From Leptospiraceae bacterium (lineage in GTDB: Bacteria; Spirochaetota; Leptospiria; Leptospirales; Leptonemataceae): a DNA stretch of 64,000 nucleotides. The DNA is taken from assembly GCA_025059995.1 (NCBI GenBank), contig JANXCF010000002.1, positions 186,001 through 250,000 of the forward strand, written 5' to 3'. Below are positions 1 through 64,000 of the stretch, in pieces. Below the pieces are notes generated by a model that was not told the DNA's origin, did not search any database, and saw nothing but the letters and a program-made list of their open reading frames with translations. Every line of letters begins with the position of its first letter. The first letter of the stretch is position 1. The translations under genes and the position numbers were made by a program.

Positions 1-1
1 T

Positions 2-706
2 CTTCTTTTTATCGTTTTGATTGCTTTTACAGTAATACTTTCTCAGGGTGTGAGAAAAATCCCATTACAGTATGGGAAACGAATTGTGGGAAGAAGATTA
101 GTTCAGGCTCAAAGTCAAAGTTTACAATTTAAATTAAATTCTGCAAACGTGATGCCTATTATCTTTGCATCGTCATTACTTTTATTCCCACAAACCATTT
201 TTGGGATGTTAGGTTCACAGGCTCAATCTTGGATTGGATGGCAAATCCTACAAGAATGGTTGAATCCGTTTGCTCCCTCTTTTTGGCAACAACTTCCGTA
301 TTATATATTGTATTCAGGCTTGATCATTTTCTTTGCATATTTTTACACTGCTGTATATATCAACCCTCAAGAACTATCAGAAAATTTAAAAAAATACGGA
401 GGATACATTCCTGGAGTAAGACCAGGTGTTCAAACAAAAGAATACTTAGAAAAAGTATTAAATCGTATCATTTTACCGGGGGCTATTTTTCTTTCAGGGC
501 TTGCTATAGCTCCTTACCTTATAATTAACATGATGGATTTAAAGGCAAATCAAAACATACAGGGATTAGCTTATACCTTTGGTGGAACTTCTTTACTTAT
601 CATGGTGGGAGTAGCCCTTGACACCTTAAAGCAATTAGAAGCTCAGCTTATTATGAGAAATTATCAAGGATTTATGAAAAAAGGAAAACTAAAGGGAAGA
701 ACATGA
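2..706 (+). CDS. secY: Protein translocase subunit SecY, C-terminal half (5' truncated)
   Basis: SecY forms the protein-conducting channel of the Sec translocon in the inner membrane. The reading frame is open to the left edge of the window, so the gene starts upstream; about 235 C-terminal residues are visible. They contain several hydrophobic helices, the [13 protein letters not shown] stretch typical of the helix 7 region, and the usual polar C-terminal tail around [14 protein letters not shown]. The stop overlaps the adk start by four bases (ATGA), so the two are probably translationally coupled. The spc-operon order secY-adk-infA-rpmJ supports the call. Confidence 0.97.
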
Positions 707-1269
707 AAATCATTGTTTTTATGGGACCACCTGGTGCTGGAAAAGGAACTCAAGCTAAAATCATTTGTCAACAATTACAAATACCCCAAATTTCAACCGG
801 TGATATTTTAAGAAAAGCCATACAAGATCAAACGGAATTGGGGATGCAAGCCAAATCCTATATGGACAAAGGAGAACTCGTTCCTGACTCTGTTGTCGTT
901 GGAATTGTTGAAGAACGTATAAAACAAGATGATTGTAAAAATGGATTTCTTTTGGATGGATTTCCAAGAACTATCAATCAAGCCATCGAATTGGAAAAGA
1001 TGTTAGAAAAGCTTGAGAAAAAAATCAATGTAGTAATTAATATTGACGTTCCTGAAGAAGAACTAGTTAAAAGACTTTTAAATCGTGCGAAAATCGAGAA
1101 TCGGTCCGATGACACAGAACCAGTAATTCGAAATCGGATGAGGACCTATTTTCAACAAACCTATCCGTTAATTGAATTTTATCAGAAAAAGGGGTTGCTT
1201 GTCAACATAGACGGCATGGGAACCATTGAAGAGATCACGGAAAGAATCATTACCAACATCAAAAACTGA
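703..1269 (+). CDS. adk: Adenylate kinase (short-LID form)
   Basis: Converts ATP plus AMP to two ADP in the cytoplasm. The P-loop [10 protein letters not shown] is at residues 8-17 and the AMP/ATP-site DGFPRT follows near residue 85. At 188 residues this is the short form: the LID segment after NRAKIENR is brief and has no zinc-binding cysteines. The ATG overlaps the secY stop, and the position between secY and infA is the classic bacterial arrangement. Confidence 0.97.
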
Positions 1270-1309
1270 ATGACAAAAATAAAAATTAAAAAATCTTGGC
1301 TTTTTAGGT

Positions 1310-1528
1310 ATGTCAAAAGAAGAGCCCATAGTAGTTGAAGGAAAAGTGATTGAAAATTTGCCAAATGCCATGTTTCGAGTTGAATTGGATAATGGTCATA
1401 AAGTATTAGCTCACATTTCAGGAAAAATGAGAATGCATTACATACGAATTTTGCCTGGTGATAGAGTACGAGTGGAATTATCACCCTATGATTTGACAAG
1501 AGGACGTATCACATATAGAATCCAATAG
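1310..1528 (+). CDS. infA: Translation initiation factor IF-1
   Basis: A 72-residue protein made of a single OB-fold that binds the ribosomal A site during initiation. The start [17 protein letters not shown] and the motif [19 protein letters not shown] are typical of IF-1, and the length matches the family. It lies between adk and rpmJ as in most bacterial spc/alpha junctions. Confidence 0.97.
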
Positions 1529-1545
1529 AGAATTTGAGGTAAAAT

Positions 1546-1659
1546 ATGAAAGTTAGAGCTTCAGTGAAGAAAATTTGCAGTGATTGTAAAATCATTCGAA
1601 GAAAAGGAGTGGTTCGAGTAATTTGTAAAAACCCAAAGCATAAGCAAAGGCAGGGGTAA
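1546..1659 (+). CDS. rpmJ: 50S ribosomal protein L36
   Basis: A 37-residue ORF starting [15 protein letters not shown]. It has the zinc-ribbon ligands of the zinc-binding L36 type: Cys11, Cys14, Cys27 and His32. A GAGGT ribosome binding site lies 6 bases upstream of the ATG. Length, motif and position between infA and rpsM all fit; small genes like this are easily missed by length cut-offs. Confidence 0.96.
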
Positions 1660-1679
1660 AATAAAAAAGGAGAAAAAGG

Positions 1680-2048
1680 ATGGCAAGGATAGCTGGGGTT
1701 GATTTACCAAAAGAAAAAAGAGTGGAAATAGGTTTGACATACATTTACGGGATAGGAAGAACACGTTCACAAATAATTTTAGACTCACTCAAAATCAATC
1801 GAGACAAAAAAGTAAAAGATTTAACTGATCAAGAAATTGCTGCTATCAAAGATTTCATTGAGAAAAATTATCGTGTTGAAGGTGATTTGAGAACAGAAGT
1901 AAGTTTAAACATCAAAAGGTTAATGGAAATTGGATGTTACCGAGGACTGCGTCATCGTATGGGACTTCCTGTTCGAGGACAAAGGACAAGAACAAATGCC
2001 AGAACAAGAAAAGGTGCGAGAAAAACCGTGCCTAATAAGAAAAAATAA
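1680..2048 (+). CDS. rpsM: 30S ribosomal protein S13
   Basis: A 122-residue protein of the small-subunit head. It begins [19 protein letters not shown], has the helix-two-turn-helix segment [10 protein letters not shown], and ends in the basic tail containing [21 protein letters not shown]-type sequence directly precedes the start. First gene of the alpha-operon group in this window. Confidence 0.97.
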
Positions 2049-2065
2049 AGCAAGAGGAGAAAAGA

Positions 2066-2437
2066 ATGGCATCGAAGAAAAAAGAAAAACGAAATGTTCC
2101 AAGTGGAAGGATTTATATCAATGCTACATATAATAATACGATTGTAACCGTTACAGACGAACAAGGGAATGTGATTTGTTGGGCAAGTGCAGGACAATCC
2201 TTTAAAGGAACGAGGAAGTCAACTCCTTTTGCTGCACAAGTAACAGCAAAAGAAGCAATGCAAAAAGCAAAGGAATTCGGTTTTCGTGAAGCAGATATTC
2301 TTGTGAAAGGTCCAGGCTTGGGAAGAGAATCAGCCATCAAAGCCATAGCAAATGAAGGAATCAAAATACGAATGATCAAGGACATAACTCCTATTCCTCA
2401 TAATGGATGTAGACCTCCTAAAAAAAGACGAGTTTAA
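2066..2437 (+). CDS. rpsK: 30S ribosomal protein S11
   Basis: A 123-residue platform protein of the 30S subunit. It shows the conserved stretches [37 protein letters not shown] and the C-terminal [13 protein letters not shown]. Only 30 bases separate it from rpoA, so rpsD, which usually sits here in the alpha operon, is absent from this position. Confidence 0.97.
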
Positions 2438-2467
2438 AACAACTTACATTACCTTGAGGAATACATT

Positions 2468-3460
2468 ATGAGATTTTTGATCCGACCACTAAAAAAACCT
2501 AAATCTATACAATACGAGACTATAGAAAATCAACCCAATTATGGTAAGTTTGTCATAGAACCTTTTGAACGGGGTTTTGCGGTAACAATAGGAAATGCTT
2601 TGAGAAGAACCTTGCTATCATCAATAGAAGGGAGTGCTATAACGGCTGTGAAGATTCAGGGTGTTGAACATGAATTTAGCACCATTCCAGGAGTACTTGA
2701 AGATGTCACGAGAATCATACTCAATTTAAAAAGAGTTCGATTGATTTACGATACAGAAAAAAAAGATGAAGCTAAAATTCTTCATATAGAAAAACATGGC
2801 GCTGGAGTACTAACAGCAGGAGATTTAGCGGTAGACTCAGCCATACAAATATTGAATCCTGATTTAGTAATAGCTACTCTAAACGAAGATGCAGATTTAA
2901 TTATGGATATACAGGTTGAGCGTGGAAGAGGATATGTTCCTGCGGAATTGATAAAAAAAAATTCAGAGGTAATTGGCACTATAGCCGTTGATGCATTATT
3001 TTCACCAATACAAAAAGTAAATTTCACTGTAGAAGAAACAAGAAAAGACTCAAGAAGTGATTTAGAGAGATTAATATTAGAAATTTGGACCGATTCTTCT
3101 ATCAAACCAAAAGATGCATTAAGTCAAGCAGCTAAAATTCTACGAGATAATTTAGCTGTCTTTGTTAATTTACAAGATGTTCAAGAAGATGAAGAAGAAG
3201 CTGAACATCCAGCTATTGAAGAGTCGTTGAAGAATAACTTAGAAAAACATGTGGAAGAATTAGAATTCTCAGTAAGAACGTTGTCTTTGTTAAAGTCTCT
3301 AGAAATTGAATTTGTTATCGACTTAGTAAAAAGGATGGAAGATGAATTTCAAAAATCAAAGCATTACTCAAAAGAATGTATAGAAGAAATTAAGGAAAAA
3401 TTATCAGCTCTTAATTTAGAATTGGGAATGAAAGATATACCTTACATAAGGGAAACCTAA
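2468..3460 (+). CDS. rpoA: DNA-directed RNA polymerase alpha subunit
   Basis: A 330-residue subunit with normal length. The N-terminal assembly domain contains [25 protein letters not shown] and [16 protein letters not shown] linker rich in Glu/Asp (about residues 235-250) leads to an alpha-CTD starting near [17 protein letters not shown]. It assembles beta and beta' and contacts upstream promoter DNA and activators. Flanked by rpsK and rplQ as expected for the alpha operon. Confidence 0.97.
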
Positions 3461-3475
3461 AACTGAGGTATTTCT

Positions 3476-4105
3476 ATGAAAAAAGGAAAAAAAATAAAAA
3501 AGCTAAATCGTGTTACTTCTCATCGAAAAGCCATGTTAAAGAACATGGCAGTGAGTTTACTCGATCATGAGCAAATCATCACATCAAGGGCAAAAGCAAA
3601 AGCCCTTCGCCCCTTTGTAGAAAAATTGATCACAAAGGCAAAATACAATCTAAACGAAAATCTACCACCAGAAAGAAAATTGCATAACAAAAGATATGTA
3701 ATGAGATTTATCAAAAATAGAAAAATTGTAGTAAAGCTATTTGATGATATCGCCAAACGTTTCGAAAATCGGAACGGAGGTTATGTAAGAATCATTCACT
3801 TACCAGAAAGGAATAGTGATAGCGCTCAGTTATCAATCGTAGAATTAGTAGAAAAACGAAAAACTAAAAGAATTCCAAGAAGAGAACTAATCAAACAACA
3901 AAAACTACAAGAGGAAAAAGAACGAGACTTACTAACAAGAAAAAAAGATAAAAAAGAGAAAGAAACAACTGATGTAACACAGGTCAAAAAGAAACAAGAA
4001 AAATGGTATCATAAATTCAAATTCGGTTTTGGAAAGAAAAAAGAAGAAAAATCAGAAGAAAAAAAAGAAAAGGACAAAAATGACCAAGAACAAAAAGAAG
4101 AATAA
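3476..4105 (+). CDS. rplQ: 50S ribosomal protein L17 with long charged C-terminal extension
   Basis: The first ~120 residues are a standard L17 (LNRVTSHRKAMLKNMAVSLL, HEQIITSRAKAKALRP, GGYVRIIHLPERNSDSA). Another ~85 residues follow, almost all Lys, Glu, Asp and Gln, interrupted by one aromatic island (KWYHKFKFGFGKKK). L17 is usually 115-135 residues, so this extension is lineage-specific. It is the last gene of the alpha operon; only 4 bases separate its stop from the stop of the convergent oxidoreductase gene. Confidence 0.95.
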   Translation: MKKGKKIKKLNRVTSHRKAMLKNMAVSLLDHEQIITSRAKAKALRPFVEKLITKAKYNLNENLPPERKLHNKRYVMRFIKNRKIVVKLFDDIAKRFENRNGGYVRIIHLPERNSDSAQLSIVELVEKRKTKRIPRRELIKQQKLQEEKERDLLTRKKDKKEKETTDVTQVKKKQEKWYHKFKFGFGKKKEEKSEEKKEKDKNDQEQKEE

Positions 4106-4109
4106 ATTA

Positions 4110-5063
4110 TCATTTCTTGAATTTTAAGAGATTTTCATATAACGCGATACCTTCATAAGCTTCTGCAAAGTTTGATTTTTCGTTTTTATAGATTGATAAA
4201 TAAAAATCTATCCAAGGGTTGTTCTTCTTCAAGTTTATCTTTAATTCTTGAAGTTCGAAAAATTTTCTGTATCGTTTAGAAGGTGCTAAACGAAAAACAC
4301 GAAGTCCATCGTTTCCAATTTGAATTCGTCCTTTTTCAAATTCTAAACGTAAAGAGAATTCAAAATATTTTTTTTTGCTCCCTGATTCGATCGTTACAAT
4401 GATATCGTTTTTTTTTAAAACATGAAACGAAAGAATTTCTAATGAATTTTTGGTTTCCCAATAACTATAAAGAATTTCAGGAAAACCTACATACCAAAGA
4501 ATGAGATCAATCAAGTGAATCCCGTCTTCTAATAAGGGATCGTGAAATATACTTTTTGCGAAAACTTTTCCTTCTAAAGAAAGGAACTCGCCAAAGGTTT
4601 TTCTATCTATGATTTCTTTTACTTTACGATAATAGTTGTGATATCTTCTTTCGAAATTGATATAAATTTGAATCTCTTGAGTTTGATATAGCTTTTTGAT
4701 TTCTTCGATTTCTCGAGTGGAATAGGCTATGGGTTTTTCAACCATGAATTTAGTTTTGCCTTTTTTTAAAAAGAATGTTAAGATTTCTTTATGGCTTTTG
4801 GGTCCAGTTGTAATAACAATCAGGTCTGCCTCCTTGTAGGGTAAATTTTGATATGATGTAGTAGTGTAGATTTTGTTATCACCCCACCAGTCTAAGAATT
4901 TCTGAATTTTCTCTGGATTTCTATCACAAACAGCAATCAAATCAAAATGAGTATCCAGAGCTTTTATCGTGCCAGCATGAGTACATGGATGATAACGCCG
5001 ATCATCATGTTCCAACTGCCATCCAATCCTACCTAAACCAATTAGAATTGTTTTTTGTTTCAC
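4110..5063 (-). CDS. Gfo/Idh/MocA family NAD(P)-dependent oxidoreductase
   Basis: A 317-residue protein with an N-terminal Rossmann motif (GLGRIG at residues 9-14) and the family's EKP signature at residues 109-111, where the Lys helps catalysis. The C-terminal half is the alpha/beta substrate domain, with DPLLEDGIHLIDL resembling the conserved histidine segment of the family. The substrate (a sugar or related polyol) cannot be told. It is followed on the same strand side by a TauE/SafE-type exporter gene 6 bases away, so the two probably form an operon. Confidence 0.85.
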   Translation of the reverse strand: MKQKTILIGLGRIGWQLEHDDRRYHPCTHAGTIKALDTHFDLIAVCDRNPEKIQKFLDWWGDNKIYTTTSYQNLPYKEADLIVITTGPKSHKEILTFFLKKGKTKFMVEKPIAYSTREIEEIKKLYQTQEIQIYINFERRYHNYYRKVKEIIDRKTFGEFLSLEGKVFAKSIFHDPLLEDGIHLIDLILWYVGFPEILYSYWETKNSLEILSFHVLKKNDIIVTIESGSKKKYFEFSLRLEFEKGRIQIGNDGLRVFRLAPSKRYRKFFELQELKINLKKNNPWIDFYLSIYKNEKSNFAEAYEGIALYENLLKFKK

Positions 5064-5069
5064 AGATGG

Positions 5070-5900
5070 TTAGAAGAATAAAACCTTAATACCAATGAAA
5101 ATCTGTAAAATACTCAAGGAAAGTTTTAAGTTTTTGTCAGAAATAAATGACTTCAAATTAGCGCCCATTGCACCACCAAGTATGGACCCTATGAGGGAAG
5201 GTATCACAAAAGGTAAATAATAATAACCTATCGAAGGTTGAGGCATTTCTATGCGTTTTTGAAAGAAAAAAAGAATCGAACTAAACAAAGACATAATGGT
5301 CATAACGAAAGTCGAAGTCGCTATCGACATTTCGAAGCTTTCATTTTTTCGAAAATAAGAAAAGAGAGGTATCATAATAACGCCTCCACCAGTTCCTGTA
5401 AGGGTCGAAAGAATAGAAGTCAAAAATCCAAAAAAAGTAAGTAATATATATTGTGCCTTTGGCAGGTTCTTTTGGTTTTTAATGGACTCACGCTTTTTTG
5501 ATAATAAAGTTTCAATCAATGTTTTTATTCCTACCAACAAAACAAACATACCAAAAATCAATTTTATTTGTTCTGTATCCAATTTGTTTGTCAATACGAC
5601 ACCAACAACAACACCAGGAAGACCACCAAAAAGAAAAAATAAAGAAATGTCTTTAAAAATAAGTTTTTTTCTATAGTTAACAAGGCTTGCAGAAAAGGAA
5701 AGTAAAAAAGCAGTCAGTAGAGAAGTAGCGATAGCAATGTGACCAATAATACTATCTGGTAAAGAATGGATTTTCCCCAGATATAATATCATCGGAACGG
5801 TAAAAATCCCGCCTCCTATACCTAAACTTGAAGAAATAATTGCTATTATAAAACTAAAAAAAAATATTCCTACAAACTCGAGGGTGTTAAATATGAACAT
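5070..5900 (-). CDS. TauE/SafE family membrane exporter
   Basis: An integral membrane protein with about eight hydrophobic helices in two related halves. Each half carries a glycine-rich motif: SSLGIGGGIFTVP early and STLTGTGGGVIMIP in the middle, the hallmark of TauE/SafE (DUF81) proteins that export sulfite, sulfoacetate or other organosulfur anions. I place the start at the ATG at 5900; an alternative TTG at 5924 would overlap the divergent gene more. No strong ribosome binding site is visible. The actual substrate is unknown. Confidence 0.82.
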   Translation of the reverse strand: MFIFNTLEFVGIFFFSFIIAIISSSLGIGGGIFTVPMILYLGKIHSLPDSIIGHIAIATSLLTAFLLSFSASLVNYRKKLIFKDISLFFLFGGLPGVVVGVVLTNKLDTEQIKLIFGMFVLLVGIKTLIETLLSKKRESIKNQKNLPKAQYILLTFFGFLTSILSTLTGTGGGVIMIPLFSYFRKNESFEMSIATSTFVMTIMSLFSSILFFFQKRIEMPQPSIGYYYLPFVIPSLIGSILGGAMGANLKSFISDKNLKLSLSILQIFIGIKVLFF

Positions 5901-6780
5901 AATGTTACAGGAAAGGGAAATCAAAGAACATGTAAAGGAAGTTTTAAGAAAATATTATCAATCCCTCACAACAAAAAAAAATCAAAGAGGAAAACTTCTA
6001 ATAGATGAAGAAATGATTTATAATGCAATAAGGGAGCCGTCAAGAGGTGATGTTAAGATTGTGGTTTTAGTGGATAAATCATATCACGTTTTTATAGAAA
6101 GCAAAAGACATGCGAAAAGTTATTTTTGTGTGATGAATGATACAGAAGCGTATCAGTATACAGACAGAAGACCTTATGATTATTTTGTTTCCTCACCTGA
6201 TCCCAATCAAAATTATAACTTATATATAGCTTCTGTTTTTGACCTAAACATGTTAGATAATGCCAAAGAAAAAGTAAACAAACTTAGTTTCTATTCAATG
6301 ATATTGGGAATCCTAAAACCAGTTGGTCAAGATACACAATACAACGATAAATCACAGGGAGAAAAAAGAGAAAATATAGAATTAGCTGAAGGTGACCTAA
6401 AATGGCAACACTATAGAAAGCTCAGTGATCTTGATCCAAAGAAAAAAGAATTAGAAGAATACTTTTTTGGTTTTCGATTGAAGTTCAGAAGATACAAACA
6501 ACCTGAGGAAGAAAGAAAAATCATCATACTGCCGACAAAAATCAAAGAAATGGTAGGTATGATAGCAAGAGATATTTATCCATTGAACTTAAGAAATGTT
6601 TTAAGAAAAGATTTTCAAAAAGATCATGAAAGTTTAGTTCGTTATACCATTCAAGTATTGAGTAATTTGAATGATCTAGTAAACGAAAAAAGAAAAAATG
6701 TAAAGCAAAGCAATGAATACATAAAATATTTAGATGAGTTGGAAAAAGAAATTAATTATCAAATAAGCTTATTAGAATAA
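5893..6780 (+). CDS. Conserved-looking hypothetical protein, no family recognised
   Basis: A soluble, charged protein of about 295 residues with no signal peptide or membrane helix. A GAGGG ribosome binding site lies 6-8 bases upstream of the ATG at 5893, which supports this start. The first half looks alpha/beta (VKIVVLVDKSYHVFIES); the C-terminal third is helical (LVRYTIQVLSNLNDLVNEKRKN). Its 5' end overlaps the divergent exporter start, and its 3' end overlaps the convergent lipoprotein gene by 9 bases. I do not recognise a function. Confidence 0.75.
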   Translation: MNIMLQEREIKEHVKEVLRKYYQSLTTKKNQRGKLLIDEEMIYNAIREPSRGDVKIVVLVDKSYHVFIESKRHAKSYFCVMNDTEAYQYTDRRPYDYFVSSPDPNQNYNLYIASVFDLNMLDNAKEKVNKLSFYSMILGILKPVGQDTQYNDKSQGEKRENIELAEGDLKWQHYRKLSDLDPKKKELEEYFFGFRLKFRRYKQPEEERKIIILPTKIKEMVGMIARDIYPLNLRNVLRKDFQKDHESLVRYTIQVLSNLNDLVNEKRKNVKQSNEYIKYLDELEKEINYQISLLE

Positions 6781-7311
6781 ACGGTATATATACCAATGAT
6801 TTTGTTCTTTTATTTCTTTTATAAAGTAAGGGTTGTTAAAACGATATGATTCATGAGGCATATCAAGAAGGTGGATTTTTAATTCCATCTCTGTTTCAGA
6901 GATAAGGTAAAAATCAGCTTTTATTTGGTGAGTTTTCTTCAATAAATCAAGCAATGAAGTTTGATTTTCATCATTGGTGATTTTTCTTAAATTTTGAGTG
7001 TTGCAATAATACGAAAAAAGAAAACTATTTTTATCCGTGATTTCTTTGATGAAATCTTCTTTACTTTTCCAAGATTTTAGGTCAATAAAAATCCCTTTTC
7101 TTTCGGATACATACGGAAAAATGGGAGTAAAATCCTGATTATCAACAGACATAAACATTAACTTTAAAAGAGAAAATACATGCTCTGTTTCTTTTTGATC
7201 GAAAGTTTTTATTGTGATAGGGATGATATCACCCATCACGAGTTTTTCTGAAATTGACTTATGACACGAAAAAAGACTAAATACGAGTAAGTATATTAGC
7301 AAGTTCTTCAC
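6772..7311 (-). CDS. Putative lipoprotein, unknown function
   Basis: About 179 residues. A short hydrophobic signal ends in FSLFSC, a lipobox of the relaxed spirochaete type, so the mature protein should be lipid-anchored at Cys. I choose the GTG at 7311 because an AAGG ribosome binding site lies about 9 bases upstream; a TTG at 7317 is the alternative. The start lies inside the end of the preceding TPR/Mrr-like gene (overlap of 35 bases), implying coupled translation. The rest shows no domain I recognise. Confidence 0.7.
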   Translation of the reverse strand: MKNLLIYLLVFSLFSCHKSISEKLVMGDIIPITIKTFDQKETEHVFSLLKLMFMSVDNQDFTPIFPYVSERKGIFIDLKSWKSKEDFIKEITDKNSFLFSYYCNTQNLRKITNDENQTSLLDLLKKTHQIKADFYLISETEMELKIHLLDMPHESYRFNNPYFIKEIKEQNHWYIYRLF

Positions 7312-8827
7312 GGCCAATCACCTTGATTTTTCGTAAATTCTGCAAAACTCGTTCTCCTCCACTCGAGAGTTTTGCACCGGATATGATATAGCCTTCGTTG
7401 GCATTCAATTCATTGATTTTGTTTTGAAAGTTTCTGATAAAAATATCAGAGATGGTTTGATTCTTCCATTGACGGATTTTGAACAATGCTTTTTTTCCTT
7501 CAAAATTTTGAGCTAAACAATCATAACCTTCATTATCTTCATTGGGAAGAGCCTTTATCACTTCATAACCAAAATAAGAAATCAATCGATTACATTTTTC
7601 CAAAAATTGATTTCTTGGTAAGGATATAAATGAATTAATGATTCCATCAACATCAATCGATGACTCTTCGGTTCTTTGTAAAGCATCTTTCATAAATTCT
7701 CCTGTTTGAGAGAGATCCAATTTGATTCCCATTTTTAATCCAGAGATATTGTAAATGAAATCCAATGAGAATAATTTATCCAACCAAGAATTGGCAAAAT
7801 TCATAAAATCAAAACCAGATGGAGAGACATCACCTGCTTTGATAGTTCCTTCTTCTACAATCAATCGATAATCAGCAAGTTTTGAGACCGTTTGATCGTT
7901 AAGATCACGAGATTCTAAGATGAATAAATTTTCATGGGCATTATCTAAGTCTCCACCTAAGATTGCTATACATGCATAAGCTATCCGAATATAGTATTCT
8001 TCTTTTAGAAATCCTTCTTTTAGAACAATTTGCAATGCCATTCCTGCATGTTTCAAAGCTTGATTGTAGTTTCTTTTTTTGAAATAAAAACCCATCAATA
8101 ATTTGTAAAACAAATAGCGAGTTTCGATTTGCTCAATTTGAGAAAGGTGATCTTCTAATTTGGTGATGATAGTGTCATCGTAGATCTTTCTCCGATAAAG
8201 TTCTATCCCTAAAAATAAAAGTGCTAATGTGTGATTGGGGTCTAAAGCAATCACTTCTTCAAAGAGCTCTATGGATTCTTTTTTATTCAAAATACTACAA
8301 ACTATACCTCTTCCCAATAAAAATTCTGTTTGTTTAGGTACTAACGATATGAGTCTTTTAAAGAGCATATCGGCTCTTTCGAACATTTCCTGCCCAGCAT
8401 ATAAAAAGGCTAATCTTGCTAAAGCTTCGATGTTATTTTTATTAAAGCGCAAACTTTCTTCATAGTATTTGACGGTTTCTACGTAGTTTTCTCTACGATA
8501 GTAAAAATCTGCCACTTTGTTTATGATTTCAAAAAAAGATAAATTCGGGACCGTTTTTCTGATTTTGTAAAGTTGTTCATAATGTTGAATGGCATTTTCT
8601 TCATCTCCTTCCATTTCGTAAATCAAAGCCATTGTATAGTGATATTTGGGATTCTCAGGGTCTCTCTCTAATTTGCTGCGAATAAGGGCACGTGCATCTA
8701 AATAGTTTCCTTCTCTTGCTAAACTCAAAGCTTTTTCTACAACATCTTTGCGCAAACTAAAAAAGTAAATAAAAATGCTTAGTGCCAATACTGATAGAAT
8801 TCCTACTACAATTCCAACAATATTCAT
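7277..8827 (-). CDS. Membrane-anchored TPR protein with degenerate Mrr-like nuclease domain
   Basis: 516 residues. An N-terminal membrane anchor (GIVVGILSVLALSIFIYFF) is followed by tetratricopeptide-type helices from about residue 30 to 330 (DARALIRSKLERDPENPKYH, NYVETVKYYEESLRFN). The last ~110 residues (from about 408) read like the Mrr_cat restriction-endonuclease fold: FLEKCNRLISYFGYEV, then Asp436 in GYD, a strand, and a final GREELANIL helix. The usual catalytic Q-x-K position reads F-x-I within LFKIRQW, so the domain is probably not an active nuclease. Its start overlaps the nucleosidase-like gene stop by 4 bases. It may bind nucleic acid or act as a scaffold. Confidence 0.7.
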   Translation of the reverse strand: MNIVGIVVGILSVLALSIFIYFFSLRKDVVEKALSLAREGNYLDARALIRSKLERDPENPKYHYTMALIYEMEGDEENAIQHYEQLYKIRKTVPNLSFFEIINKVADFYYRRENYVETVKYYEESLRFNKNNIEALARLAFLYAGQEMFERADMLFKRLISLVPKQTEFLLGRGIVCSILNKKESIELFEEVIALDPNHTLALLFLGIELYRRKIYDDTIITKLEDHLSQIEQIETRYLFYKLLMGFYFKKRNYNQALKHAGMALQIVLKEGFLKEEYYIRIAYACIAILGGDLDNAHENLFILESRDLNDQTVSKLADYRLIVEEGTIKAGDVSPSGFDFMNFANSWLDKLFSLDFIYNISGLKMGIKLDLSQTGEFMKDALQRTEESSIDVDGIINSFISLPRNQFLEKCNRLISYFGYEVIKALPNEDNEGYDCLAQNFEGKKALFKIRQWKNQTISDIFIRNFQNKINELNANEGYIISGAKLSSGGERVLQNLRKIKVIGREELANILTRI

Positions 8828-9585
8828 AAAATATTAACTTCTTCGTGGGGAATGAAAATACTACCAACATTTCTTGGAACACCACCATAAGTGAAAATCT
8901 TTTCTATAGTCGAAAGAGTATGCTTTTTTAGCGATAAAAGAGCTCTTTGTTTTAGTTTGAGTAATTGAAAAAACTTGTGCCATCCCAGGGGGAATTCGTA
9001 TATGATGCGGAGTTTTTCTAACCAGTTTTTTCTATACCATTTTCGAAGATAATGCTCATGTTCAAACAAGTAGGCATTTTCCGGTCTATCTCCAGCAACT
9101 TTGATAAAAACAATATAACTATCTTTTTTAAAGATTTCATAAGAACCCACGAGTTCAATCAAGTAGGCAGCTTCCATGTCACAAACATTTGCATGAAATT
9201 GATACTTTAAATCGATTTTTTCGATAGCATCAAAAACAGGTTTGTCAACTGTCACAAGAGTATATCTACCTGGACCACCGGCGAATTGGACTTGGTTTTT
9301 GGCTTTTACTATCGTATTGATCTTTACGAGATCACCAACTTGAATCCTCTCTCTTTCATCCAAAACTCCAACTAAACCGGCATTGATAATGACCTCTGGA
9401 ACGACGTTTTCTAAAATCTTTCTGGTTTTCTTTCTTTCTTGTAACCCAGGTCCGGTAGTAGCTGCATATAAAGATGGATACTTCTGGGATTGATATGCAT
9501 AGACATTTTTATTAAATTGAAAGGGATGTTCTTTTAATATTGGTTCTAACTCTTCACGCAACCCCGTCAGAAGTAAAACTATCAT
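8824..9585 (-). CDS. Phosphorylase-superfamily (MTA/SAH nucleosidase-like) protein
   Basis: 253 residues of the nucleoside phosphorylase/nucleosidase fold. It has a phosphate/ribose loop region TTGPG near residue 44, VIINAGLVGVLD at 65-75, and a DMEAA motif at 136-140, the ribose-binding glutamate segment of MTA/SAH nucleosidases and futalosine hydrolases. VFIKVAGDRPE likely supplies the base-binding aspartate. A basic C-terminal tail of ~60 residues is extra. It overlaps coaB and the TPR gene by 4 bases on each side, so it is co-translated with both. Exact substrate unknown. Confidence 0.68.
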   Translation of the reverse strand: MIVLLLTGLREELEPILKEHPFQFNKNVYAYQSQKYPSLYAATTGPGLQERKKTRKILENVVPEVIINAGLVGVLDERERIQVGDLVKINTIVKAKNQVQFAGGPGRYTLVTVDKPVFDAIEKIDLKYQFHANVCDMEAAYLIELVGSYEIFKKDSYIVFIKVAGDRPENAYLFEHEHYLRKWYRKNWLEKLRIIYEFPLGWHKFFQLLKLKQRALLSLKKHTLSTIEKIFTYGGVPRNVGSIFIPHEEVNIL

Positions 9586-10274
9586 ATTTTATCAAATATT
9601 TCGGAGATTCTTTGATTTAGGTAATGAAAAATCTCCATGCAAACTTTATCTTTTTTCAAAGGACCTATTTTGTGGGTTTGATTCCAGCGATCAAAAATAT
9701 AAACTGTGTTTTCATTGTCACCAAAACCCATATGGGTTTTATAAACTTGATTAGCACAAATGAAGTGTATATTTTTTTTCTCTAGTTTTTCTTTTGCATA
9801 AACTTCTAAGTGATTGGTTTCAGCCGCAAAACCCACTAAAAGAAGCTTTTGGTAGTTTTTTTGTTTTTCTGTTCCAATGGTCTTGAGGATGTCTATGGTT
9901 GGTTTTAGTCGTATGATTACTTCTTCTTCGGACTTTTTGATTTTTTGTGTATATACGTCAGCAGGAGTGTAATCCGCTGGAGCTGCTGCCATGATCAAAA
10001 GGGTATTGTCTTCTAACTCATTGAAAACAGCCTCAGCCATGGATTCAGTGGTATCTACGGAAATGTTTTTGACTTCTGGAACTTCTTTATAGGGTTTTTC
10101 AGTATAACCAGCAATGTAAACCACTTCCCGAAAAAGGGATTTTCCAATCCGTGCAAGTTCATAACCTGTTCTTCCAGATGAGGGATTAGAAATATATCGG
10201 ACAGGATCAATCCATTCCCTTGTGGGACCTGAAGTCACAATCAACTTAAATTCTTGTGAACGATAGGCTTTCAT
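9582..10274 (-). CDS. coaB: Phosphopantothenate-cysteine ligase (CoaB), stand-alone
   Basis: Joins cysteine to 4'-phosphopantothenate in coenzyme A synthesis. The 230 residues match the CoaB half of the usual CoaBC fusion: [21 protein letters not shown] at the N terminus, [10 protein letters not shown], and KLKP-like RLKPTIDIL. The start (ATG at 10274) lies inside the end of coaC, in the +1 frame relative to it. Separate CoaB and CoaC are less common than the fused enzyme. Confidence 0.88.
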
Positions 10275-10797
10275 AGTGATACTTTAGGATGTATTTTTCA
10301 ATCTCTGTTATATCCATCATTTTCCCAGGACCATGATCCCCACAGACCACTTCCCCTTCCGAAGGGTCCAAGATGATTACTCCATCTTCTTTTAAGGTTT
10401 TTAGGTTTCTTTGGACAGCTCTTGAAAGATACATGTTTGGATTCATTGCTGGCGCTACTATCACCGGACAAGTCATTGCTAAGTAAGCAGTGGTGATTGC
10501 ATCGTCTGCAATACCATTTGCCATTTTTCCAATGATATTTGCCGTTGCGGGAACCACAGCAAAAACAGAAGCCTCATTTTTTACGTCAATATGCACCATT
10601 CCACTTTCCCAATCATCAATGATTACTGGTTTGTTGGTCAACGCTTCAAAAGTAACTTTACCAATGAGTTTAGCGGCATTTTTCGTCATCATCACTCTGA
10701 CAGGTATTCCTTTTTTGGTTATACTTCTTACCAACTCACAAGTTTTATAAGCAGCAATACTTGCGCTCACTGCAATAACGGGATGTTTTATTATCAT
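10246..10797 (-). CDS. coaC: Phosphopantothenoylcysteine decarboxylase (CoaC), stand-alone
   Basis: FMN flavoprotein that decarboxylates phosphopantothenoylcysteine. It shows the SASIAAYK start, the catalytic His in GMVHIDV, the PAMNPNMY motif and the active-site Cys in [11 protein letters not shown] choose the ATG at 10797; a TTG at 10806 is in frame upstream. It ends 29 bases inside coaB. The 180-base gap upstream, before the antiporter gene's end, is AT-rich and likely holds the promoter of this six-gene minus-strand run. Confidence 0.88.
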
Positions 10798-10988
10798 TAA
10801 TATCAATTCTTTTTTGAATTTTGAGATTTACTATAACTTTTTGATTTTCAATGCTTGTTTGGAGCTCAGTTCAGTAGATTTTTAAGGAAATAAAAAACAA
10901 TTTTTGAATATCAACTTTACTAAATGTCGCTTTAATTCGGAGAAGTTTAAACTTTAGTTTTTGACTTTTAAAAACAAATCACAATTCG

Positions 10989-13127
10989 TCAAACATAAAC
11001 ACTTTCTGAGGTTTCTTGTCTTGGGTAGATTAGGATTTTGTTGTTTTTGGGTAAAGTTTCATCAAGAATATCAATCAACGAATCAAAAATATCGTGGTAA
11101 GAAATAAACCCTTTTCGTGCACAAAAGAAAACCACCAAATCCTCATTATGAATTTCACGGAATATCTTTTCCAAATCTTTTTTTTCTTTCCAGTCTTGCT
11201 GAATGTGTCGGATTTTTAGCGTGTTTTTAGGAATGAATTTTTGGATTTCTTCGTAGGTCTTTGGGTTTGCCACTAAGTTGATCTCAAGATTGAGCTTTTG
11301 AAAAACTTCGAAGATTTTTGTTAAAATATATTCAATGTTTTTTTCTTTTTCGAGGAACTCACTCAGAAATAAATACACTTTCTTACTAAAATGAAGAGGA
11401 TACTGAATATTCGTAATGAGGATGTTTTTCTCACTATTTTCTATGATGGTTTTGATTTTTTGTATTCCTAAAAGTTTATCTAATAAAGACACCTTTGATG
11501 GCCAACCCAAGATGATTATATTTGCCATGATTTCTCGTGCTTTGATGGCGATTCCACTTGCAGGATTTGTCTCAATGGCAGCAATCAATTGAAAATTATG
11601 ATCTTTTTCAGATGTATTTTGCAAAATGTAATTTTCGATGTTTCTTTTGGCTTTTTGGATATTTTCTTCGGCTTTTTTATTATTTTCAACCACAGTCAAA
11701 ATATGAATGGGATGAGAAGAATGATTCTGAAGGAGCTTTGCTAATTGAATTAGTTTATCCATGGCATTAAGATTTACTACCGGTATAAGGATGTTTTCGG
11801 TTTCTTCGATGCTTGGTGTTTGTTCACTTTGTAAGGCAATTTTCTTTGCAATGTAGTCCGTAAGAAATGAAGAAAATAAAGAAGTGAGCATGATTAAAAT
11901 GATGGTTGAATTCAGTATTACTTCATCGACAATTTTGAGCTCAAATCCTACCAGCATGATGGCGAGAGTTGCAGCGGCATGAGCACTTGTCAGTCCATAT
12001 AGTAAAGTCATTTGATCTCTACGCATGGGGAAAAACAATCCCATGGCATAAGCGGCTACTCCTTTCGTGATGATTGCTACGACTGAAAGCAAAATCGCAA
12101 TCCCAAAGGTTCGAAAGTCTTTGAATAAAACTTTGGGATCAATAATCATTCCAACAGATATGAGAAAAATGGGAATAAAAATGGCATTCCCAACAAAAGT
12201 GATTCTTTGCATCAAAACCGACGATGAGGGAATATATCGGTTCAGAGCTAAACCCGCAGCAAAAGCTCCAATAATGGCTTCTAAGTAAATACTTTCTGCC
12301 AAATACACAGAAAGAAAAATAAAACTAAAAACCAAAGCCAATTGAAGGTGTGTTTCGCTTTCTACTTTTTGAAAAATCCATTTCGCAATTTTGGTAAGAA
12401 CCAAAAAAATAAAAAGTAAATAAACACTAAATGCCACTAAGAAAAATACCACAAAATTGGCTTCCATGACTCCTTTGGCATAGTTTGAAATAAAAATAAA
12501 CAATAACAGAACCAACGTATCAGTGATCATTGTCCCACTAACTGAAATTACGACTTCCTCTCGTTGGGTAAGTCCTAATTTACTTACAATAGGATAGGCA
12601 ATCAAAGTATGTGTAGAAAACATGCTTGAGACCAACAAACTTCCTAATAAATCAAGTCCAATCACATAATAGCACAATGGAAAAGACAAAAGCAAAGGCA
12701 GCCAAAATGTAAACATTCCGAATGTTAAGCTTTTGTGTTTGTTTTGTTTGAATTCAGAAAGATTCAATTCCAATCCCGCTAAAAACATAATATAAATCAA
12801 CCCTACCTTTGCGAAGAAATCAATGATGGGGGTTTTTTCGATGATTTTCGTGTTGTTCGGACCAAGAATGATCCCCATAAGTATCAAAACAAAAATATAA
12901 GGAAAGTTGATTTTTTTCGAGAGGATGGGAATGATGAAGATCAAAAGAAAAATGATAAAGAAAAATAGGTAATTGTTCTTATGAAATTGAAGAAATTCAA
13001 GAAAACCTATTTCCATCATTGATTTGTAAAAAAAATTAAGTAGAAATTGGTCAATGAAAATTTGTTTTTCTAAATTTAGAGCATTTTCTACAAATGGATA
13101 GTTTTTTGGGTTTTTGTTTAAGATCAA
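10989..13127 (-). CDS. CPA2-family cation:proton antiporter with C-terminal UspA-like region
   Basis: About 712 residues. Roughly twelve hydrophobic helices between residues ~50 and 420 include segments typical of the Kef/NapA CPA2 family (PYIFVLILMGIILGP, VGLIYIMFLAGLEL, YLAESIYLEAIIGAFAAG). A soluble C-terminal half (from NILIPVVNLNAMDKL) looks like a universal-stress-protein domain, perhaps two. It probably exchanges Na+ or K+ for H+. The start is uncertain: a TTG at 13127 overlaps the upstream symporter stop, while tandem ATGs at 13016-13019 would give about 676 residues; neither has a clear ribosome binding site. Confidence 0.82.
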   Translation of the reverse strand: MILNKNPKNYPFVENALNLEKQIFIDQFLLNFFYKSMMEIGFLEFLQFHKNNYLFFFIIFLLIFIIPILSKKINFPYIFVLILMGIILGPNNTKIIEKTPIIDFFAKVGLIYIMFLAGLELNLSEFKQNKHKSLTFGMFTFWLPLLLSFPLCYYVIGLDLLGSLLVSSMFSTHTLIAYPIVSKLGLTQREEVVISVSGTMITDTLVLLLFIFISNYAKGVMEANFVVFFLVAFSVYLLFIFLVLTKIAKWIFQKVESETHLQLALVFSFIFLSVYLAESIYLEAIIGAFAAGLALNRYIPSSSVLMQRITFVGNAIFIPIFLISVGMIIDPKVLFKDFRTFGIAILLSVVAIITKGVAAYAMGLFFPMRRDQMTLLYGLTSAHAAATLAIMLVGFELKIVDEVILNSTIILIMLTSLFSSFLTDYIAKKIALQSEQTPSIEETENILIPVVNLNAMDKLIQLAKLLQNHSSHPIHILTVVENNKKAEENIQKAKRNIENYILQNTSEKDHNFQLIAAIETNPASGIAIKAREIMANIIILGWPSKVSLLDKLLGIQKIKTIIENSEKNILITNIQYPLHFSKKVYLFLSEFLEKEKNIEYILTKIFEVFQKLNLEINLVANPKTYEEIQKFIPKNTLKIRHIQQDWKEKKDLEKIFREIHNEDLVVFFCARKGFISYHDIFDSLIDILDETLPKNNKILIYPRQETSESVYV

Positions 13128-14488
13128 ATTTTGGTTTGAATTTTAGTTTTTTTTATCAATTCCAAAATCAAGAAGCCAATTGTTGATACAATAAATGTGG
13201 TAAGAAAACTAATGATTGTGGTTAGGGCAAAGTAGAGTTCGAAAAATTCACAAATCAAAGTCGTTGTTACATTCGTGGCGATACTCAAAACTATCACCTT
13301 TGAAGAGAGAGGTTTTCGGAAGAGAATATAGAGGGTTGTGGTTGTAAACAAAACCCCATTTACGTAGTTCATCATGCCCAAAGCAAAAGATAGAAAATCT
13401 TGATTTTTTTTATAAAAAATATAAACTAAACTAAAAGAAAACATAACCACTAACGAAATCAAGCTATAAAAATAGTTTTTGAAGTTCCATGGGAACTTCC
13501 TCAAAAGAGATTTCCAAATGGCTCCAGTTGAGTGGATGGTGGAATCCAAAGTAGACATTGCCGCAGCAAACACAAAAACCAAAAAAAGGTTTTTCAGAAC
13601 AAGGGATAAAAGTAAGTCGTGAGGAATGCTCAAAACGTACGAAAGCAGTGGGGATTTTTTATCAAATTCTCCTTCATGAGAAATCTCATACCCGATCAAA
13701 AAGAAAATCAAAATCACAAAAAAAACTACCCATCCTGAAGTAAAAAGTGATCTTTTTGCTTCATCAAGCTTTCGAACACTCAAAACTCGCTGTAAAATGT
13801 CTTGGTCAGCTCCATGAGAAGATAAAGTAAGTAATATACCACCAAAAAAGAGAAATAAAGATCGACTCAACGAAAAGTTTAGTTCATCCAAACGAACAAA
13901 AAAAGAACCATCAAAAGAAAATAACAAAAGAACCAAAATTCCGAAAAGAATCATGATCCCCCCTTGGAACTGATCTGTCAAGATCACGGAACGAAGACCA
14001 CCACTCAGACTATAAATCCCTACAAAAAACCCCATGAGGATCAGATTCCAAACGATGGGTAGTTGTGTGATTTGACTTACTGCATAGCCTGCAAGGAAAA
14101 AACGAACACTCCCAGAAATATACTTAGCAATCAAAAAAGCAGAAGATAAAACATATTTTCCTTTGGGGGTGGTGATTCCTTCGTATAAAGACAGGCTCGG
14201 GAGCTGGTGAATATGTGGAAGATAAAACCAAGAAACAAGATACCTTCCGACAATATAGCCTAATCCTAAAAAGATAATACTTCCATTTTTTTCATAACCT
14301 ACGGCAGGAAAAATCAAAATCGTAGCTACAGAGGTTTCCGTGGCAAAGATAGAAATCAGGGAAGATTTCCAACTTGTTTGTCGGTGGTTATAAAAATACG
14401 AATCATCACTCTTTTCTTTATCAATCCCTAAAATTGTTATATAAGTAAGGATGGCAAAATAAACAATCAGTAAAAAATATTCCATCAC
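13124..14488 (-). CDS. Sodium:solute symporter (SSS family)
   Basis: 454 residues with about 12-13 transmembrane helices in the order of the SSS/SSF family. The first helix is followed by SYFYNHRQTSWKSSLISIFATETS, the region that normally holds the Na+ site, and later SHGADQDILQRVLSV matches the conserved GADQ..QR segment. It takes up a small solute with sodium. Its start overlaps the dapD stop by 4 bases (ATGA) and its stop touches the antiporter start, so sodium-coupled uptake and sodium/proton exchange are encoded together. Substrate not predictable. Confidence 0.85.
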   Translation of the reverse strand: MMEYFLLIVYFAILTYITILGIDKEKSDDSYFYNHRQTSWKSSLISIFATETSVATILIFPAVGYEKNGSIIFLGLGYIVGRYLVSWFYLPHIHQLPSLSLYEGITTPKGKYVLSSAFLIAKYISGSVRFFLAGYAVSQITQLPIVWNLILMGFFVGIYSLSGGLRSVILTDQFQGGIMILFGILVLLLFSFDGSFFVRLDELNFSLSRSLFLFFGGILLTLSSHGADQDILQRVLSVRKLDEAKRSLFTSGWVVFFVILIFFLIGYEISHEGEFDKKSPLLSYVLSIPHDLLLSLVLKNLFLVFVFAAAMSTLDSTIHSTGAIWKSLLRKFPWNFKNYFYSLISLVVMFSFSLVYIFYKKNQDFLSFALGMMNYVNGVLFTTTTLYILFRKPLSSKVIVLSIATNVTTTLICEFFELYFALTTIISFLTTFIVSTIGFLILELIKKTKIQTKI

Positions 14489-15315
14489 ACTGGGACTTCG
14501 AAGTCCCTGAGGGCTTCGTTAAGGGAAGTTTTTTCATCTGTTGTGGTTTTTCGTTTTCCAATGATTAATGCGCAAGGTGTTCCATACTCACCCGCAGGGA
14601 ATTTTTTGACTCTCGTGCCAGGGATAACTACGGAATTGGCAGGAACCCGACCTCGATAAATGACTTCTTTTTCTTGGGTTACGTCAATGATGGGGGTTGA
14701 GGCAGTCAAAATCACACCTGCGCCGATCACAGCTCTTTCTTCCACAATCACACCTTCAACGATGATGGCACGAGAACCAATGAAAGCATTGTCCTCGATA
14801 ATCACAGGAGTTGCTTGGGGTGGTTCCAAAACTCCCCCAATCCCCACACCACCACTCAGATGAACATTTTTTCCAATTTGAGCACAGGAACCCACCGTTG
14901 CCCACGTATCAATCATGGTTCCTGTATCTACGTAAGCTCCGATATTCACATAACTTGGCATCATGACGACGCCTTTTTCTACGTAAGCACCATAACGAAC
15001 CAAACCATGGGGAACAACTCGAACTCCTCGTTGTTGGTGATCAATCCGAACAGGGATTTTATCATAAAAAACTAAATCTCCCGCTGTGATGGTTTTCATA
15101 TCTTCTATTCGAAAGTATAAGATAATGGCTTTTTTTATCCATTCATTGGTTTTCCAATTTCCTACTGAAATTCGCTCAGCAACTCGCACAATCCCTTGGT
15201 TTAGTAAATCAATCACTTCTTGGATTGCTGAATGATATTCTTTGTTTTTTTTGAAGTCAGGATCTTCGTAGGCTTTATTTATGGTTGTTTTTAATTTTTC
15301 AATATGCTCTTCCAT
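14485..15315 (-). CDS. dapD: Tetrahydrodipicolinate N-succinyltransferase
   Basis: Succinylates tetrahydrodipicolinate in the diaminopimelate/lysine pathway. 276 residues, normal length. The C-terminal half is a left-handed beta-helix of hexapeptide repeats (PSYVNIGAYVDTGTMIDT, VGSCAQIGKNVHLSGGVGIG), followed by VYRGRVPANSVVIPGTR-like residues of DapD. It implies the succinylase route to mDAP. The last step, lysA, is encoded at 39.4-40.8 kb. It lies 48 bases after the M14 peptidase gene on the same strand. Confidence 0.94.
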   Translation of the reverse strand: MEEHIEKLKTTINKAYEDPDFKKNKEYHSAIQEVIDLLNQGIVRVAERISVGNWKTNEWIKKAIILYFRIEDMKTITAGDLVFYDKIPVRIDHQQRGVRVVPHGLVRYGAYVEKGVVMMPSYVNIGAYVDTGTMIDTWATVGSCAQIGKNVHLSGGVGIGGVLEPPQATPVIIEDNAFIGSRAIIVEGVIVEERAVIGAGVILTASTPIIDVTQEKEVIYRGRVPANSVVIPGTRVKKFPAGEYGTPCALIIGKRKTTTDEKTSLNEALRDFEVPV

Positions 15316-15363
15316 GATTCCATCCGTTTGAAATTCAGAGTTTAGAAAAGAAAATTTTTCCGT

Positions 15364-16029
15364 TTATAGATAAAACTCAAGCGAAACCAGTATTGCTTTG
15401 AGGTGTTGTTCCCAAACTTCTTCAGGTGGCTGATTCCGTAAGATTTCCAATGTGATTGTAGGAATGTTTCTTTCCCAACCGGCATATGTTCCTAAGCTAC
15501 CGGGAGTAGGATAACCAATGTCGGATTTAGGTTCTAAGTGATTGTATTCCGACATGGCTTTTGCTAAATCATAGCAATTCCCGTTATAGTTAATCATGGG
15601 GTTTTCATATGAATGAAAAGAGATAATGAATTTGGGTTGGATTCTTTCTATTAGCATCATGGTTATTTTTGTTTCGGGTTCACTTGCTGGATATGGTCCA
15701 GGATAATACTTGGGGTCTGTAAATTCGGAGCTCCAATCCTTTGTCGGAAGGTTTCGGTTTAGGTCCACGTTATTGTGATTGGTTCTTCGAAGAACGGAAC
15801 AACCATCAGGATTCATTCTAGGACAAATCCAAAGATTGATTTTATCCGGGATCACAAGATTTTGTTGGCTAACTTCATGAATAAAACGTTCCAAAAAAAG
15901 AAACCCTTCGGACTCATTGCCATGAACACCACCAATGAACAATACCGAAAAAAAAGCCTCTGGATTTTCTTGATAGTAGAGCTCGATGGATTGATTTTTC
16001 ACTGAGTATCCCACAAGTTGTTTTTTCAT
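15364..16029 (-). CDS. M14-family zinc carboxypeptidase/amidase (MpaA-like)
   Basis: 221 residues with the M14 metallopeptidase signature. Zinc ligands are His36 and Glu39 (VHGNESEG) and His139 (ISFHSYENP). Arg92 in VDLNRNLP matches the substrate-carboxylate arginine, and Glu195 in ITLEIL the catalytic glutamate. The protein is short and has no signal peptide, like cytoplasmic MpaA, which removes mDAP from murein tripeptide. Being next to dapD fits a role in mDAP recycling, but that is inference. Confidence 0.82.
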   Translation of the reverse strand: MKKQLVGYSVKNQSIELYYQENPEAFFSVLFIGGVHGNESEGFLFLERFIHEVSQQNLVIPDKINLWICPRMNPDGCSVLRRTNHNNVDLNRNLPTKDWSSEFTDPKYYPGPYPASEPETKITMMLIERIQPKFIISFHSYENPMINYNGNCYDLAKAMSEYNHLEPKSDIGYPTPGSLGTYAGWERNIPTITLEILRNQPPEEVWEQHLKAILVSLEFYL

Positions 16030-16079
16030 AAGACCAAGTTATTTAGTATTGTTTCGACTTGTAGAACTTTTTAAAAAAA

Positions 16080-19000
16080 CTAATCACTACTTCTTCCCAT
16101 GAGGTATTTTTCAATATAATCAGTGATATCTTGTATGTTTCGATTGATCATCCTTTTGAACTCTGGAGGAATGTTTTGGGATTTTACCATACGATAGTAG
16201 TTTAAAGCATTTTTTAGCATTTTTCTACGTGCAAATTCTTGGGCTTTGATAAGAAGAGGTTTGTATTTATAATAAACATATTCTAGTGTATGATAATCTT
16301 TACTCAATTGAAAGGCATTAGGGATTTTGCTAAAATCATACGTTAGCGTTAAGAAGGGAGCATCTTCTTCTTCGGGGGTTTTGAGTTCAAGAACACCCCG
16401 AATTTCTTGAACAGGTGGTTTGGATTCTGATAAATCCATAGGGGGTAATTCCAAATCTTCCACTCCTTCACCCAGTTGCTGATGGAGGGTTTCTTTCTTT
16501 GCTGAACCGGTAGTGGGCGTGTTGTCACCTTCTTGTTCTTGAGGTTCAGTTTGATCGAAGGGTTCTAACATTCCTCGTTCTTGTTCTTGTTGTGCAGTGT
16601 GGGGCATTTCACTGGTTTGAGGAAAGCCAGAAGGTGTAAATAGGGTTTCTGTGGTTTTCGTGAATTCATCTTGAATTTCTTCCGGGTCAGGTAAATGTAA
16701 TGTTAATAAGTCAGGATTGAGGAATTCCACTTTAGAGATGGTTTCTTGTGGTTTTGATTCCAAGTCCGTGGAAAAATCATCGGGGGTTTCAGGTAAATCT
16801 AAAGATACCAAAGCAGGGTTTTGGAATTCCACTTTAGAGATGGTTTCTTGTGGTTTTGATTCCAAGTCCATGGAAAAATCATCGGGGGTTTCAGGTAAAT
16901 CTAAAACATTCAAATCAGAATAAGAAAACAAATCATAACCTTGAACTTTTTCGGATGTGGCTTCTTCTTCAAAATCAGGTATATCTAAAACATATAGTTC
17001 AGGGCTGATTTCTTTTGTGGATGTTGAAATATCTGGTTTGGAGGTGATCTGCTCTGAGGAAGAGAGAGGTTGTTCTGATGCTAAACTTTCGTGAACTGAT
17101 TTGGTGGAGATGATCGTTGTGGGGATTTCTTCACTTATCGTTTGATTTTCGAATATTTCTTCAGCTTCTGGCATTTCTAGAAGAACAAGATCATTTTTGT
17201 TAAAAGGAGTTGATACCATCTTGATGGATTCTTCTCCAACTTCTTGTTTTTTATCTTCAAACCAGTCCTCTTGTAGTTCAAGTTCATCGATGTTGATGAT
17301 GGGAGCACCATTTTTTCTCTCGATTTCATCGACGATTGCTTCGGGTAATTCTAAAGCTTCAGAAGCTTCTTTATCTTTTGTAAGAGTTTCTTTTTTCTTT
17401 GTTGGTTTTGTTGGTTTTACGTTTTTGAGGATATTTTCTAATTCTTCTGTGTTATCAAGTTCTTCTCTTAGAGGTTCTGCTTCGATCTTGATGGTATTAA
17501 AAGAATTTTGGATTTCTTCGATGGCTTGTTGGATACCTTCGGGCAAATCTATTTCTTCTTGTTCTTGGAGCTGAGATGGGGTGGAAGCCCCCAAAGGACT
17601 AAATGTAGTCATTCCAAATTGATTAGTTTGAGTAGGAAGAACAGGAATAAAAATATCTTTTGCTTCTAAGGATTCTAAGGTTTGTTTTTCACGTGCTTGG
17701 GTTCTTAAAGCTTGTTCGAACTCTTCTTTTTTTTCTTCTAAGAACTTTTTTCTTTCTTGGTGTTTTTCGTATTTTTCCAAAAACTTTTCTCTTTCCTCGA
17801 AAAGATTGACTTTTCGGCGATCCTGTCCTGAGCGTCGATCAGGTCGATTGGGATCAAATACAAATTCTTTTCTGCGATCCTTCCCACTTCTTCGATCAAT
17901 TAATGGCAAATGTTTAAATTTTTCCCATTCTCTTTCGAAATCTTCGTCGGTCCAACCGTCGGTTATCAGATTTCCTTTTTCATCAAACTTCCATTCTTGA
18001 GTTTGATCAAGTTCTTTCAAATAATCTTCAAAACGAGAAGGAACAGTCTGCCCAATCGGTAGTTCCTTTCTTGTGAGAGTAATTGCAGGGATTGCTACTT
18101 GTTTTCGGGACTCAGGAACTTCATCATCGTAAACAAACGAAGGAATGTAATAGTATATATTAGGAAGCTCTTTTTTCTGGGCTTTTATTTCTTTTTGTAT
18201 TTCCCAATCTCCTTGGAAAGAAAAGGTTTTAAATTCTTTTTTTAGTTCTTCGATGATGGTTTTTTTGAGTTCTTCCCAACTCATGGGGATTTCTATCTTT
18301 TTTTCTGTTTCTTCAGGTTTTTGTTCCAACGTTGAAGCAAACTTCTTTTCTTTTGCTGTTTCATGAGTTATGGGTATTTGGCTGGTGGTTGGAGTTTTTG
18401 AGTAGTCTGTGATTTCGTTGGATTGAGGGATTTCTGTTGTTGCAGCTTGGTATTGAGGAGATTGGGTAGTAGTTTTTGTACTGACTTGTTCTTGGGTTAG
18501 GGGTTGAAAAGTAGATTTTCCTGCGGTGATTTGTTGGCTTTGTATGATTTCGGATTGGATGCCTTTGGATTGTATGTCTTTTTGGAAGGAAGCACTTTCC
18601 ACTCGAAGTTCTTTTGCTGTTTCATGAGTTGTGGGTATTTGGCTGGTGGTTGGAGTTTTTGAGTAGTCTGTGATTTCGTTGGATTGAGGGATTTCTGTTG
18701 TTGCAGGTTGGTATTGAGGAGATTGGGTAGTAGTTTTTGTGCTGACTTGTTCTTGGGTTAGGGGTTGAAGAGTAGATTTTCCTGCGGTGATTTGTTGGCT
18801 TTGTATGATTTCGGATTGGATGCCTTTGGATTGTATGTCTTTTTGGAAGGAAGCACTTTCCACTCGAAGTTCTTTTGCTGTTATGGTGGCTTCGGGTAGT
18901 TCTATTTTGGGTTTGAGTTCTTTGAGGGTTTCCCCCATGATTTTGGTGATTTCTCTTGCAATATCTTCTGAGATTCTCAAAAGCCCTTCGTTGAATTTTT

Positions 19001-19607
19001 CTAAGGCTACTACTTGCGTGGATAAAGGAATTATGATTTCTGGAAATTCAATCGGTTCATCTTCTTCAATCCCCATAAGCCATTTTTTGATGTCTTCGAT
19101 GTTGGTTCGAATTTTTTTTTGGATTCCTTCGTCAGGAATGCGCTTTTCGATCCGTTCGTATATGGATAGAGCTTCTTTTGCTCGTTGTTCTTCGACAAAT
19201 TTTTCTGCATTAAGTAATGGTCTTCGATGCCGAGAAAAAGGAGAGGTTCGAGGTATGATTTCGTCAGTTGTGTATGTCACTTTTAGAGGTTTTCTTTTTT
19301 TACGAATTTCGGTTTTGATTTCTTCAACAGTTTTGTGAAGATCCGTAGTTTCTTTTACTGTTGGTTGTAATGGTGTTGGGATCGATTGAATGACACTTCT
19401 GAATTTCTGTAAGTCATCTTCATCAACCCTAAATACGATTTTCTGTTTTGCTTCGGGGATGGGAGGAGTTTCTTTTTGTTGTTGAGGTTCTTGTGGAGCT
19501 TCGCTTCTTTCGATTTTGTTTGGTTTTTCTTCTTCGGTTTCTCTTAGTAGATAATACGCCGCACCTGAAGCTAAAGAACCCAAAAGTAATAACAATAACC
19601 ATTCCAT
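16080..19607 (-). CDS. Giant membrane-anchored low-complexity protein with internal repeats, unknown function
   Basis: 1175 residues. An N-terminal hydrophobic segment (LLLLLLGSLASGAAYYLL) anchors a long, mostly disordered, Glu/Thr/Gln/Pro-rich chain. Visible parts: a helical TPR-like module at ~130-178 (AEKFVEEQRAKEALSIYERI), a perfect-looking 87-residue tandem duplication (~246-419), two RRSGxDRR motifs near 570-598 (a motif common in PilZ-associated and other bacterial signalling proteins), a 34-residue duplication (~895-962, LDLPETPDDF), and a C-terminal module at ~1112-1171 that resembles the N-terminal one (AQEFARRKMLKNALNYYRMV, both ending in LMG). Function unknown; a surface- or periplasm-spanning scaffold is one guess. 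It is flanked by a 50-base gap on one side and the divergent RNA methyltransferase on the other. Confidence 0.8.
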   Translation of the reverse strand: MEWLLLLLLGSLASGAAYYLLRETEEEKPNKIERSEAPQEPQQQKETPPIPEAKQKIVFRVDEDDLQKFRSVIQSIPTPLQPTVKETTDLHKTVEEIKTEIRKKRKPLKVTYTTDEIIPRTSPFSRHRRPLLNAEKFVEEQRAKEALSIYERIEKRIPDEGIQKKIRTNIEDIKKWLMGIEEDEPIEFPEIIIPLSTQVVALEKFNEGLLRISEDIAREITKIMGETLKELKPKIELPEATITAKELRVESASFQKDIQSKGIQSEIIQSQQITAGKSTLQPLTQEQVSTKTTTQSPQYQPATTEIPQSNEITDYSKTPTTSQIPTTHETAKELRVESASFQKDIQSKGIQSEIIQSQQITAGKSTFQPLTQEQVSTKTTTQSPQYQAATTEIPQSNEITDYSKTPTTSQIPITHETAKEKKFASTLEQKPEETEKKIEIPMSWEELKKTIIEELKKEFKTFSFQGDWEIQKEIKAQKKELPNIYYYIPSFVYDDEVPESRKQVAIPAITLTRKELPIGQTVPSRFEDYLKELDQTQEWKFDEKGNLITDGWTDEDFEREWEKFKHLPLIDRRSGKDRRKEFVFDPNRPDRRSGQDRRKVNLFEEREKFLEKYEKHQERKKFLEEKKEEFEQALRTQAREKQTLESLEAKDIFIPVLPTQTNQFGMTTFSPLGASTPSQLQEQEEIDLPEGIQQAIEEIQNSFNTIKIEAEPLREELDNTEELENILKNVKPTKPTKKKETLTKDKEASEALELPEAIVDEIERKNGAPIINIDELELQEDWFEDKKQEVGEESIKMVSTPFNKNDLVLLEMPEAEEIFENQTISEEIPTTIISTKSVHESLASEQPLSSSEQITSKPDISTSTKEISPELYVLDIPDFEEEATSEKVQGYDLFSYSDLNVLDLPETPDDFSMDLESKPQETISKVEFQNPALVSLDLPETPDDFSTDLESKPQETISKVEFLNPDLLTLHLPDPEEIQDEFTKTTETLFTPSGFPQTSEMPHTAQQEQERGMLEPFDQTEPQEQEGDNTPTTGSAKKETLHQQLGEGVEDLELPPMDLSESKPPVQEIRGVLELKTPEEEDAPFLTLTYDFSKIPNAFQLSKDYHTLEYVYYKYKPLLIKAQEFARRKMLKNALNYYRMVKSQNIPPEFKRMINRNIQDITDYIEKYLMGRSSD
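16721..16924 (-). repeat. Two tandem 102-bp units inside the 1175-residue protein gene
   Basis: Two adjacent copies of 102 bp (34 codons), with the phase marker GGAATTCCACTTTAGAGATG starting at 16721 and 16823. They differ at a handful of bases and encode the LDLPETPDDF / SKPQETISKVEF unit twice. A third, diverged unit (LHLPDPEE) lies just downstream in the protein. Being in frame, they look like a recent in-frame duplication. Confidence 0.9.
18351..18872 (-). repeat. Two tandem 261-bp units inside the 1175-residue protein gene
   Basis: Two nearly identical 261-bp (87-codon) units, at about 18351-18611 and 18612-18872, with the marker TTTTGCTGTT recurring at 18351, 18612 and 18873. Only a few bases differ (for example TTATGGG versus TTGTGGG, GCAGCTTGG versus GCAGGTTGG). 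They encode the unit starting TAKELRVESASFQKD. Such high identity points to recent duplication or ongoing length variation by slippage or recombination. Confidence 0.92.
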
Positions 19608-19666
19608 ATTGACTTTTTTACTACCATCGGCAATTTTAGTAGAAAAGAAAAAAAGTCAATAGGAAT

Positions 19667-21052
19667 ATGAAGTTTCAAATTCACAAGTTACTTTCAAACT
19701 TAGAAGGAGAGATACTTTTTAAAAATTCCCACTTATCAATTCCTTTTGTGGTTCCTGGAGACATCGTAGAAGTAAAAATTCAAAAAAGGCATGCACAACT
19801 CATCAAGCTCGAAAGAAACTCAAACTTTTCTCATCTGGTTGAACCAAAATGCAGATATTTTAGCGAATGTGGGGGTTGCAAAGGTCAACATTTGGATTAT
19901 CCCTATCAATGGGGGTTAAAAACACAAGAACTAAAAAATTATTACCAAAAAGAGTTCTCACTCAAGATAGAAGAAGTATTGCCATCTCAAAAGTATCACT
20001 ATCGCAACCGCATGGATTTTGTGGTAACCGAGGAAAAAGTTGGTTTACGAAAACTCTATGATTACAATTCCATTGTGGATATCGAACAATGCGAAATCCA
20101 ATCCCAAGAAGCCAATGAGATTCTTTTGTCTTTTCGAAACTTGCTAAAAGAATACCCAAATTTGGGGTATTCACGAAAACTCCATCAAGGGGTCATAAAA
20201 TATATAACCCTACGAGTTGGAGATAGCATCTTCGTAATTTTAACGATAAACGAAAATTATCACCACAACGAAGTGTTAAAACAATCATACCAAAATTTTT
20301 TACAAAAGTTCATACAAAAACTAAAAGAACTTCAGGACCAATTCCAAAAAACCATTTCCCTAAAGGAGTGTTATACAGGGACATTTTCTGAAGTTTCAAA
20401 TGTACTGAATGGGAAAGTTCTTTTAGGCATGCCATATTTTGAAATCTCTTTCGCTGATTTGAAGTTTCAAATCCCACCAGATTCTTTTTTTCAACCCCAT
20501 ACTTCTGTCATAACTCAAATGATGGGAAAGGCGATTCAGTTTCTTAGAAAAACTAGAGCTCTTCCATCTTCTATTTCTTTGATGGATTTATTCTGTGGAG
20601 TGGGAACATTGCTTTTATTAGTTTATGATCGCTTGTCGGATACTTATTCTATAAAAGATATGATGGGAGTTGAATTCAGTGAATCATCCATTGCATGGGC
20701 TAAGGTGAACTTTGAATATTATCTTCGTTCCTCTCCAAAAATGACTTCTTTTGAGTTTCAAGCCAAAGATCTAACAAAAAAATTGGATATCAAACCCAGC
20801 GAAAATACAGTTTTGATTTTAGATCCTCCCAGAAGTGGTCTTCATAAAAACCTCATCAACTGGATCATAAAACATCAAAAACAAATTCGTTGGATACTTT
20901 ATTTATCATGTAATCCTCAAAAACAAAAGGACGAAATCGAAATACTAAAAAAATTTTATCAAGTAAAATATATAGTTTTTGGTGATCCTTTCCCACATAC
21001 AGCTCACTGGGAATCACTAATTGTCTTACAGGGTCATCAATTATCAAAATAA
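19667..21052 (+). CDS. 23S rRNA/tRNA (uracil-5-)-methyltransferase, TrmA/RumA family with Fe-S cluster
   Basis: 461 residues. A short N-terminal TRAM-like region is followed by the 4Fe-4S ligands Cys62, Cys68, Cys71 (CRYFSECGGC) and probably Cys142 (DIEQCEI), as in RlmD/RumA. The C-terminal SAM-dependent domain has LMDLFCGVGTLLL, LDPPRSGLHKN and the catalytic cysteine in YLSCNP. It methylates C5 of a uridine in rRNA or tRNA; which position cannot be told. It is divergent from the 1175-residue protein gene with about 60 bases between them. Confidence 0.92.
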   Translation: MKFQIHKLLSNLEGEILFKNSHLSIPFVVPGDIVEVKIQKRHAQLIKLERNSNFSHLVEPKCRYFSECGGCKGQHLDYPYQWGLKTQELKNYYQKEFSLKIEEVLPSQKYHYRNRMDFVVTEEKVGLRKLYDYNSIVDIEQCEIQSQEANEILLSFRNLLKEYPNLGYSRKLHQGVIKYITLRVGDSIFVILTINENYHHNEVLKQSYQNFLQKFIQKLKELQDQFQKTISLKECYTGTFSEVSNVLNGKVLLGMPYFEISFADLKFQIPPDSFFQPHTSVITQMMGKAIQFLRKTRALPSSISLMDLFCGVGTLLLLVYDRLSDTYSIKDMMGVEFSESSIAWAKVNFEYYLRSSPKMTSFEFQAKDLTKKLDIKPSENTVLILDPPRSGLHKNLINWIIKHQKQIRWILYLSCNPQKQKDEIEILKKFYQVKYIVFGDPFPHTAHWESLIVLQGHQLSK

Positions 21053-21139
21053 AGAAATCAAGGCAAATTTTCTTTATTTTAGAAAAAATACTTGAAGGAA
21101 ACTTAACTTAGAATTTACTCTACCATCTGGGAGAAGCTT

Positions 21140-21412
21140 ATGCAAGAACAAAACCAACAAGAAATATCAAAATTCCAGCAAGCTTATGAAGAACTCAAAC
21201 AAAAGTTAGAATCCATCAGGGTGAAAGCAGAAGAAGAATTGAGATTATTGCGAGAGAAAGCCAAGGTTTATGGGGCAGGTGCAGAAGAATTCATCGATTC
21301 CGTTGGTAGATACGTAAAAGAAAATCCACAACGATCTTCCATTATTGCAATTTTGATTGGTTTTGTGATTGGTTTACTATTGGGACTATTAATCAAAAAG
21401 AATAACGATTAG
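21140..21412 (+). CDS. YqjD/ElaB-like (DUF883-type) membrane-anchored helical protein
   Basis: 90 residues: a long amphipathic helix (KFQQAYEELKQKLESIRVKA) followed by a C-terminal glycine-zipper membrane anchor (IIAILIGFVIGLLLGLLI) and a basic tail. E. coli YqjD and ElaB have this plan and bind ribosomes at the inner membrane in stationary phase; that role here is inference. A GGGAGAAG-type ribosome binding site precedes the ATG. The TAG overlaps the GTG of the next gene by one base. Confidence 0.72.
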   Translation: MQEQNQQEISKFQQAYEELKQKLESIRVKAEEELRLLREKAKVYGAGAEEFIDSVGRYVKENPQRSSIIAILIGFVIGLLLGLLIKKNND

Positions 21413-21828
21413 TGCTTGAGAAAAATCCATCTTTATCCAAACCATTAACTGCTGAGGAAAAAGAAAAGTATTTTCGAAGAATCGAAAATTTTGTTTTTAT
21501 CCTGTATGAAATATTAATCAAACCCAGAACGTTTTTTTTGTATTTCAAACAATATCTTCAGTTTGTTGTTAGAAAAAAACTTACTTTTGCTTTTTTCTCT
21601 CTGTTTTACTTTGTAGTGAGTTTGATTTTTCTGATTGCTTTTGTTCTTTTTTCGTTGGTAGCGCTGTTTTTTTTCTTTGAGCAAAGGTTTCGAAATCCAA
21701 TTTTGAGTTCTTTTTTAGTAGCTTGGATTTCGTTTTTGATTTTTTTCGTTTTTTTATACATTAGTAATTTCTACTTAACAAGATTGAAAGATGTTTCTTC
21801 TTATGAAGACACTGAAAAATCAATTTAA
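21412..21828 (+). CDS. YqjE/holin-X-like two-helix membrane protein
   Basis: 138 residues from a GTG overlapping the previous stop. A cytoplasmic N-terminal stretch is followed by two strongly hydrophobic hairpin helices (FFSLFYFVVSLIFLIAFVLFSL and AWISFLIFFVFLYI, with a loop between) and a polar tail. Its place right behind a YqjD-like gene matches the E. coli yqjD-yqjE pair, where YqjE belongs to the phage holin-X superfamily. The match is by context and topology only. Confidence 0.6.
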   Translation: MLEKNPSLSKPLTAEEKEKYFRRIENFVFILYEILIKPRTFFLYFKQYLQFVVRKKLTFAFFSLFYFVVSLIFLIAFVLFSLVALFFFFEQRFRNPILSSFLVAWISFLIFFVFLYISNFYLTRLKDVSSYEDTEKSI

Positions 21829-23140
21829 TATTTTTTTCGTTGGTTTGGTTTCCCTTACTTTTCTGTTTGAGGATATTTATGGATGGGGTGGGCATTATTT
21901 GATAACTCAAAAAGCTTTATCTCATCCAGAATTTCATTTCTTAGATCAAGAAGTAGAAGTAGAAAGTTTTGAGGATTTCCTTGCGAAAGAACGAGAAGGT
22001 CTCTATAAACTTTTTAAAGAATATTATGAATGGTTATATTCTTACCGACCAAATCGAATGAATCCAAAATATTTAGAAAAACCCTTTGACAAAGAAAACC
22101 CCACATTAGCAAGTTTTTTAAAAGCAGCTCGTTTGAATCCAGAAACGAAATTTTATTTGGTAAATCGAGTTTTGCCCGGAGAAAAACCAAAACAAAAAAT
22201 TATTCCAACGAAAGAAGTTTATCCCTACTACAAAGACCAGGGTTTCTATTTTGTTTTTGAGGATGTCTCAAAGAAAAAGGTTTCTTTGCGATCCATTTTG
22301 ATAACCTTTTCTGATGAGCCAGACTGGGTAATGGATCACCATTTATGGGAAATTCAAGAGTACGGTTATGGTAAGCAACCCTATGGAGAACCAGAAGGAG
22401 AAAGTAGCAAAGCCCCTTTCCACATGCAGTTTATGCATGAACCATGGCTTGTAAGGAATTTTGCTCCCTTCTTACTGGAAGGCATGGCAGTGGAGCGAAT
22501 TGTTCTTTTCACGAAATTGGCGAAATATGCGAAAAAAACAAATCATCCTTACTGGGCATACCGATTCTTAGCTTGGACCTTACATTACTATCAAGATTTG
22601 GCACAACCTTATCATGCAAGAGCTGTCCCCGAAGGAAATACTTGGTATTATGTAAGATATATCTTGTCTTTTGATAAAAAAGGATTTCAAGATAGAACCA
22701 CACAAGTTTTGAAAAATAAGCATTTTATTTACGAAGATTTCGTGAATGTGTACTTAGAGAAAGATTATATTTCACCCAATGATTTTACTAGGGCTTTATC
22801 AAGTTATTTGCAAAAAGAGCCATTAGTTTTTGACAACTTTCAAAAGTATCTTCAAGGTAAAGAAACGATTAACTACTATGATGTTGTTTGGGAATTAACT
22901 CAATATTCAACAGAGCATGCCTATGAATTGGATAAAAGCATACAAAAAATCTTTGGAGAAAAATATACTCGGGATCCAAAATACGATGTGGAAAGAGACC
23001 CTGAATACAACATCAGAAAAGTCATCGAAACACTAGACGAAGATAAAAAGAAATTATTGATTGAAATAACTGGCAGAGATTTCTTAAATACAGCGCAAAT
23101 AACTCGTTTTGCAGTTTTGGATTTTTATAGAAATCCATGA
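21791..23140 (+). CDS. Secreted zinc-dependent phospholipase C/S1-P1 nuclease-fold protein
   Basis: About 449 residues with an N-terminal signal sequence (FFVGLVSLTFLF), cleaved near the conserved Trp32 of YGWGGH. The zinc-dependent phospholipase C and S1/P1 nuclease fold starts with that Trp and uses three zinc ions. Candidate ligands are His35, His265-x3-Asp269-x5-His275 (LHYYQDLAQPYHA, same spacing as His118/Asp122/His128 of Bacillus PLC), and the EHAYELD segment near 376. The length is greater than classical PLC (~250), with inserts in the middle. Start is the ATG at 21791 or 21803; the 5' end overlaps the previous gene by 38 bases. Confidence 0.68.
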   Translation: MFLLMKTLKNQFNIFFVGLVSLTFLFEDIYGWGGHYLITQKALSHPEFHFLDQEVEVESFEDFLAKEREGLYKLFKEYYEWLYSYRPNRMNPKYLEKPFDKENPTLASFLKAARLNPETKFYLVNRVLPGEKPKQKIIPTKEVYPYYKDQGFYFVFEDVSKKKVSLRSILITFSDEPDWVMDHHLWEIQEYGYGKQPYGEPEGESSKAPFHMQFMHEPWLVRNFAPFLLEGMAVERIVLFTKLAKYAKKTNHPYWAYRFLAWTLHYYQDLAQPYHARAVPEGNTWYYVRYILSFDKKGFQDRTTQVLKNKHFIYEDFVNVYLEKDYISPNDFTRALSSYLQKEPLVFDNFQKYLQGKETINYYDVVWELTQYSTEHAYELDKSIQKIFGEKYTRDPKYDVERDPEYNIRKVIETLDEDKKKLLIEITGRDFLNTAQITRFAVLDFYRNP

Positions 23141-23781
23141 GGACTATACTAGAATATTGCCAAATTTTAGGAGTGCAACCAGGAGATAGCTCAGAAAAAG
23201 TAAAAGCGGCTTTTCGTGCAAAAATCAAACAATTCCACCCTGACAAGGGTGGAGATGTCGAAAAAGCAAAACTCCTCCTTGAGGCTTATGAACGTTTGAA
23301 GGGAGGAGTTCCAATTTTACAAACCCAACAAAAACCCCAAGACCAACAAAAACAAGAAAAAAAACAAAATGAAAATACAGTCTATAAAGAAGCTTTTCGT
23401 GAGTTCTTGAATCGAGTTTTTAGTAATGACCCAATGATTTTGAAGATTATTAACGATGTCCTCAACCAATATGGATTTGATGAAATTCATTTTCCTTTTC
23501 GGGTAAAAAGATATTACAAACAAGAAGATGGTATTCATTCCGATGAAGCTATGAATCAATTTTTAAAATTAGAAAGAATGTTTCATCAAATTATGCAAAA
23601 CTTCAATTCTCAAAAGGGAAGACCGATCAAATATCGGGCATTAGAACTCATTCAGGATTTGACCCAATTACAAGTTCGTTATCGTAGTTTGATGGTTCGT
23701 CATCCATCCATGACTTATAAGTGTCGTCAAAGGCTGGATCAAATCAAGGAAATCATCGATCATGCAAAGATGGTCTTGTGA
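23137..23781 (+). CDS. J-domain (DnaJ-like) co-chaperone, unknown partner
   Basis: 214 residues. A J domain occupies residues ~3-60 with the essential HPD at 34-36 (KQFHPDKGGDVEKAK). No Gly/Phe-rich or zinc-finger region follows; instead a Gln-rich linker leads to a helical C-terminal part (FHQIMQNFNSQKGRPIKYRALEL) I do not recognise. It should recruit a DnaK-type Hsp70. The start overlaps the previous gene's stop (ATGA) and the stop overlaps tadA by one base, so it is translationally coupled. Confidence 0.85.
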   Translation: MRTILEYCQILGVQPGDSSEKVKAAFRAKIKQFHPDKGGDVEKAKLLLEAYERLKGGVPILQTQQKPQDQQKQEKKQNENTVYKEAFREFLNRVFSNDPMILKIINDVLNQYGFDEIHFPFRVKRYYKQEDGIHSDEAMNQFLKLERMFHQIMQNFNSQKGRPIKYRALELIQDLTQLQVRYRSLMVRHPSMTYKCRQRLDQIKEIIDHAKMVL

Positions 23782-24251
23782 TGAATTTTTCTCATGAATA
23801 TTATTTAAACGTAGCTCTCAAACAGGCAAAATTAGCAGAAAAAAAATGGGAGGTTCCAGTAGGAGCTGTTCTTGTGAAAGAAGGGAAAATAATTTCAAAA
23901 GGACATAACCTCCGAGTTACGAAAAACAATGGGATTTATCATGCTGAGGTGGTAGCTATCATCAAAGCTTGCAAAAAACTCAAGACTTGGCGATTAGATG
24001 GTTGTATTCTATATACCACCTTAGAGCCGTGTTTGATGTGTTCAGGTGCCATTATCCAAACAAGGATATCAAAAGTTGTCTTTGGTGCTATCGACGAAAA
24101 AGGCGGAGCGATTGTAAGTAAATATCAAGTTTTTGATGATCGTAAGTTAAATCACCACCCAGAATATGAATATATAAAGTGTGAGGAATGTAGTCAAATT
24201 TTAAAGAGATTTTTTCAAAACAAAAGAAGACAAATATCTGTTGATGCATAA
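23781..24251 (+). CDS. tadA: tRNA adenosine(34) deaminase TadA
   Basis: Converts A34 to inosine in tRNA-Arg(ACG). From the ATG at 23781 it is 156 residues, normal for TadA. Zinc ligands are His54 with catalytic Glu56 (IYHAEVVAI) and Cys84/Cys87 (LEPCLMC); VPVGAVLV is also typical. The start shares one base with the preceding stop. A longer N-terminal extension inside the previous gene is possible but not needed. Confidence 0.92.
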   Translation: MNFSHEYYLNVALKQAKLAEKKWEVPVGAVLVKEGKIISKGHNLRVTKNNGIYHAEVVAIIKACKKLKTWRLDGCILYTTLEPCLMCSGAIIQTRISKVVFGAIDEKGGAIVSKYQVFDDRKLNHHPEYEYIKCEECSQILKRFFQNKRRQISVDA

Positions 24252-24291
24252 AATAGTTGATAATGCTATACATTTGAATAAAAATTAAGAT

Positions 24292-24807
24292 ATGGCGGAT
24301 GATTTTGAAGAATCCACATTGAGTGAAGAGCAGTTAGATGCGCTTTTAGGTTCTAGCGACATTGGAGCGAATTTAGGAAAGCAAAGTGATTCTTCAGCAG
24401 AAATTCAACAAATAACGGATCTTTTGAACAACCTTCCTCAATCTGATGTTACAATCAGTGATGAAGATTTACGTAATGTTTCTTTGGGAGAATTTGGAGG
24501 TACTCTTTTTACTGCATCTCCTACGGTAGATACAACGGAAGTTCAAAAGGCAGGAGTCGATTTAAAAACATTATATGATATTAATGTTCGTTTTGTTGTT
24601 GAATTAGGAAGGACATTTTTGTTTATTAAGGACATAATCCATTTGGGGGAAGGTTCCATCATTGAATTGGATAAAAACGTGGGGGATGAAGTGGATATTT
24701 ACATTAACGAACGATTGTTTGGTAGAGGACGATTAATCATAGTTGATGAATATTATGGTGTTCAAATCACACAAATTCTAAATCCAGCCTTATTTAAAAA
24801 TGTATAA
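24292..24807 (+). CDS. fliN: Flagellar motor switch protein FliN
   Basis: 171 residues. A variable N-terminal part contains LSEEQLDALL, the short motif used by FliM/FliN to bind partners, and a Ser/Asp-rich linker. The C-terminal ~80 residues are the SpoA domain (LYDINVRFVVELGRTFLFIKD, DKNVGDEVDIYINERLFGRG). It forms the C-ring that sets rotation sense. It precedes cheA by 113 bases. Confidence 0.88.
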   Translation: MADDFEESTLSEEQLDALLGSSDIGANLGKQSDSSAEIQQITDLLNNLPQSDVTISDEDLRNVSLGEFGGTLFTASPTVDTTEVQKAGVDLKTLYDINVRFVVELGRTFLFIKDIIHLGEGSIIELDKNVGDEVDIYINERLFGRGRLIIVDEYYGVQITQILNPALFKNV

Positions 24808-24854
24808 TTGATTTTATCTCATGTATAAGGTACAAAAAAATTTTTTTTTGTAAT

Positions 24855-24882
24855 TAGATTATAAAATAACAAAAGTCGATAA
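24855..24882 (+). promoter_or_regulatory. Possible sigma-28 (FliA)-type promoter ahead of cheA
   Basis: GTCGATAA at 24875-24882 matches seven of eight bases of the FliA -10 element GCCGATAA. A weaker TAGATTAT -35-like element lies at about 24855-24862, with 12 bases between. It would give a transcript starting around 24890, 30 bases before cheA. The only evidence is sequence similarity in an AT-rich region. Confidence 0.4.
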
Positions 24883-24920
24883 GCTTTTTAAGAAAGGGAA
24901 GTGTCTTCAAAAGAAATGGT

Positions 24921-27053
24921 ATGGATCGGGAAGTATTATTTCATCAAATTCATGCCAATATTAGAGAAATCGAAAAGGGAAACTTAGTAAAAGTTATTGA
25001 ACTCCAAAATTCTTTGTCAGAGTTAGCAGAAACAATCCAAACTGAAGAAAAAGAAAAACTACAAACTATCATGAAAGAAATACCAAAACAAATCAAATAT
25101 CCTCAAAAATTAGAGAAAACTCTATCGGATTTAAAAGAAGTTATAGAAAAGTATTTACCCGAATCAAGCATTCAAAATGAAAATCAAGAAAATATAAAAT
25201 TCGAAAGTGCTATCAGCACTTCTACAAGACAAGAAGAATCAGAACTTTACTCATCAAATTATTTTGATCAACTAACAGATGATTTGGAGCTTTTAAGAAA
25301 GTTTTATTATGAAACAAAAGAGCATTTAGATAACATCCAAATCAATTTGATTGAGTTAGAATATGATCCAAGAAGCAAAGAAATATTAAATCAAATCTTT
25401 CGAAGTGTACATACCATTAAGGGATCTTCTGGTTTTTTGGGTTTAAAAAATTACGAAGATATATGCCACACGATTGAAGAAATTTTCGCTAAAGCTCGTG
25501 ATGGTAAGATTTATCTAAGCAAAGAATTGATTGATATAATCTTCTTGGGGATAAAGCTCCTTCAAACATTACAAGATGTTTTTTTTATAGAAATCCAATC
25601 TAAGGAATTTGATATTCAAAGATTAATCAAAGAATTCAAAACGATAAATATATTTAGTTACGTTAAAATCATGAAGGAAATTGCTTCTAAGTTAGAATAC
25701 AAAAAGTTAGGGGAAATCCTACAAGAAGAAGGAAAACTTCAGTTAGAACAATTAGAAAAAATTTTACAAAAACAAAAAGAACAACATCAACCCTTTGGGC
25801 AAATAGCCATAAAAGATGGATATATCAAATCAGACGACTTAGAAAAAGCCTTAAAAAAACAAGAAAGAATCAAAAAGAAAATTTTAGAAGGTCATTACGT
25901 AAAAGTGGCAAGTCATAAATTAAATACATTAGTAGACTTAGTAGGGGAGTTAGTAATCAATCAATCGATCCTAAAACAAGAAATTTTTGATTTGAAATCG
26001 AAATACAAAATTGATTTTTCGGATAGGACATTGAACCAGATCGACATGATCACTTCAATGGTTAAAAACATTGTTTTGACATTGGGAATGCTACCTATTA
26101 GGGAATTATTTAATAAGCTCAAAGTGGTAGCAAGAAACACTGCAAAAGAACTAAATAAAATTGTAACTACAGAAACCAAAGGAGAAGAAACGGAATTGGA
26201 CCGTAGCGTAATAGAACTTTTGTATGAACCAATGATTCATATTTTGAGAAATGCTATTGATCATGGAATTGAAACCATAGAAGAGCGTTTACAAAAAAAC
26301 AAATCCAAAACAGGAAAGATTCAACTCATGGCAGAAAACAAAGGAAGTGAAGTTTGGATCACAGTTGAAGATGATGGTAGAGGTATTCAGAAGCAAAAAA
26401 TTTTGAAAAAAGCCGTCGAGATGCATGTGATTTCTGAAGAAAATGCCGTGAACTTAAACGAACGACAAGTGTATGAGCTTATGTTTGTTCCAGGACTTAC
26501 CACAAAAGAAGAAACCACCTCTATCTCTGGGAGAGGAGTTGGATTGGATGTAGTGAAGAGAGCAATCGAGTCCTTACAAGGAAAAATAGAAATCCAAAGT
26601 AAAGAAGGAGAATTCTGTCGTTGGATTTTAAAAATTCCTCTAACTTTAGCGATTATTGATGGTTTTGTCGTAAAAGTTCTACAAACAAACTTTGTATTCC
26701 CTTTTCAGTATATCGAAGAAGTTTATGTATTCGATCGCTTTGAAGTATTGAATCAGGAACAATTGTTTGTTCGAAAGGAGGGTGTTTTGATGCCTGTCTA
26801 TTTTTTTGAAGAAATTTTACTCGACAAAGGAATACCAAAGCAAAAAGGCATTTATCAATCTTTAGTGATAAAATACGAAAATCAAAAAGTCTGTATCGTT
26901 GTGGATGAAATCATAGGAAAGCAAGAAATTGTGATACGCAATTTAGGAGCTCTAGTGAAAAATCATCTCTATGCTGGTGGAACCATTTTTGGAGACGGAA
27001 GCATTGGTTTTGTTATTGATATTGAAAATTTAATGGAGAAATTGTTAAGCTAA
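24921..27053 (+). CDS. cheA: Chemotaxis histidine kinase CheA with a GspE-N-like domain in place of P2
   Basis: 710 residues. An N-terminal helical extension (~1-110) precedes the Hpt domain, whose phospho-accepting His164 lies in VHTIKGSSGFLG. Residues ~261-320 (LGEILQEEG ... FGQIAIKDGYIKSDDLEKAL) resemble the N-terminal module of GspE/PilB-type ATPases (T2SSE_N/MshEN), where a CheY-binding P2 domain is usual. Dimerisation and kinase domains follow, with N-box ILRNAIDHGIE, DDGRGI and GRGVGLDVVK, then a CheW-like regulatory domain. It phosphorylates CheY, and heads a cheA-Y-W-mcp operon. Confidence 0.93.
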   Translation: MDREVLFHQIHANIREIEKGNLVKVIELQNSLSELAETIQTEEKEKLQTIMKEIPKQIKYPQKLEKTLSDLKEVIEKYLPESSIQNENQENIKFESAISTSTRQEESELYSSNYFDQLTDDLELLRKFYYETKEHLDNIQINLIELEYDPRSKEILNQIFRSVHTIKGSSGFLGLKNYEDICHTIEEIFAKARDGKIYLSKELIDIIFLGIKLLQTLQDVFFIEIQSKEFDIQRLIKEFKTINIFSYVKIMKEIASKLEYKKLGEILQEEGKLQLEQLEKILQKQKEQHQPFGQIAIKDGYIKSDDLEKALKKQERIKKKILEGHYVKVASHKLNTLVDLVGELVINQSILKQEIFDLKSKYKIDFSDRTLNQIDMITSMVKNIVLTLGMLPIRELFNKLKVVARNTAKELNKIVTTETKGEETELDRSVIELLYEPMIHILRNAIDHGIETIEERLQKNKSKTGKIQLMAENKGSEVWITVEDDGRGIQKQKILKKAVEMHVISEENAVNLNERQVYELMFVPGLTTKEETTSISGRGVGLDVVKRAIESLQGKIEIQSKEGEFCRWILKIPLTLAIIDGFVVKVLQTNFVFPFQYIEEVYVFDRFEVLNQEQLFVRKEGVLMPVYFFEEILLDKGIPKQKGIYQSLVIKYENQKVCIVVDEIIGKQEIVIRNLGALVKNHLYAGGTIFGDGSIGFVIDIENLMEKLLS

Positions 27054-27062
27054 GGAGTTCTT

Positions 27063-27431
27063 ATGAAGCATATCCTTTTGGCGGATGATTCAGAGATCAT
27101 TTTGGATATTGTGAAAAAAACTTTGACTATGTATTTTAAAGATTATAGCATATTAGAAGCTAAAGACGGAAAAGATGCATTAGAAAAAGCAAAAACATAC
27201 AAAGATGATATACGTTTGTATGTCTTGGATGTAAATATGCCTCATATTGATGGTATTAGTTTAATCAAGCACATTAGAAGTTTTGATAAGGAAACACCGA
27301 TACTTATGTTAACGACAGAAGTGGAAAAAGCGAAAATTGAGAAAGCAAAAGAATATGGAGCAACAGGTTGGATTGTTAAACCTTTTGAAGGAGAAAAATT
27401 CATTCAAATCGTAAAGATGTTGTTAGAATGA
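27063..27431 (+). CDS. cheY: Chemotaxis response regulator CheY
   Basis: A 122-residue single receiver domain. Acidic pocket Asp8/Asp9, phospho-acceptor Asp56 in YVLDVNMP, Thr84/85 in LMLTTE and Lys106 in VKPF are all in place. Phospho-CheY should bind the flagellar switch (FliM/FliN). Preceded by GGAGTTCTT ribosome binding sequence, 9 bases after cheA; cheW follows after one base. Confidence 0.93.
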   Translation: MKHILLADDSEIILDIVKKTLTMYFKDYSILEAKDGKDALEKAKTYKDDIRLYVLDVNMPHIDGISLIKHIRSFDKETPILMLTTEVEKAKIEKAKEYGATGWIVKPFEGEKFIQIVKMLLE

Positions 27432-27432
27432 T

Positions 27433-27909
27433 ATGAACGAAATTAAAAACAAATACTTGGTTTTTACAATTGAAAAAGAACAATTTGCAATCTCTTTACC
27501 TCTTGTTCAAGAAGTCATAAGTTATCAGCCCATTTATCCTCTGTATGATGTTTCTTCTTATTTAAAGGGTGTGATCAATCTTAGAGGGAAAATCATTCCT
27601 GTTTTGGATCTACGTTTGAAGTTTGGACTGCCAGAAGTTGCTTATACTGAGAGAACGATTTTTATTATTATTAACTTGGAAAGCGAGAATCAGAGTTCTT
27701 TATTAGGATTAGTAGTTGATAGTGTTAAAGACGTGATCACTCTTGATGAAAGTGAAATCCAACAACCCCATGAAATTGGCTTTAAATTCAAAAGCAAATA
27801 CATTCATGGTATAGCCCAATACCATGATGATGTAGTAATCATATTAGATATTCAGAAAATCCTTACCACGGAGGAAATCATCGAACTTCATGAACAAATA
27901 AAGGAGTAG
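27433..27909 (+). CDS. cheW: Chemotaxis coupling protein CheW
   Basis: 158 residues of the CheW SH3-like double barrel: YLVFTIEKEQFAISL at the start, SSYLKGVINLRGKIIPVLDLR in the middle, and LGLVVDSVKDVI near the second subdomain. It links CheA to receptors. Between cheY and an MCP gene. Confidence 0.93.
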   Translation: MNEIKNKYLVFTIEKEQFAISLPLVQEVISYQPIYPLYDVSSYLKGVINLRGKIIPVLDLRLKFGLPEVAYTERTIFIIINLESENQSSLLGLVVDSVKDVITLDESEIQQPHEIGFKFKSKYIHGIAQYHDDVVIILDIQKILTTEEIIELHEQIKE

Positions 27910-27912
27910 TTT

Positions 27913-29550
27913 ATGTTTAAAAACAAAACAGTTCAAACACAATTGATCATGGCTTTTGGTCTGGTTTTTTTAGGATTTGTTGTTGTTTTAGGTTTGTCTG
28001 GATTTACTGTATTTAAACTCTACAACTCTATAAAAGAATTATCAGATGTAAGTATTCCTTCTATTCATAGTATTTTTGATGTTGAAATTGCTGTAGTGAA
28101 TCAACGTCGTAGTATTTTGGCATTTTATGCTGAATACAAAACGGGTGGCATGGATCTAAAACGAAGATTGGATAATCTGAAAGAAGCTATAGACTTTGAG
28201 GATAAATCATATAAGATTTACGATCCTATTGTGAGAACTGAAGAAGAAGATCAGATTTATCAAAAAGTATTAAAAGTGAAAGAGGAATATCACAATGAGT
28301 TAAACAAAATATATAATAAGATGGAAGAAGCTATTCGAACAAATGATGAAGAACAGAGAGAAAAAATCATCGAGCAAATTGGCAGCTATGCAATGAGAGG
28401 AAAGTATTTTGAAATATCTGTACAATATATTGATCTTGTTGATGAATTAGTTGACTATGTAGTGAAATACTATGGTCAAGATCAGCCTAGGGAAATATTA
28501 AAGCAAAGTAATTTTTTAATGATATTATTGTTGGTGTTAACAATTGTTATTTTTGTATTTATTATTTTGGTTTCTATTATGATGGGAAGAAATTTAACGA
28601 ATATTTTATCTAAAATAATCCATAGTTTAGTTGATTCATCGGATTATGTTCAAAAGGCAACAGATCAAGTGAGTAGATCCTCGCAAGTTTTGTCGTCCCA
28701 ATCAAGTCAATTAGCAAGCTTGGTAGAGGAAATCACAGCAAGTATAGAAGAACTTCAATCCATCATCGATTCCAACAGTAAAAGCGTTAATGAAGGAAAA
28801 ACTCTTATGGAAGATACCGTGCAAAACACAGAAACTACCAAGAAAAATTCTCAAGATTTATTACAAGCGATGAATCAAATTATAGAAAATGCAAAAAAAA
28901 TCAACAAAATCAACAAAGCCATTGAGGACATAGCTTTTCAAACAAATATATTGGCACTTAATGCCGCAGTAGAAGCTGCAAGAGCAGGAGATGCAGGAAG
29001 AGGATTCGCCGTTGTTGCAGATCAAGTAAAATCCTTAGCTCAAAAAAGTGCGGAATCTTCTAAAGAAACTATGGATTTGATTTTATCAATCCAAGAAAGT
29101 ATAGAAAAAGGTCAAGATAAATTGCAGCAAACAATGGAAGCATTACATAAAACGAGTGAAAGTATTAATAAACTTTTAGTTCTTTTGAATGAAGTTGTTG
29201 TGGCTTTCAAAGAACAAGCAAAAGGAGCTCAGCAAATTACGTCTTCAATTTCTCAAATCAATCAATCCACTCAATTTATTGCATCGAGTTCAGAAGAAAA
29301 CGCTTCTTTAGCCGAAGAATTACAATCTCAAATCATGCAGATAAATGGCACTATCAATGAATTAAACAGATTAATAAAAAAACCAAACGAACAGGAACTA
29401 AAAACAACCAACCAGAAACTTCCCGAAACAGAAAAACGAATAGTGAAGAAACAAGAACCAGTTCAAGCAAAATTAAAAACCATACATATAAAACCCGAAG
29501 ATAAAATTCCTTTAGAAGATTTAGAATTCAAGGATTTTAAGGATTTTTAG
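27913..29550 (+). CDS. Methyl-accepting chemotaxis protein
   Basis: 545 residues. One transmembrane helix near residues 12-35, a ~155-residue helical periplasmic sensor (four-helix-bundle type), and a second transmembrane helix near 200-225 ([18 protein letters not shown]). I see no clear HAMP domain after it. The signalling hairpin contains the invariant [33 protein letters not shown]. The C terminus ends EFKDFKDF, not a typical NWETF pentapeptide. Receptor of the che operon. Confidence 0.9.
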
Positions 29551-31014
29551 ATGAAGTTTCGAACTATGCGGAGAAGTTTATTAATCGCTACAATCATAGT
29601 TTTATTAGAAGTGATAATGGTTTTTATTCTTTTTTTTGTTCCAGATAGAGTTCAGTATTCATTGGTCTTATTTAAATTTCTCATCACAATAGGGCTTTTT
29701 TTGTATTTGATGTTTAATTATAGTAAAATATGCAGAACTCAGTTTGATATACAGAGATTATTATTGTCTAAAATTAAAGAGCCTCAACTAACTAATAAAA
29801 ATATTTTGTTGAAATTAGAGTCGAGCCTACATCAGCTAAAAGACTCAGATGTGGCTCAAGATTTTTTTAAGAACTTCAAGGAAGAATTTGAAAGTCTAAA
29901 GCAATTAGAAAAAGATATAGAACATGAAGATGTATATGAAAGTTTAAGGAGCCATTTAGAACATGAAGAAAAAATACAAAAAATCTATGAAGGATATTTA
30001 AATCTCACTATTAGAATAATCGAAAAATTGACAAATAGAGAGTTATACCTAATTTTCATAGCAATTGAGATTATTATTGATTTTTTTAATGAATATGTTC
30101 GTTCTTTTTTTGCAGATATAAATACTCTATACCTTGATGTTCATAATTTATCAAGTGATTTTAATTTTCGTCATGAAGAGTTAAATCAAGAACTCCAAAA
30201 AATGCAAGAAACCTCAAAAATCACAAGTGATTTGCTATTAGAACAAAACCAAAAAATGCTGAATTTCTTTGAGTTTATAAAAAACTTCCAACAAAAAAAC
30301 ATAACTTTTACAGAGTCAATTTCAAAAGATTATGAAAAGAATTTAGAATTAGTAAAAAACATTCAAGATATAGCTGAGCGGATGAAGATGCTTTCTTTGA
30401 ATCTTTCCATTGAAGCAAATCGAGGAGGATCCAACAAAGTGTTTGATGTTTTGGCACAGGAACTACAAAATTTCACGGAGAAAATACAAACATTCTCTCA
30501 AAAAATTCGAGAAGAAATCAATAACAACAATAATAAAATAAAACAAGAAGTTCAATATCACTTGGAAGAAATTCAGAAAGAAAATAGTATTATTAACGAT
30601 ATAGAAAATGTCTATTCAAAAATCCAAAAGGAATTTTCGGATTTCCATCAATTAAATGAATCCACCATTATAAAAACAAGAGAAGCTCTAAATGAAAGCA
30701 AAAATATGTTAATTGAAATTTTTAATCACTATCAATCTATCATAGTTGAAAAGGGAGCTGTAAATAATTTCAGTGAGTATTTAAAAGAAGTTCACAAAGA
30801 ATACGAAATAAACTTAAAACAAATGCAAGAAATTATCTTTCGCGAAGAAGATTATCAAATCTTAGTCCGAAAAATAATAGAAAACTATAGCAAACGAATC
30901 AATACAGAAAAAGAATTAAAAATCTTACTCAATCTTTGTGATAAATATCAAGTTCCTGAATTAAAACAAGAAATTCAATCCCGATTTACCACAAAAGATG
31001 TTATTATTTTTTAA
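29551..31014 (+). CDS. Degenerate MCP-like membrane coiled-coil protein
   Basis: 487 residues, starting one base after the MCP stop. Two hydrophobic helices close to the N terminus (about 8-30 and 38-56) with almost no periplasmic loop, followed by a long helical region. Around residues 270-310 it has IQDIAERMKMLSLNLSIEANRGG ... VFDVLAQELQNF, a clearly degraded copy of the MCP signalling tip (normally QTNLLALNAAIEAARAGE ... FAVVAEVR). So it may bind CheA/CheW weakly, act as a decoy, or sense something internal. Sits between mcp and cheR. Confidence 0.75.
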   Translation: MKFRTMRRSLLIATIIVLLEVIMVFILFFVPDRVQYSLVLFKFLITIGLFLYLMFNYSKICRTQFDIQRLLLSKIKEPQLTNKNILLKLESSLHQLKDSDVAQDFFKNFKEEFESLKQLEKDIEHEDVYESLRSHLEHEEKIQKIYEGYLNLTIRIIEKLTNRELYLIFIAIEIIIDFFNEYVRSFFADINTLYLDVHNLSSDFNFRHEELNQELQKMQETSKITSDLLLEQNQKMLNFFEFIKNFQQKNITFTESISKDYEKNLELVKNIQDIAERMKMLSLNLSIEANRGGSNKVFDVLAQELQNFTEKIQTFSQKIREEINNNNNKIKQEVQYHLEEIQKENSIINDIENVYSKIQKEFSDFHQLNESTIIKTREALNESKNMLIEIFNHYQSIIVEKGAVNNFSEYLKEVHKEYEINLKQMQEIIFREEDYQILVRKIIENYSKRINTEKELKILLNLCDKYQVPELKQEIQSRFTTKDVIIF

Positions 31015-31826
31015 TGGAAGTCAAGCTCAAAGACTCTACTTTTCGTAAATTGAAAAAGGTTTTCTATGAGCTTACTGGGATTGAATTGAAAGAAAAAAAA
31101 TATTTGGTAGAAAATCGATTGGCAAAATATATCGGAGAGGATCGTGCCTACAAAACATATGAAGAATTTTATGAAGCAGTTCTAAAAGACAAAACGGGGG
31201 AAGTAAAGAATTTACTTGTTCAATCATTAGTTACGAATTATACGTTTTTTTTTCGTGATCCGATACATTTTGCTTTTGTGCGTTGGTATATCCGAAATTT
31301 TTACAACCAGCAAGAATACTTACACATTTGGTCGAATGGATGTTCCACAGGAGAAGAAGCCTATAGCATCGTAATTTCTGCTTTGTTAGAAAAACCTGAT
31401 TTATCAAACGAAAAGTTCAAAGTTTTAGCAACCGATGTTTCCAAAGAAAACATACAAAAAGCCATCAAGGGAACCTATGAGAGCTGGAAGATGTCTTATG
31501 TGAAATCAAAAAAAAATATATTACATGGTTTTTTTCAGTATCATTCCTCAGAAGATTTTTATATCGTCAAACCACAAGTAAGAAGTTTTGTTTACTTTCG
31601 CATTTTGAATGTTTTATCACCTTATCCTTTCACAAAGGAATTTGATATTGTCTTTTTGCGAAATGTTTTGATTTATTTTGATCAATCCGAAAGAGAAGAG
31701 ATCATAAATAAAATTTATCATTTTACGAAACGAAATGGATATCTTGTTCTGGGATTGTCAGAAAATTTGATTGGAATTACAAGTCCCTTTAAGCCTTTAA
31801 AGTATTCTATTTATAAAAAAACATAA
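31014..31826 (+). CDS. cheR: Chemotaxis protein methyltransferase CheR
   Basis: 270 residues. Helical N-terminal domain, then the SAM domain with LHIWSNGCSTGEEAYSIV, LATDVSKENIQKA and FDIVFLRNVLIYF. It methylates receptor glutamates. The start overlaps the preceding stop by one base (TAATG). No cheB or cheD is in this cluster. Confidence 0.92.
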   Translation: MEVKLKDSTFRKLKKVFYELTGIELKEKKYLVENRLAKYIGEDRAYKTYEEFYEAVLKDKTGEVKNLLVQSLVTNYTFFFRDPIHFAFVRWYIRNFYNQQEYLHIWSNGCSTGEEAYSIVISALLEKPDLSNEKFKVLATDVSKENIQKAIKGTYESWKMSYVKSKKNILHGFFQYHSSEDFYIVKPQVRSFVYFRILNVLSPYPFTKEFDIVFLRNVLIYFDQSEREEIINKIYHFTKRNGYLVLGLSENLIGITSPFKPLKYSIYKKT

Positions 31827-32584
31827 TGAATGTTTACAAAAACATTTCTTATAGAGAATCCCTTCGATTTTTGGGAAGAGGTATATATCGTTTTTTTCGT
31901 TTCCAGCCTTTTACGTTTTTGAAGAGAGTTAGGATTTATCTACAAGATTTACAGACATTTTTGAAACTTCATCCCTCAGAAGAAAAAATCATTTTGTATC
32001 CTGAACTTAATGAGAAGTTGGATTATACTCCTGTTGATCCTGTATTTTTTTACCAAGATACCTGGTTTGCTTATCATATTTTTCGAATCAAACCTTCTCA
32101 TCATTATGATGTGGGAAGTTCCCTTATGACGATGGGGATTATCTCCCAAAATATTCCTGTGACTTTCATAGATATTCGACCTCCAAGGGGTGTGAGTCTT
32201 CCAAATTTTTATTTCTTGAAAGGTTCTATTGTGAATTTACCTTTTCCTGATGAATATGTAGAAACCATTTCTTCTTTGTGTGTGATTGAGCATGTAGGTT
32301 TGGGAAGATATGGTGATGATCTTGATCCTCAAGGAAGTGAAAAAGCAATTCAAGAACTCATACGTGTTATAAAGAAAAAAGGATACTTATTTTTGAGTAC
32401 TTTAGTGGGAAGAGAAAATCGAATATATTTCAATGCTTTTCGAACATTTGCGAGAGCGTATTTATTAGAATTATTCCAAAATACAGAAATCATCGAAGAA
32501 AAATACATTTATGATTTCTATCTTTTGGATGAGTATGATCCTCAAAAAGAAGGAGTGGGTTTGTATCTATTGAGAAAAAAATAA
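31826..32584 (+). CDS. DUF268-type SAM-dependent methyltransferase-like protein
   Basis: 252 residues, starting at the last base of cheR. The middle has a Rossmann-like glycine segment (HHYDVGSSLMTMG), then VTFIDIRPP and CVIEHVGLGRYGDDLDPQGSEKA, a signature of the DUF268 family, which looks like class I methyltransferases. Substrate unknown; in other bacteria such genes appear in glycan clusters. Coupled to cheR, so it may be co-expressed with chemotaxis functions. Confidence 0.72.
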   Translation: MNVYKNISYRESLRFLGRGIYRFFRFQPFTFLKRVRIYLQDLQTFLKLHPSEEKIILYPELNEKLDYTPVDPVFFYQDTWFAYHIFRIKPSHHYDVGSSLMTMGIISQNIPVTFIDIRPPRGVSLPNFYFLKGSIVNLPFPDEYVETISSLCVIEHVGLGRYGDDLDPQGSEKAIQELIRVIKKKGYLFLSTLVGRENRIYFNAFRTFARAYLLELFQNTEIIEEKYIYDFYLLDEYDPQKEGVGLYLLRKK

Positions 32585-32624
32585 ACAATTGCTTTTTCTA
32601 AAGAAGAAAAAAAATTATTTAATC

Positions 32625-33314
32625 ATGAAAACTAAAAAATCCACGTTGGCTTTTTTGGGATTTTCGTTTTTTGTATTGATATGGATTTTGTATTCCCAAC
32701 CCTCACCCGAAGAAAAAATCAGCGAAGACAAAGAGGCACTGGCTTTGCTTTTTGGTGGATCTTCAAGGGAATCCAAAGGAACTTTTGAAAGAACAAAAAA
32801 ACAGCAATCTCTTTACGATACAGAATTCTGGAAGGAAGGGGTAAAAGATCAAGCCGTTGGTGAAGAAACTCCATCGGACGAAGAAGAACCTGAAATCTTG
32901 GAAAAAGTAAGTGAAGGAAATCCCATTAATCCTCAAACAGGTCTTCCTTATACCGATGAGCAAATGGAAGCCTTCGATCGACTTCGTCAGAAGTTTCCCA
33001 ATAACTCTTTAATCCCCAGACGCATGACTCCTGAAGAAAAAAAAGTAGAAGAAGATTATAAGCGCAGAATGCTGGAAATCCAATCTAAAGTTTCTATTCG
33101 TAGTGCTACAGCACAAGAAATCGAAGAATACTACCAATACCAAAAAAAGCCCATCGAGGATAGAATAGAATTGTTAAAATATGTTTTGCAAGAACTTCAA
33201 GATGAACTTACAGAAGAGATGATCAAACAATACCAAGAAGTGCTTCGAATGAACGAACAGCAGCTAAAAAACTTAGAAGAACAAAAGAAAATTCTTTTAA
33301 GAACTGCTATGTAG
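32625..33314 (+). CDS. Hypothetical membrane-anchored charged protein
   Basis: About 229 residues. I place the start at the ATG at 32625, just before an N-terminal hydrophobic anchor (STLAFLGFSFFVLIWILY). The rest is Glu/Lys/Gln-rich, with NPINPQTGLPYTDEQMEAFDRLRQKFP in the middle and a helical, likely coiled-coil C terminus (VLQELQDELTEEMIKQYQEV). Exported or periplasmic if the anchor faces outwards. No family recognised. Its stop overlaps the convergent S1-domain gene by 8 bases. Confidence 0.68.
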   Translation: MKTKKSTLAFLGFSFFVLIWILYSQPSPEEKISEDKEALALLFGGSSRESKGTFERTKKQQSLYDTEFWKEGVKDQAVGEETPSDEEEPEILEKVSEGNPINPQTGLPYTDEQMEAFDRLRQKFPNNSLIPRRMTPEEKKVEEDYKRRMLEIQSKVSIRSATAQEIEEYYQYQKKPIEDRIELLKYVLQELQDELTEEMIKQYQEVLRMNEQQLKNLEEQKKILLRTAM

Positions 33315-34455
33315 AATTTTTTTCAGAAAATAAAATGGAACCCAATGACACTTCTTCTTCTTTTGCGTTTTGCATGAATTTTTTGTATTCCAGATCTTCG
33401 TAGTAGGCATCCAATGCTTTTAAAGAAAGAGTAATTTTTTGGTTTTCTTTGTCTATCTTGGTAATCATAGCTTTGATGATTTGCTCTTTTTGGAAAACTT
33501 TAAAAATATCGTTTTGTTTTGTAATATTCAGCTCTTTTGTCGGGATGAAGCCAGAAAACTTCTCTGGAAGAAGAACCAGAATTCCTTGTTTTTTTACGTT
33601 CAGAATTTTTGCATCTACAATGTCTCCAACTTTGAAGGGAAGTTCGCCCAGCCATGGGTTTTTTTCGAGTTCTTTTGTGGAAAGTAAGATTTTGTCTTCC
33701 TTCCAGTCTATTTGGATTACTTTGGCGCGGATTTCTTCGCCCGTTTTGAATACTTCTGATGGGGTTTCGATTTTTTTGTAGGTGATTTCTTTTAGAGGCA
33801 AAAATGCCTCAAACCCAAAACCTAAATCTATTGTAGCTCCACTTTTTGTGATCTTTGTGATCTTTCCAAAAACCACCGAACCTAATTTTAGTTTTTCCAT
33901 TAATTCTTTTTTGTATTGATCTTTTTGGATTTGTAAGTAATCAGAATGGGATACTACATAGTTTTCTTTTCCTTTCTCTAAAACAATAAAAAGAAATTGC
34001 ATTCCTTTTGAGGCTTTCACAGGCATTTTGGATTTGGGACAAAAAGCGAGTTCATCTCCTATTCGGACGAAATAACCTTGTTCTAAAACTTCTTCGATGG
34101 TTCCTTTTAGGGGAATTTGGTTTGCCTTTGCTTTTTCAAAAATGATTTTTGAATAAGGAGCTACAGGAATGGTAGTAAAGTAATGCTCACCGCCTTTGTT
34201 TCCCATGTAGAATGCTAATAACGTTTCTTCTACATTGACTTGGATTTTTTGTTGGGAATCAACCAGTTGATTTCTGGGGATTACGCCTGAGCCAATTTCG
34301 GATTCTACAAAGACATATTCTGAGTCCTTTGTGTCTTTGACTATGATATAAGTTGGTTCACCTACATCGAGCTTTTTGGGTTTTTCTAAAGTCTCTAAGT
34401 AAATTTTTGCCATTTCTGTGTTTAATTTATCTTGACCTATTTGTTTACTTTTCAT
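33307..34455 (-). CDS. S1-domain RNA-binding protein (ribosomal protein S1-like)
   Basis: 382 residues. At least three OB-fold S1 modules are visible: LKLGSVVFGKITKITKSGATIDLGF ... FLPLKE, FKVGDIVDAKILNVKKQGILVLL ... GFIPTKE, and an earlier one starting near IPLKGTIEEVLEQGYFVRI. It is shorter than the full S1 ribosomal protein (~550 residues), so it may be an additional RNA-binding factor. It follows PBP1A by 11 bases, so the two may be co-transcribed. Confidence 0.8.
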   Translation of the reverse strand: MKSKQIGQDKLNTEMAKIYLETLEKPKKLDVGEPTYIIVKDTKDSEYVFVESEIGSGVIPRNQLVDSQQKIQVNVEETLLAFYMGNKGGEHYFTTIPVAPYSKIIFEKAKANQIPLKGTIEEVLEQGYFVRIGDELAFCPKSKMPVKASKGMQFLFIVLEKGKENYVVSHSDYLQIQKDQYKKELMEKLKLGSVVFGKITKITKSGATIDLGFGFEAFLPLKEITYKKIETPSEVFKTGEEIRAKVIQIDWKEDKILLSTKELEKNPWLGELPFKVGDIVDAKILNVKKQGILVLLPEKFSGFIPTKELNITKQNDIFKVFQKEQIIKAMITKIDKENQKITLSLKALDAYYEDLEYKKFMQNAKEEEVSLGSILFSEKNST

Positions 34456-34466
34456 AAGTTCTCCTT

Positions 34467-36896
34467 TTAATCATTAAATCTCATTTTCTTTTTTTCTCCA
34501 ATACCGAGTTCTTCGGGGGTGATTCCTAATTCTTCCATCAAGATTTCTCTTTGATCTTTGATTTTTCCTGACATGTAGCAAGAATAATCATTTGGTGCTG
34601 TAACAAGAAGATTGTCTTTTATTATTGGTTTCAATCGATAGCCGCACTCAAAAGTTTCTACTTCTTCGGGAATTTCTTTGGAAAATTCAGGGAGAGGTTT
34701 TTTTGTTTTTTCGTAATATCTACGCATGATACGTCCTAATGTGGGAGCTGCTACACTTCCACCAGCTTGACCATGTCCCAACGTGATAGTAGAACGATCA
34801 AAGCCAAACCAAAGGGTAAATACGAACTCAGGATTAAATGCCGTCACCCAAGCATCGGACCAGCTTGATGTGGTTCCCGTTTTTCCTGCAAAATCTCCTT
34901 TGAAGTTTTGACCACGTATGCCAGAAGTAAGGGTTCCTTTTTGGACGGCGGCTTCCATCATTTTTCTCATGATAAAAGCTGTTCCTTCGGAGATTACTTG
35001 GATTTCTCCTGTTCGAACTTTTTGTGCGATATTTTGTTTTACGAGCTCTTCTTGGCTATAGATGATTTGATTGTTTTCATCAACCACATATCGAATAGCG
35101 TAAGGAATCACATCTTTCCCTTCATTGGCGATGATTGCGGTTGCTACTGCCAATTCTTTTGGTGTAATTTCACTTGCTCCTAAAGAAAGTGATGGTTCAG
35201 CTTTTAGACGATAAGGGTTGGTAATCTTCATGAGTTTTTGAGCAAATTCAATGATGGGTTTCGGACCAGTTTTATTGTAAAGATCCACCGCACATGTATT
35301 CAGTGAATAAGCAAATGCAAAGGTAGCAGGAACTAATCCATAATAACTTCCTTCGTAATTTGTTGGGGTCCATACCGTTCCATCATCGAAAATAATTTGC
35401 ATAGGTGTATCACTCAATACAGACATGGAATTGATCATTCGATTCTCAATAGCAGAACCATAGACAAAGATTTTAAAAGCGCTTCCAGGTTGTCTTAAGG
35501 CGAAAAGTGCACGATTAAACTGATTTGTTGGAGAAAATTCTCTTCCACCAATCATTGCTCGGATTCCACCAGTGGAAGGATCAATGCTTATAAGGGCACC
35601 TTCTACTTGTAAATTGTGTGAAAATCCTAAGGTTCTTTTTCGGATTTCCGTGAAGGCAGAGTTTTCATTTTGTAAGGGTAAAAATAAAGTCAGACCTTCT
35701 AAACTATCTAGTAAGTTTTCTTCGATATAGGATTCTAAAATTTGCTTATTGGTTGGTTCACTGATTTTGGGTTTTCCAATAGGAAGGATGTTTGATAAAA
35801 TTTCATAAATGTCAAATAGTTCTAAATCCACTCCGCTTTTCCCATCCGCTAAAGCATGAGCTCTTCCAACCTCATCAGCACTCTTTAGGGTTTGTAGCAT
35901 TTCTTCTTGGGATATTAATTGTAAGTCTAAGTCAAGAGTAGTATAGACTTTGAGTCCACCTCCGTAGAGTTTTTCATATCCTATACTTGGTTCGTTTTTC
36001 AAAATGGTTTCAACGTAATTTGTGAAGTAAGGAGCTAAATTGAGTCGATCTGCTCGTACATTTGTGGAAGGAGAATTCGTAATGAAGCTTCCCCAATACT
36101 TGTCCCAGAATTGATGAAAGATTTTTTGAGCTATTTCTTCTGAAATCATTCCCTCGTCGGCTAAACGATTTAATACAAACTGGTGTTGCTCTCTTGCATT
36201 TTCAGGAAATTTATACGGAGAAAATTCAATGGGTGATTTAGGGAGTCGTGATAAAAGAGCCGCTTCTCCTATGGTCAGATCTTCAACCCTTTTATTGAAA
36301 TAAATTCTTGAGGCACAACTAAGTCCTTCACATCCATGACCGAAATACACTAAGTTGAGATATAGTTCTAAGATTTCATCTTTGGAAAGATTTTGTTCTA
36401 ACTTTAGGGCTAAAATTAGTTCTTTGAATTTCTGGGTGTAAGTTCTTTTTCTTTCTTTATAGTAGTTCAAATAGAGGAGTTTTGCTACTTGTTGGGTGAG
36501 AGTAGAACCCCCTTGCACGATACGACCAGCCATCACGTTTTTGACAAATGCACGAAAAATTCCCGGAATATCAAAACCTATATGATGATAGAATTGATCA
36601 TCTTCTACGATAAGAAAAGTCTTCAAGACTGTTGGTGGAACTCTTTCTAAAGGAGTGAGCTCAAACTTGTGGATGAATAGTTCAGCAAAAGGTTTTCCAT
36701 AACGATCATAAAGTATAGTTGGCTTTGATGGTTGATATGCTTTGAGTAAAAACAAATCCCTATCATCAACCTCAGACAAGACCAATCCAAAAGAGATCCC
36801 TACGATGATGGTGATAAAAACCAAAAGTATTTTGTGAAATTTCAAAACTTTGCTTTTTGCAATTTCTTGATAATTATTAACTTGACTATTTTTCAT
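34467..36896 (-). CDS. Penicillin-binding protein 1A (bifunctional peptidoglycan synthase)
   Basis: 809 residues. An N-terminal transmembrane anchor (ILLVFITIIVGISFGLVL), then the GT51 glycosyltransferase domain with catalytic glutamate in IVEDDQFYHHIGFD, GGSTLTQQVAKLL and ELYLNLVYFG. The transpeptidase domain has the SxxK motif in RQPGSAFKIF, the SxN-type AYSLNT, and KTGTTSSWSDAW. It polymerises and cross-links peptidoglycan in the periplasm. Length and motif order match PBP1A. Confidence 0.94.
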   Translation of the reverse strand: MKNSQVNNYQEIAKSKVLKFHKILLVFITIIVGISFGLVLSEVDDRDLFLLKAYQPSKPTILYDRYGKPFAELFIHKFELTPLERVPPTVLKTFLIVEDDQFYHHIGFDIPGIFRAFVKNVMAGRIVQGGSTLTQQVAKLLYLNYYKERKRTYTQKFKELILALKLEQNLSKDEILELYLNLVYFGHGCEGLSCASRIYFNKRVEDLTIGEAALLSRLPKSPIEFSPYKFPENAREQHQFVLNRLADEGMISEEIAQKIFHQFWDKYWGSFITNSPSTNVRADRLNLAPYFTNYVETILKNEPSIGYEKLYGGGLKVYTTLDLDLQLISQEEMLQTLKSADEVGRAHALADGKSGVDLELFDIYEILSNILPIGKPKISEPTNKQILESYIEENLLDSLEGLTLFLPLQNENSAFTEIRKRTLGFSHNLQVEGALISIDPSTGGIRAMIGGREFSPTNQFNRALFALRQPGSAFKIFVYGSAIENRMINSMSVLSDTPMQIIFDDGTVWTPTNYEGSYYGLVPATFAFAYSLNTCAVDLYNKTGPKPIIEFAQKLMKITNPYRLKAEPSLSLGASEITPKELAVATAIIANEGKDVIPYAIRYVVDENNQIIYSQEELVKQNIAQKVRTGEIQVISEGTAFIMRKMMEAAVQKGTLTSGIRGQNFKGDFAGKTGTTSSWSDAWVTAFNPEFVFTLWFGFDRSTITLGHGQAGGSVAAPTLGRIMRRYYEKTKKPLPEFSKEIPEEVETFECGYRLKPIIKDNLLVTAPNDYSCYMSGKIKDQREILMEELGITPEELGIGEKKKMRFND

Positions 36897-36915
36897 CCTC
36901 GACCTTCTTTGAAGT

Positions 36916-37794
36916 ATGCAAACATATCAATATGAGGTGCGATATCCAACACTTACTGATGGCATCTTTCGTTTATTGATTCTATTTTCCATTACCTTTA
37001 TCTTACAAGTATTGGCAACCATTTTTTCTTTGCCATATTTTTATTCTTTAGTGGTTGTCGGGGGTGAGATTCACTGGATAGCGTTTTTTACTCATTTTTT
37101 CGTTTATCCCATAAGCATTGGGGGTTTTATCAGCTTTATTTTCGAAATGCTCCTTCTGTGGAGTTTTGGTTCTGAATTGGAATTACTTTGGGGGACTAAA
37201 AACTTTTATCGATACTTTTTTATTTCTATTTTTGGTGGGGCATTGATGATCTTTTTGGTGGGTTTTTTTCTTCCCGGAATGATTGCTTATTCTGCAACGG
37301 CGGGGATTTCCGCTCTCCTTTTGGCATATGCGATTTTGTTCCCTAATCGTCAGGTTTTGTTTTTCTTCGTGATTCCTTTGAAAATGAAATGGGTGGCTTT
37401 GATTCTCTTTATCTTTTTAGCTTTGGGTTCTACAAATCATTTTTTATTGAATATCGGTGGAGTGATTAGCGCTTCTTTGTATTTGCTTTACACGGTAAAA
37501 GCTGGCAGACTTCGACAAGAAAATCGCCATTACTCAACCAGAAGCAGCTCTCAGGTATCGAGGATTTTTTATGATGAATCCCATGAAAAAGAAAGTCCCT
37601 TACAAAGACTCAAAAACCGAATCGAAGAATTCAAGAAAAAACGAAGATTGGAGAAAAAACGTCAAGAGATCCTCCGACGCATTGAAATGAAAGAAGAGTT
37701 GGATCGCATTTTAGAGAAAATTTCAAAACAAGGAATGAATTCTTTGACGAGTGAAGAAAAAAAGTTCTTAGATAGGGCTTCCAAAGAATTATAA
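36916..37794 (+). CDS. Rhomboid-family membrane protein, probably proteolytically inactive
   Basis: 292 residues. About six helices of the rhomboid fold, with the loop LLWSFGSELELLWGTKNFYRYFF and the segment ending ILFPNRQVLFF. The catalytic GxSG position reads SATAG (Thr128 at the serine position by its 15-residue distance from Phe-Pro), and the histidine in the last helix is Asn179 (LNIGG). Both catalytic residues are therefore lost. The C-terminal helical tail ends SLTSEEKKFLDRASKEL, a tail I associate with rhomboids of leptospires and Bacteroidetes (DUF6576). A pseudoprotease role is inferred. Confidence 0.78.
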   Translation: MQTYQYEVRYPTLTDGIFRLLILFSITFILQVLATIFSLPYFYSLVVVGGEIHWIAFFTHFFVYPISIGGFISFIFEMLLLWSFGSELELLWGTKNFYRYFFISIFGGALMIFLVGFFLPGMIAYSATAGISALLLAYAILFPNRQVLFFFVIPLKMKWVALILFIFLALGSTNHFLLNIGGVISASLYLLYTVKAGRLRQENRHYSTRSSSQVSRIFYDESHEKESPLQRLKNRIEEFKKKRRLEKKRQEILRRIEMKEELDRILEKISKQGMNSLTSEEKKFLDRASKEL

Positions 37795-38646
37795 ATCAGG
37801 AAAAAGAAATCTTAATTTTTGAAGTTGTTCTGGATTTCGTTTTTCCTTAGAAGTTATGATTGCCTTTTCCACGGTTCCCCTGTAGGGGTTAGGAAGTTTC
37901 ACAACATCAGGGAGGATAGCTTTTAGAAGTTTTTTTGCGTTTTCTGTGTTTCGGTGGAGATTTTCTATCACCATCTCTACACTTACAGCTTCTTCATCTT
38001 CCTTCCAGCAATCGTAGTCCGTTGACATACAAACCATTTGGTATGAGATTTCTGCCTCTCTTGCCAATTTCGCTTCTGGTAGAACACTCATGTTGATGAT
38101 ATCAGCTCCCCAACTCCGATAAAGATGGGATTCAGCTCTTGTAGAAAAAGCAGGTCCTTCCATGCAAATTAGCGTTTTGTTAATGTGCATATTTACATCA
38201 AGAATATGTCTATAGGCATAAATCACTTCTGCCAATGAATGAGAAAAGGGATCAGCGAACATGATGTGTCCAACAACGCCATTTTCGAAAAAGGTGCTGG
38301 GACGTATTCCCTTAGTTCGATCGATAATTTGATGAGGAAGAACAAAATCCCTTGGCTTTATTTCTTCTCGAAGAGAACCCACAGCAGAAAAAGCAATGAT
38401 ATGCTCAACTCCTAAAGATTTCATAGCAGCAATATTGGCTCGATAAGGAACTTCTGTGGGATTGTAAACGTGACCTCGTCCATGTCGTGATAAAAACGCA
38501 ATCAAAATATCTTGGTACTTTCCAATGAAGATAACATCCGAGGGTTTGCCCCATGGTGTATCGGGATAGTATTCTTTGATGATTTCAATCTCTTCTATTT
38601 GGTAGAAACCGGAACCACCAATCACACCCACAACAACAGAATCCAT
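37789..38646 (-). CDS. mtnP: S-methyl-5'-thioadenosine phosphorylase
   Basis: 285 residues of the trimeric MTAP/PNP family. Signatures: GVIGGSGFYQIEE at the N terminus, SRHGRGHVYNPTEVPYRANI, and the substrate-site segment INMSVLPEAKLAREAEISY with Met. It cleaves methylthioadenosine (a by-product of spermidine and SAM metabolism) to adenine and methylthioribose-1-phosphate. It is divergent from the TetR regulator with a 120-base shared intergenic region. Confidence 0.9.
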   Translation of the reverse strand: MDSVVVGVIGGSGFYQIEEIEIIKEYYPDTPWGKPSDVIFIGKYQDILIAFLSRHGRGHVYNPTEVPYRANIAAMKSLGVEHIIAFSAVGSLREEIKPRDFVLPHQIIDRTKGIRPSTFFENGVVGHIMFADPFSHSLAEVIYAYRHILDVNMHINKTLICMEGPAFSTRAESHLYRSWGADIINMSVLPEAKLAREAEISYQMVCMSTDYDCWKEDEEAVSVEMVIENLHRNTENAKKLLKAILPDVVKLPNPYRGTVEKAIITSKEKRNPEQLQKLRFLFPDL

Positions 38647-38713
38647 AGGTTCAAAGAAGAAATGGCATTGTTTTTGTCATTTCGAATTTTATTTGCAAAG
38701 CAAGGATTCTTTT

Positions 38714-38739
38714 TTGATTTTAGTTGACATTAAAATCAA
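38714..38739. promoter_or_regulatory. TetR-type operator candidate (9-bp inverted repeat) overlapping a -35 box
   Basis: A perfect inverted repeat TTGATTTTA - 8 bases - TAAAATCAA. Its spacer holds TTGACA at 38724-38729, a consensus -35 element; a TTAAAT at 38747-38752 with 17-base spacing could be the -10 element. The site is about 30 bases ahead of the regulator's ATG and also faces mtnP, so it suits autoregulation by TetR and possibly repression of mtnP. Confidence 0.5.
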
Positions 38740-38767
38740 TTTTGAGTTAAATCAAATATAATAAATT

Positions 38768-39430
38768 ATGAGTAATATCCAAATAAAAGAAAGAACAACA
38801 AAAAACAAACGAGAAAGGAGTGAAAGAAAGATATTCCAAGCAGCCATCAAGGTCATTGCTGAACAAGGCTATCATAACACTCGGATTTCTGATATTGCCA
38901 AAGAAGCTGGAGTTGCCTACGGATTAGTTTATCACTATTTCGGTTCAAAAGAAAATATCATGCAAAAGATTGTGGATGAGGTCACAAAAAAGTTTTCTGA
39001 AAAAATAGAAAGAATAAACACCGAAGGTATTCATACATTAGAAAAGTTAGCAAAGATTAGCGATTATATCTTTGATACTTATTTAGCAAGCAAAGAAATC
39101 ATTCAACTTCTTATCAATGAAGTCATAAAAGAACCTCGCATAAACAAAGAAAAATTGATCGGAGAACGAATTATCAACAAGATCTCTGCAATCATAGAGG
39201 AGGGAAAACAAAAAAAAGAAATTTATTCATTCATTGAACCAAAAATATTTACGTTAGTATTTTTTGGTTCTATCCAAATGCTTCTTTCAGCCTTGGTGAA
39301 CAAGTTTTATGAAATTGATGATTCTAATAAAGTACAAGTAATCAAAAAATTCAAAAAGCAAATTCGCTCTATGTTATTAAATGATTTAGAAAAATCCAAC
39401 AAAACTTTTCTTTCGAACAATGAGTTATAA
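38768..39430 (+). CDS. TetR-family transcriptional regulator
   Basis: 220 residues. N-terminal helix-turn-helix of the TetR type (RKIFQAAIKVIAEQGYHNTRISDIAKEAGVAYGLVYHYFGSKENI). The C-terminal ligand domain is all-helical. Such proteins with this N-terminal sequence often control fatty-acid or efflux genes. The target is unknown; a palindrome in the upstream region is the likely operator. Confidence 0.9.
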   Translation: MSNIQIKERTTKNKRERSERKIFQAAIKVIAEQGYHNTRISDIAKEAGVAYGLVYHYFGSKENIMQKIVDEVTKKFSEKIERINTEGIHTLEKLAKISDYIFDTYLASKEIIQLLINEVIKEPRINKEKLIGERIINKISAIIEEGKQKKEIYSFIEPKIFTLVFFGSIQMLLSALVNKFYEIDDSNKVQVIKKFKKQIRSMLLNDLEKSNKTFLSNNEL

Positions 39431-39431
39431 A

Positions 39432-40763
39432 TCACATCAAGTGGATTTCTTTTGCGATTAGGTCCTCATAAGTTTCTTTTTCTCTGATGAGCTTGATGGT
39501 TCCGTCCTTACGTATAAGGACCTCTGCTGGTCGTGGTCGGCTATTATATTGGGATGCCATTGAGAAACCATAAGCACCCGTTGTGAGGATGGCTAAATAC
39601 TCACCTTCTTTTAGTTGAGGTAGGATCCGATCCCGTGCAAAAAAATCCCCAGTTTCGCATATCGGACCTACGACATCAACATTCATCAAAGAAGTTTTGT
39701 TTTGCCGAACGGGAAGAATAGTATGGTAAGCAGAATACAATGTTGGACGTATGAGATCATTCATAGCTCCATCTACTATGTAGAATATCTTGTCGTAGTT
39801 TTTTTTGATGTATTGAATTTTGGTTAAAAACATGCCAGCTGGTCCCACAATACTTCTTCCTGGTTCTACTAAAATTGTGGCATGAGGGATTTCTTTCCAA
39901 GGAAGTTGAGTAAGTAAAGTTTCTAAATATTCTTTTGGGGTTGGAGGATTTTCGTCTTTGTAGCGGATTCCTAAACCACCTCCTATGTCAAAATACATGA
40001 GTTTTTTGTATTTGTTGAAGATTTTTATTAATTCTTTTGAACGTTGTAGAGCTTCGATTTTGGCGTTGAGATTTACTATCTGTGAGCCTATGTGGTATCC
40101 TAATCCCATGACTTCGATGTGCTTTAACGCTAATGCTTGTTTTAGAACATGTTCGAATTCTACATGAGAAATCCCAAACTTGTTTTCTTTTAATCCTGTT
40201 GATATGTAGGGGTGAGTTTGCGGATCGATGTCAGGATTGACTCGAATATTTATAGGTGCCGTGGTTTGTAGCTCTTTTGCGATTTCGTTAATCACAATAA
40301 GTTCGCTCGGTGATTCTACACTGAAAAGTAAAATGTTTTCTTTGAGGGCAAAAGAAATTTCTTCTTTACTTTTGCCAACTCCCGAAAACACAATTTTATT
40401 CGATGGAACATTGGCGATTTTACATTTATAGAGCTCCCCACCACTTACGATGTCAGCTCCCAATCCATAATCTTTGATGATCTTCAAGAGACTCAAATTC
40501 GAATTGGCTTTTACAGAGTAGCACAAAATGACCGGGTGATTCCGAGCACCATCAAGGTAGGATTGGATCCTTGATGCTAAAACCCCTTCAGAATAAACGT
40601 AAAGGGGGGTAGAAAATTCTTCTATGACTTTTAGAAGAGAAGTATTGGAAAAATGCAAGATAGTATCTTGATACTCTACACCTTCGAATTCCATAGGTTC
40701 GTTTTTTTTCAAAAGTTTCTCAAGAGTAGAGAATTTTGATAACACAAAAGTTTGATTTTTCAT
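39432..40763 (-). CDS. lysA: Diaminopimelate decarboxylase
   Basis: 443 residues of the fold-III PLP decarboxylases. PLP-binding Lys85 lies in LCYSVKANSNLS; further motifs are GLGADIVSGGELYKC, VEPGRSIVG and, near the C terminus, GPICETGDFFARDR with the active-site Cys. It makes lysine from mDAP, the product of the dapD pathway. The start region is divergent from the coiling-protein-like gene. Confidence 0.93.
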   Translation of the reverse strand: MKNQTFVLSKFSTLEKLLKKNEPMEFEGVEYQDTILHFSNTSLLKVIEEFSTPLYVYSEGVLASRIQSYLDGARNHPVILCYSVKANSNLSLLKIIKDYGLGADIVSGGELYKCKIANVPSNKIVFSGVGKSKEEISFALKENILLFSVESPSELIVINEIAKELQTTAPINIRVNPDIDPQTHPYISTGLKENKFGISHVEFEHVLKQALALKHIEVMGLGYHIGSQIVNLNAKIEALQRSKELIKIFNKYKKLMYFDIGGGLGIRYKDENPPTPKEYLETLLTQLPWKEIPHATILVEPGRSIVGPAGMFLTKIQYIKKNYDKIFYIVDGAMNDLIRPTLYSAYHTILPVRQNKTSLMNVDVVGPICETGDFFARDRILPQLKEGEYLAILTTGAYGFSMASQYNSRPRPAEVLIRKDGTIKLIREKETYEDLIAKEIHLM

Positions 40764-40826
40764 AACTTTTGTCGAAAAGACTAAAAAAAATTTACAAAAA
40801 GAAGCATTTTTTTAGATGGAATCAAA

Positions 40827-41642
40827 ATGATAAGAATCATTGGTTTAATTTTTTTACTGTTTGTTTCTGTAATACAAGCTCAGAGTTTAGAAAAAAAACC
40901 CGACACAGAGGTGCATATCCCAGATACAGAAGTTCGAGAAGAAACAGAAATCCAATGGCGAGATTACGAAATCCCGAGTCAATTCCCCGAACTCCAAATT
41001 TTGGATCGAATGGATGCGAAAAAGAACGAACAAAATCTAAAAAAAGCCAAAGAATATTTTGATCTTTCAATCAAAATCATAAAAACGGCAAGACAAGAAA
41101 AAGAATTAGTGCCAAAACAATTCCAGCATTACCCCGAACAATATCCATGGCAGATTCACGAAAAAGAAGAAAAAATCAGAAAAAAGCAAAATGAAATCAT
41201 GGCTCAAGCTTACCAAAAATCCAAAATCTATATCATCAAAGGATTGGAAGAATTAGAAAAGATCCAATCCCCAAAGGTAATCAAAACAGATTACTATATC
41301 CACCTAAAAAGTAACCTCATTCGGCATTTTGTGTTGACTCAACTTTCTTTGAACGACATTTCGGGAGTAATACCTCTGATTGAAGAGTATTTTCAACTGA
41401 AAGAATCCCACAAAGAAGAACCACCACCCTACAAAATATTAGCTTATTGTTATCAAAGATTAGAACAAGCATCTATAAAATCAAATACCTCAGAAGAAGT
41501 CATTTTGGAATACCGAAGAAACAAATATAAAAATTTGCTACAATACGTGAAGCTAAAGTACGGAAGTCAATCCCCTCAGTATGAATACATAAAAAAACAA
41601 ATGGATCGAAACCTCATTCAAAACCTTATGTTTTTGTTTTGA
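40827..41642 (+). CDS. Periplasmic protein resembling leptospiral flagellar coiling proteins (FcpA/FcpB-like)
   Basis: 271 residues with a signal peptide cleaved after VSVIQAQ. The mature protein is helical and Lys/Glu-rich, with KAKEYFDLSIKIIKTA, QNEIMAQAYQKSKIYIIKG and a C-terminal LLQYVKLKYGSQSPQYEYI. These stretches and the length resemble FcpA/FcpB, which form the sheath of the periplasmic flagellum in Leptospira and give it its curve. I rely on remembered resemblance, so this is a moderate call. If right, the gene is diagnostic for Leptospirales. Confidence 0.48.
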   Translation: MIRIIGLIFLLFVSVIQAQSLEKKPDTEVHIPDTEVREETEIQWRDYEIPSQFPELQILDRMDAKKNEQNLKKAKEYFDLSIKIIKTARQEKELVPKQFQHYPEQYPWQIHEKEEKIRKKQNEIMAQAYQKSKIYIIKGLEELEKIQSPKVIKTDYYIHLKSNLIRHFVLTQLSLNDISGVIPLIEEYFQLKESHKEEPPPYKILAYCYQRLEQASIKSNTSEEVILEYRRNKYKNLLQYVKLKYGSQSPQYEYIKKQMDRNLIQNLMFLF

Positions 41643-41694
41643 GAAAATTTTGATTTGAAAGAAAATAGGCTTGGGTTTTATCGAAACCTAAAGC

Positions 41695-44163
41695 ATGAAG
41701 AAACAAATCTTTAAAAATGCATACGTGAAAAGTTTAGTTCCCTTTTTTTATCCTGAAAGTATAGCGATTTTATATGCCAAAAATGAAGGAGTCTCCAAAC
41801 AAGTCCTTTTGAATCTAATCCAAAATCCTTTTGGTGGGGTGATTTATCCCATTAATCCTGACGAAACCAATGTTTTGGGTATTAAAACTCATGCTTCTCT
41901 GGATGATGTGTCAGAACCCATTGATTTGGTGATTATCACGGAAGATTATCCTTATGCCTTCACATGTCTTCAAGAATGTTTGAGGAACAAACATAAAATC
42001 CAAGCCATAATGCTGATTTCTTTCGGTTTTCGAGATGATAGTCTCGTTTATAGTAAACTCAAAGAAACTTTTTTAGAAACCCTTCGGAAAGAAAATATTC
42101 GTGTTCTTGGTCCTAATTCGATTGGAATTATTTCTCCCTATACGAACTTTAATGGTAGTATACTTTCCTTTGAATTTAACAAAGGGAATATTGCTTTTTT
42201 AACTCAAAGTGGTTCTATAGGAAGTTCTATTTTGGATTGGTCCATCCAAAGAAAAATTGGCTTTAGTGGTTTTGTTTCTTTGGGATCTTCGATTGATGTG
42301 GATTTCGGGGAATTGATTGATTACTTTGGACATGATCCTCATACCAAAAGCATGATTCTATATTTAGAAACAATCAAGAATCCAAAAAATTTTCTCTCCG
42401 CGGCTCGGGAGATTTCGTTGAGTAAACCGATTGTTGTTTTACGTAGTGGAAAGTTTCCTCAAACCCAGAGTCTTATTAGAAGAAGAAGTGGTCATCCCAT
42501 TGATGAAGAAGTTTTAAACGCTGCCTTTCATCGCTGTGGGATTTTACGAGTTGAGACCGTTGAAGATTTATTTTTCATGGCTGAGGTTCTTTCAGAACAA
42601 ATGATACCCACCAATCATCATTTGGCAATTATCTCGAATGGAAGTGGGCTTACCTTTCTTGCCATGGATAAATATTTGGAACACTACGGTTCGTTTGTTG
42701 AGTTCAGTAAAGAAACAAAAGAACAAATCAAAAAAAGAACAAGTATCAAAGTCATAGAAAATCCTTTGATGCTTCCGCCAAATAGCTTAAGCAAAGATTT
42801 TATCGAAGTTATCAAAATATTGAATGAGGATCCCGTAGTTGATGGGATTTTATTGATTTTAGCTCCTTCTTCTATTTTGGATTTTCAGGATTTGATCCAT
42901 CAAATCATAACCATTAAAACTACCATCAAAAAACCTTTTTTAATAAGTTTAGTGGGGGGAATTTTTATCGAAGATAGTTTGGAAAAAATCCGCAATGCAA
43001 ATATACCTGTTTTTGATTTTCCGGATCAAGCAGTAAAGATTTTTCACTACATGTATCGTTATTATGTTTCGATACGAGCTCTTTACGAAACGCCAGAACC
43101 TCTATCAAAAGAAACTTATGATTACTTAACAATATTTCAAATCTTTCATCAAGTAGAAGAAAAAAGCTTTAATGTTCCTACTGAAGAGATTACTTTTTCT
43201 GAAGAAGAAAGCATGAAAGTAATACAATCTTTGGGAATCATCGAAGTCTTAGAGAAATTTTCTGAATACAAAGAATTAAAAGTCAAAGTTGGTTCATTCG
43301 TAGAAAGGATTATGGGACCTATTATTTATCTCCAAGTGGATTTGGATGAGAAAGCGAAAATTCCCATCAAAGCTTTAGGATTACCACCATTGAATACCAC
43401 CCTCGTGAAAAGAATGTTTGAAACTTCAACAAATTTTAAATATGTTAAATTTCATGAATCAAACTTGGAAGCTTTGCAAACCATATTAATCATAATTAGT
43501 AATTTTGTTTTGGAATTTCCTCAAGTTTGTGAATTTGAATTTACAATTGATTTTTCTGTAGATGGATTTCGAGTTTTATCGCCAATATTGAAAATTTATC
43601 ATCCCAATCAATTTTTGAAAAATTATGTTCTTCCTGTGATACGTCCTTATCCCAAACAATATATTGAAATCACTACCTTGAAAAATGGTTTATCAGTGCT
43701 TTTTCGCCCCATTCTTCCCGAGGATGAACCTTTGGTGATAGAATTTCATCAAAGTTTATCAGAACGAAGTGTATATCATCGATATATGCAACCTTTAGAA
43801 TTAAAACATCGCATTAAACATGAAAGATTAGTTAGAATTTGTTTTTTGGATTTTGATAGAGAAATTGCCATCATAGCTTTGGATCGAGAAAATTCTAAGA
43901 TTTTAGGAATAGGAAGGCTTTCTCATCATCCTTACAGAGACGAATCAGAATTTGCTATTTTGATTTCTGATGCTTATCAAGGAATGGGAATTGGAACAAA
44001 ACTATTAGAAAAACTATTAGATATTGCAAGAAAAGAAAAAAAGAAAACCGTCTATGGCATCATTCTGAAAGAAAATATCCCTATGATAAAGGTTTGTGAA
44101 AAATTAGGTTTTCAAATTCACTCTATAGATATCGATTTAGTAAAAGCTGAAATCAGTCTATGA
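41695..44163 (+). CDS. Pat/PatZ-like protein: acyl-CoA synthetase (NDP-forming) region plus GNAT acetyltransferase
   Basis: 822 residues. A CoA-binding domain (FYPESIAILYAKNEG) and succinyl-CoA-ligase-like domains (LTQSGSIGSSILDW) are followed by an ATP-grasp remnant and a C-terminal GNAT domain with YQGMGIGTKLLEKLL. The phospho-histidine loop, normally SHTGA, reads RRRSGHPIDEE, so synthetase activity is unlikely. This is the plan of Salmonella Pat/E. coli PatZ, which acetylate lysines of metabolic enzymes. The stop overlaps polA by 4 bases. Confidence 0.83.
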   Translation: MKKQIFKNAYVKSLVPFFYPESIAILYAKNEGVSKQVLLNLIQNPFGGVIYPINPDETNVLGIKTHASLDDVSEPIDLVIITEDYPYAFTCLQECLRNKHKIQAIMLISFGFRDDSLVYSKLKETFLETLRKENIRVLGPNSIGIISPYTNFNGSILSFEFNKGNIAFLTQSGSIGSSILDWSIQRKIGFSGFVSLGSSIDVDFGELIDYFGHDPHTKSMILYLETIKNPKNFLSAAREISLSKPIVVLRSGKFPQTQSLIRRRSGHPIDEEVLNAAFHRCGILRVETVEDLFFMAEVLSEQMIPTNHHLAIISNGSGLTFLAMDKYLEHYGSFVEFSKETKEQIKKRTSIKVIENPLMLPPNSLSKDFIEVIKILNEDPVVDGILLILAPSSILDFQDLIHQIITIKTTIKKPFLISLVGGIFIEDSLEKIRNANIPVFDFPDQAVKIFHYMYRYYVSIRALYETPEPLSKETYDYLTIFQIFHQVEEKSFNVPTEEITFSEEESMKVIQSLGIIEVLEKFSEYKELKVKVGSFVERIMGPIIYLQVDLDEKAKIPIKALGLPPLNTTLVKRMFETSTNFKYVKFHESNLEALQTILIIISNFVLEFPQVCEFEFTIDFSVDGFRVLSPILKIYHPNQFLKNYVLPVIRPYPKQYIEITTLKNGLSVLFRPILPEDEPLVIEFHQSLSERSVYHRYMQPLELKHRIKHERLVRICFLDFDREIAIIALDRENSKILGIGRLSHHPYRDESEFAILISDAYQGMGIGTKLLEKLLDIARKEKKKTVYGIILKENIPMIKVCEKLGFQIHSIDIDLVKAEISL

Positions 44164-46976
44164 GTCAAAAACAACATAACAAAAAAGGAACTCCAAAAAA
44201 AGAAATAACATCGGCTGATTTGGTGATCATAGATGCACATGCATTAGCATATCGTGCTTACTATGCTTTGATACAGCAAAACTTTCGAAATTTGGATCAA
44301 ACTCCTACGTGGGCTGTTTATGGTTTTTTTCGAATGTTATTTAAAATCCTAAATGACTATAAACCTAAATATATAGCAATCACTTGGGATTCCATTGAAA
44401 AAACATTTCGTCATCAAATTTATCAGGAATACAAATCCCATCGAAAACCCATGCCAGAGGACCTCATTTACCAAGTCGAGATGATTAAGGATTTTTTGAA
44501 AAAAATTGGTTTTCCCATCATTCTTGTGAATGGCTTTGAAGCCGACGATATTATTGCTACTTTGGTAGAAAAGTTTAAAAGTAAATATTATATCTTGCTT
44601 TTTACGGGAGATAAGGATTGCTTTCAGCTCTTGGATTCAAACGTAAAAATGCTAAGAGGCAAAAAGGGAGTTTCGGAGTTTGTGGAATTTACAGTAGAAA
44701 TCCTCAAAGATGAATATGGGATTTTGCCCGAACAAGTCGTGGATTACATGGCATTGGTGGGTGATGAATCCGATAATGTTCCTGGAGCAAAAGGAATCGG
44801 ACCAAAGATAGCAAGTGAGCTTATCCAAAAATATTCAACGATTGAAAATATATACGAACACTTAGATGAATTAAAGCCAAGTATTAGAGAAAAACTCATG
44901 CAAAGTAAAAGTGACGTTTTTTTATCTAAGGAATTAGTAAAGTTAAACAAAAACATATCTGAAATCAATCATATAACAGAAGAAGAACTAAAAGTGCCGA
45001 ATTATCTTTCTCATGAAGTTTTATCGCTCTTTCGAAAAGAAGGATTCCAGCAAATCTATAAAGATCTTCTTAAAGAGTTTGAAAAAGAAAAATCAAAACC
45101 ATCGATCCCAGCTGATGATTTGTTTTCTTTTTGGGAGCCTTCTACAAAAAAAACTCAAAAATTCCAAAAAGATGAAGTATCGTATTATTTCATTTCCAAC
45201 GAAGAAGAACTTAAAAAACACATAGAAAAAATCCAAACTTATTCTCAATTAGTTATAGATGCTGAGACTTCTTCTTTAGATCCTTTTGATGCGAAATTAG
45301 TGGGAATTTCACTTTGTGGGGAAGAAAAAGAATCCTACTACATTTCGATTATAGAAGGAGATTCTTTATTTTCAGAAAAAGGAATACCACTCGATGTAGC
45401 TAAGTATTACTTACAAAAATTAATGGATCGTCCCATTCAATGGATAGGGCAGAATATCAAGTTTGATTACAAAGTCTTATACCATAAAGGCATTGTGTTG
45501 CCTGAAATACACTTTGATACCATGTTAGCAAGCTATTTATCAAATCCCACGATTCGACAACATAACTTAGATGACTTAGCCATGGAATATTTGAACTACG
45601 AAACAATCAAATACAAAGAAATTGCAGGGGAAGGGAAAAAACAAAAAACTTTGGACAAAATCGATCCTGAAAAAGTATATCTATACTCTTGTGAGGATGC
45701 GGATATCACCTTTCGTTTGTATAAAATCTTTCAACAAAAATTAAAAGAAAATCAATTGGAGAAGATTTTTTACGAAGTAGAAGTCCCCTTAGTGGAAGTT
45801 CTTTCAGTGATGGAGTTATATGGAGTAAAAATTGATACAGATTATTTAAGATTTTTATCAAATGAGTATGAACTAAAAATCCAAAACTTAATAAAGATGA
45901 TTTATAATGAAGCTGGTGTAGAGTTCAATATCAACTCCACCAAAGAACTACAAACAATTCTGTTTGAAAAGATGAAACTCCCTGTCCAACGAAAAACCAA
46001 AACAGGATTTTCCACTGATCAAAGTGTATTAGAGAGTTTACGTTATTTACATCCGATGATTGAGTATCTTTTACAATATCGAAAGTTGGTGAAATTAAAA
46101 AATACTTATATAGATGTTTTGCCGCAACTCATAAATCCAAAAACCAAAAGAATCCATACGCACTTTTCTCAGACAAGCACTGCAACAGGACGTCTATCAT
46201 CCAGCAATCCAAATCTACAAAACATTCCCATAAAAGAAGAAGAGGGAAGAGCTATACGTAAAGCTTTCATCCCCGAAAAGGGTTATAAAATAGTTTCTTT
46301 GGATTATTCTCAAATTGAGCTTCGTATTTTGGCACATTATTCAGAAGATGAACGTTTGATTCAGGCTTTTGAACGAGGAGATGATATCCATTTAAACACA
46401 GCTCAGTATTTGTTTGGTGTCAGTAGAGAACAAATCACTTCGGACATGAGGAGTAAAGCCAAGACATTGAATTTTTCCATCATTTATGGTGCAACTCCCT
46501 ATGGGGTTTCTCAGAATTTAGGTATTGAGCCCGAAGAAGCAAAGGAATTGATAGAAAAGTTTCATAAAAGTTTTCCGGGTGTTCAAAGATATATGAACAA
46601 AGTAATTGAATTTGCAGAAAAATTTGGTTATGTAGAAACTCTATTGGGAAGAAGAAGATATATACCCAATATTACATCTCAAAACAAAAAACTCAAAGAA
46701 GCTGCCCAAAGAATAGCCATCAATACCCCCATTCAAGGGACAAGTGCGGATATCATCAAGCTTGCCATGATCCAAATCCACAAAGAGCTAAAGAGAAAAA
46801 AATTCCAATCGAAATTGGTTTTGCAAGTCCATGACGAATTAGTGTTCGAAGCAAAAGAAGAAGAAATAGAAGACTTAATAGCCATGGCAAAAAACCACAT
46901 GGAAAATGCTATTAAGCTAAAGGTTCCTTTGAAAGTTGATGTGGGTATTGGTGATAACTGGGCGGAAGCCCATTGA
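44160..46976 (+). CDS. polA: DNA polymerase I
   Basis: 938 residues with all three domains. The N-terminal 5' nuclease has LVIIDAHALAYRAYYA and YMALVGDESDNVPGAKGIGPK. The 3'-5' proofreading domain starts at LVIDAETSSLDPF and keeps its DxE. Polymerase motifs are SLDYSQIELRILA (A), AKTLNFSIIYGATPYG (B) and QVHDELVFEA (C). It fills gaps in repair and removes Okazaki primers. Confidence 0.96.
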   Translation: MSQKQHNKKGTPKKEITSADLVIIDAHALAYRAYYALIQQNFRNLDQTPTWAVYGFFRMLFKILNDYKPKYIAITWDSIEKTFRHQIYQEYKSHRKPMPEDLIYQVEMIKDFLKKIGFPIILVNGFEADDIIATLVEKFKSKYYILLFTGDKDCFQLLDSNVKMLRGKKGVSEFVEFTVEILKDEYGILPEQVVDYMALVGDESDNVPGAKGIGPKIASELIQKYSTIENIYEHLDELKPSIREKLMQSKSDVFLSKELVKLNKNISEINHITEEELKVPNYLSHEVLSLFRKEGFQQIYKDLLKEFEKEKSKPSIPADDLFSFWEPSTKKTQKFQKDEVSYYFISNEEELKKHIEKIQTYSQLVIDAETSSLDPFDAKLVGISLCGEEKESYYISIIEGDSLFSEKGIPLDVAKYYLQKLMDRPIQWIGQNIKFDYKVLYHKGIVLPEIHFDTMLASYLSNPTIRQHNLDDLAMEYLNYETIKYKEIAGEGKKQKTLDKIDPEKVYLYSCEDADITFRLYKIFQQKLKENQLEKIFYEVEVPLVEVLSVMELYGVKIDTDYLRFLSNEYELKIQNLIKMIYNEAGVEFNINSTKELQTILFEKMKLPVQRKTKTGFSTDQSVLESLRYLHPMIEYLLQYRKLVKLKNTYIDVLPQLINPKTKRIHTHFSQTSTATGRLSSSNPNLQNIPIKEEEGRAIRKAFIPEKGYKIVSLDYSQIELRILAHYSEDERLIQAFERGDDIHLNTAQYLFGVSREQITSDMRSKAKTLNFSIIYGATPYGVSQNLGIEPEEAKELIEKFHKSFPGVQRYMNKVIEFAEKFGYVETLLGRRRYIPNITSQNKKLKEAAQRIAINTPIQGTSADIIKLAMIQIHKELKRKKFQSKLVLQVHDELVFEAKEEEIEDLIAMAKNHMENAIKLKVPLKVDVGIGDNWAEAH

Positions 46977-47068
46977 TTTTTAATCGTCATACATTTGAGA
47001 GTTTTCTTGAATGATTTGATTGAAACAAAATTCATGGATTCAATGATTTTGGGACGGAGCTCTTGTTT

Positions 47069-47452
47069 CTAAGTTTTTTTGATAAAACGCATGAGACTGA
47101 ATTTGCCATCGCCTCTTGCTGCGAGATAAAGGAAGACAAAAGCGTAAAGAGCTGATAATTCACCATTATTCAGGATGGGCCAAAAGTTTTTGTGGGCATG
47201 CCATCCAAAATAGGCGACTGCCATCGTACCACTACTTATAAAGGCGGCAATTGCTGTAAATAAGCCAACGAGAATTAAAATTCCTCCAACCAATTCAATC
47301 ATCCCGGCAAACCAGTAAATAGAACCAAAGGTTGCTATTTTGCCATCCAATCCACCAAAGATTTTTTGGATACCATGCTGAAGAAACAAAAAACCACTGA
47401 CTGCTCTTAAAAGTGAGTAAATGAATTCTTCAAAATTTCTTAAAATGATCAT
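47069..47452 (-). CDS. DoxX-family membrane protein
   Basis: 127 residues with four transmembrane helices. The first carries LLRAVSGFLFLQHGIQKIFGG, typical of DoxX, followed by WFAGMIELVGGILILVGLFT and an AYFGWHAHKNFWP loop. DoxX proteins are small quinone-type or redox-associated membrane proteins. Function in this organism unknown. It lies between polA and another small membrane protein. Confidence 0.85.
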   Translation of the reverse strand: MIILRNFEEFIYSLLRAVSGFLFLQHGIQKIFGGLDGKIATFGSIYWFAGMIELVGGILILVGLFTAIAAFISSGTMAVAYFGWHAHKNFWPILNNGELSALYAFVFLYLAARGDGKFSLMRFIKKT

Positions 47453-47499
47453 AACATAAAGTTTTTGTGGCTATGGTGTTTGCAATCAAAAATAATCCC

Positions 47500-47880
47500 T
47501 CATTGCAAAAAGTAAAAAGTAAACAACAAAACTGAAAGTAAGATAGAAAAAGCAAATTCTGCCAAAATCATGGGGATCTTAAATTTCAAAGTTGTGATTG
47601 CTATGTGGATTGAAAGAATTAAAAGAGCAAAACCTAATACAATTAATGTAGTAGAGATAGCTCCTTCGTAAGTTGAATGGTAAAAAAGAAGTATGACGGG
47701 CAAAATCCCACTAAAAGTTATATATGCTCCATGACTAATCCAACTCATTAAGTATAGTCTAAGATCTTTTTCATCTCCATCAATGTTTGTAACAATGGCA
47801 CCGACAATCAATTGATGGAAAATTCCGAGTCCTGCAAGGATCAAACCCACTATGATGATTCCATATCTGATAAGTTCCAT
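47500..47880 (-). CDS. Small membrane protein, unknown
   Basis: 126 residues, four hydrophobic segments (GIIIVGLILAGLGIFHQLIVGAIV and LIVLGFALLILSIHIAITT among them). The second half resembles nothing I can name. It is between a DoxX and a lipoprotein gene on the same strand, so they may be one operon. Confidence 0.65.
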   Translation of the reverse strand: MELIRYGIIIVGLILAGLGIFHQLIVGAIVTNIDGDEKDLRLYLMSWISHGAYITFSGILPVILLFYHSTYEGAISTTLIVLGFALLILSIHIAITTLKFKIPMILAEFAFSILLSVLLFTFYFLQ

Positions 47881-47931
47881 TGCTTTTTAAACTTTTGTTT
47901 TAGCTTGATATGACAAGAAATTTCTAATTTT

Positions 47932-48495
47932 TTAATAAGTAGGTATTTTGGGTTCATAATTGATACTATTGTCTATTTTCATAAAGGTATCCATACACTG
48001 AGTGAAAGTAAAGTCTTCGCAGGTATAATAAATAGCGTGGATTCTATCATCAAAAAATCTTAAAAATCCAAGCTTTTTTACTTTTACTTGTCCGTCATCG
48101 AAAGAACCTAAAAATTGATAACTATAAATTTTTTTATTATTGAATTCGATTTCTATGTAGTTTTTTTCTATGTAGTTCCAGTTTTTATAATTCAAATTGA
48201 TGGCTTTATACCAACCTGAAGCATATTGTTCTCGTTCAGTTTTTGTCTTTGTTGGATTGGGAAGTCCTCTATATTCCATCATAGGACCGTATACTTGATT
48301 TGGATCCTTACCATAAAAATGAAAAAAACGTTTAGAAGAAAAAAAAATTTCCCAATGGGATGGAACTTGGAACTGGATTTTACTATCAGTTAAGGTGATG
48401 GTTGAATAGAGAATTTCTGAATTTATAACAATATAGCTTTTACAATTATGAAAAAATAAGATTATAACTAAAAGAAAAAACTTCCCATTCTGCAT
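47932..48495 (-). CDS. Putative lipoprotein, unknown function
   Basis: 187 residues. The hydrophobic signal ends in FFHNC, a loose spirochaete lipobox with Cys18. The mature part has SHWEIFFSSKRFFHFYGKDP and ends with two Cys (YYTCEDFTFTQC) that may pair. No family recognised. It follows map by 16 bases on the same strand. Confidence 0.65.
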   Translation of the reverse strand: MQNGKFFLLVIILFFHNCKSYIVINSEILYSTITLTDSKIQFQVPSHWEIFFSSKRFFHFYGKDPNQVYGPMMEYRGLPNPTKTKTEREQYASGWYKAINLNYKNWNYIEKNYIEIEFNNKKIYSYQFLGSFDDGQVKVKKLGFLRFFDDRIHAIYYTCEDFTFTQCMDTFMKIDNSINYEPKIPTY

Positions 48496-48511
48496 TAATC
48501 AAAATGAATGA

Positions 48512-49291
48512 CTATTTAAGTAGTGTTAATACTTCGTAACCATCAGGTGTTACTAAGATGGTATGTTCAAACTGGGCAGATAATTTTCCATCTTTAGTTC
48601 GAACTGTCCAATGATCATTTTCGTCGAAAATGACTTCATATGTCCCTTCATTGATCATGGGTTCTATGGTGAATGTCATTCCGGGCTTCATTACGATTTT
48701 AACTTCATTGTTTTTATAATGTGGAACGATGGGTTCTTCATGAAAGTTCTTCCCTATTCCATGACCAGCTAATTCCCTTACTATTCCGTATCCATAAGGT
48801 TTGATGAATTCTTCGATTGCATTCCCAATATCACATATTCGATTGCCTGGTTTGACAGCTTGTATCCCCACCCACATGGCTTTTTCTGTTATTTCGATGA
48901 GTTTTTTTGCATTTTCTGAAATCTTTCCTACAGCGAATGTTTTTGATGTGTCCCCGTGATAGCCTTTATACCGAACTGTTATATCTATGTTGATGATATC
49001 CCCTTCTTTTAGGATTTCTTCTTTTTTTGGTATGCCATGGCAGACCACGTTGTTGACGGATGTGCATATACTTTTAGGGAAACCTTTGTAGTTTAGTGGT
49101 GCGCTTTCGCCTCCTTTTTTGATTGTAAAACGATGAGCAAAATCGTTTAATTCTAATGTGGAAATACCTGGTTTAACTCTCAATCCTGTCTCATATAGGA
49201 CCTCTGCTGCGAGTTTGCCTGCATCCCTCATTCTTTGGATTTCATATTGACTTTTGTAGTGTATCAATGAGCCACTCCTTGGAGAATACAT
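48512..49291 (-). CDS. map: Type I methionine aminopeptidase
   Basis: 259 residues. Metal ligands: Asp in NIDITVRYKGYHGDTS (two Asp), His in AGHGIGKNFHEEP, Glu in FTIEPMI and Glu in AQFEHTILV. Removes the initiator methionine after deformylation. Normal length. The 220-base region between it and the divergent CorC-type gene includes a GTAAAT-5-ATTTAC inverted repeat at 49310-49326. Confidence 0.94.
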   Translation of the reverse strand: MYSPRSGSLIHYKSQYEIQRMRDAGKLAAEVLYETGLRVKPGISTLELNDFAHRFTIKKGGESAPLNYKGFPKSICTSVNNVVCHGIPKKEEILKEGDIINIDITVRYKGYHGDTSKTFAVGKISENAKKLIEITEKAMWVGIQAVKPGNRICDIGNAIEEFIKPYGYGIVRELAGHGIGKNFHEEPIVPHYKNNEVKIVMKPGMTFTIEPMINEGTYEVIFDENDHWTVRTKDGKLSAQFEHTILVTPDGYEVLTLLK

Positions 49292-49512
49292 GATGGCACC
49301 TCAATGATAGTAAATCATAAATTTACCATAGAGTCAATTCCGTATTTTATGGTTGCTAAAAATATATATTTTTACTTGTCATTCAAATTAATTCAATTTT
49401 TGTATAAAATCAATTTGAGTAAGGTATGAATATTAGATTTAAGATTGACTATTTTACTCAAAATTTAATTTTTTTAACATTAATCACTCAACTTTTTTAT
49501 CTATAATAAGCT

Positions 49513-50856
49513 ATGACTGACATTTTTATTCTTATTTTACTTACACTTTTGAATGGTTTTTTCTCAGCTTCAGAGATAGCTTTAATTACAATAAAAAAAA
49601 GTAGAGTTAAATCTTTAATTGAGAACAAAGTCAAGGGAGCTGAAATCATTAGACAATTACAAAATGATCCCAATCGTTTGTTTGCTACTATTCAGATTGG
49701 GGTCACGTTAGTTGGAACCATTGCCTCCGTCTTTGGCGGAGTAAAGGTAGTAGAGCAAATCTCTCAATTATTACAAAATTTGCCAATACCTAATTCGCTT
49801 CTTCCTTTCGTAGATGCGATTTCTTTTGCAATTGTTGTTTTATTTATTACGTATCTGCAAATTGTTCTCGGGGAGTTGGTGCCAAAGTCCTTGGCTTTGA
49901 ATCATTCGGAGCGAGTAGCTCTTATTTTGGCTTATCCGATTTCTTTTTTTAACAGTTTATTTTATTATCTAAGCCAAATTTTGATAAGTTCTAGTAATTT
50001 CATTTTGAAGCCTTTTAAAGATAAAACAAGCTTCTCTGAAACTAAACTTTTAGCTGAGGAAATACTTCACTTGCTTGAAGAAGGAGTGAAGAAAGGCACA
50101 ATTGAAACCAACGAGCATGAGATGATTGAGAACATTTTTGAAATCAATGAAACTGATGCAAGAGAAGTGATGGTGCCAAGAGTGGATATGGTGGCATTAC
50201 CAGTAAACGCTAAGAGGGAAGAATTAATTAAAGTATTAGAAACAATGTATAGTAGGATACCTGTATATAAAGAAAACTTAGATAATATCGTTGGCATATT
50301 ACATATCAAAGATCTTTTGCGGGCGTTTTGGAAAAAGAACTTAGAACTTAGTGATGAAGAAATAGCTATTTCGAAGATCATGCGTCCACCCTTCTTTGTC
50401 CCAGAGGGTATGAAAATAGGCAAAATCTTGCAAGAAATGCAAAAACGAAAAATTCAAATAGCTATCGTTGTTGATGAATACGGCGGAACTGCTGGACTTT
50501 TAACATTAGAAGATATTCTTGAAGAAATCGTAGGTGAGATTCAAGATGTAAGTGAAGGAAAAGAATCAGAAAATCAAATTTTAAAAATAGATGATAATAC
50601 CTTCTTAGTGAATGGAAGTTGTAACATTTTTGATTTCAATGAGTTCATTAGCGAAGATGTGATACCGGAATCAGAAGCTTATACAACAGTGGCGGGTTTT
50701 ATTATAGAGCAATTAGGAAGATTTCCAGAGATTGATGAAGCTTTTGAATACAAGAATTTAAAGTTTATAATAATGAAGAAAGAAAAACATAAAATCATTC
50801 AACTACGTGTAGAAAAACACAAAAAAGAAGTAATCCCACATAAAGTGAAAGTTTAA
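49513..50856 (+). CDS. CorC/HlyC (DUF21 + CBS pair) membrane protein
   Basis: 447 residues. A DUF21 domain with three to four helices starts at LLTLLNGFFSASEIALI; the CBS pair follows (MVPRVDMVALPVN, IAIVVDEYGGTAGLLTLEDILEEIVGEIQDV), and a C-terminal CorC_HlyC domain with NGSCNIFDFNEFI. Such proteins are linked to Mg2+/Co2+ efflux, and in spirochaetes are often called hemolysin C without proof. Confidence 0.9.
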   Translation: MTDIFILILLTLLNGFFSASEIALITIKKSRVKSLIENKVKGAEIIRQLQNDPNRLFATIQIGVTLVGTIASVFGGVKVVEQISQLLQNLPIPNSLLPFVDAISFAIVVLFITYLQIVLGELVPKSLALNHSERVALILAYPISFFNSLFYYLSQILISSSNFILKPFKDKTSFSETKLLAEEILHLLEEGVKKGTIETNEHEMIENIFEINETDAREVMVPRVDMVALPVNAKREELIKVLETMYSRIPVYKENLDNIVGILHIKDLLRAFWKKNLELSDEEIAISKIMRPPFFVPEGMKIGKILQEMQKRKIQIAIVVDEYGGTAGLLTLEDILEEIVGEIQDVSEGKESENQILKIDDNTFLVNGSCNIFDFNEFISEDVIPESEAYTTVAGFIIEQLGRFPEIDEAFEYKNLKFIIMKKEKHKIIQLRVEKHKKEVIPHKVKV

Positions 50857-50975
50857 ACTTGTTCATTGAATAAATAAAATATTTAGTAAACTGAGAATTG
50901 TATTTAATTCACATTTTGTAGCTTTTCTATAGGAAAAGAATTTACAGAAACTATTTATTAGATACTTTTTTATCT

Positions 50976-51695
50976 ATGAGAATTAAGGAAATCACTAAAG
51001 AAAAGATTAAAAGGATCATATCATTATTAAAAGAAGCTGAATATTCCCAGCTTGAGACTGAATTGTATGAACTTTCTGATTTACTTATTCAAGAGAAGGA
51101 ACATTTTCTAAAAGCTGAAGATTTAGACCAGATACTACAAAATATGACTCGTAATACAGAAGAATTCCGAAATCAGTTAATCAATCTAATAAACTTCATA
51201 GATAAGCGTTTGGAAGAACATAAAGGATATAATGAGAAGCGATTCGAGATGATTGATAAGCGGTTTGAGGACATGAACAAGCGATTTGAGGAGCAGATAA
51301 GTAATAGTGATAAGCGGTTTAATGATATGAATAAACGATTTGAGGAAATGAACAAGCGGTTTGAAGACATGAACAAACGATTTGAGGAACAAAGAGAACT
51401 GATGGATAAACGATTTGAGGATCAGATGAAAAACATTGATAAAAGATTTATGGAAGTGCATCAGAGATTTCATGATTTAAATAAAAGAATTGGTTTTATT
51501 CAATGGATGATAACATTCCTTTTTAGTGTTATGATGGGGATATTATCATTCTTTTATTATCAACATTATTCTTTAACTAAAGAAATTCTAAACGAGCTAA
51601 GAAAACCAAATCAAAAAATAGAAAATTTAAAAAATGATCATCAACAAATGAATGTCAATTTTCAAAAAGGAATTCTTGAAGGGTTATGGGTATAA
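50976..51695 (+). CDS. Heptad-repeat coiled-coil protein with C-terminal membrane anchor
   Basis: 239 residues. A helical N-terminal part is followed by about twelve 7-residue repeats of the form [D/N]-K-R-F-E-[D/E]-[M/Q], then a transmembrane helix (WMITFLFSVMMGILSFFYY) and a short tail. The plan resembles DUF1640-type proteins and the Bdr proteins of Borrelia (repeat region plus C-terminal anchor), but the repeats differ. Likely a membrane-tethered coiled-coil; its function is unknown. The 3' end overlaps pdxH by 12 bases (convergent). Confidence 0.78.
   Translation: MRIKEITKEKIKRIISLLKEAEYSQLETELYELSDLLIQEKEHFLKAEDLDQILQNMTRNTEEFRNQLINLINFIDKRLEEHKGYNEKRFEMIDKRFEDMNKRFEEQISNSDKRFNDMNKRFEEMNKRFEDMNKRFEEQRELMDKRFEDQMKNIDKRFMEVHQRFHDLNKRIGFIQWMITFLFSVMMGILSFFYYQHYSLTKEILNELRKPNQKIENLKNDHQQMNVNFQKGILEGLWV
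51201..51491 (+). repeat. 21-bp tandem repeats encoding coiled-coil heptads
   Basis: The region repeats units such as GATAAGCGGTTTGAGGAC and AACAAGCGATTTGAGGAG with a 21-base period, broken by short spacers (ISNSD, RELM). The codons are close enough at DNA level that copy number could vary by slippage. Confidence 0.85.
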
Positions 51696-52352
51696 ACGGT
51701 ATCGTTTCCATTCACCTTCTTTAAGAGAGGTTCTTTCGTAGATTACTCTGTCATGGAAGCGTGCTGGACGACCCTGCCAAAATTCAATCTTTAAAGGTTT
51801 TAAGATATATCCACCCCATTTTTCGGGTTTTGGGACTGTTTTGCCTTGAAATTCTATGAGAGCTCGTTGGAATGTCTGTTCCGCTTCGTCTCGATTTTTC
51901 ATGATTTGGCTTTGTTTTGAAATCAATGCCGCTACTTGACTTTCATATGGACGAGACTGAAAATATTCTATTGCTTCTTTTTCCGAAGTTGTTTCAACTT
52001 TCCCAAAAATACGAACTTGACGAAAAAGCTCACTCCAAAAAAAAACTAACGTTGCATAAGGTTGATTTTCCAAATCTTTTCCTTTTTTGCTTTCATAATT
52101 TGTAAAAAAAACAAAACCTTCAGAATTAACTTCTTTGAGTAACATAATTCTTGCATCAGGATAATGATCAACTCCTACAGTTGCTAATGTCATAGCATTC
52201 GGTTCTTTTTCTGTTTTGATAGCTTCTTGTAGCCAAATTTTGAAAAATTCTATGGGATCTTCATCCATCTCTTCCTCTAAAAGTCTAGTACCTTGATATT
52301 CCCTTCGTAAAGATTTAAGATCAAAAGTCTTTTCTTCTTTATCCATATCCAT
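51684..52352 (-). CDS. pdxH: Pyridoxamine 5'-phosphate oxidase
   Basis: 222 residues. FMN-dependent enzyme making pyridoxal 5'-phosphate. Conserved stretches: FFTNYESKKGKDLENQP, VRIFGKVE, SRPYESQVAALIS and the C-terminal EWKRYRLYP, where the family ends RLxP. The ATG at 52352 or the next one at 52346 starts it; no strong ribosome binding site is seen. Confidence 0.93.
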   Translation of the reverse strand: MDMDKEEKTFDLKSLRREYQGTRLLEEEMDEDPIEFFKIWLQEAIKTEKEPNAMTLATVGVDHYPDARIMLLKEVNSEGFVFFTNYESKKGKDLENQPYATLVFFWSELFRQVRIFGKVETTSEKEAIEYFQSRPYESQVAALISKQSQIMKNRDEAEQTFQRALIEFQGKTVPKPEKWGGYILKPLKIEFWQGRPARFHDRVIYERTSLKEGEWKRYRLYP

Positions 52353-52707
52353 AAAAATGAAATTTTCAATAAGACTACCTTCTCAATAAAAATTCTTCTA
52401 AATTTGTATTTTTTGATTTTTTTAGAATATAAAGACTTTAAAATCAAACTATTTAGAATTAAAATTTCAGTAAACAAATAGTTCTTAATCCGATGTTGAT
52501 TAGAAAACAGATCAACTTTTTTAACTTTTAATGAGTTTTAAATAGATGAATTTTTCTTATGTTTAAAAAGTTTTTTTGAATTCCTAATTTATAATAATTT
52601 TTTTTATAAAAGTTTTAGGATTTAATTTCCTTAAGGAAGAGGATTCTCAATTCTTGTAGATTTCTTACTTGATTATTACAAAAAACGAAATATTTAGGAA
52701 AATAAAA
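52353..52707. other. AT-rich intergenic region between pdxH and purF
   Basis: 355 bases without a plausible gene. It is divergent between pdxH and purF, so both promoters should be here. Small inverted repeats are visible, e.g. GTTGAT/ATCAAC around 52497-52518 and CCTAA/TTAGG-flanked AT-rich hairpin around 52580-52620. I see no recognisable purine riboswitch. Confidence 0.6.
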
Positions 52708-54177
52708 ATGAAATCAAAATCAGTATTCCTTCGAAAAGTATCTGATTTCTATCCAAAAGAAGAATGTGGAATATTTGGGATTTATGGAAATGAAGAAGCA
52801 GCAAATTTTACTTATTTAGGATTATATGCCCTACAGCATCGGGGGCAGGAAAGTGCTGGGATTGTTTCCACTGATGGTGAGAGATTATATCGATATGCTG
52901 GAATGGGACAGGTGGCTCACGTTTTTGATGAAGCTAAAATCAAAATGTTAATTGGTCATGCGGCTATAGGACATAATCGATATTCTACTACAGGAGCTTC
53001 TTTTTTAAGGAATGCTCAACCCATTCGGGTAGATTCTCGTCTGGGGAGTTTTGCTTTAGCCCATAACGGAAATATAGTAAATGCATGGGAAATACGAAAG
53101 AAATTAGAATCAGAAGGCTCTATTTTTCAAACTACTGTAGATACTGAAATTATCTTTCATCTAATGGCAAAAAGTAGAAAACAGGATTTTTTAGAGGCAT
53201 TGGTATTTGCGTTGAAAGAAATAAGAGGAGCTTATAGTTTATTAGTATTAAATCCCAATGAACTTTATGCAATACGAGATCCGTATGGTTTTCGACCTTT
53301 AGTAATGGGTAAGCATAAATCAGGGGCGATTGCGTTTGCTTCAGAAACCTGTGCTTTTGATATTACGGAAATAGACTACATAAGAGATGTGGAACCAGGA
53401 GAAATCATTCGGGTCACAGAAAAAGGAATGGAAAGTTTTTTCCCATTTTCGAAAGTTGAAAGACAAGCATTGTGTATTTTTGAAAACATCTACTTTTCAC
53501 GCCCTGATTCTTTTATCTTTAATCGAGCGGTTTTTGATGTTCGAAAAAATTTAGGTAGGTTTTTAGCTTTAGAACACCCTGCAAATGCAGACATTGTAAC
53601 AGGCGTTCCTGATTCGTCCATTGTAGCTGCCATTGGATATGCTGAACAAAGTGGAATACCCTATACAACAGCCTTAATTCGCTCACATTACATTGGGAGA
53701 ACTTTCATTGAACCTGAGCAAAGAATTCGAGACTTTGGAGCTAAGATAAAATACAACGTAGTTAAAAGTGTTGTGAATGGTAAAAGGGTCGTTGTTGTGG
53801 ATGACTCAATCATGCGTGGAACCACATCAAGAAAGTTAATAAAGATGCTACGAAATGCTGGTGCAAAGGAAATCCACCTACGAATAAGTGCACCCCCAAC
53901 GAGATTCCCCTGTTTTTATGGAATTGACATACCAACAAGGAGTGAATTGATTGCTTCCACTCATACCATTGAAGAAATAAAGAAATATCTACGTGTGGAC
54001 TCGCTGGGTTATTTAAGTATTGAAATGGCTCTCAAAGCAATGGAAACAGAAAACTCATTACTTTCTCAGTGGTGTGATGCTTGTTTCACTGGGAATTATC
54101 CCGTTCCCATCTTTGAAGAAGATTATAATAACCAAAAAAAGCTATTCTCTGAGTATCTTCTTGAGGAGATGAAATAA
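52708..54177 (+). CDS. purF: Amidophosphoribosyltransferase
   Basis: First enzyme of purine synthesis. I place the start at the ATG at 52708, 8 bases after an AGGA, giving 489 residues; a TTG at 52669 is further upstream. The nucleophile Cys20 lies in EECGIFGIYG; the short stretch before it would have to be removed. LQHRGQESAGI follows, then the PRPP loop VVVVDDSIMRGTTSRK and the C-terminal CDACFTGNYPV. Confidence 0.95.
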   Translation: MKSKSVFLRKVSDFYPKEECGIFGIYGNEEAANFTYLGLYALQHRGQESAGIVSTDGERLYRYAGMGQVAHVFDEAKIKMLIGHAAIGHNRYSTTGASFLRNAQPIRVDSRLGSFALAHNGNIVNAWEIRKKLESEGSIFQTTVDTEIIFHLMAKSRKQDFLEALVFALKEIRGAYSLLVLNPNELYAIRDPYGFRPLVMGKHKSGAIAFASETCAFDITEIDYIRDVEPGEIIRVTEKGMESFFPFSKVERQALCIFENIYFSRPDSFIFNRAVFDVRKNLGRFLALEHPANADIVTGVPDSSIVAAIGYAEQSGIPYTTALIRSHYIGRTFIEPEQRIRDFGAKIKYNVVKSVVNGKRVVVVDDSIMRGTTSRKLIKMLRNAGAKEIHLRISAPPTRFPCFYGIDIPTRSELIASTHTIEEIKKYLRVDSLGYLSIEMALKAMETENSLLSQWCDACFTGNYPVPIFEEDYNNQKKLFSEYLLEEMK

Positions 54178-54181
54178 AATG

Positions 54182-54670
54182 TTATTTTTTGATTTTGAAC
54201 TTTCCTTTAATTAGAATGTTGATTTCCTCCACTTCTATATTTCCTAGTACATTTTTATCTAATTCGGGTAAGCTTAATAAGCAAGCAGGAATGTCATAAA
54301 TTTTTCCTGTTTCTAAATCAAGGAAGTGATGATGTTTGGTAGTATTGGAATCATAGTAAATCCTATCAGAAGAAAAAATCAATTCACGAACAACATTCTT
54401 CTCTACAAATAATTTAAGGGTATTATATACTGTTGCTTGGCTTACTTTTTCATAATCTTTGTTTAAATGGTTCAAAATTTCTTCGGCTGAAACATGTTGG
54501 GGCTTTTGGTAAATAAAATGTGCAATTTCTATCCTTTGACTTGTGGGGTTGATACCTTTATTTCGTAGTAGCTCTGCCACTTCTCTTTTTGAGAGTTTGA
54601 ACTTCATGTTATGCTTTTGCTCATCTTGTTTATCCTTTGCTTTTCTTTCTCTTTTTTTCTTTTCTATCAT
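54182..54670 (-). CDS. perR: Fur-family regulator, PerR-like, without structural zinc site
   Basis: 162 residues from the ATG at 54670, preceded by GAGGG at 5-base distance, a strong ribosome binding site. The winged-helix part includes NPTSQRIEIAHFI and VSQATVYNTLKLF. The regulatory part has TKHHHFLDLETGKIYDI, where Fur/PerR normally have HHxHFxCxxCG; both cysteines are absent. Leptospira PerR is known for just this loss, and a site matching a PerR box lies 26 bases ahead of the start. Fur or another Fur-family member is the alternative. Confidence 0.72.
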   Translation of the reverse strand: MIEKKKRERKAKDKQDEQKHNMKFKLSKREVAELLRNKGINPTSQRIEIAHFIYQKPQHVSAEEILNHLNKDYEKVSQATVYNTLKLFVEKNVVRELIFSSDRIYYDSNTTKHHHFLDLETGKIYDIPACLLSLPELDKNVLGNIEVEEINILIKGKFKIKK

Positions 54671-54695
54671 GATAACCCTCAAAAATCAAAGTATT

Positions 54696-54710
54696 TTAAA
54701 ATTATTCTAA
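54696..54710. promoter_or_regulatory. PerR-box-like site in front of perR
   Basis: TTAAAATTATTCTAA is a 7-1-7 inverted repeat matching 14 of 15 bases of TTAGAATTATTCTAA, the known Leptospira/Bacillus type PerR operator. It lies 26-40 bases upstream of the perR start, so it is where autoregulation would act. Confidence 0.62.
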
Positions 54711-54941
54711 TTTTATAAAAATCAAAATTTAAGACATTGACAACCTTTTTTATGTGTTTGTTATTTGTAGAAATCACTTTAAATGTATTTGATTTCTATA
54801 AAAAATTTGCCTTTTATTTTGTTTAAATAGCAGAGTTAAGAAAAAATTTAAAATTACTGATTATAATTCATTTAGAATCCCAATTAAGATTTTTTTGTAT
54901 TATGATGAGTTAATATTCTACTCGCTTTGAAATTATGATAA

Positions 54942-54963
54942 ATATTACAAGAAATTGTAATAT
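54942..54963. promoter_or_regulatory. Perfect hairpin ATATTACAA-GAAA-TTGTAATAT
   Basis: A 9-base perfect inverted repeat with a GAAA tetraloop, ending 24 bases before the glycosyltransferase start. It is followed by TTCTTTATTTTTTATT. It may be an operator or a stem-loop in the leader; the rest of the AT-rich region from perR to here shows nothing else. Confidence 0.4.
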
Positions 54964-54987
54964 ATTCTTTATTTTTTATTCATACTG

Positions 54988-56217
54988 ATGAGTATTAAGA
55001 AATTGATGTTAGTTTATCATAGTTATAGAAAAAATTCTTCTCGTCCAATTAAAATCGCATTTATAACTGATACTTATCCACCTGATGTAAACGGTGTTGC
55101 GCATTCTTTGTATCAAATTATTCAGATTTTAAAACAACATCATGAAATCCTAGTTTTAAGACCTGAGGATGATTTGATAGGAATCAAAATTCAACCACAT
55201 ATAAAGGAAGTGTTTTTCCCTTATCTTAATTTACCATTTTATAAAGAAGTTAAGTTGGGATTACCTTTTTATCAAAGAGTTTATGATTCAATAAAAGCAT
55301 TTTCGCCTGATGTCGTTCATATTGTGACTGAAGGTCCCTTAGGTTTTATGGGATTATTGGTTGCAAGACAATTAGGAATCACTGTTGTTTCTGATTACCG
55401 AACAAATTTTACTGATTATTTAAAGTTTTATAATATAGAATTTCTCAGTGAATTTATTAAGTATTACTTAATTTATTTTCATAATCAGTGTGATTTGAAT
55501 TTTGTTCCAACAAGAGAAATCAAAATTCAATTAAAGAAACAAGGAATAAATAATTTAAAAGTTTTAGGAAGAGGAGTGGATATAAGAAATTTTCACTATT
55601 CCAAATATGATGAAGATTTCCGAAAAGAATGGAACGTCAAAAAAGATGATTTATTGTTTCTTTATGTTGGCAGGATTGCTCTAGAAAAGAATTTAGAGCT
55701 CGTGTGTGATGTTTTTCGTTCTTTAAAGAAAAAATATCCGTTCATTCATCTTATGTTTGTTGGTGATGGACCTTATCGTTCAACGTTAGAACAAGAGTAT
55801 AAAGAGATCCTCTTTTTGGGGGCAAAAAAGAAAGAAGAACTATCTAAAATTTACGCTTCGTCAGATTTGTTTTTGTTTCCGAGCAAAACAGAAACTTTCG
55901 GAAATGTGGTATTAGAAGCTTATGCAAGTGGTCTACCAATTATAGCTTATTCGTATGCTGCCTCGAAACTGATATATCAGCACAAAAAGACAGGAATTTT
56001 GATTCCATTTCATAAGAAGAACTCTCATGAGGTTTGGTACCAATATTTGGAACAATTAATTAAGCACCCCAATCGATTGAAAAAGCTAAAAATGAATATA
56101 AAAAATGAATATCACAAATTAAAAAAATTTACTTGGGAAGGTATTAGTGCACTCTTACTAAAGCATTATTATGAATTGCTCAAACAAAAGAGAAAAAAGA
56201 AAATCATCAATCTTTGA
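54988..56217 (+). CDS. Glycosyltransferase family 4 protein
   Basis: 409 residues with the GT-B fold. The N-terminal half has IAFITDTYPPDVNGVAHSL, typical of GT4 mannosyl-/glucosyltransferases; the C-terminal half has LFLYVGRIALEKNLEL, HLMFVGDGPYRSTLEQ and SKTETFGNVVLEAYASGLPII, with the nucleotide-sugar Glu pair. Likely adds hexose to a lipid or glycan. The acceptor cannot be told. It stands alone, between perR and the lipoprotein gene. Confidence 0.88.
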   Translation: MSIKKLMLVYHSYRKNSSRPIKIAFITDTYPPDVNGVAHSLYQIIQILKQHHEILVLRPEDDLIGIKIQPHIKEVFFPYLNLPFYKEVKLGLPFYQRVYDSIKAFSPDVVHIVTEGPLGFMGLLVARQLGITVVSDYRTNFTDYLKFYNIEFLSEFIKYYLIYFHNQCDLNFVPTREIKIQLKKQGINNLKVLGRGVDIRNFHYSKYDEDFRKEWNVKKDDLLFLYVGRIALEKNLELVCDVFRSLKKKYPFIHLMFVGDGPYRSTLEQEYKEILFLGAKKKEELSKIYASSDLFLFPSKTETFGNVVLEAYASGLPIIAYSYAASKLIYQHKKTGILIPFHKKNSHEVWYQYLEQLIKHPNRLKKLKMNIKNEYHKLKKFTWEGISALLLKHYYELLKQKRKKKIINL

Positions 56218-56228
56218 ATAAGACGAAA

Positions 56229-56696
56229 TCAAGGAACTTTAACTGCATTTGAGGGAGAAGAAACATTTTCAAGAATGCCAATAAAACTTACAACCCGAAT
56301 TGATACAAAATAACCTTGTGTTAGATTTATAGGGAAATAGCAAAGATTAGCGAGACCTCGGGGGTTTTCGGAAACTTCCATGATATAAATGATACCGTAG
56401 TTTGGACGCTGAATGAAATTTACACAATCAATTCCGTTTTCTTTTGGTAAAAGAAAAACTTCTTTTTCGGTAGGAGCTTGAAATAATTTATATCCTTTGA
56501 ACGTGTATTCAACATTCTGAGCTGCAACCCGCAATATATGACCATTACTTGTTCTTTCTATACCTTTGATTTTTGTTGTTTCCGATGAGCCTTCTATTGT
56601 AGAAAGTATAATCACTGGGTTGATGGATATCTTTTGTGATGAATAGTTAGTGCATGAAATAGCTAATAGCAAAAATAAAAAGAAAAAGTAATTCAT
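56229..56696 (-). CDS. Putative lipoprotein, unknown function
   Basis: 155 residues from the ATG at 56696 (a GTG at 56750 is closer to icd, but a terminator lies in between). Signal peptide FFFLFLLLAISC with Cys at the lipobox. The mature part looks beta-rich (SINPVIILSTIEGSSETTKIKG, LTQGYFVSIRVVSFIG), perhaps fibronectin-III-like. No family assigned. Confidence 0.68.
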   Translation of the reverse strand: MNYFFFLFLLLAISCTNYSSQKISINPVIILSTIEGSSETTKIKGIERTSNGHILRVAAQNVEYTFKGYKLFQAPTEKEVFLLPKENGIDCVNFIQRPNYGIIYIMEVSENPRGLANLCYFPINLTQGYFVSIRVVSFIGILENVSSPSNAVKVP

Positions 56697-56722
56697 TATA
56701 GATGAATTTTTATTATGAGATA

Positions 56723-56742
56723 AACCCAGCAAAAGCTGGGTT
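56723..56742 (-). terminator. Rho-independent terminator of icd
   Basis: A perfect 8-base stem AACCCAGC/GCTGGGTT with an AAAA loop, 5 bases past the icd stop. Read on the minus strand it is followed by TTTATCTCATAATAAAAATT. It argues against the lipoprotein gene starting upstream of it. Confidence 0.78.
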
Positions 56743-56746
56743 GGGA

Positions 56747-57979
56747 TCACATGTTATCAATCAAAGCATTTCCGAATTCAGAAGTTCGAACTTCTTTGGC
56801 ACCTTCCATCAATCTTGCGAAGTCATAAGTGACGATTTTCTTTGAAATGGTTCTATCCATAGCTTCAATGATTTTGTCGGCGGCTTCATTCCAACCCATA
56901 TATCTTAACATCATCTCTCCTGAGAGTATCACAGAACTTGGATTTACTTTGTCTAAACCAGCATACTTAGGTGCAGTTCCATGAGTTGCTTCGAAAATGG
57001 CATGACCCGTTTCGTAATTGATGTTTCCACCTGGAGCGATTCCTATGCCTCCCACTTGAGCAGCTAAGGCGTCAGAAATATAATCACCATTGAGGTTCAT
57101 GGTGGCAATTACGTCATAGTCTGTTGGACGTGTTAGTATTTGTTGAAGAAAGGCATCTGCGATTGCATCTTTTATAACGATTTCTCTTCCATTGACTTTA
57201 AGTACTTGCCATGGACCCCCGTCAAGATCGATAGAACCCATTGATTTTGAAAGTTCATATCCCCAATCTCGAAATGCCCCTTCCGTAAACTTCATGATGT
57301 TTCCTTTGTGGACTAAAGTCACGCTTTTTCGGTTATTCTTGATGGCATAGTCAATGGCGGCTTTGATCAATCGATAAGAACCTTCTTTACTGATTGGTTT
57401 GATACCAATACCAGATGTTTCAGGAAATCGAATTTTTTTGTAGTACTGAGGAAAATGTTCTTTTAATAATTCTAAAAACTTTTTATTTTCTTCTGTTCCT
57501 GCTTTGAATTCTATTCCCGCATAGATGTCTTCTGTGTTTTCACGAAAAATTACCATATCGACTTGTTCAGGGTGCTTAACAGGGCTTGGCACTCCTTTAA
57601 ACCATCGAACTGGACGTAAACAAACATATAAATCCAATTCTTGTCGTAGAGCTACATTTAACGAACGAATCCCCGTTCCAACGGGAGTGGTCAGAGGTCC
57701 TTTGATACCTACTAAGTATTCACGAAACGTATCTATGGTTTCTTGAGGTAGCCAATCATTAAATTTTTGGAATGCCTTCTCTCCTGCATAGACTTCTTTC
57801 CACTGAATTTTTCGTTTGTTTCCATAAGCTTTTTCTACTGCGGCATCAATCACTCTGACGGCTGCCGCCCAAATGTCAGGACCTGTCCCATCACCTTCAA
57901 TGTAGGGAATAATAGGGAAATCTGGAACCTTTAATTGACCATTTTCTATTCGAATTTTTTCTGCATTTATGACTGTCAT
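56747..57979 (-). CDS. icd: NADP-dependent isocitrate dehydrogenase
   Basis: 410 residues of the E. coli-type IDH. It has [12 protein letters not shown], the phospho-site-type loop [22 protein letters not shown] with Ser (regulatory Ser in E. coli), [16 protein letters not shown], and [32 protein letters not shown]. Makes 2-oxoglutarate and NADPH. NADP preference is inferred from this subfamily. Confidence 0.93.
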
Positions 57980-58093
57980 ATTTCCAATACATTCAGAAAA
58001 AATGAAAAGTCAAGAAACATAAGATGAAAATCATCAATTTCATGAAAATTATAACATGACAAAAAAATACGTTTAGTAAGAAATTAAACCGCA

Positions 58094-58951
58094 TTATTTA
58101 AGTGTAAGCATAATTTTCTGTCTGCTTTTGATATAGTTGAGTTTTGCCGTATCATCATTATCCAAACCCTGTGGAATCTTTCATTACTATGTAGCGTTCT
58201 TTATATAATATACTCATTCTATAGGCTAAGCTGGATGGTATGCCTGATCTTTCTATAGGTTGGTTTTCGGTTGTTGAAAGGAACATTGGGGGAATTGCCA
58301 ACTTAGCATAAAATTCTTTATCAATCAGAAGAGAAAAGTTACCGCAAAACCAAAATTTTCTTACTCCTCTTCCCTTAATAAAGTGCTTAAGAGATATAAG
58401 CATAACATTTAAGATTTTCCCATACAATAGGAATAGTCAAGTTAGTAGGGCTTAAAAATCTCTATTATGAAGCAAAGAGTTTATATCTCTAAAAGTATGA
58501 AAATAAAGTCCTAAGCTTGATATTCCCTTTTTTGGATACTTGTGAATCATTCCGTCCGTAGTTTGAATTTCTTTTAACATAAAACTTATGCTGGAAAACA
58601 AAAATTCAAACTCAAAGGGGGGTCCAATCATTATAAGGGGGATTACCTACTATTGTTAAAAAATCATCACTTAGATGTTATACTTTTCGCGTTATTAATG
58701 CATTTGTGTAAAAAACCCTTTCTGGAGAATAATTTCTTTTCAAGTATTCTACCGCTACAGAATCAATGTTGGCTAATCGAAAGTTCAAATCTTATAAATG
58801 CCCCGTATCCACCTTCAGGATCTATAACAACAGTATTAGCGCTGAAAAAAGGGAAAAGCAGTTCTTTAGCTTTTTCTACAATAACTGAAGGAGTATAAAA
58901 AGACCCTAACTTTATTCTTTCTTTTCTTATTAGATGTTTTGCTACTAACAT
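58094..58951 (-). pseudogene. Relic of an N6-adenine DNA methyltransferase (Eco57I/type II restriction-modification kind)
   Basis: Reading the minus strand from 58951: RKERIKLGSFYTPSVIVEKA, then DPEGGYGAF (motif I, normally DPxxGxGxF), a frame change, NIDSVAVEYLKRNY, then a stop codon and IVGNPPYND (motif IV, NPPY) further on. More frame changes and stops follow. A fragment near 58158-58427 (KFWFCGNFSLLIDKEFY, STTENQPIERSGIP) and a tail ending DDTAKLNYIKSRQKIMLTL at about 58094 fit the C-terminal end. At least three frame breaks show it is dead. Related restriction enzyme genes are not seen. Confidence 0.72.
58560..58612. repeat. 11-bp inverted repeat inside the methyltransferase relic
   Basis: AGTTTGAATTT (58560-58570) and AAATTCAAACT (58602-58612) are exact inverted copies, 31 bases apart, with a smaller CATAA/TTATG stem in between. 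It lies after the NPPY region where the reading frame is lost. It may be a small inserted hairpin element; no second copy is seen here. Confidence 0.5.
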
Positions 58952-58977
58952 TACAAAACAAAAAGTTTAAAGTTTAA

Positions 58978-59036
58978 GGATTAGTACATACCTTAGCTTG
59001 TAAAGGTATAACTCTAAACCACTGAACCACAGGAGT
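58978..59036 (-). pseudogene. Truncated tRNA-Val-like sequence
   Basis: On the minus strand an acceptor-like ACTCCTG is followed by TG, a D-arm GTTCAGTGGTTTAGAGT, and an anticodon stem ATACC/GGTAT whose loop TTTACAAGCTAA holds TAC in the usual setting of tRNA-Val. The loop is too long by five bases, and no T-arm or matching 3' acceptor follows. I take it as a broken relic, at modest confidence. Confidence 0.4.
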
Positions 59037-59393
59037 ACACTGTTAATCGGTATTTGTCAATATTTCTTCGAGAATGTGATTAGGTGGTAAACATGATAAG
59101 CATGTGGCAACAGAAATAGTGTAGAAAAACCAGAAAAACTTGACTTCAAAAAGTCTATCAAGTTCCACAAGATAAACATTATCATCACAAAAAAGCTTAA
59201 CATGTTTATATCTTCATTCTGTTTTTATTACCCAACGTAATATAATATATACAAAGAAATTACGGGTTATTGTGTTATCTTTAAAAAATCAAAAAACTAA
59301 AACAACAGGTTATGGTTTAAAAATTAATTTCAAAATAACTGAATCACATTTTTTTTCATTGAAGTTAAAAGGATATTTAGTTTATTTGATATT
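59037..59393. other. AT-rich stretch without genes upstream of the acyl-CoA dehydrogenase
   Basis: About 357 bases with many stops in all frames. I see no gene, RNA or mobile element in it. The promoter for the acyl-CoA dehydrogenase gene should lie here (e.g. around the AT-rich ATAATATATACA at about 59240). Confidence 0.55.
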
Positions 59394-60623
59394 ATGGCAG
59401 TAAGTAATCAACTATTATCGAAAGAAGCAAAGATACCAGAACTTTCAATTCCAATTCAGTTTTCAGAGGATTTGATAGCACTTCGTGATTTAGTTCGGGA
59501 GATTGTGAGGGAAGTTGTCATTCCTGCTAGAAAGGAATTAGATGAAAAAAACGAATATCCGTGGAAAGTTTTAGAAAAGTTTCGAGAAGCAGGACTTTTT
59601 CAAGCGATGTTTGATGAAGAATATGGTGGAATGGGGTTGGGAATGATGGCGAACATAATCTTAGCAGAAGAAATAGCTTATGGATGCTTGGGGATCGGAA
59701 CTTCGTTTTTAGCTACCAAATTAGGAGCTCTTCCAATTGAAGTTGGAGGGACGGAAGAGCAAAAGAAAAAATGGCTTCCGAGGATTGCCTCAGGTGAGTT
59801 GATTGCAGCTTTTGGCTTGACCGAACCAAATGCAGGTTCAGATGTGCCAGCACTTCAAACCACTGCGGTAAAAAAAGGTGATAAGTATATCCTTAATGGA
59901 ACGAAGCAATGGATATCAGGTGCTGGGCAAGCTCATGTCTATACTGTTTTTGCCATCACAGATAAAAGTCGAGGACCACGTGGTATAAGCTGCTTCATTG
60001 TGGAAAAAGGAACTCCTGGATTTAGTTTCGGTAAAAAAGAAGACAAATTGGGAATACGTGCTTCGGAGACGAGACAGTTAATCTTCGAGGATTGTGAAAT
60101 TCCTGCCGAAAATTTAGTAGGAGGAAAAGAAAACAACGGTTTTGTTCAAGCACTAAAGACTTTGAATCTTTCACGTCCAGCTGTTGCTGCTTCAGCTGTG
60201 GGGTTAGCTCAAGGAGCATTTGATGCAGCTATGCAATATGCACGAGAAAGAGAGCAGTTTGGAGTAAAAATTGTGACATTTCAAGCAATTCAACATATGT
60301 TAGCAGAAATGGCTATGAAGATCGAAGCAGCAAGGTTGTTAACATACAAGGCAGCTATTTTGGCAGAGCAAGGACACAAAGAGACAGCGAAATTCTCTGC
60401 TATGGCGAAGTGTTATGCAGCGGATATAGCAATGGAAGTTGCAACGAACGCAGTCCAAATCTTTGGTGGCTATGGATATGTGAAAGATTATCCAGTTGAG
60501 AAGTATTTCCGAGATGCAAAGATTTTACAGATTTACGAGGGAACCAGTCAAATCCAAAAAAACGAAATTGCAGCAGGACTCATCAAAGAGGCAGCATCAA
60601 AGAAAGTGATCCTCAATATGTAA
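59394..60623 (+). CDS. Acyl-CoA dehydrogenase
   Basis: 409 residues of the FAD-dependent family. GLTEPNAGSDVPALQTTA is the FAD/substrate segment, AREREQFGVKI and IQIFGGYGYVKDYPVEKYFRDAK-type residues follow, and Glu382 in IYEGTSQIQ is the catalytic base of the short/medium-chain type. Oxidises acyl-CoA in beta-oxidation; exact chain length unknown. A strong terminator-like hairpin follows the stop. Confidence 0.93.
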   Translation: MAVSNQLLSKEAKIPELSIPIQFSEDLIALRDLVREIVREVVIPARKELDEKNEYPWKVLEKFREAGLFQAMFDEEYGGMGLGMMANIILAEEIAYGCLGIGTSFLATKLGALPIEVGGTEEQKKKWLPRIASGELIAAFGLTEPNAGSDVPALQTTAVKKGDKYILNGTKQWISGAGQAHVYTVFAITDKSRGPRGISCFIVEKGTPGFSFGKKEDKLGIRASETRQLIFEDCEIPAENLVGGKENNGFVQALKTLNLSRPAVAASAVGLAQGAFDAAMQYAREREQFGVKIVTFQAIQHMLAEMAMKIEAARLLTYKAAILAEQGHKETAKFSAMAKCYAADIAMEVATNAVQIFGGYGYVKDYPVEKYFRDAKILQIYEGTSQIQKNEIAAGLIKEAASKKVILNM

Positions 60624-60639
60624 TAACATTATAATTTTG

Positions 60640-60692
60640 AACATCAAGAATATTTTTCTTCTAGAAATTCTAAGAGAAATATTCTTGATGTT
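60640..60692. terminator. Long hairpin, probable terminator after the acyl-CoA dehydrogenase
   Basis: A perfect 16-base stem AACATCAAGAATATTT/AAATATTCTTGATGTT, with a loop of about 20 bases and extra near-pairing inside. Followed by TTGCTTTTCG, a weak T-tract. It lies 17 bases after the stop and 28 bases before the RidA start, so it may also sit in the RidA leader. Confidence 0.6.
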
Positions 60693-60719
60693 TTGCTTTT
60701 CGAAAAAAAATGCACATTA

Positions 60720-61169
60720 ATGATAAAATCAAAATTGTCAGAACTCCAAATCCAATTACCCTCAATTCCAAAGCCAGTTGCATCATATATCCCAGCGAAA
60801 ATCCATAATGGTTTGATTTATACAAGTGGTCAACTTCCCTTAAAAGAGGGGAACCTTCTTTCCGTGGGAATTTTAGACAAAGAAGAAGATATAGAAAAAG
60901 GCAAAAAGGCTATGGAGCAATGTTTTCTGAATGCGTTAGCTGCTGCGAGCTCTGTAATTGATATTGACTCCATAAAAGGGATTTTGAAGTTAACAGCCTA
61001 TGTTGCATCTTCACCTCAATTCGTTTGGCAACATTTGGTTGCGAATGGTGCTTCCGACTTAGCTGTAAAAATTTTTGGAGAAAATGGCATTCATGCGCGT
61101 TCTGCCATTGGTGTTTGTTCTCTCCCTTTAAATGCTTCGGTGGAACTAGAAGTTATCTTCATTTTGTAA
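60720..61169 (+). CDS. RidA/YjgF-family protein
   Basis: 149 residues from the ATG at 60720. AKIHNGLIYTSGQLPL near the start and the C-terminal ARSAIGVCSLPLNASVELE-type segment are typical of RidA-like enamine/imine deaminases; this longer ~150-residue class has no assigned substrate. The Arg in HARSAIG is the conserved one. It lies after a hairpin and before two unknown genes. Confidence 0.82.
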   Translation: MIKSKLSELQIQLPSIPKPVASYIPAKIHNGLIYTSGQLPLKEGNLLSVGILDKEEDIEKGKKAMEQCFLNALAAASSVIDIDSIKGILKLTAYVASSPQFVWQHLVANGASDLAVKIFGENGIHARSAIGVCSLPLNASVELEVIFIL

Positions 61170-61174
61170 GAATA

Positions 61175-61708
61175 ATGGAATTTCTTTCTTTTTATAAGTT
61201 TTGGTTTTTGTATTTATACAAAGGCTGGAGAAATTTAGTTCTGTTTCTTTTTGAATATTTTAAAGGTTTTACTTATGAATTCTGGGTTTTATTATTTGTT
61301 TCGATTCTTCTTTTGTTGATGGTAGTTTTCCCCTGGTTTTCATATCAAATCCAATTTGATGAATTGGAAACCATCTACCTTAGAACCAAAAAATGGTATT
61401 GGTTTTCTTTGCCCGTTTTAACAACTTTTCTATTTATGGTGATTCATCACAAACTAACTTATAGTATTCAACTGATCATTAACCTTTTCGTGATTTTTTT
61501 GTTTGTTTATGGTTATTGGAATACGTCAATACATATTAATATAAAAGGAGAATACGAGGTTTTGTATACGTATTATTTGTATTTTGTTGTGCTTGTGTTT
61601 CATACATTTTTGATAAGTTTTCTGAAAAAAGGAAAAAATACTTTTTTTGAACAAATCCATGAATTATGGAAGAAATACAAAAGAAAGATTCAAATGAACC
61701 ACAAATAA
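61175..61708 (+). CDS. Small four-helix membrane protein, unknown
   Basis: 177 residues from the ATG at 61175, 5 bases past the RidA stop. Four hydrophobic segments (YEFWVLLFVSILLLLMVVFPW, FSLPVLTTFLFMVIH, LIINLFVIFLFVYGYW, YLYFVVLVFHTFLISFL) and a basic C-terminal tail. No family recognised. Its end overlaps the next gene by 43 bases, so the two are coupled. Confidence 0.68.
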   Translation: MEFLSFYKFWFLYLYKGWRNLVLFLFEYFKGFTYEFWVLLFVSILLLLMVVFPWFSYQIQFDELETIYLRTKKWYWFSLPVLTTFLFMVIHHKLTYSIQLIINLFVIFLFVYGYWNTSIHINIKGEYEVLYTYYLYFVVLVFHTFLISFLKKGKNTFFEQIHELWKKYKRKIQMNHK

Positions 61709-63687
61709 AAGGTTTTTACCTGCCAAATCAAGCAAGGAATTTTTTTTTAAATCCTCGTAATTTCACTCAAGACAAGGATTTGATAGATAACCAAAAAATA
61801 TTATCACAAATTTACGAAACCATCTACAATCTCTACGAAGCCAAAAAATCAGAAAATTACATTCCTACGGAAAAAGAAATCTATGAGGACCTTGAGTTTC
61901 GTAAAAAAGCCATTAGTGATAAAACCCCTCTTCCCCCGAAAGAAATAATTTATCGTTATTATTTTATGTTAGCAGCTCATGAGCCAGCTTTTATTGCAAT
62001 ATTACGGGAACTCCGATTTGACTTTCAAAATAAGTTTCATTTTATCACCAAGATAGCAATCCCTTTTAGAGATAATTTGGATTTTTTACAAAAATCGATT
62101 ATGCAGGTTTTACATAACTCTATGGTGGCAATACGAAATCATATTCATGATTATAATCCAATCAATGAACTCAAAGAAAGAATCCAACTGTATAAATCAA
62201 TAGATGAGCTAGAAGAAATCTTAGAATATGGACAAATTAATTATATGTTGAAAAAGATTTATTTTTATAAGAATCAAATCTATAATCCTACGGATAAGGA
62301 CCTAAGTCGAATCAATATAGTAAACCAAAAAATCAAAGAGCATATACTAAAACCACTACTATACCAGCTAACAAAAGAAAATCATGTAGTTACCATCAAA
62401 AGGAAACTGCAAATTTCAACAGATATTTTGTTAGTGAATAACATAGAAATCATACAATCTCATTTTCATCTTTTGCTGGATTTGGTTATGAATGAAATTA
62501 CAAAAAAAGTTATCTTTGAACAACTATCATCTGAGCAAATCAAAAAATTAGAAAATTTCAATCGTGTCGAGCAAGCGAATTTTATCTCAAATTTCATTTT
62601 AAGTCAGCCTCAAAATTTCCCCAAAGGAATACAACTTTTAGCAACTGATATTCTTGGGATACATGAATATATTCATAAACATCAAGAAAAAGAAAAATTA
62701 GAACAAGATAAAGAAGAATTAAAGCAATTGATCCAACGTTTAACGAAGGCAAGTGGTATATTAAGAGTTAAAAATCGAGATAAATCTATGGTTTCGGATC
62801 GGGTCCTGGATTACATTTTAAAAGGAGGTATGCCATCAATTTTGTTTGCAACGATTCCTATCTACGATTTTCAGCATCCAGAAGCGAAACATTATAACGA
62901 AATCTATTTTCTATGGAATGACAAAAAAAGCATCGGTAGGGCTATCGAACAGGCACAAGAACTCTTCAGAAAAATCAAAGATGTTCATTTCATTCGAATC
63001 CTTGAGCAGATGTTTCGATACCATGATAGAAGTGAACAAGAATTATCAAACATCATCCCTTCTTATTTAAGAGAAGATTTGGACAAACTAATTTCTGATT
63101 CTTATTTAGATAAACTTCCCATTTGGCTAAAAATATTTTATAAAATCATCAATGGAAAAATCAGTCGACATACTTTAAAAGAATTTTGGAAAGATTATTA
63201 TCAAAAAAACAAACTAAAGTTTGATGAAGGTGTCGTTGAGGAAAAGGAAACAACAAAGACACAAACCCAAAGAAAAACTAAAGAAAGCAAAGATACCAAA
63301 GAAAACATAAATTTTTCTATGGAGCTCTATAAAAACGTTATCAAAAGAATAGAAGGTTATTTAGAGAGGGATTTTTTACCAACGGAAAAAATTATTTTAA
63401 AAGATTTTGAAAATCAAAAACGAGAATTACAGAATTTATTTCAGTCTATTAGTATGGGAGCAAAATCCTTTCAAGACATCATTTTTATCGAAACTAAACA
63501 AGATGTATACTTATTGAGCCGAAATTATCTGAAGCAAAACAAAGAAAGACTTATACAAAAATATAATCAAAAACTCCAAGAAGCAGAAGGTATAAAAACA
63601 AAAACGGGACAAGTCATAGCATTAAAGCTTGAGAAAGAAAAAGTAGAATTATATAAGAAAATCCTTCAAATTTTAAATCAGCTTTAG
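61666..63687 (+). CDS. Large helical protein, no recognised domain
   Basis: 673 residues, mostly charged helices, no signal peptide or membrane segment. The N-terminal segment PTEKEIYEDLEFRKKAI recurs in diverged form near the C terminus as PTEKIILKDFENQKREL, suggesting two related modules around a longer middle part. The start overlaps the membrane protein gene by 43 bases. Likely a partner of that membrane protein. I do not recognise a function. Confidence 0.7.
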   Translation: MEEIQKKDSNEPQIKGFYLPNQARNFFLNPRNFTQDKDLIDNQKILSQIYETIYNLYEAKKSENYIPTEKEIYEDLEFRKKAISDKTPLPPKEIIYRYYFMLAAHEPAFIAILRELRFDFQNKFHFITKIAIPFRDNLDFLQKSIMQVLHNSMVAIRNHIHDYNPINELKERIQLYKSIDELEEILEYGQINYMLKKIYFYKNQIYNPTDKDLSRINIVNQKIKEHILKPLLYQLTKENHVVTIKRKLQISTDILLVNNIEIIQSHFHLLLDLVMNEITKKVIFEQLSSEQIKKLENFNRVEQANFISNFILSQPQNFPKGIQLLATDILGIHEYIHKHQEKEKLEQDKEELKQLIQRLTKASGILRVKNRDKSMVSDRVLDYILKGGMPSILFATIPIYDFQHPEAKHYNEIYFLWNDKKSIGRAIEQAQELFRKIKDVHFIRILEQMFRYHDRSEQELSNIIPSYLREDLDKLISDSYLDKLPIWLKIFYKIINGKISRHTLKEFWKDYYQKNKLKFDEGVVEEKETTKTQTQRKTKESKDTKENINFSMELYKNVIKRIEGYLERDFLPTEKIILKDFENQKRELQNLFQSISMGAKSFQDIIFIETKQDVYLLSRNYLKQNKERLIQKYNQKLQEAEGIKTKTGQVIALKLEKEKVELYKKILQILNQL

Positions 63688-63696
63688 TTCATCAAA

Positions 63697-64000
63697 TCAC
63701 AAGTGCTTTGTAGAATTCCAGTAGATAAGTTTAAAGTTTAAAGGTCTGTCTTTCTCTTCTATCAAGCTTGTTCCTGTATTTGATAAAATCGTTTTTAAAG
63801 AAAACTCAAGTGGGAAAGAAAGAATGACAGAACTAAGGGTTTTGATATATGTTCCATGAGATACAATTATAGTGGTTAGATTTGAGTGATTGTTGAGGGA
63901 ATACAAGTGAGAGAAAAACTTCTCAGCACGGTTCTTAACATCCATTATGCTTTCTCCTTCTGGGTAGGGCACGTTCACAGAGTTTTTGACTAAAAAGAAG
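63697..64000 (-). CDS. Histidine phosphatase (phosphoglycerate mutase) family protein, 5' truncated
   Basis: The reading frame is open to the right edge, so about 100 C-terminal residues are visible. PYPEGESIMDVKNRAEKFF and TTIIVSHGTYIKTL carry the conserved Glu and second catalytic His of the branch-1 histidine phosphatases. The first histidine (RHG) lies outside the window. Substrate unknown. Confidence 0.85.
   Translation of the reverse strand, partial: FFLVKNSVNVPYPEGESIMDVKNRAEKFFSHLYSLNNHSNLTTIIVSHGTYIKTLSSVILSFPLEFSLKTILSNTGTSLIEEKDRPLNFKLIYWNSTKHL

Follow-up and report, generated by a model that had tools for sequence, protein, structure and literature searches.

A cheA gene in a 64,000-nucleotide stretch of Leptospiraceae DNA (the window) raises the question of what a GspE/PilB-type MshEN module does in a chemotaxis kinase without a P2 domain, and in particular whether it serves to bind c-di-GMP or a protein partner. 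P2, the CheY-binding domain, is usual in CheA but not universal. The known links between c-di-GMP and chemotaxis run through receptors, adaptation methylation, CheY-like proteins, and the motor, or have CheA acting on c-di-GMP enzymes. Direct binding of c-di-GMP by CheA would make the second messenger a central element of the pathway.

The open reading frame at 24921..27053 (+ strand, as are all features of the window described here) encodes a complete CheA of 710 residues, identified by ORF and domain searches and comprising P1 with its phospho-histidine, P3, P4, and P5. Pfam matches fall on Hpt (residues 123-213), P3 (326-378), HATPase (438-575), and CheW (581-707). The domains were delimited as P1 (Hpt) at residues 118-222 (25272..25586; domain search, structure comparison, and alignment), the P3 dimerisation domain at 324-388 (25890..26084; Pfam and predicted model), the P4 ATPase domain at 392-576 (26094..26648; Pfam and structure comparison), and the CheW-like P5 domain at 577-708 (26649..27044; Pfam and structure comparison). 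P1 carries the phospho-acceptor His164 (25410-25412), which a sequence-only reading of this DNA had placed at the same residue and which is invariant in an alignment of 24 members of the clade described below. The interval between P1 and MshEN (∼222 to ∼258) is a short helical linker and nothing else, so that MshEN lies directly between P1 and P3. In the predicted model of residues 1-400, the last MshEN helix reaches residue 323 and is followed by a low-confidence loop (322-329) and by P3, whose helices (331-362 and 368-387) are separated by a 5-residue join. The product is a flagellar-type CheA in which P2 is absent and MshEN_N stands between P1 and P3. It shares P1, P3, P4, and P5 with the Thermotoga and E. 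coli enzymes, and differs from them in lacking P2 and in the addition of MshEN and an N-terminal extension. Assignment to the F2 class of Treponema, likewise a Spirochaetota CheA with a flagellar role (PMC7666581), was ruled out, as P3 in the predicted model is without the ∼50-residue insertion of that class; the CheW-CheR-like gene of F2 systems is also missing from this operon, in which CheW and CheR are separate genes.

The identity of the module rests on both profile and fold. The NCBIfam model NF053729.1 ("cyclic di-GMP-binding domain-containing protein, MshE-related") matches residues 262-314 (25704..25862) over its full length (1-53), scoring 43 bits where 38 are required (E-value 2.8e-11), and it also matches all 24 clade members scanned; the E-value and this conservation together rule out a chance match. 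PF05157 gave no match on this cheA in a Pfam search of its own genome. Compared with the sequences of solved structures, the same region matches T. thermophilus PilF, other PilB ATPases, and V. cholerae MshE. It comprises two 24-residue motifs, motif I (262-285) and motif II (291-314), separated by a spacer of the canonical 5 residues (286-290), and its numbering is offset by 253 from that of V. cholerae MshE. The sequence-only reading had proposed a GspE/PilB-type module at about residues 261-320 with the T2SSE_N/MshEN pattern; the module itself stands, whereas its end moves to residue 314, and the c-di-GMP motif is present in its complete two-repeat, 53-residue form, which is more than a T2SSE_N-like pattern. 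An AlphaFold2 model of residues 246-324, built with 24 alignment rows, shows the four helices of the MshEN fold at a pLDDT of ∼90, and it superimposes on c-di-GMP-bound MshE and PilF GSPII-B, matching the ligand-bound structures 8pdk, 9glg, 8pfa, and 5htl with a probability of 1.0 and an rmsd of 0.6-0.8 Å over 53-54 residues. The best ten solved structures in a Foldseek search are all GSPII domains with c-di-GMP, which align over 53-56 columns at 0.6-0.9 Å, or 1.8 Å in the case of an NMR entry. Their E-values start at 0.15 and are not significant by themselves, owing to the small size of the domain. The module resembles those of MshE and of PilF GSPII-B and GSPII-C in its 24-residue motif pair, its 5-residue spacer, its modelled four-helix bundle, and both glycine and both glutamine contact positions. 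Unlike in MshE and PilF, it lies inside a histidine kinase rather than at the N-terminus of an ATPase, its second motif opens with Pro291 and Phe292, and the C-terminal MshEN_C α/β subdomain is missing. This last difference is no objection to binding, since the four-helix MshEN_N part of MshE binds c-di-GMP alone with a KD of 0.35 μM (PMC5013675).

The polar contacts to c-di-GMP in V. cholerae MshE are made by Gly11, Gln32, Gly40, and Gln61 (PMC5013675), and their equivalents in CheA are Gly264, Gln285, Gly293, and Gln314. Only seven of the 53 module columns are invariant across the 24 aligned clade members, and all four contacts are among them (p ∼1.2e-4 by chance, with columns taken as exchangeable and descent ignored). 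Mean pairwise identity over the module is 51%, with a minimum of 26%; in a comparison of this CheA with five orthologues sharing 41-54% identity with it, 11 of the 53 columns are invariant, the four contacts again included. Lys262 stands for Arg9 of MshE, Pro291 for Arg38, and Phe292 occupies the position of L39. Lysine also opens motif I of PilF GSPII-B, which has leucine at the first position of motif II and binds c-di-GMP with a KD of 6 nM, and Lys262 conforms to the R/K/L consensus to which the PilF authors extended this residue (PMC11731258). Pro291 lies outside the written consensus, though a proline of PilF GSPII-C, a domain that also binds c-di-GMP (PMC12002112), aligns with it at the first position of motif II. 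Changing both glutamines of PilF to glutamate abolished binding (PMC11731258), and among the eight changes to which the loss of binding by XpsE is attributed, only the R38 position is altered in CheA, and there to another residue. PilF GSPII-A shows that extension and capping of the first helix can leave a consensus motif unable to bind (PMC12002112). Taken together, these features make it very probable that the MshEN module of CheA binds c-di-GMP. The sequence-only reading had left a choice between c-di-GMP and a partner protein, and as judged from sequence the former is favoured, because the four polar contacts are invariant across divergent orthologues.

The most serious alternative is that MshEN is a protein-docking platform that has replaced P2 and holds CheY or another partner, with ligand binding absent or secondary. 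The module does occupy the place of P2, as the sequence-only reading had recognised: neither PF07194 nor any other Pfam P2 model matched any of the 24 clade members (this CheA and 23 relatives), and a better P2 match was sought there without success. Proteins are also among the ligands of GSPII domains, as in 7lkm and 7lko, where PilZ is bound by the N-terminal domain of Xanthomonas PilB, and a dedicated cheY adjoins cheA in nearly all of the loci read. Against docking stands the invariance in 24 members of both glutamines and both glycines of the ligand site, set in an otherwise variable module; at least one CheA outside the clade (L015), moreover, appears to carry a P2-like region, from a weak match, in addition to MshEN. 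Docking without a central role for the ligand is considered unlikely.

If c-di-GMP binding is taken as the preferred reading, a mechanism can be proposed in which one molecule of c-di-GMP would bind the four-helix module and order its first helix together with Gln314. Since the last helix of the module runs to P3, the ligand could alter how easily P1, with its His164, gains access to the P4 ATPase and to CheY. Phosphorylation of CheY would thereby be set by the cellular level of c-di-GMP, added to the receptor input that arrives through P5 and CheW. We infer this gating of phosphotransfer, and its sign, solely from the position of the module and the order of the domains. As a whole, the mechanism of a c-di-GMP-gated CheA is given somewhat better than even odds. 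A broader proposal is that spirochaetes have a chemosensory class dedicated to this task, whose P2-less CheA takes c-di-GMP directly as an allosteric ligand that gates phosphotransfer from P1. It is judged to be evenly poised; if true, a single enzyme would unite chemotaxis with the switch between motile and sessile life.

Regulation of activity does not necessarily follow from binding, as the ATPase activity of MshE itself barely responds to c-di-GMP (PMC5013675). Instead of kinase catalysis, the ligand may affect location or array stability, by recruiting CheA to a pole or a membrane partner. The function of MshE in the cell does depend on c-di-GMP though its ATPase hardly changes (PMC5013675), and in Pseudomonas the pole is where CheA encounters c-di-GMP enzymes (PMC10212136). 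In all complete clade members, however, the module has the phospho-acceptor on one side and the dimerisation domain on the other and is not at a terminus, and an effect on location in place of catalysis is regarded as slightly less probable even than docking. The module might also be a decayed structural remnant that has no ligand and serves as a spacer, as the absence of arginine from the first position of motif II (Pro291) and the loss of the second-motif glycine G47 from most of the clade, though not from this CheA, might suggest. This is very improbable: invariance of the ligand contacts down to 26% module identity would not be expected of a relic, and the GspE MshEN of the same genome, which has lost Gln32, shows that such a module can decay where binding is no longer maintained.

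That GspE (L143, contig C4) contains the only other MshEN found in the host genome, with lysine in place of Gln32, which leaves CheA as the only MshEN found there with both glutamines; from its sequence, the GspE module probably binds c-di-GMP weakly or not at all. The host is equipped for c-di-GMP signalling, with 12 GGDEF, 7 EAL, and 2 PilZ matches in its genome. It also has two further CheA-type loci, both without MshEN. Another CheA of the host genome (L142, ORF 1-3189, - strand) is 1063 residues long and has a long C-terminal extension after P5.

Downstream of cheA, the operon encodes a single-receiver CheY (27063..27431; domain search, and next to cheA in orthologues), a 158-residue CheW (27433..27909), a chemoreceptor (MCP) with a 4HB sensor domain (27913..29550), a second MCP-like protein of 487 residues with a weak MCPsignal match (29551..31014), and a 270-residue CheR methyltransferase (31014..31826), the last four identified from domain searches and orthologous loci. 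The second MCP-like protein has divergent counterparts in several orthologous operons. In the orthologous loci read, cheA and its adjacent cheY are usually followed by cheW and mcp, and often by cheR. A FliN-type flagellar switch protein is encoded directly upstream of cheA (24292..24807; domain search); such a gene is found upstream of cheA in this window only and was not found upstream of the orthologues. A motif search detected no GGDEF, EAL, or HD-GYP gene in the window, and beside the orthologous operons the same motifs yielded one full-length GGDEF neighbour (L045) and an 80-residue fragment (L044). With such neighbours so scarce, there is no operon-level link to c-di-GMP enzymes.

The N-terminal extension (residues 1-112; 24921..25256), delimited by alignment and the predicted model, is without a Pfam match. 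The ∼110-residue helical extension that had been read ahead of the phospho-histidine is confirmed, being mostly helical in the model, with four predicted helices in residues 1-76 followed by a disordered linker, and common to the clade. A GD pair at residues 20-21 is conserved, and a Y/F-E-x-G-D-L motif is conserved near residues 17-22 of the extension across the clade. Profile comparison ruled out that the extension is a further copy of P1 or of MshEN (probability <1%), and a fold search with residues 1-400 returned mainly P1/Hpt and MshEN structures, the matches listed suggesting no established fold for the extension.

The distribution of this architecture was examined by scanning GTDB species genomes with an alignment of the MshEN-P3 stretch, which gave 80 loci. 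In the tree, the CheA of the window and 24 others form a clade of their own (SH-aLRT 100), whose members all come from Spirochaetota, so that the module which the sequence-only reading had suggested looking for in other spirochaete CheA proteins is indeed present in some of them. One of the 25 (L136) is labelled "other" in the tree and has a stop codon inside its matched locus. The canonical 5-residue spacer is found in 18 of 20 aligned members. The clade includes Brevinematales MAGs, a Treponema sp. MAG, and a Gracilinema caldarium MAG; a further, divergent member with the lowest MshEN score in the clade (L054) comes from a MAG labelled Brachyspira murdochii (isolate SulCav), a species label that looks doubtful. 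The gene occurs in 21 of 393 sampled Spirochaetota genomes and in two of four genomes of the genus of the window, and in none of the other family members listed. Such patchiness fits horizontal transfer or repeated loss. The G+C content of the operon (24921-31826) is 0.304, compared with 0.336 for the window and 0.355-0.358 for the flanks; together with the patchy clade, this makes horizontal transfer possible.

Beyond the clade, MshEN has been found with CheA before, such fusions being among those listed by Wang et al. 2016 (PMC5013675), and the present system is therefore not categorically new. What is new is a clade in which P2 is gone and the canonical site is kept. In a literature search that was thin on subscription journals, that paper was the only one found to mention MshEN on CheA; the search found no ligand-binding or kinase assay for any MshEN-CheA and no description of the P2-less spirochaetal clade. 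By domain mapping, MshEN directly precedes P3 in the CheA proteins of many phyla, including those of Geomonas, Deferribacterota, Nitrospirota, Desulfovibrionaceae, Planctomycetota, and others. These fusions resemble the CheA of the window in having MshEN directly before P3 together with P1, P3, P4, and P5. They fall outside its clade and mostly differ in retaining a stretch of usually ∼150 residues between P1 and MshEN and in having a 1-residue spacer between the motifs (50 of 66); 44 of the 66 retain Gln32, and the sole P2 signal seen among them is the weak, 15-bit match of L015. This very common form, with the spacer shortened to a single residue and the first glutamine often missing, is represented by L056, L075, L055, L014, and ∼50 other loci. 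One 919-residue spirochaete CheA (L010) has two Hpt domains and an MshEN-like module before P3.

What the first reader, a model, noticed from the sequence alone, without database searches (positions are those of the whole stretch)
58094..58951. Dead N6-adenine DNA methyltransferase in the window's only gene desert
Motif I (DPEGGYGAF) and motif IV (NPPYND) are both readable, but broken by frame changes and stops. It records a lost restriction-modification system, and a tRNA-like relic lies beside it, so the site may be an old integration point.
Basis: partly seen in the sequence, partly recalled or inferred. Interest (0 to 1): 0.5.

Follow-up and report, generated by a model that had tools for sequence, protein, structure and literature searches.

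The report
Dead M.PabI-like DNA methyltransferase gene
A spirochaete genome carries the wreck of a DNA-protecting enzyme gene, probably from a lost anti-virus system, and the short sequence GTAC that such systems attack is still unusually rare in this genome.

Summary
Window 58314-58951 (minus strand) is a broken adenine DNA methyltransferase in the window's longest gene-free gap (57980-59393, 1414 bp). Intact relatives place it beside the bacterial M.PabI-like methyltransferases. In three of nine full-length relatives an R.PabI-type restriction DNA glycosylase gene follows directly. The relic has a frame change, in-frame stops and a gap of about 105 codons after motif IV; in what survives, 35 of 40 residues invariant in nine intact relatives are kept. 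No restriction gene was found in the desert or in the 95.8%-complete genome; one weak hit lies antisense to another frame.

New evidence: GTAC, the known PabI-family target, stands at 0.20 of expectation in 364 kb of this genome, against 0.65-0.73 in its three congeners, where neither gene was found. This fits a GTAC system that acted in this lineage and died fairly recently; another GTAC system is not excluded. The tRNA relic is not above chance. Gene order breaks here, but breaks often in this genus. A known kind of decay, with a genome-wide footprint.

The parts
57980..59393 (.). Gene desert between icd (56747-57979, -) and an acyl-CoA dehydrogenase gene (59394-60623, +); no ORF over 89 aa
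58790..58951 (-). Relic fragment 1: N-terminus and motif I (DPEGGYGAF at 58796-58822); open frame
58621..58782 (-). Relic fragment 2, in another frame: motif IV NPPYND (58627-58644); in-frame TAA at 58678-58680
58616..58621 (-). Junction where about 105 codons present in relatives are missing, including the invariant HPLSYLIK segment
58314..58616 (-). Relic fragment 3: C-terminal region (HKYP, TFRDINSL) with in-frame stops, the first at 58452-58454
58158..58313 (-). Possible tail of the relic: open frame continues but has no convincing match to relatives
58965..59045 (-).

Best explanation
The stretch is the pseudogene of an m6A DNA methyltransferase of the bacterial M.PabI-like kind. Its job was to methylate GTAC sites and so shield the chromosome from a partner R.PabI-type restriction DNA glycosylase, which removes adenine from unmethylated GTAC. 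This lineage acquired the pair after it split from its sampled congeners and kept it long enough to lose most GTAC sites. The restriction gene then disappeared, and the methyltransferase, no longer needed, decayed by frame change, stops and a large internal deletion. Shown: homology, lesions, absence of the partner from the assembly, GTAC depletion in this genome and not to that degree in its congeners. Inferred: GTAC specificity of this copy, former presence of the partner, order of loss, recency.
For: tblastn matches of six intact methyltransferases in collinear fragments, best E 1.3e-14, 0 of 500 shuffles as good. R.PabI-family gene directly downstream in three of nine full-length relatives. 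GTAC at 0.20 of expectation (131 of 642) in 364 kb against 0.65, 0.73 and 0.65 in three congeners; 15 of 15 segments of 20 kb at 0.12-0.31, 44 of 44 congener segments at 0.44-0.89. Neither gene found in the congeners. In the same genome CGCG is also short (0.45 against 0.87-2.27) and an intact ThaI-family pair is present, so depletion tracks the restriction genes there (ThaI cutting CGCG is recalled). 35 of 40 invariant residues kept, which fits recent death.
Against: No trace of an R.PabI gene remains, so its former presence is inferred. Five of nine full-length relatives have no R.PabI gene alongside. The genome has several other methyltransferases of unknown specificity, one of which could target GTAC. 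GGCC is depleted even more (0.11) without a C5 methyltransferase hit, so depletion need not have a visible cause. GTAC is mildly low in the congeners too (rank 3-4 of 16 palindromes). M.PabI and M.HpyAXII themselves were not compared.
Confidence: 0.6

Rival explanations
1. The relic was a solitary methyltransferase, or was paired with another kind of nuclease, and the GTAC depletion comes from a different system, resident or on mobile elements.
For: Five of nine full-length relatives have no R.PabI gene alongside; in G163 the methyltransferase is followed by ORFs matching NucS_C weakly and REase-ARP strongly. The genome has other N6/N4 methyltransferase genes of unknown target.
Against: The nine intact relatives include three with R.PabI, and the depleted site is exactly the published PabI-family target (PMC10273834, passages). 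None of the nine own-genome proteins scanned by Pfam was assigned to a family I know to act on GTAC (my recall).
Confidence: 0.3
2. Old integration point: a mobile element entered at a tRNA gene and decayed, leaving the methyltransferase and a tRNA remnant.
For: The stretch 58965-59045 (minus) resembles a D-arm and anticodon arm by eye. The desert lies where gene order differs from G002 and G003.
Against: tRNA likeness is not above chance (176 of 1318 controls). The longest direct repeat in 57900-59450 is 18 nt at 83%. icd has different upstream neighbours in G000, G001 and G002/G003, so breaks are common here.
Confidence: 0.04
3. Assembly or sequencing error in an intact methyltransferase gene.
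For: Draft genome of 17 contigs; reads were not available.
Against: About 105 codons are missing besides a frame change and several stops, while ORFs of at least 90 aa cover 94% of the window.
Confidence: 0.03

Closest known systems
Bacterial M.PabI homologs (M.HpyAXII type), methyltransferases paired with R.PabI-family genes
   Same: Collinear sequence match to methyltransferases that sit upstream of R.PabI-family genes, motif I before NPPY; pairing and gene order as published (PMC4615327, section 5)
   Different: Dead; a stretch of about 105 codons missing; no R gene beside it or found elsewhere in the assembly
Decayed PabI systems of Helicobacter (H. pylori, H. macacae, H. muridarum)
   Same: Broken members of the same kind of system, in genomes short of GTAC (PMC4615327 section 5 and passages; PMC10273834 passages)
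   Different: There the R gene is reported to be disrupted more often than M; here R is gone and M is dead too; the host is a spirochaete
PabI homologs of Brachyspira
   Same: Same phylum-level group, listed as carriers (PMC4615327, section 5 and passages)
   Different: R.PabI homologs are reported there; here only a methyltransferase relic remains

Membership tests
Bacterial M.PabI-like methyltransferase | Sequence homology to methyltransferases paired with R.PabI genes | tested here: met
   (queries include the C. coli, G175 and G089 proteins); shuffle control
Bacterial M.PabI-like methyltransferase | Motif I before motif IV with the specificity region C-terminal (gamma type, PMC4615327) | tested here: met
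   Order of fragments
Bacterial M.PabI-like methyltransferase | Direct match to M.PabI or M.HpyAXII | not tested
   Those sequences were not fetched
Bacterial M.PabI-like methyltransferase | Intact open frame with all conserved segments | tested here: not met
   Frame change, stops, 29 of 69 invariant columns missing; hence filed as a pseudogene, not a working member
Bacterial M.PabI-like methyltransferase | Methylates GTAC | not testable with these tools
   Needs a methylome or enzyme assay
PabI restriction-modification system | R.PabI-family gene downstream on the same strand, or anywhere in the genome | tested here: not met
   desert; genome: one match below cut-off, antisense to another frame
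PabI restriction-modification system | GTAC depletion of the host genome (common but not universal) | tested here: met
tRNA gene remnant | tRNA sequence or structure score above chance | tested here: not met

The most novel reading that the evidence does not exclude
A PabI-type restriction DNA glycosylase system lived in this spirochaete lineage after it split from its congeners, removed roughly 70% of the GTAC sites they still have relative to expectation, and then died. Its footprint has outlived it, so the genome is a 'ghost' of a lost restriction system whose remaining depletion and relic decay could serve as two independent clocks.
Probability: 0.5. Interest if true: 0.45.

Novelty: new member of a known kind. 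Interest (0 to 1): 0.3.

Why it matters
Restriction systems come and go, but their loss is seldom seen together with an independent sign that they once worked. Here a dead methyltransferase of a family with a known target sits in the one genome of four congeners that is strongly short of that target. More genomes of the group could show how fast such a footprint fades after loss. It also extends the range of the family within the spirochaetes.

Tried and rejected
tRNA relic: rejected. R.PabI relic elsewhere: PF09522 gave one weak match at G000:C10:15881-16201 (E 2.8e-4, below cut-off, three stops); it is antisense to an open frame of 156 codons that reads as a peroxiredoxin (my reading, no HMM call), so rejected. 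Second copy of the desert in the genome: none. Viral contigs: 23 pattern matches, none confirmed. Phages: 1 weak record at E up to 1 and 3 records with the G175 protein, none covering 80% of the query. Plasmids: none at E 1e-5 with the 261-aa read-through; at E up to 10 with 215 aa, 24 records, of which 14 (Campylobacter) cover 99% at 32% identity, E 4e-4. Solved structures: best match a rRNA methyltransferase, E 0.001. Pfam and NCBIfam on relic pieces: nothing above cut-off. Insertion-type repeats: nothing convincing. In one search I used a wrong frame for fragment 2; those counts are discarded and replaced. Papers: five searches, aimed at footprints of lost systems, the six listings showed no direct precedent; this is weak evidence and no claim that none is in print.

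Full report
What is there. On the minus strand, from 58951 down to 58314, three collinear fragments in changing frames match intact DNA methyltransferases of other genomes. Fragment 1 (58790-58951) holds motif I, fragment 2 (58621-58782) holds NPPYND and an in-frame TAA, fragment 3 (58314-58616) holds the C-terminal region and further stops. Between fragments 2 and 3 about 105 codons of the relatives are missing, with the invariant HPLSYLIK segment; 29 of the 69 columns invariant in nine relatives are lost there. In the surviving parts 35 of 40 invariant residues remain. For scale, when each intact relative is left out in turn, it keeps between 40 of 54 (Oligoflexia) and 40 of 40 of the columns invariant in the other eight. 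So the gene died mainly by frame damage and deletion with little substitution, which suggests recent death (inference). Motif names are recalled.

Chance. Six query methyltransferases score 55.5 bits at best against the desert; the best of 500 dinucleotide shuffles is 31.6 bits. The desert is 1414 bp; the next longest gap is 316, 410 or 1198 bp with ORF cut-offs of 90, 120 or 150 aa.

Organism. The genome (G000: 2.38 Mb, 17 contigs, 95.8% complete) has two FlaA-family matches above cut-off, and none of 14 control genomes has any. That FlaA marks spirochaetes is recalled. Genus and species are not known to me.

Relatives. With the relic as query, 0 of 60 other genomes matched in the nearer sample, three congeners included, and 8 of 295 others in a phylum sample. 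A profile of six intact relatives (four from this phylum, matched by construction) gave seven matches below E 1e-150 among 392 genomes: G163, G175, G089, G078, G357, G372, G334; fragments in G294 and G340; and, apart from those and the relic, only weaker matches, E 8e-12 or worse, in the rest of the 164 genomes with any match. In the congeners these weak matches reach 4.6e-7 (G003), 1.5e-6 (G002) and 7.1e-4 (G001), those of G003 and G002 in frames of 521 and 608 codons. One named relative came from the genome collection, an Oligoflexia MAG, and 14 Campylobacter plasmid records carry one.

Partner. Of nine full-length relatives inspected, three have an R.PabI-family gene directly downstream: G175 and the C. 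coli plasmid (PF09522), and G089, where the contig ends inside the reading frame and the PF09522 domain lies at the end of another contig (that the two are one gene is inference). Five have none alongside (G163, G078, Oligoflexia, G357, G372), judged from ORF positions; for G334 the contig ends 339 bp after the gene. In the PF09522 search 2 of 296 genomes were over the cut-off, G089 and G175; G163 and G078 were probably in that draw but are not listed by name, and G357, G372, G334 and Oligoflexia were not searched with it. In G163 the following ORFs match NucS_C weakly and REase-ARP strongly. In the window's genome the only PF09522 match is below cut-off and antisense to another frame.

Known biology. 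R.PabI-family enzymes excise adenine at unmethylated GTAC; M.PabI and M.HpyAXII methylate GTAC; GTAC is rare in Helicobacter and Campylobacter but not in Pyrococcus abyssi (PMC10273834, passages). Bacterial M genes lie upstream of R in the same direction, R is disrupted more often than M, and Brachyspira is a listed carrier (PMC4615327, abstract, section 5 and passages). Other papers were seen as listings only.

Footprint test. Expected counts come from tri- and dinucleotide counts. In 364 kb of G000 (300 kb of contig 1 plus the window) GTAC is 131 against 642 expected, 0.20, second lowest of 16 palindromic and of all 256 tetramers. Congeners: G001 348 of 536 (0.65), G002 309 of 425 (0.73), G003 341 of 524 (0.65), from 300, 300 and 280 kb; GTAC ranks 3rd or 4th lowest of the 16 there, so a mild shortage is general. 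Per 20-kb segment, 15 of 15 in G000 lie at 0.12-0.31 and 44 of 44 in congeners at 0.44-0.89. In 20 further genomes of the family and order, one stretch each, the 16 with 20 or more expected sites range 0.39-1.10; the four with 5-13 expected range 0.20-0.57 and say little. Four genomes with a family methyltransferase show 0.02 (G078, where GATC and GGCC are also absent), 0.24, 0.35 and 0.50, without a congener baseline. CGCG is short as well (0.45 against 0.87-2.27), and an intact ThaI-family gene with a methyltransferase is present. Against a simple reading, GGCC is the most depleted (0.11 against 0.44-0.68) although no C5 methyltransferase was found, and CTAG is low in all four genomes (0.14-0.55).

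Site. In G002 and G003 the acyl-CoA dehydrogenase gene lies beside the homologue of window 49513-50856, 70-90 bp away, while icd lies on another contig with homologues of genes between 51684 and 56750. So the window joins blocks that are apart in those genomes and the relic lies at the joint. Restriction genes at rearrangement joints are a published pattern (PMC10273834, passages). But icd's upstream neighbour differs among G000, G001 and G002/G003, so a break here is not special.

Conclusion. A dead M.PabI-like methyltransferase, most likely the last piece of a GTAC restriction-modification system that acted in this lineage. The kind is known; its combination with a lineage-specific footprint is the interesting part.

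Noticed in passing
whole genome G000, 364 kb sampled (window included): GGCC is at 0.11 of expectation (28 of 246) against 0.44-0.68 in the congeners, yet no C5 methyltransferase (PF00145) was found in the genome: possibly another lost or unrecognised restriction system.
   Followed up: partly
L215:4714-6284 (G000:C4): Intact ThaI-family restriction gene (PF15514, E 2e-63) followed by an N6/N4 methyltransferase gene; CGCG is depleted in this genome only among the four congeners.
   Followed up: partly
L216:3876-9343 (G000:C1) and L217:4768-7120 (G000:C11): Two more methyltransferase genes with matches split over frames by stops, the first beside a long intact frame of 970 aa: other restriction systems may be decaying too.
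   Followed up: no
L028:5442-9157 (G163): A full-length relative of the relic's methyltransferase is followed by ORFs matching NucS_C weakly and REase-ARP strongly, perhaps a different nuclease partner.
   Followed up: no
window 58984 and 59035: The desert holds 2 of the window's 27 GTAC sites; too few to tell whether depletion has relaxed there.
   Followed up: no
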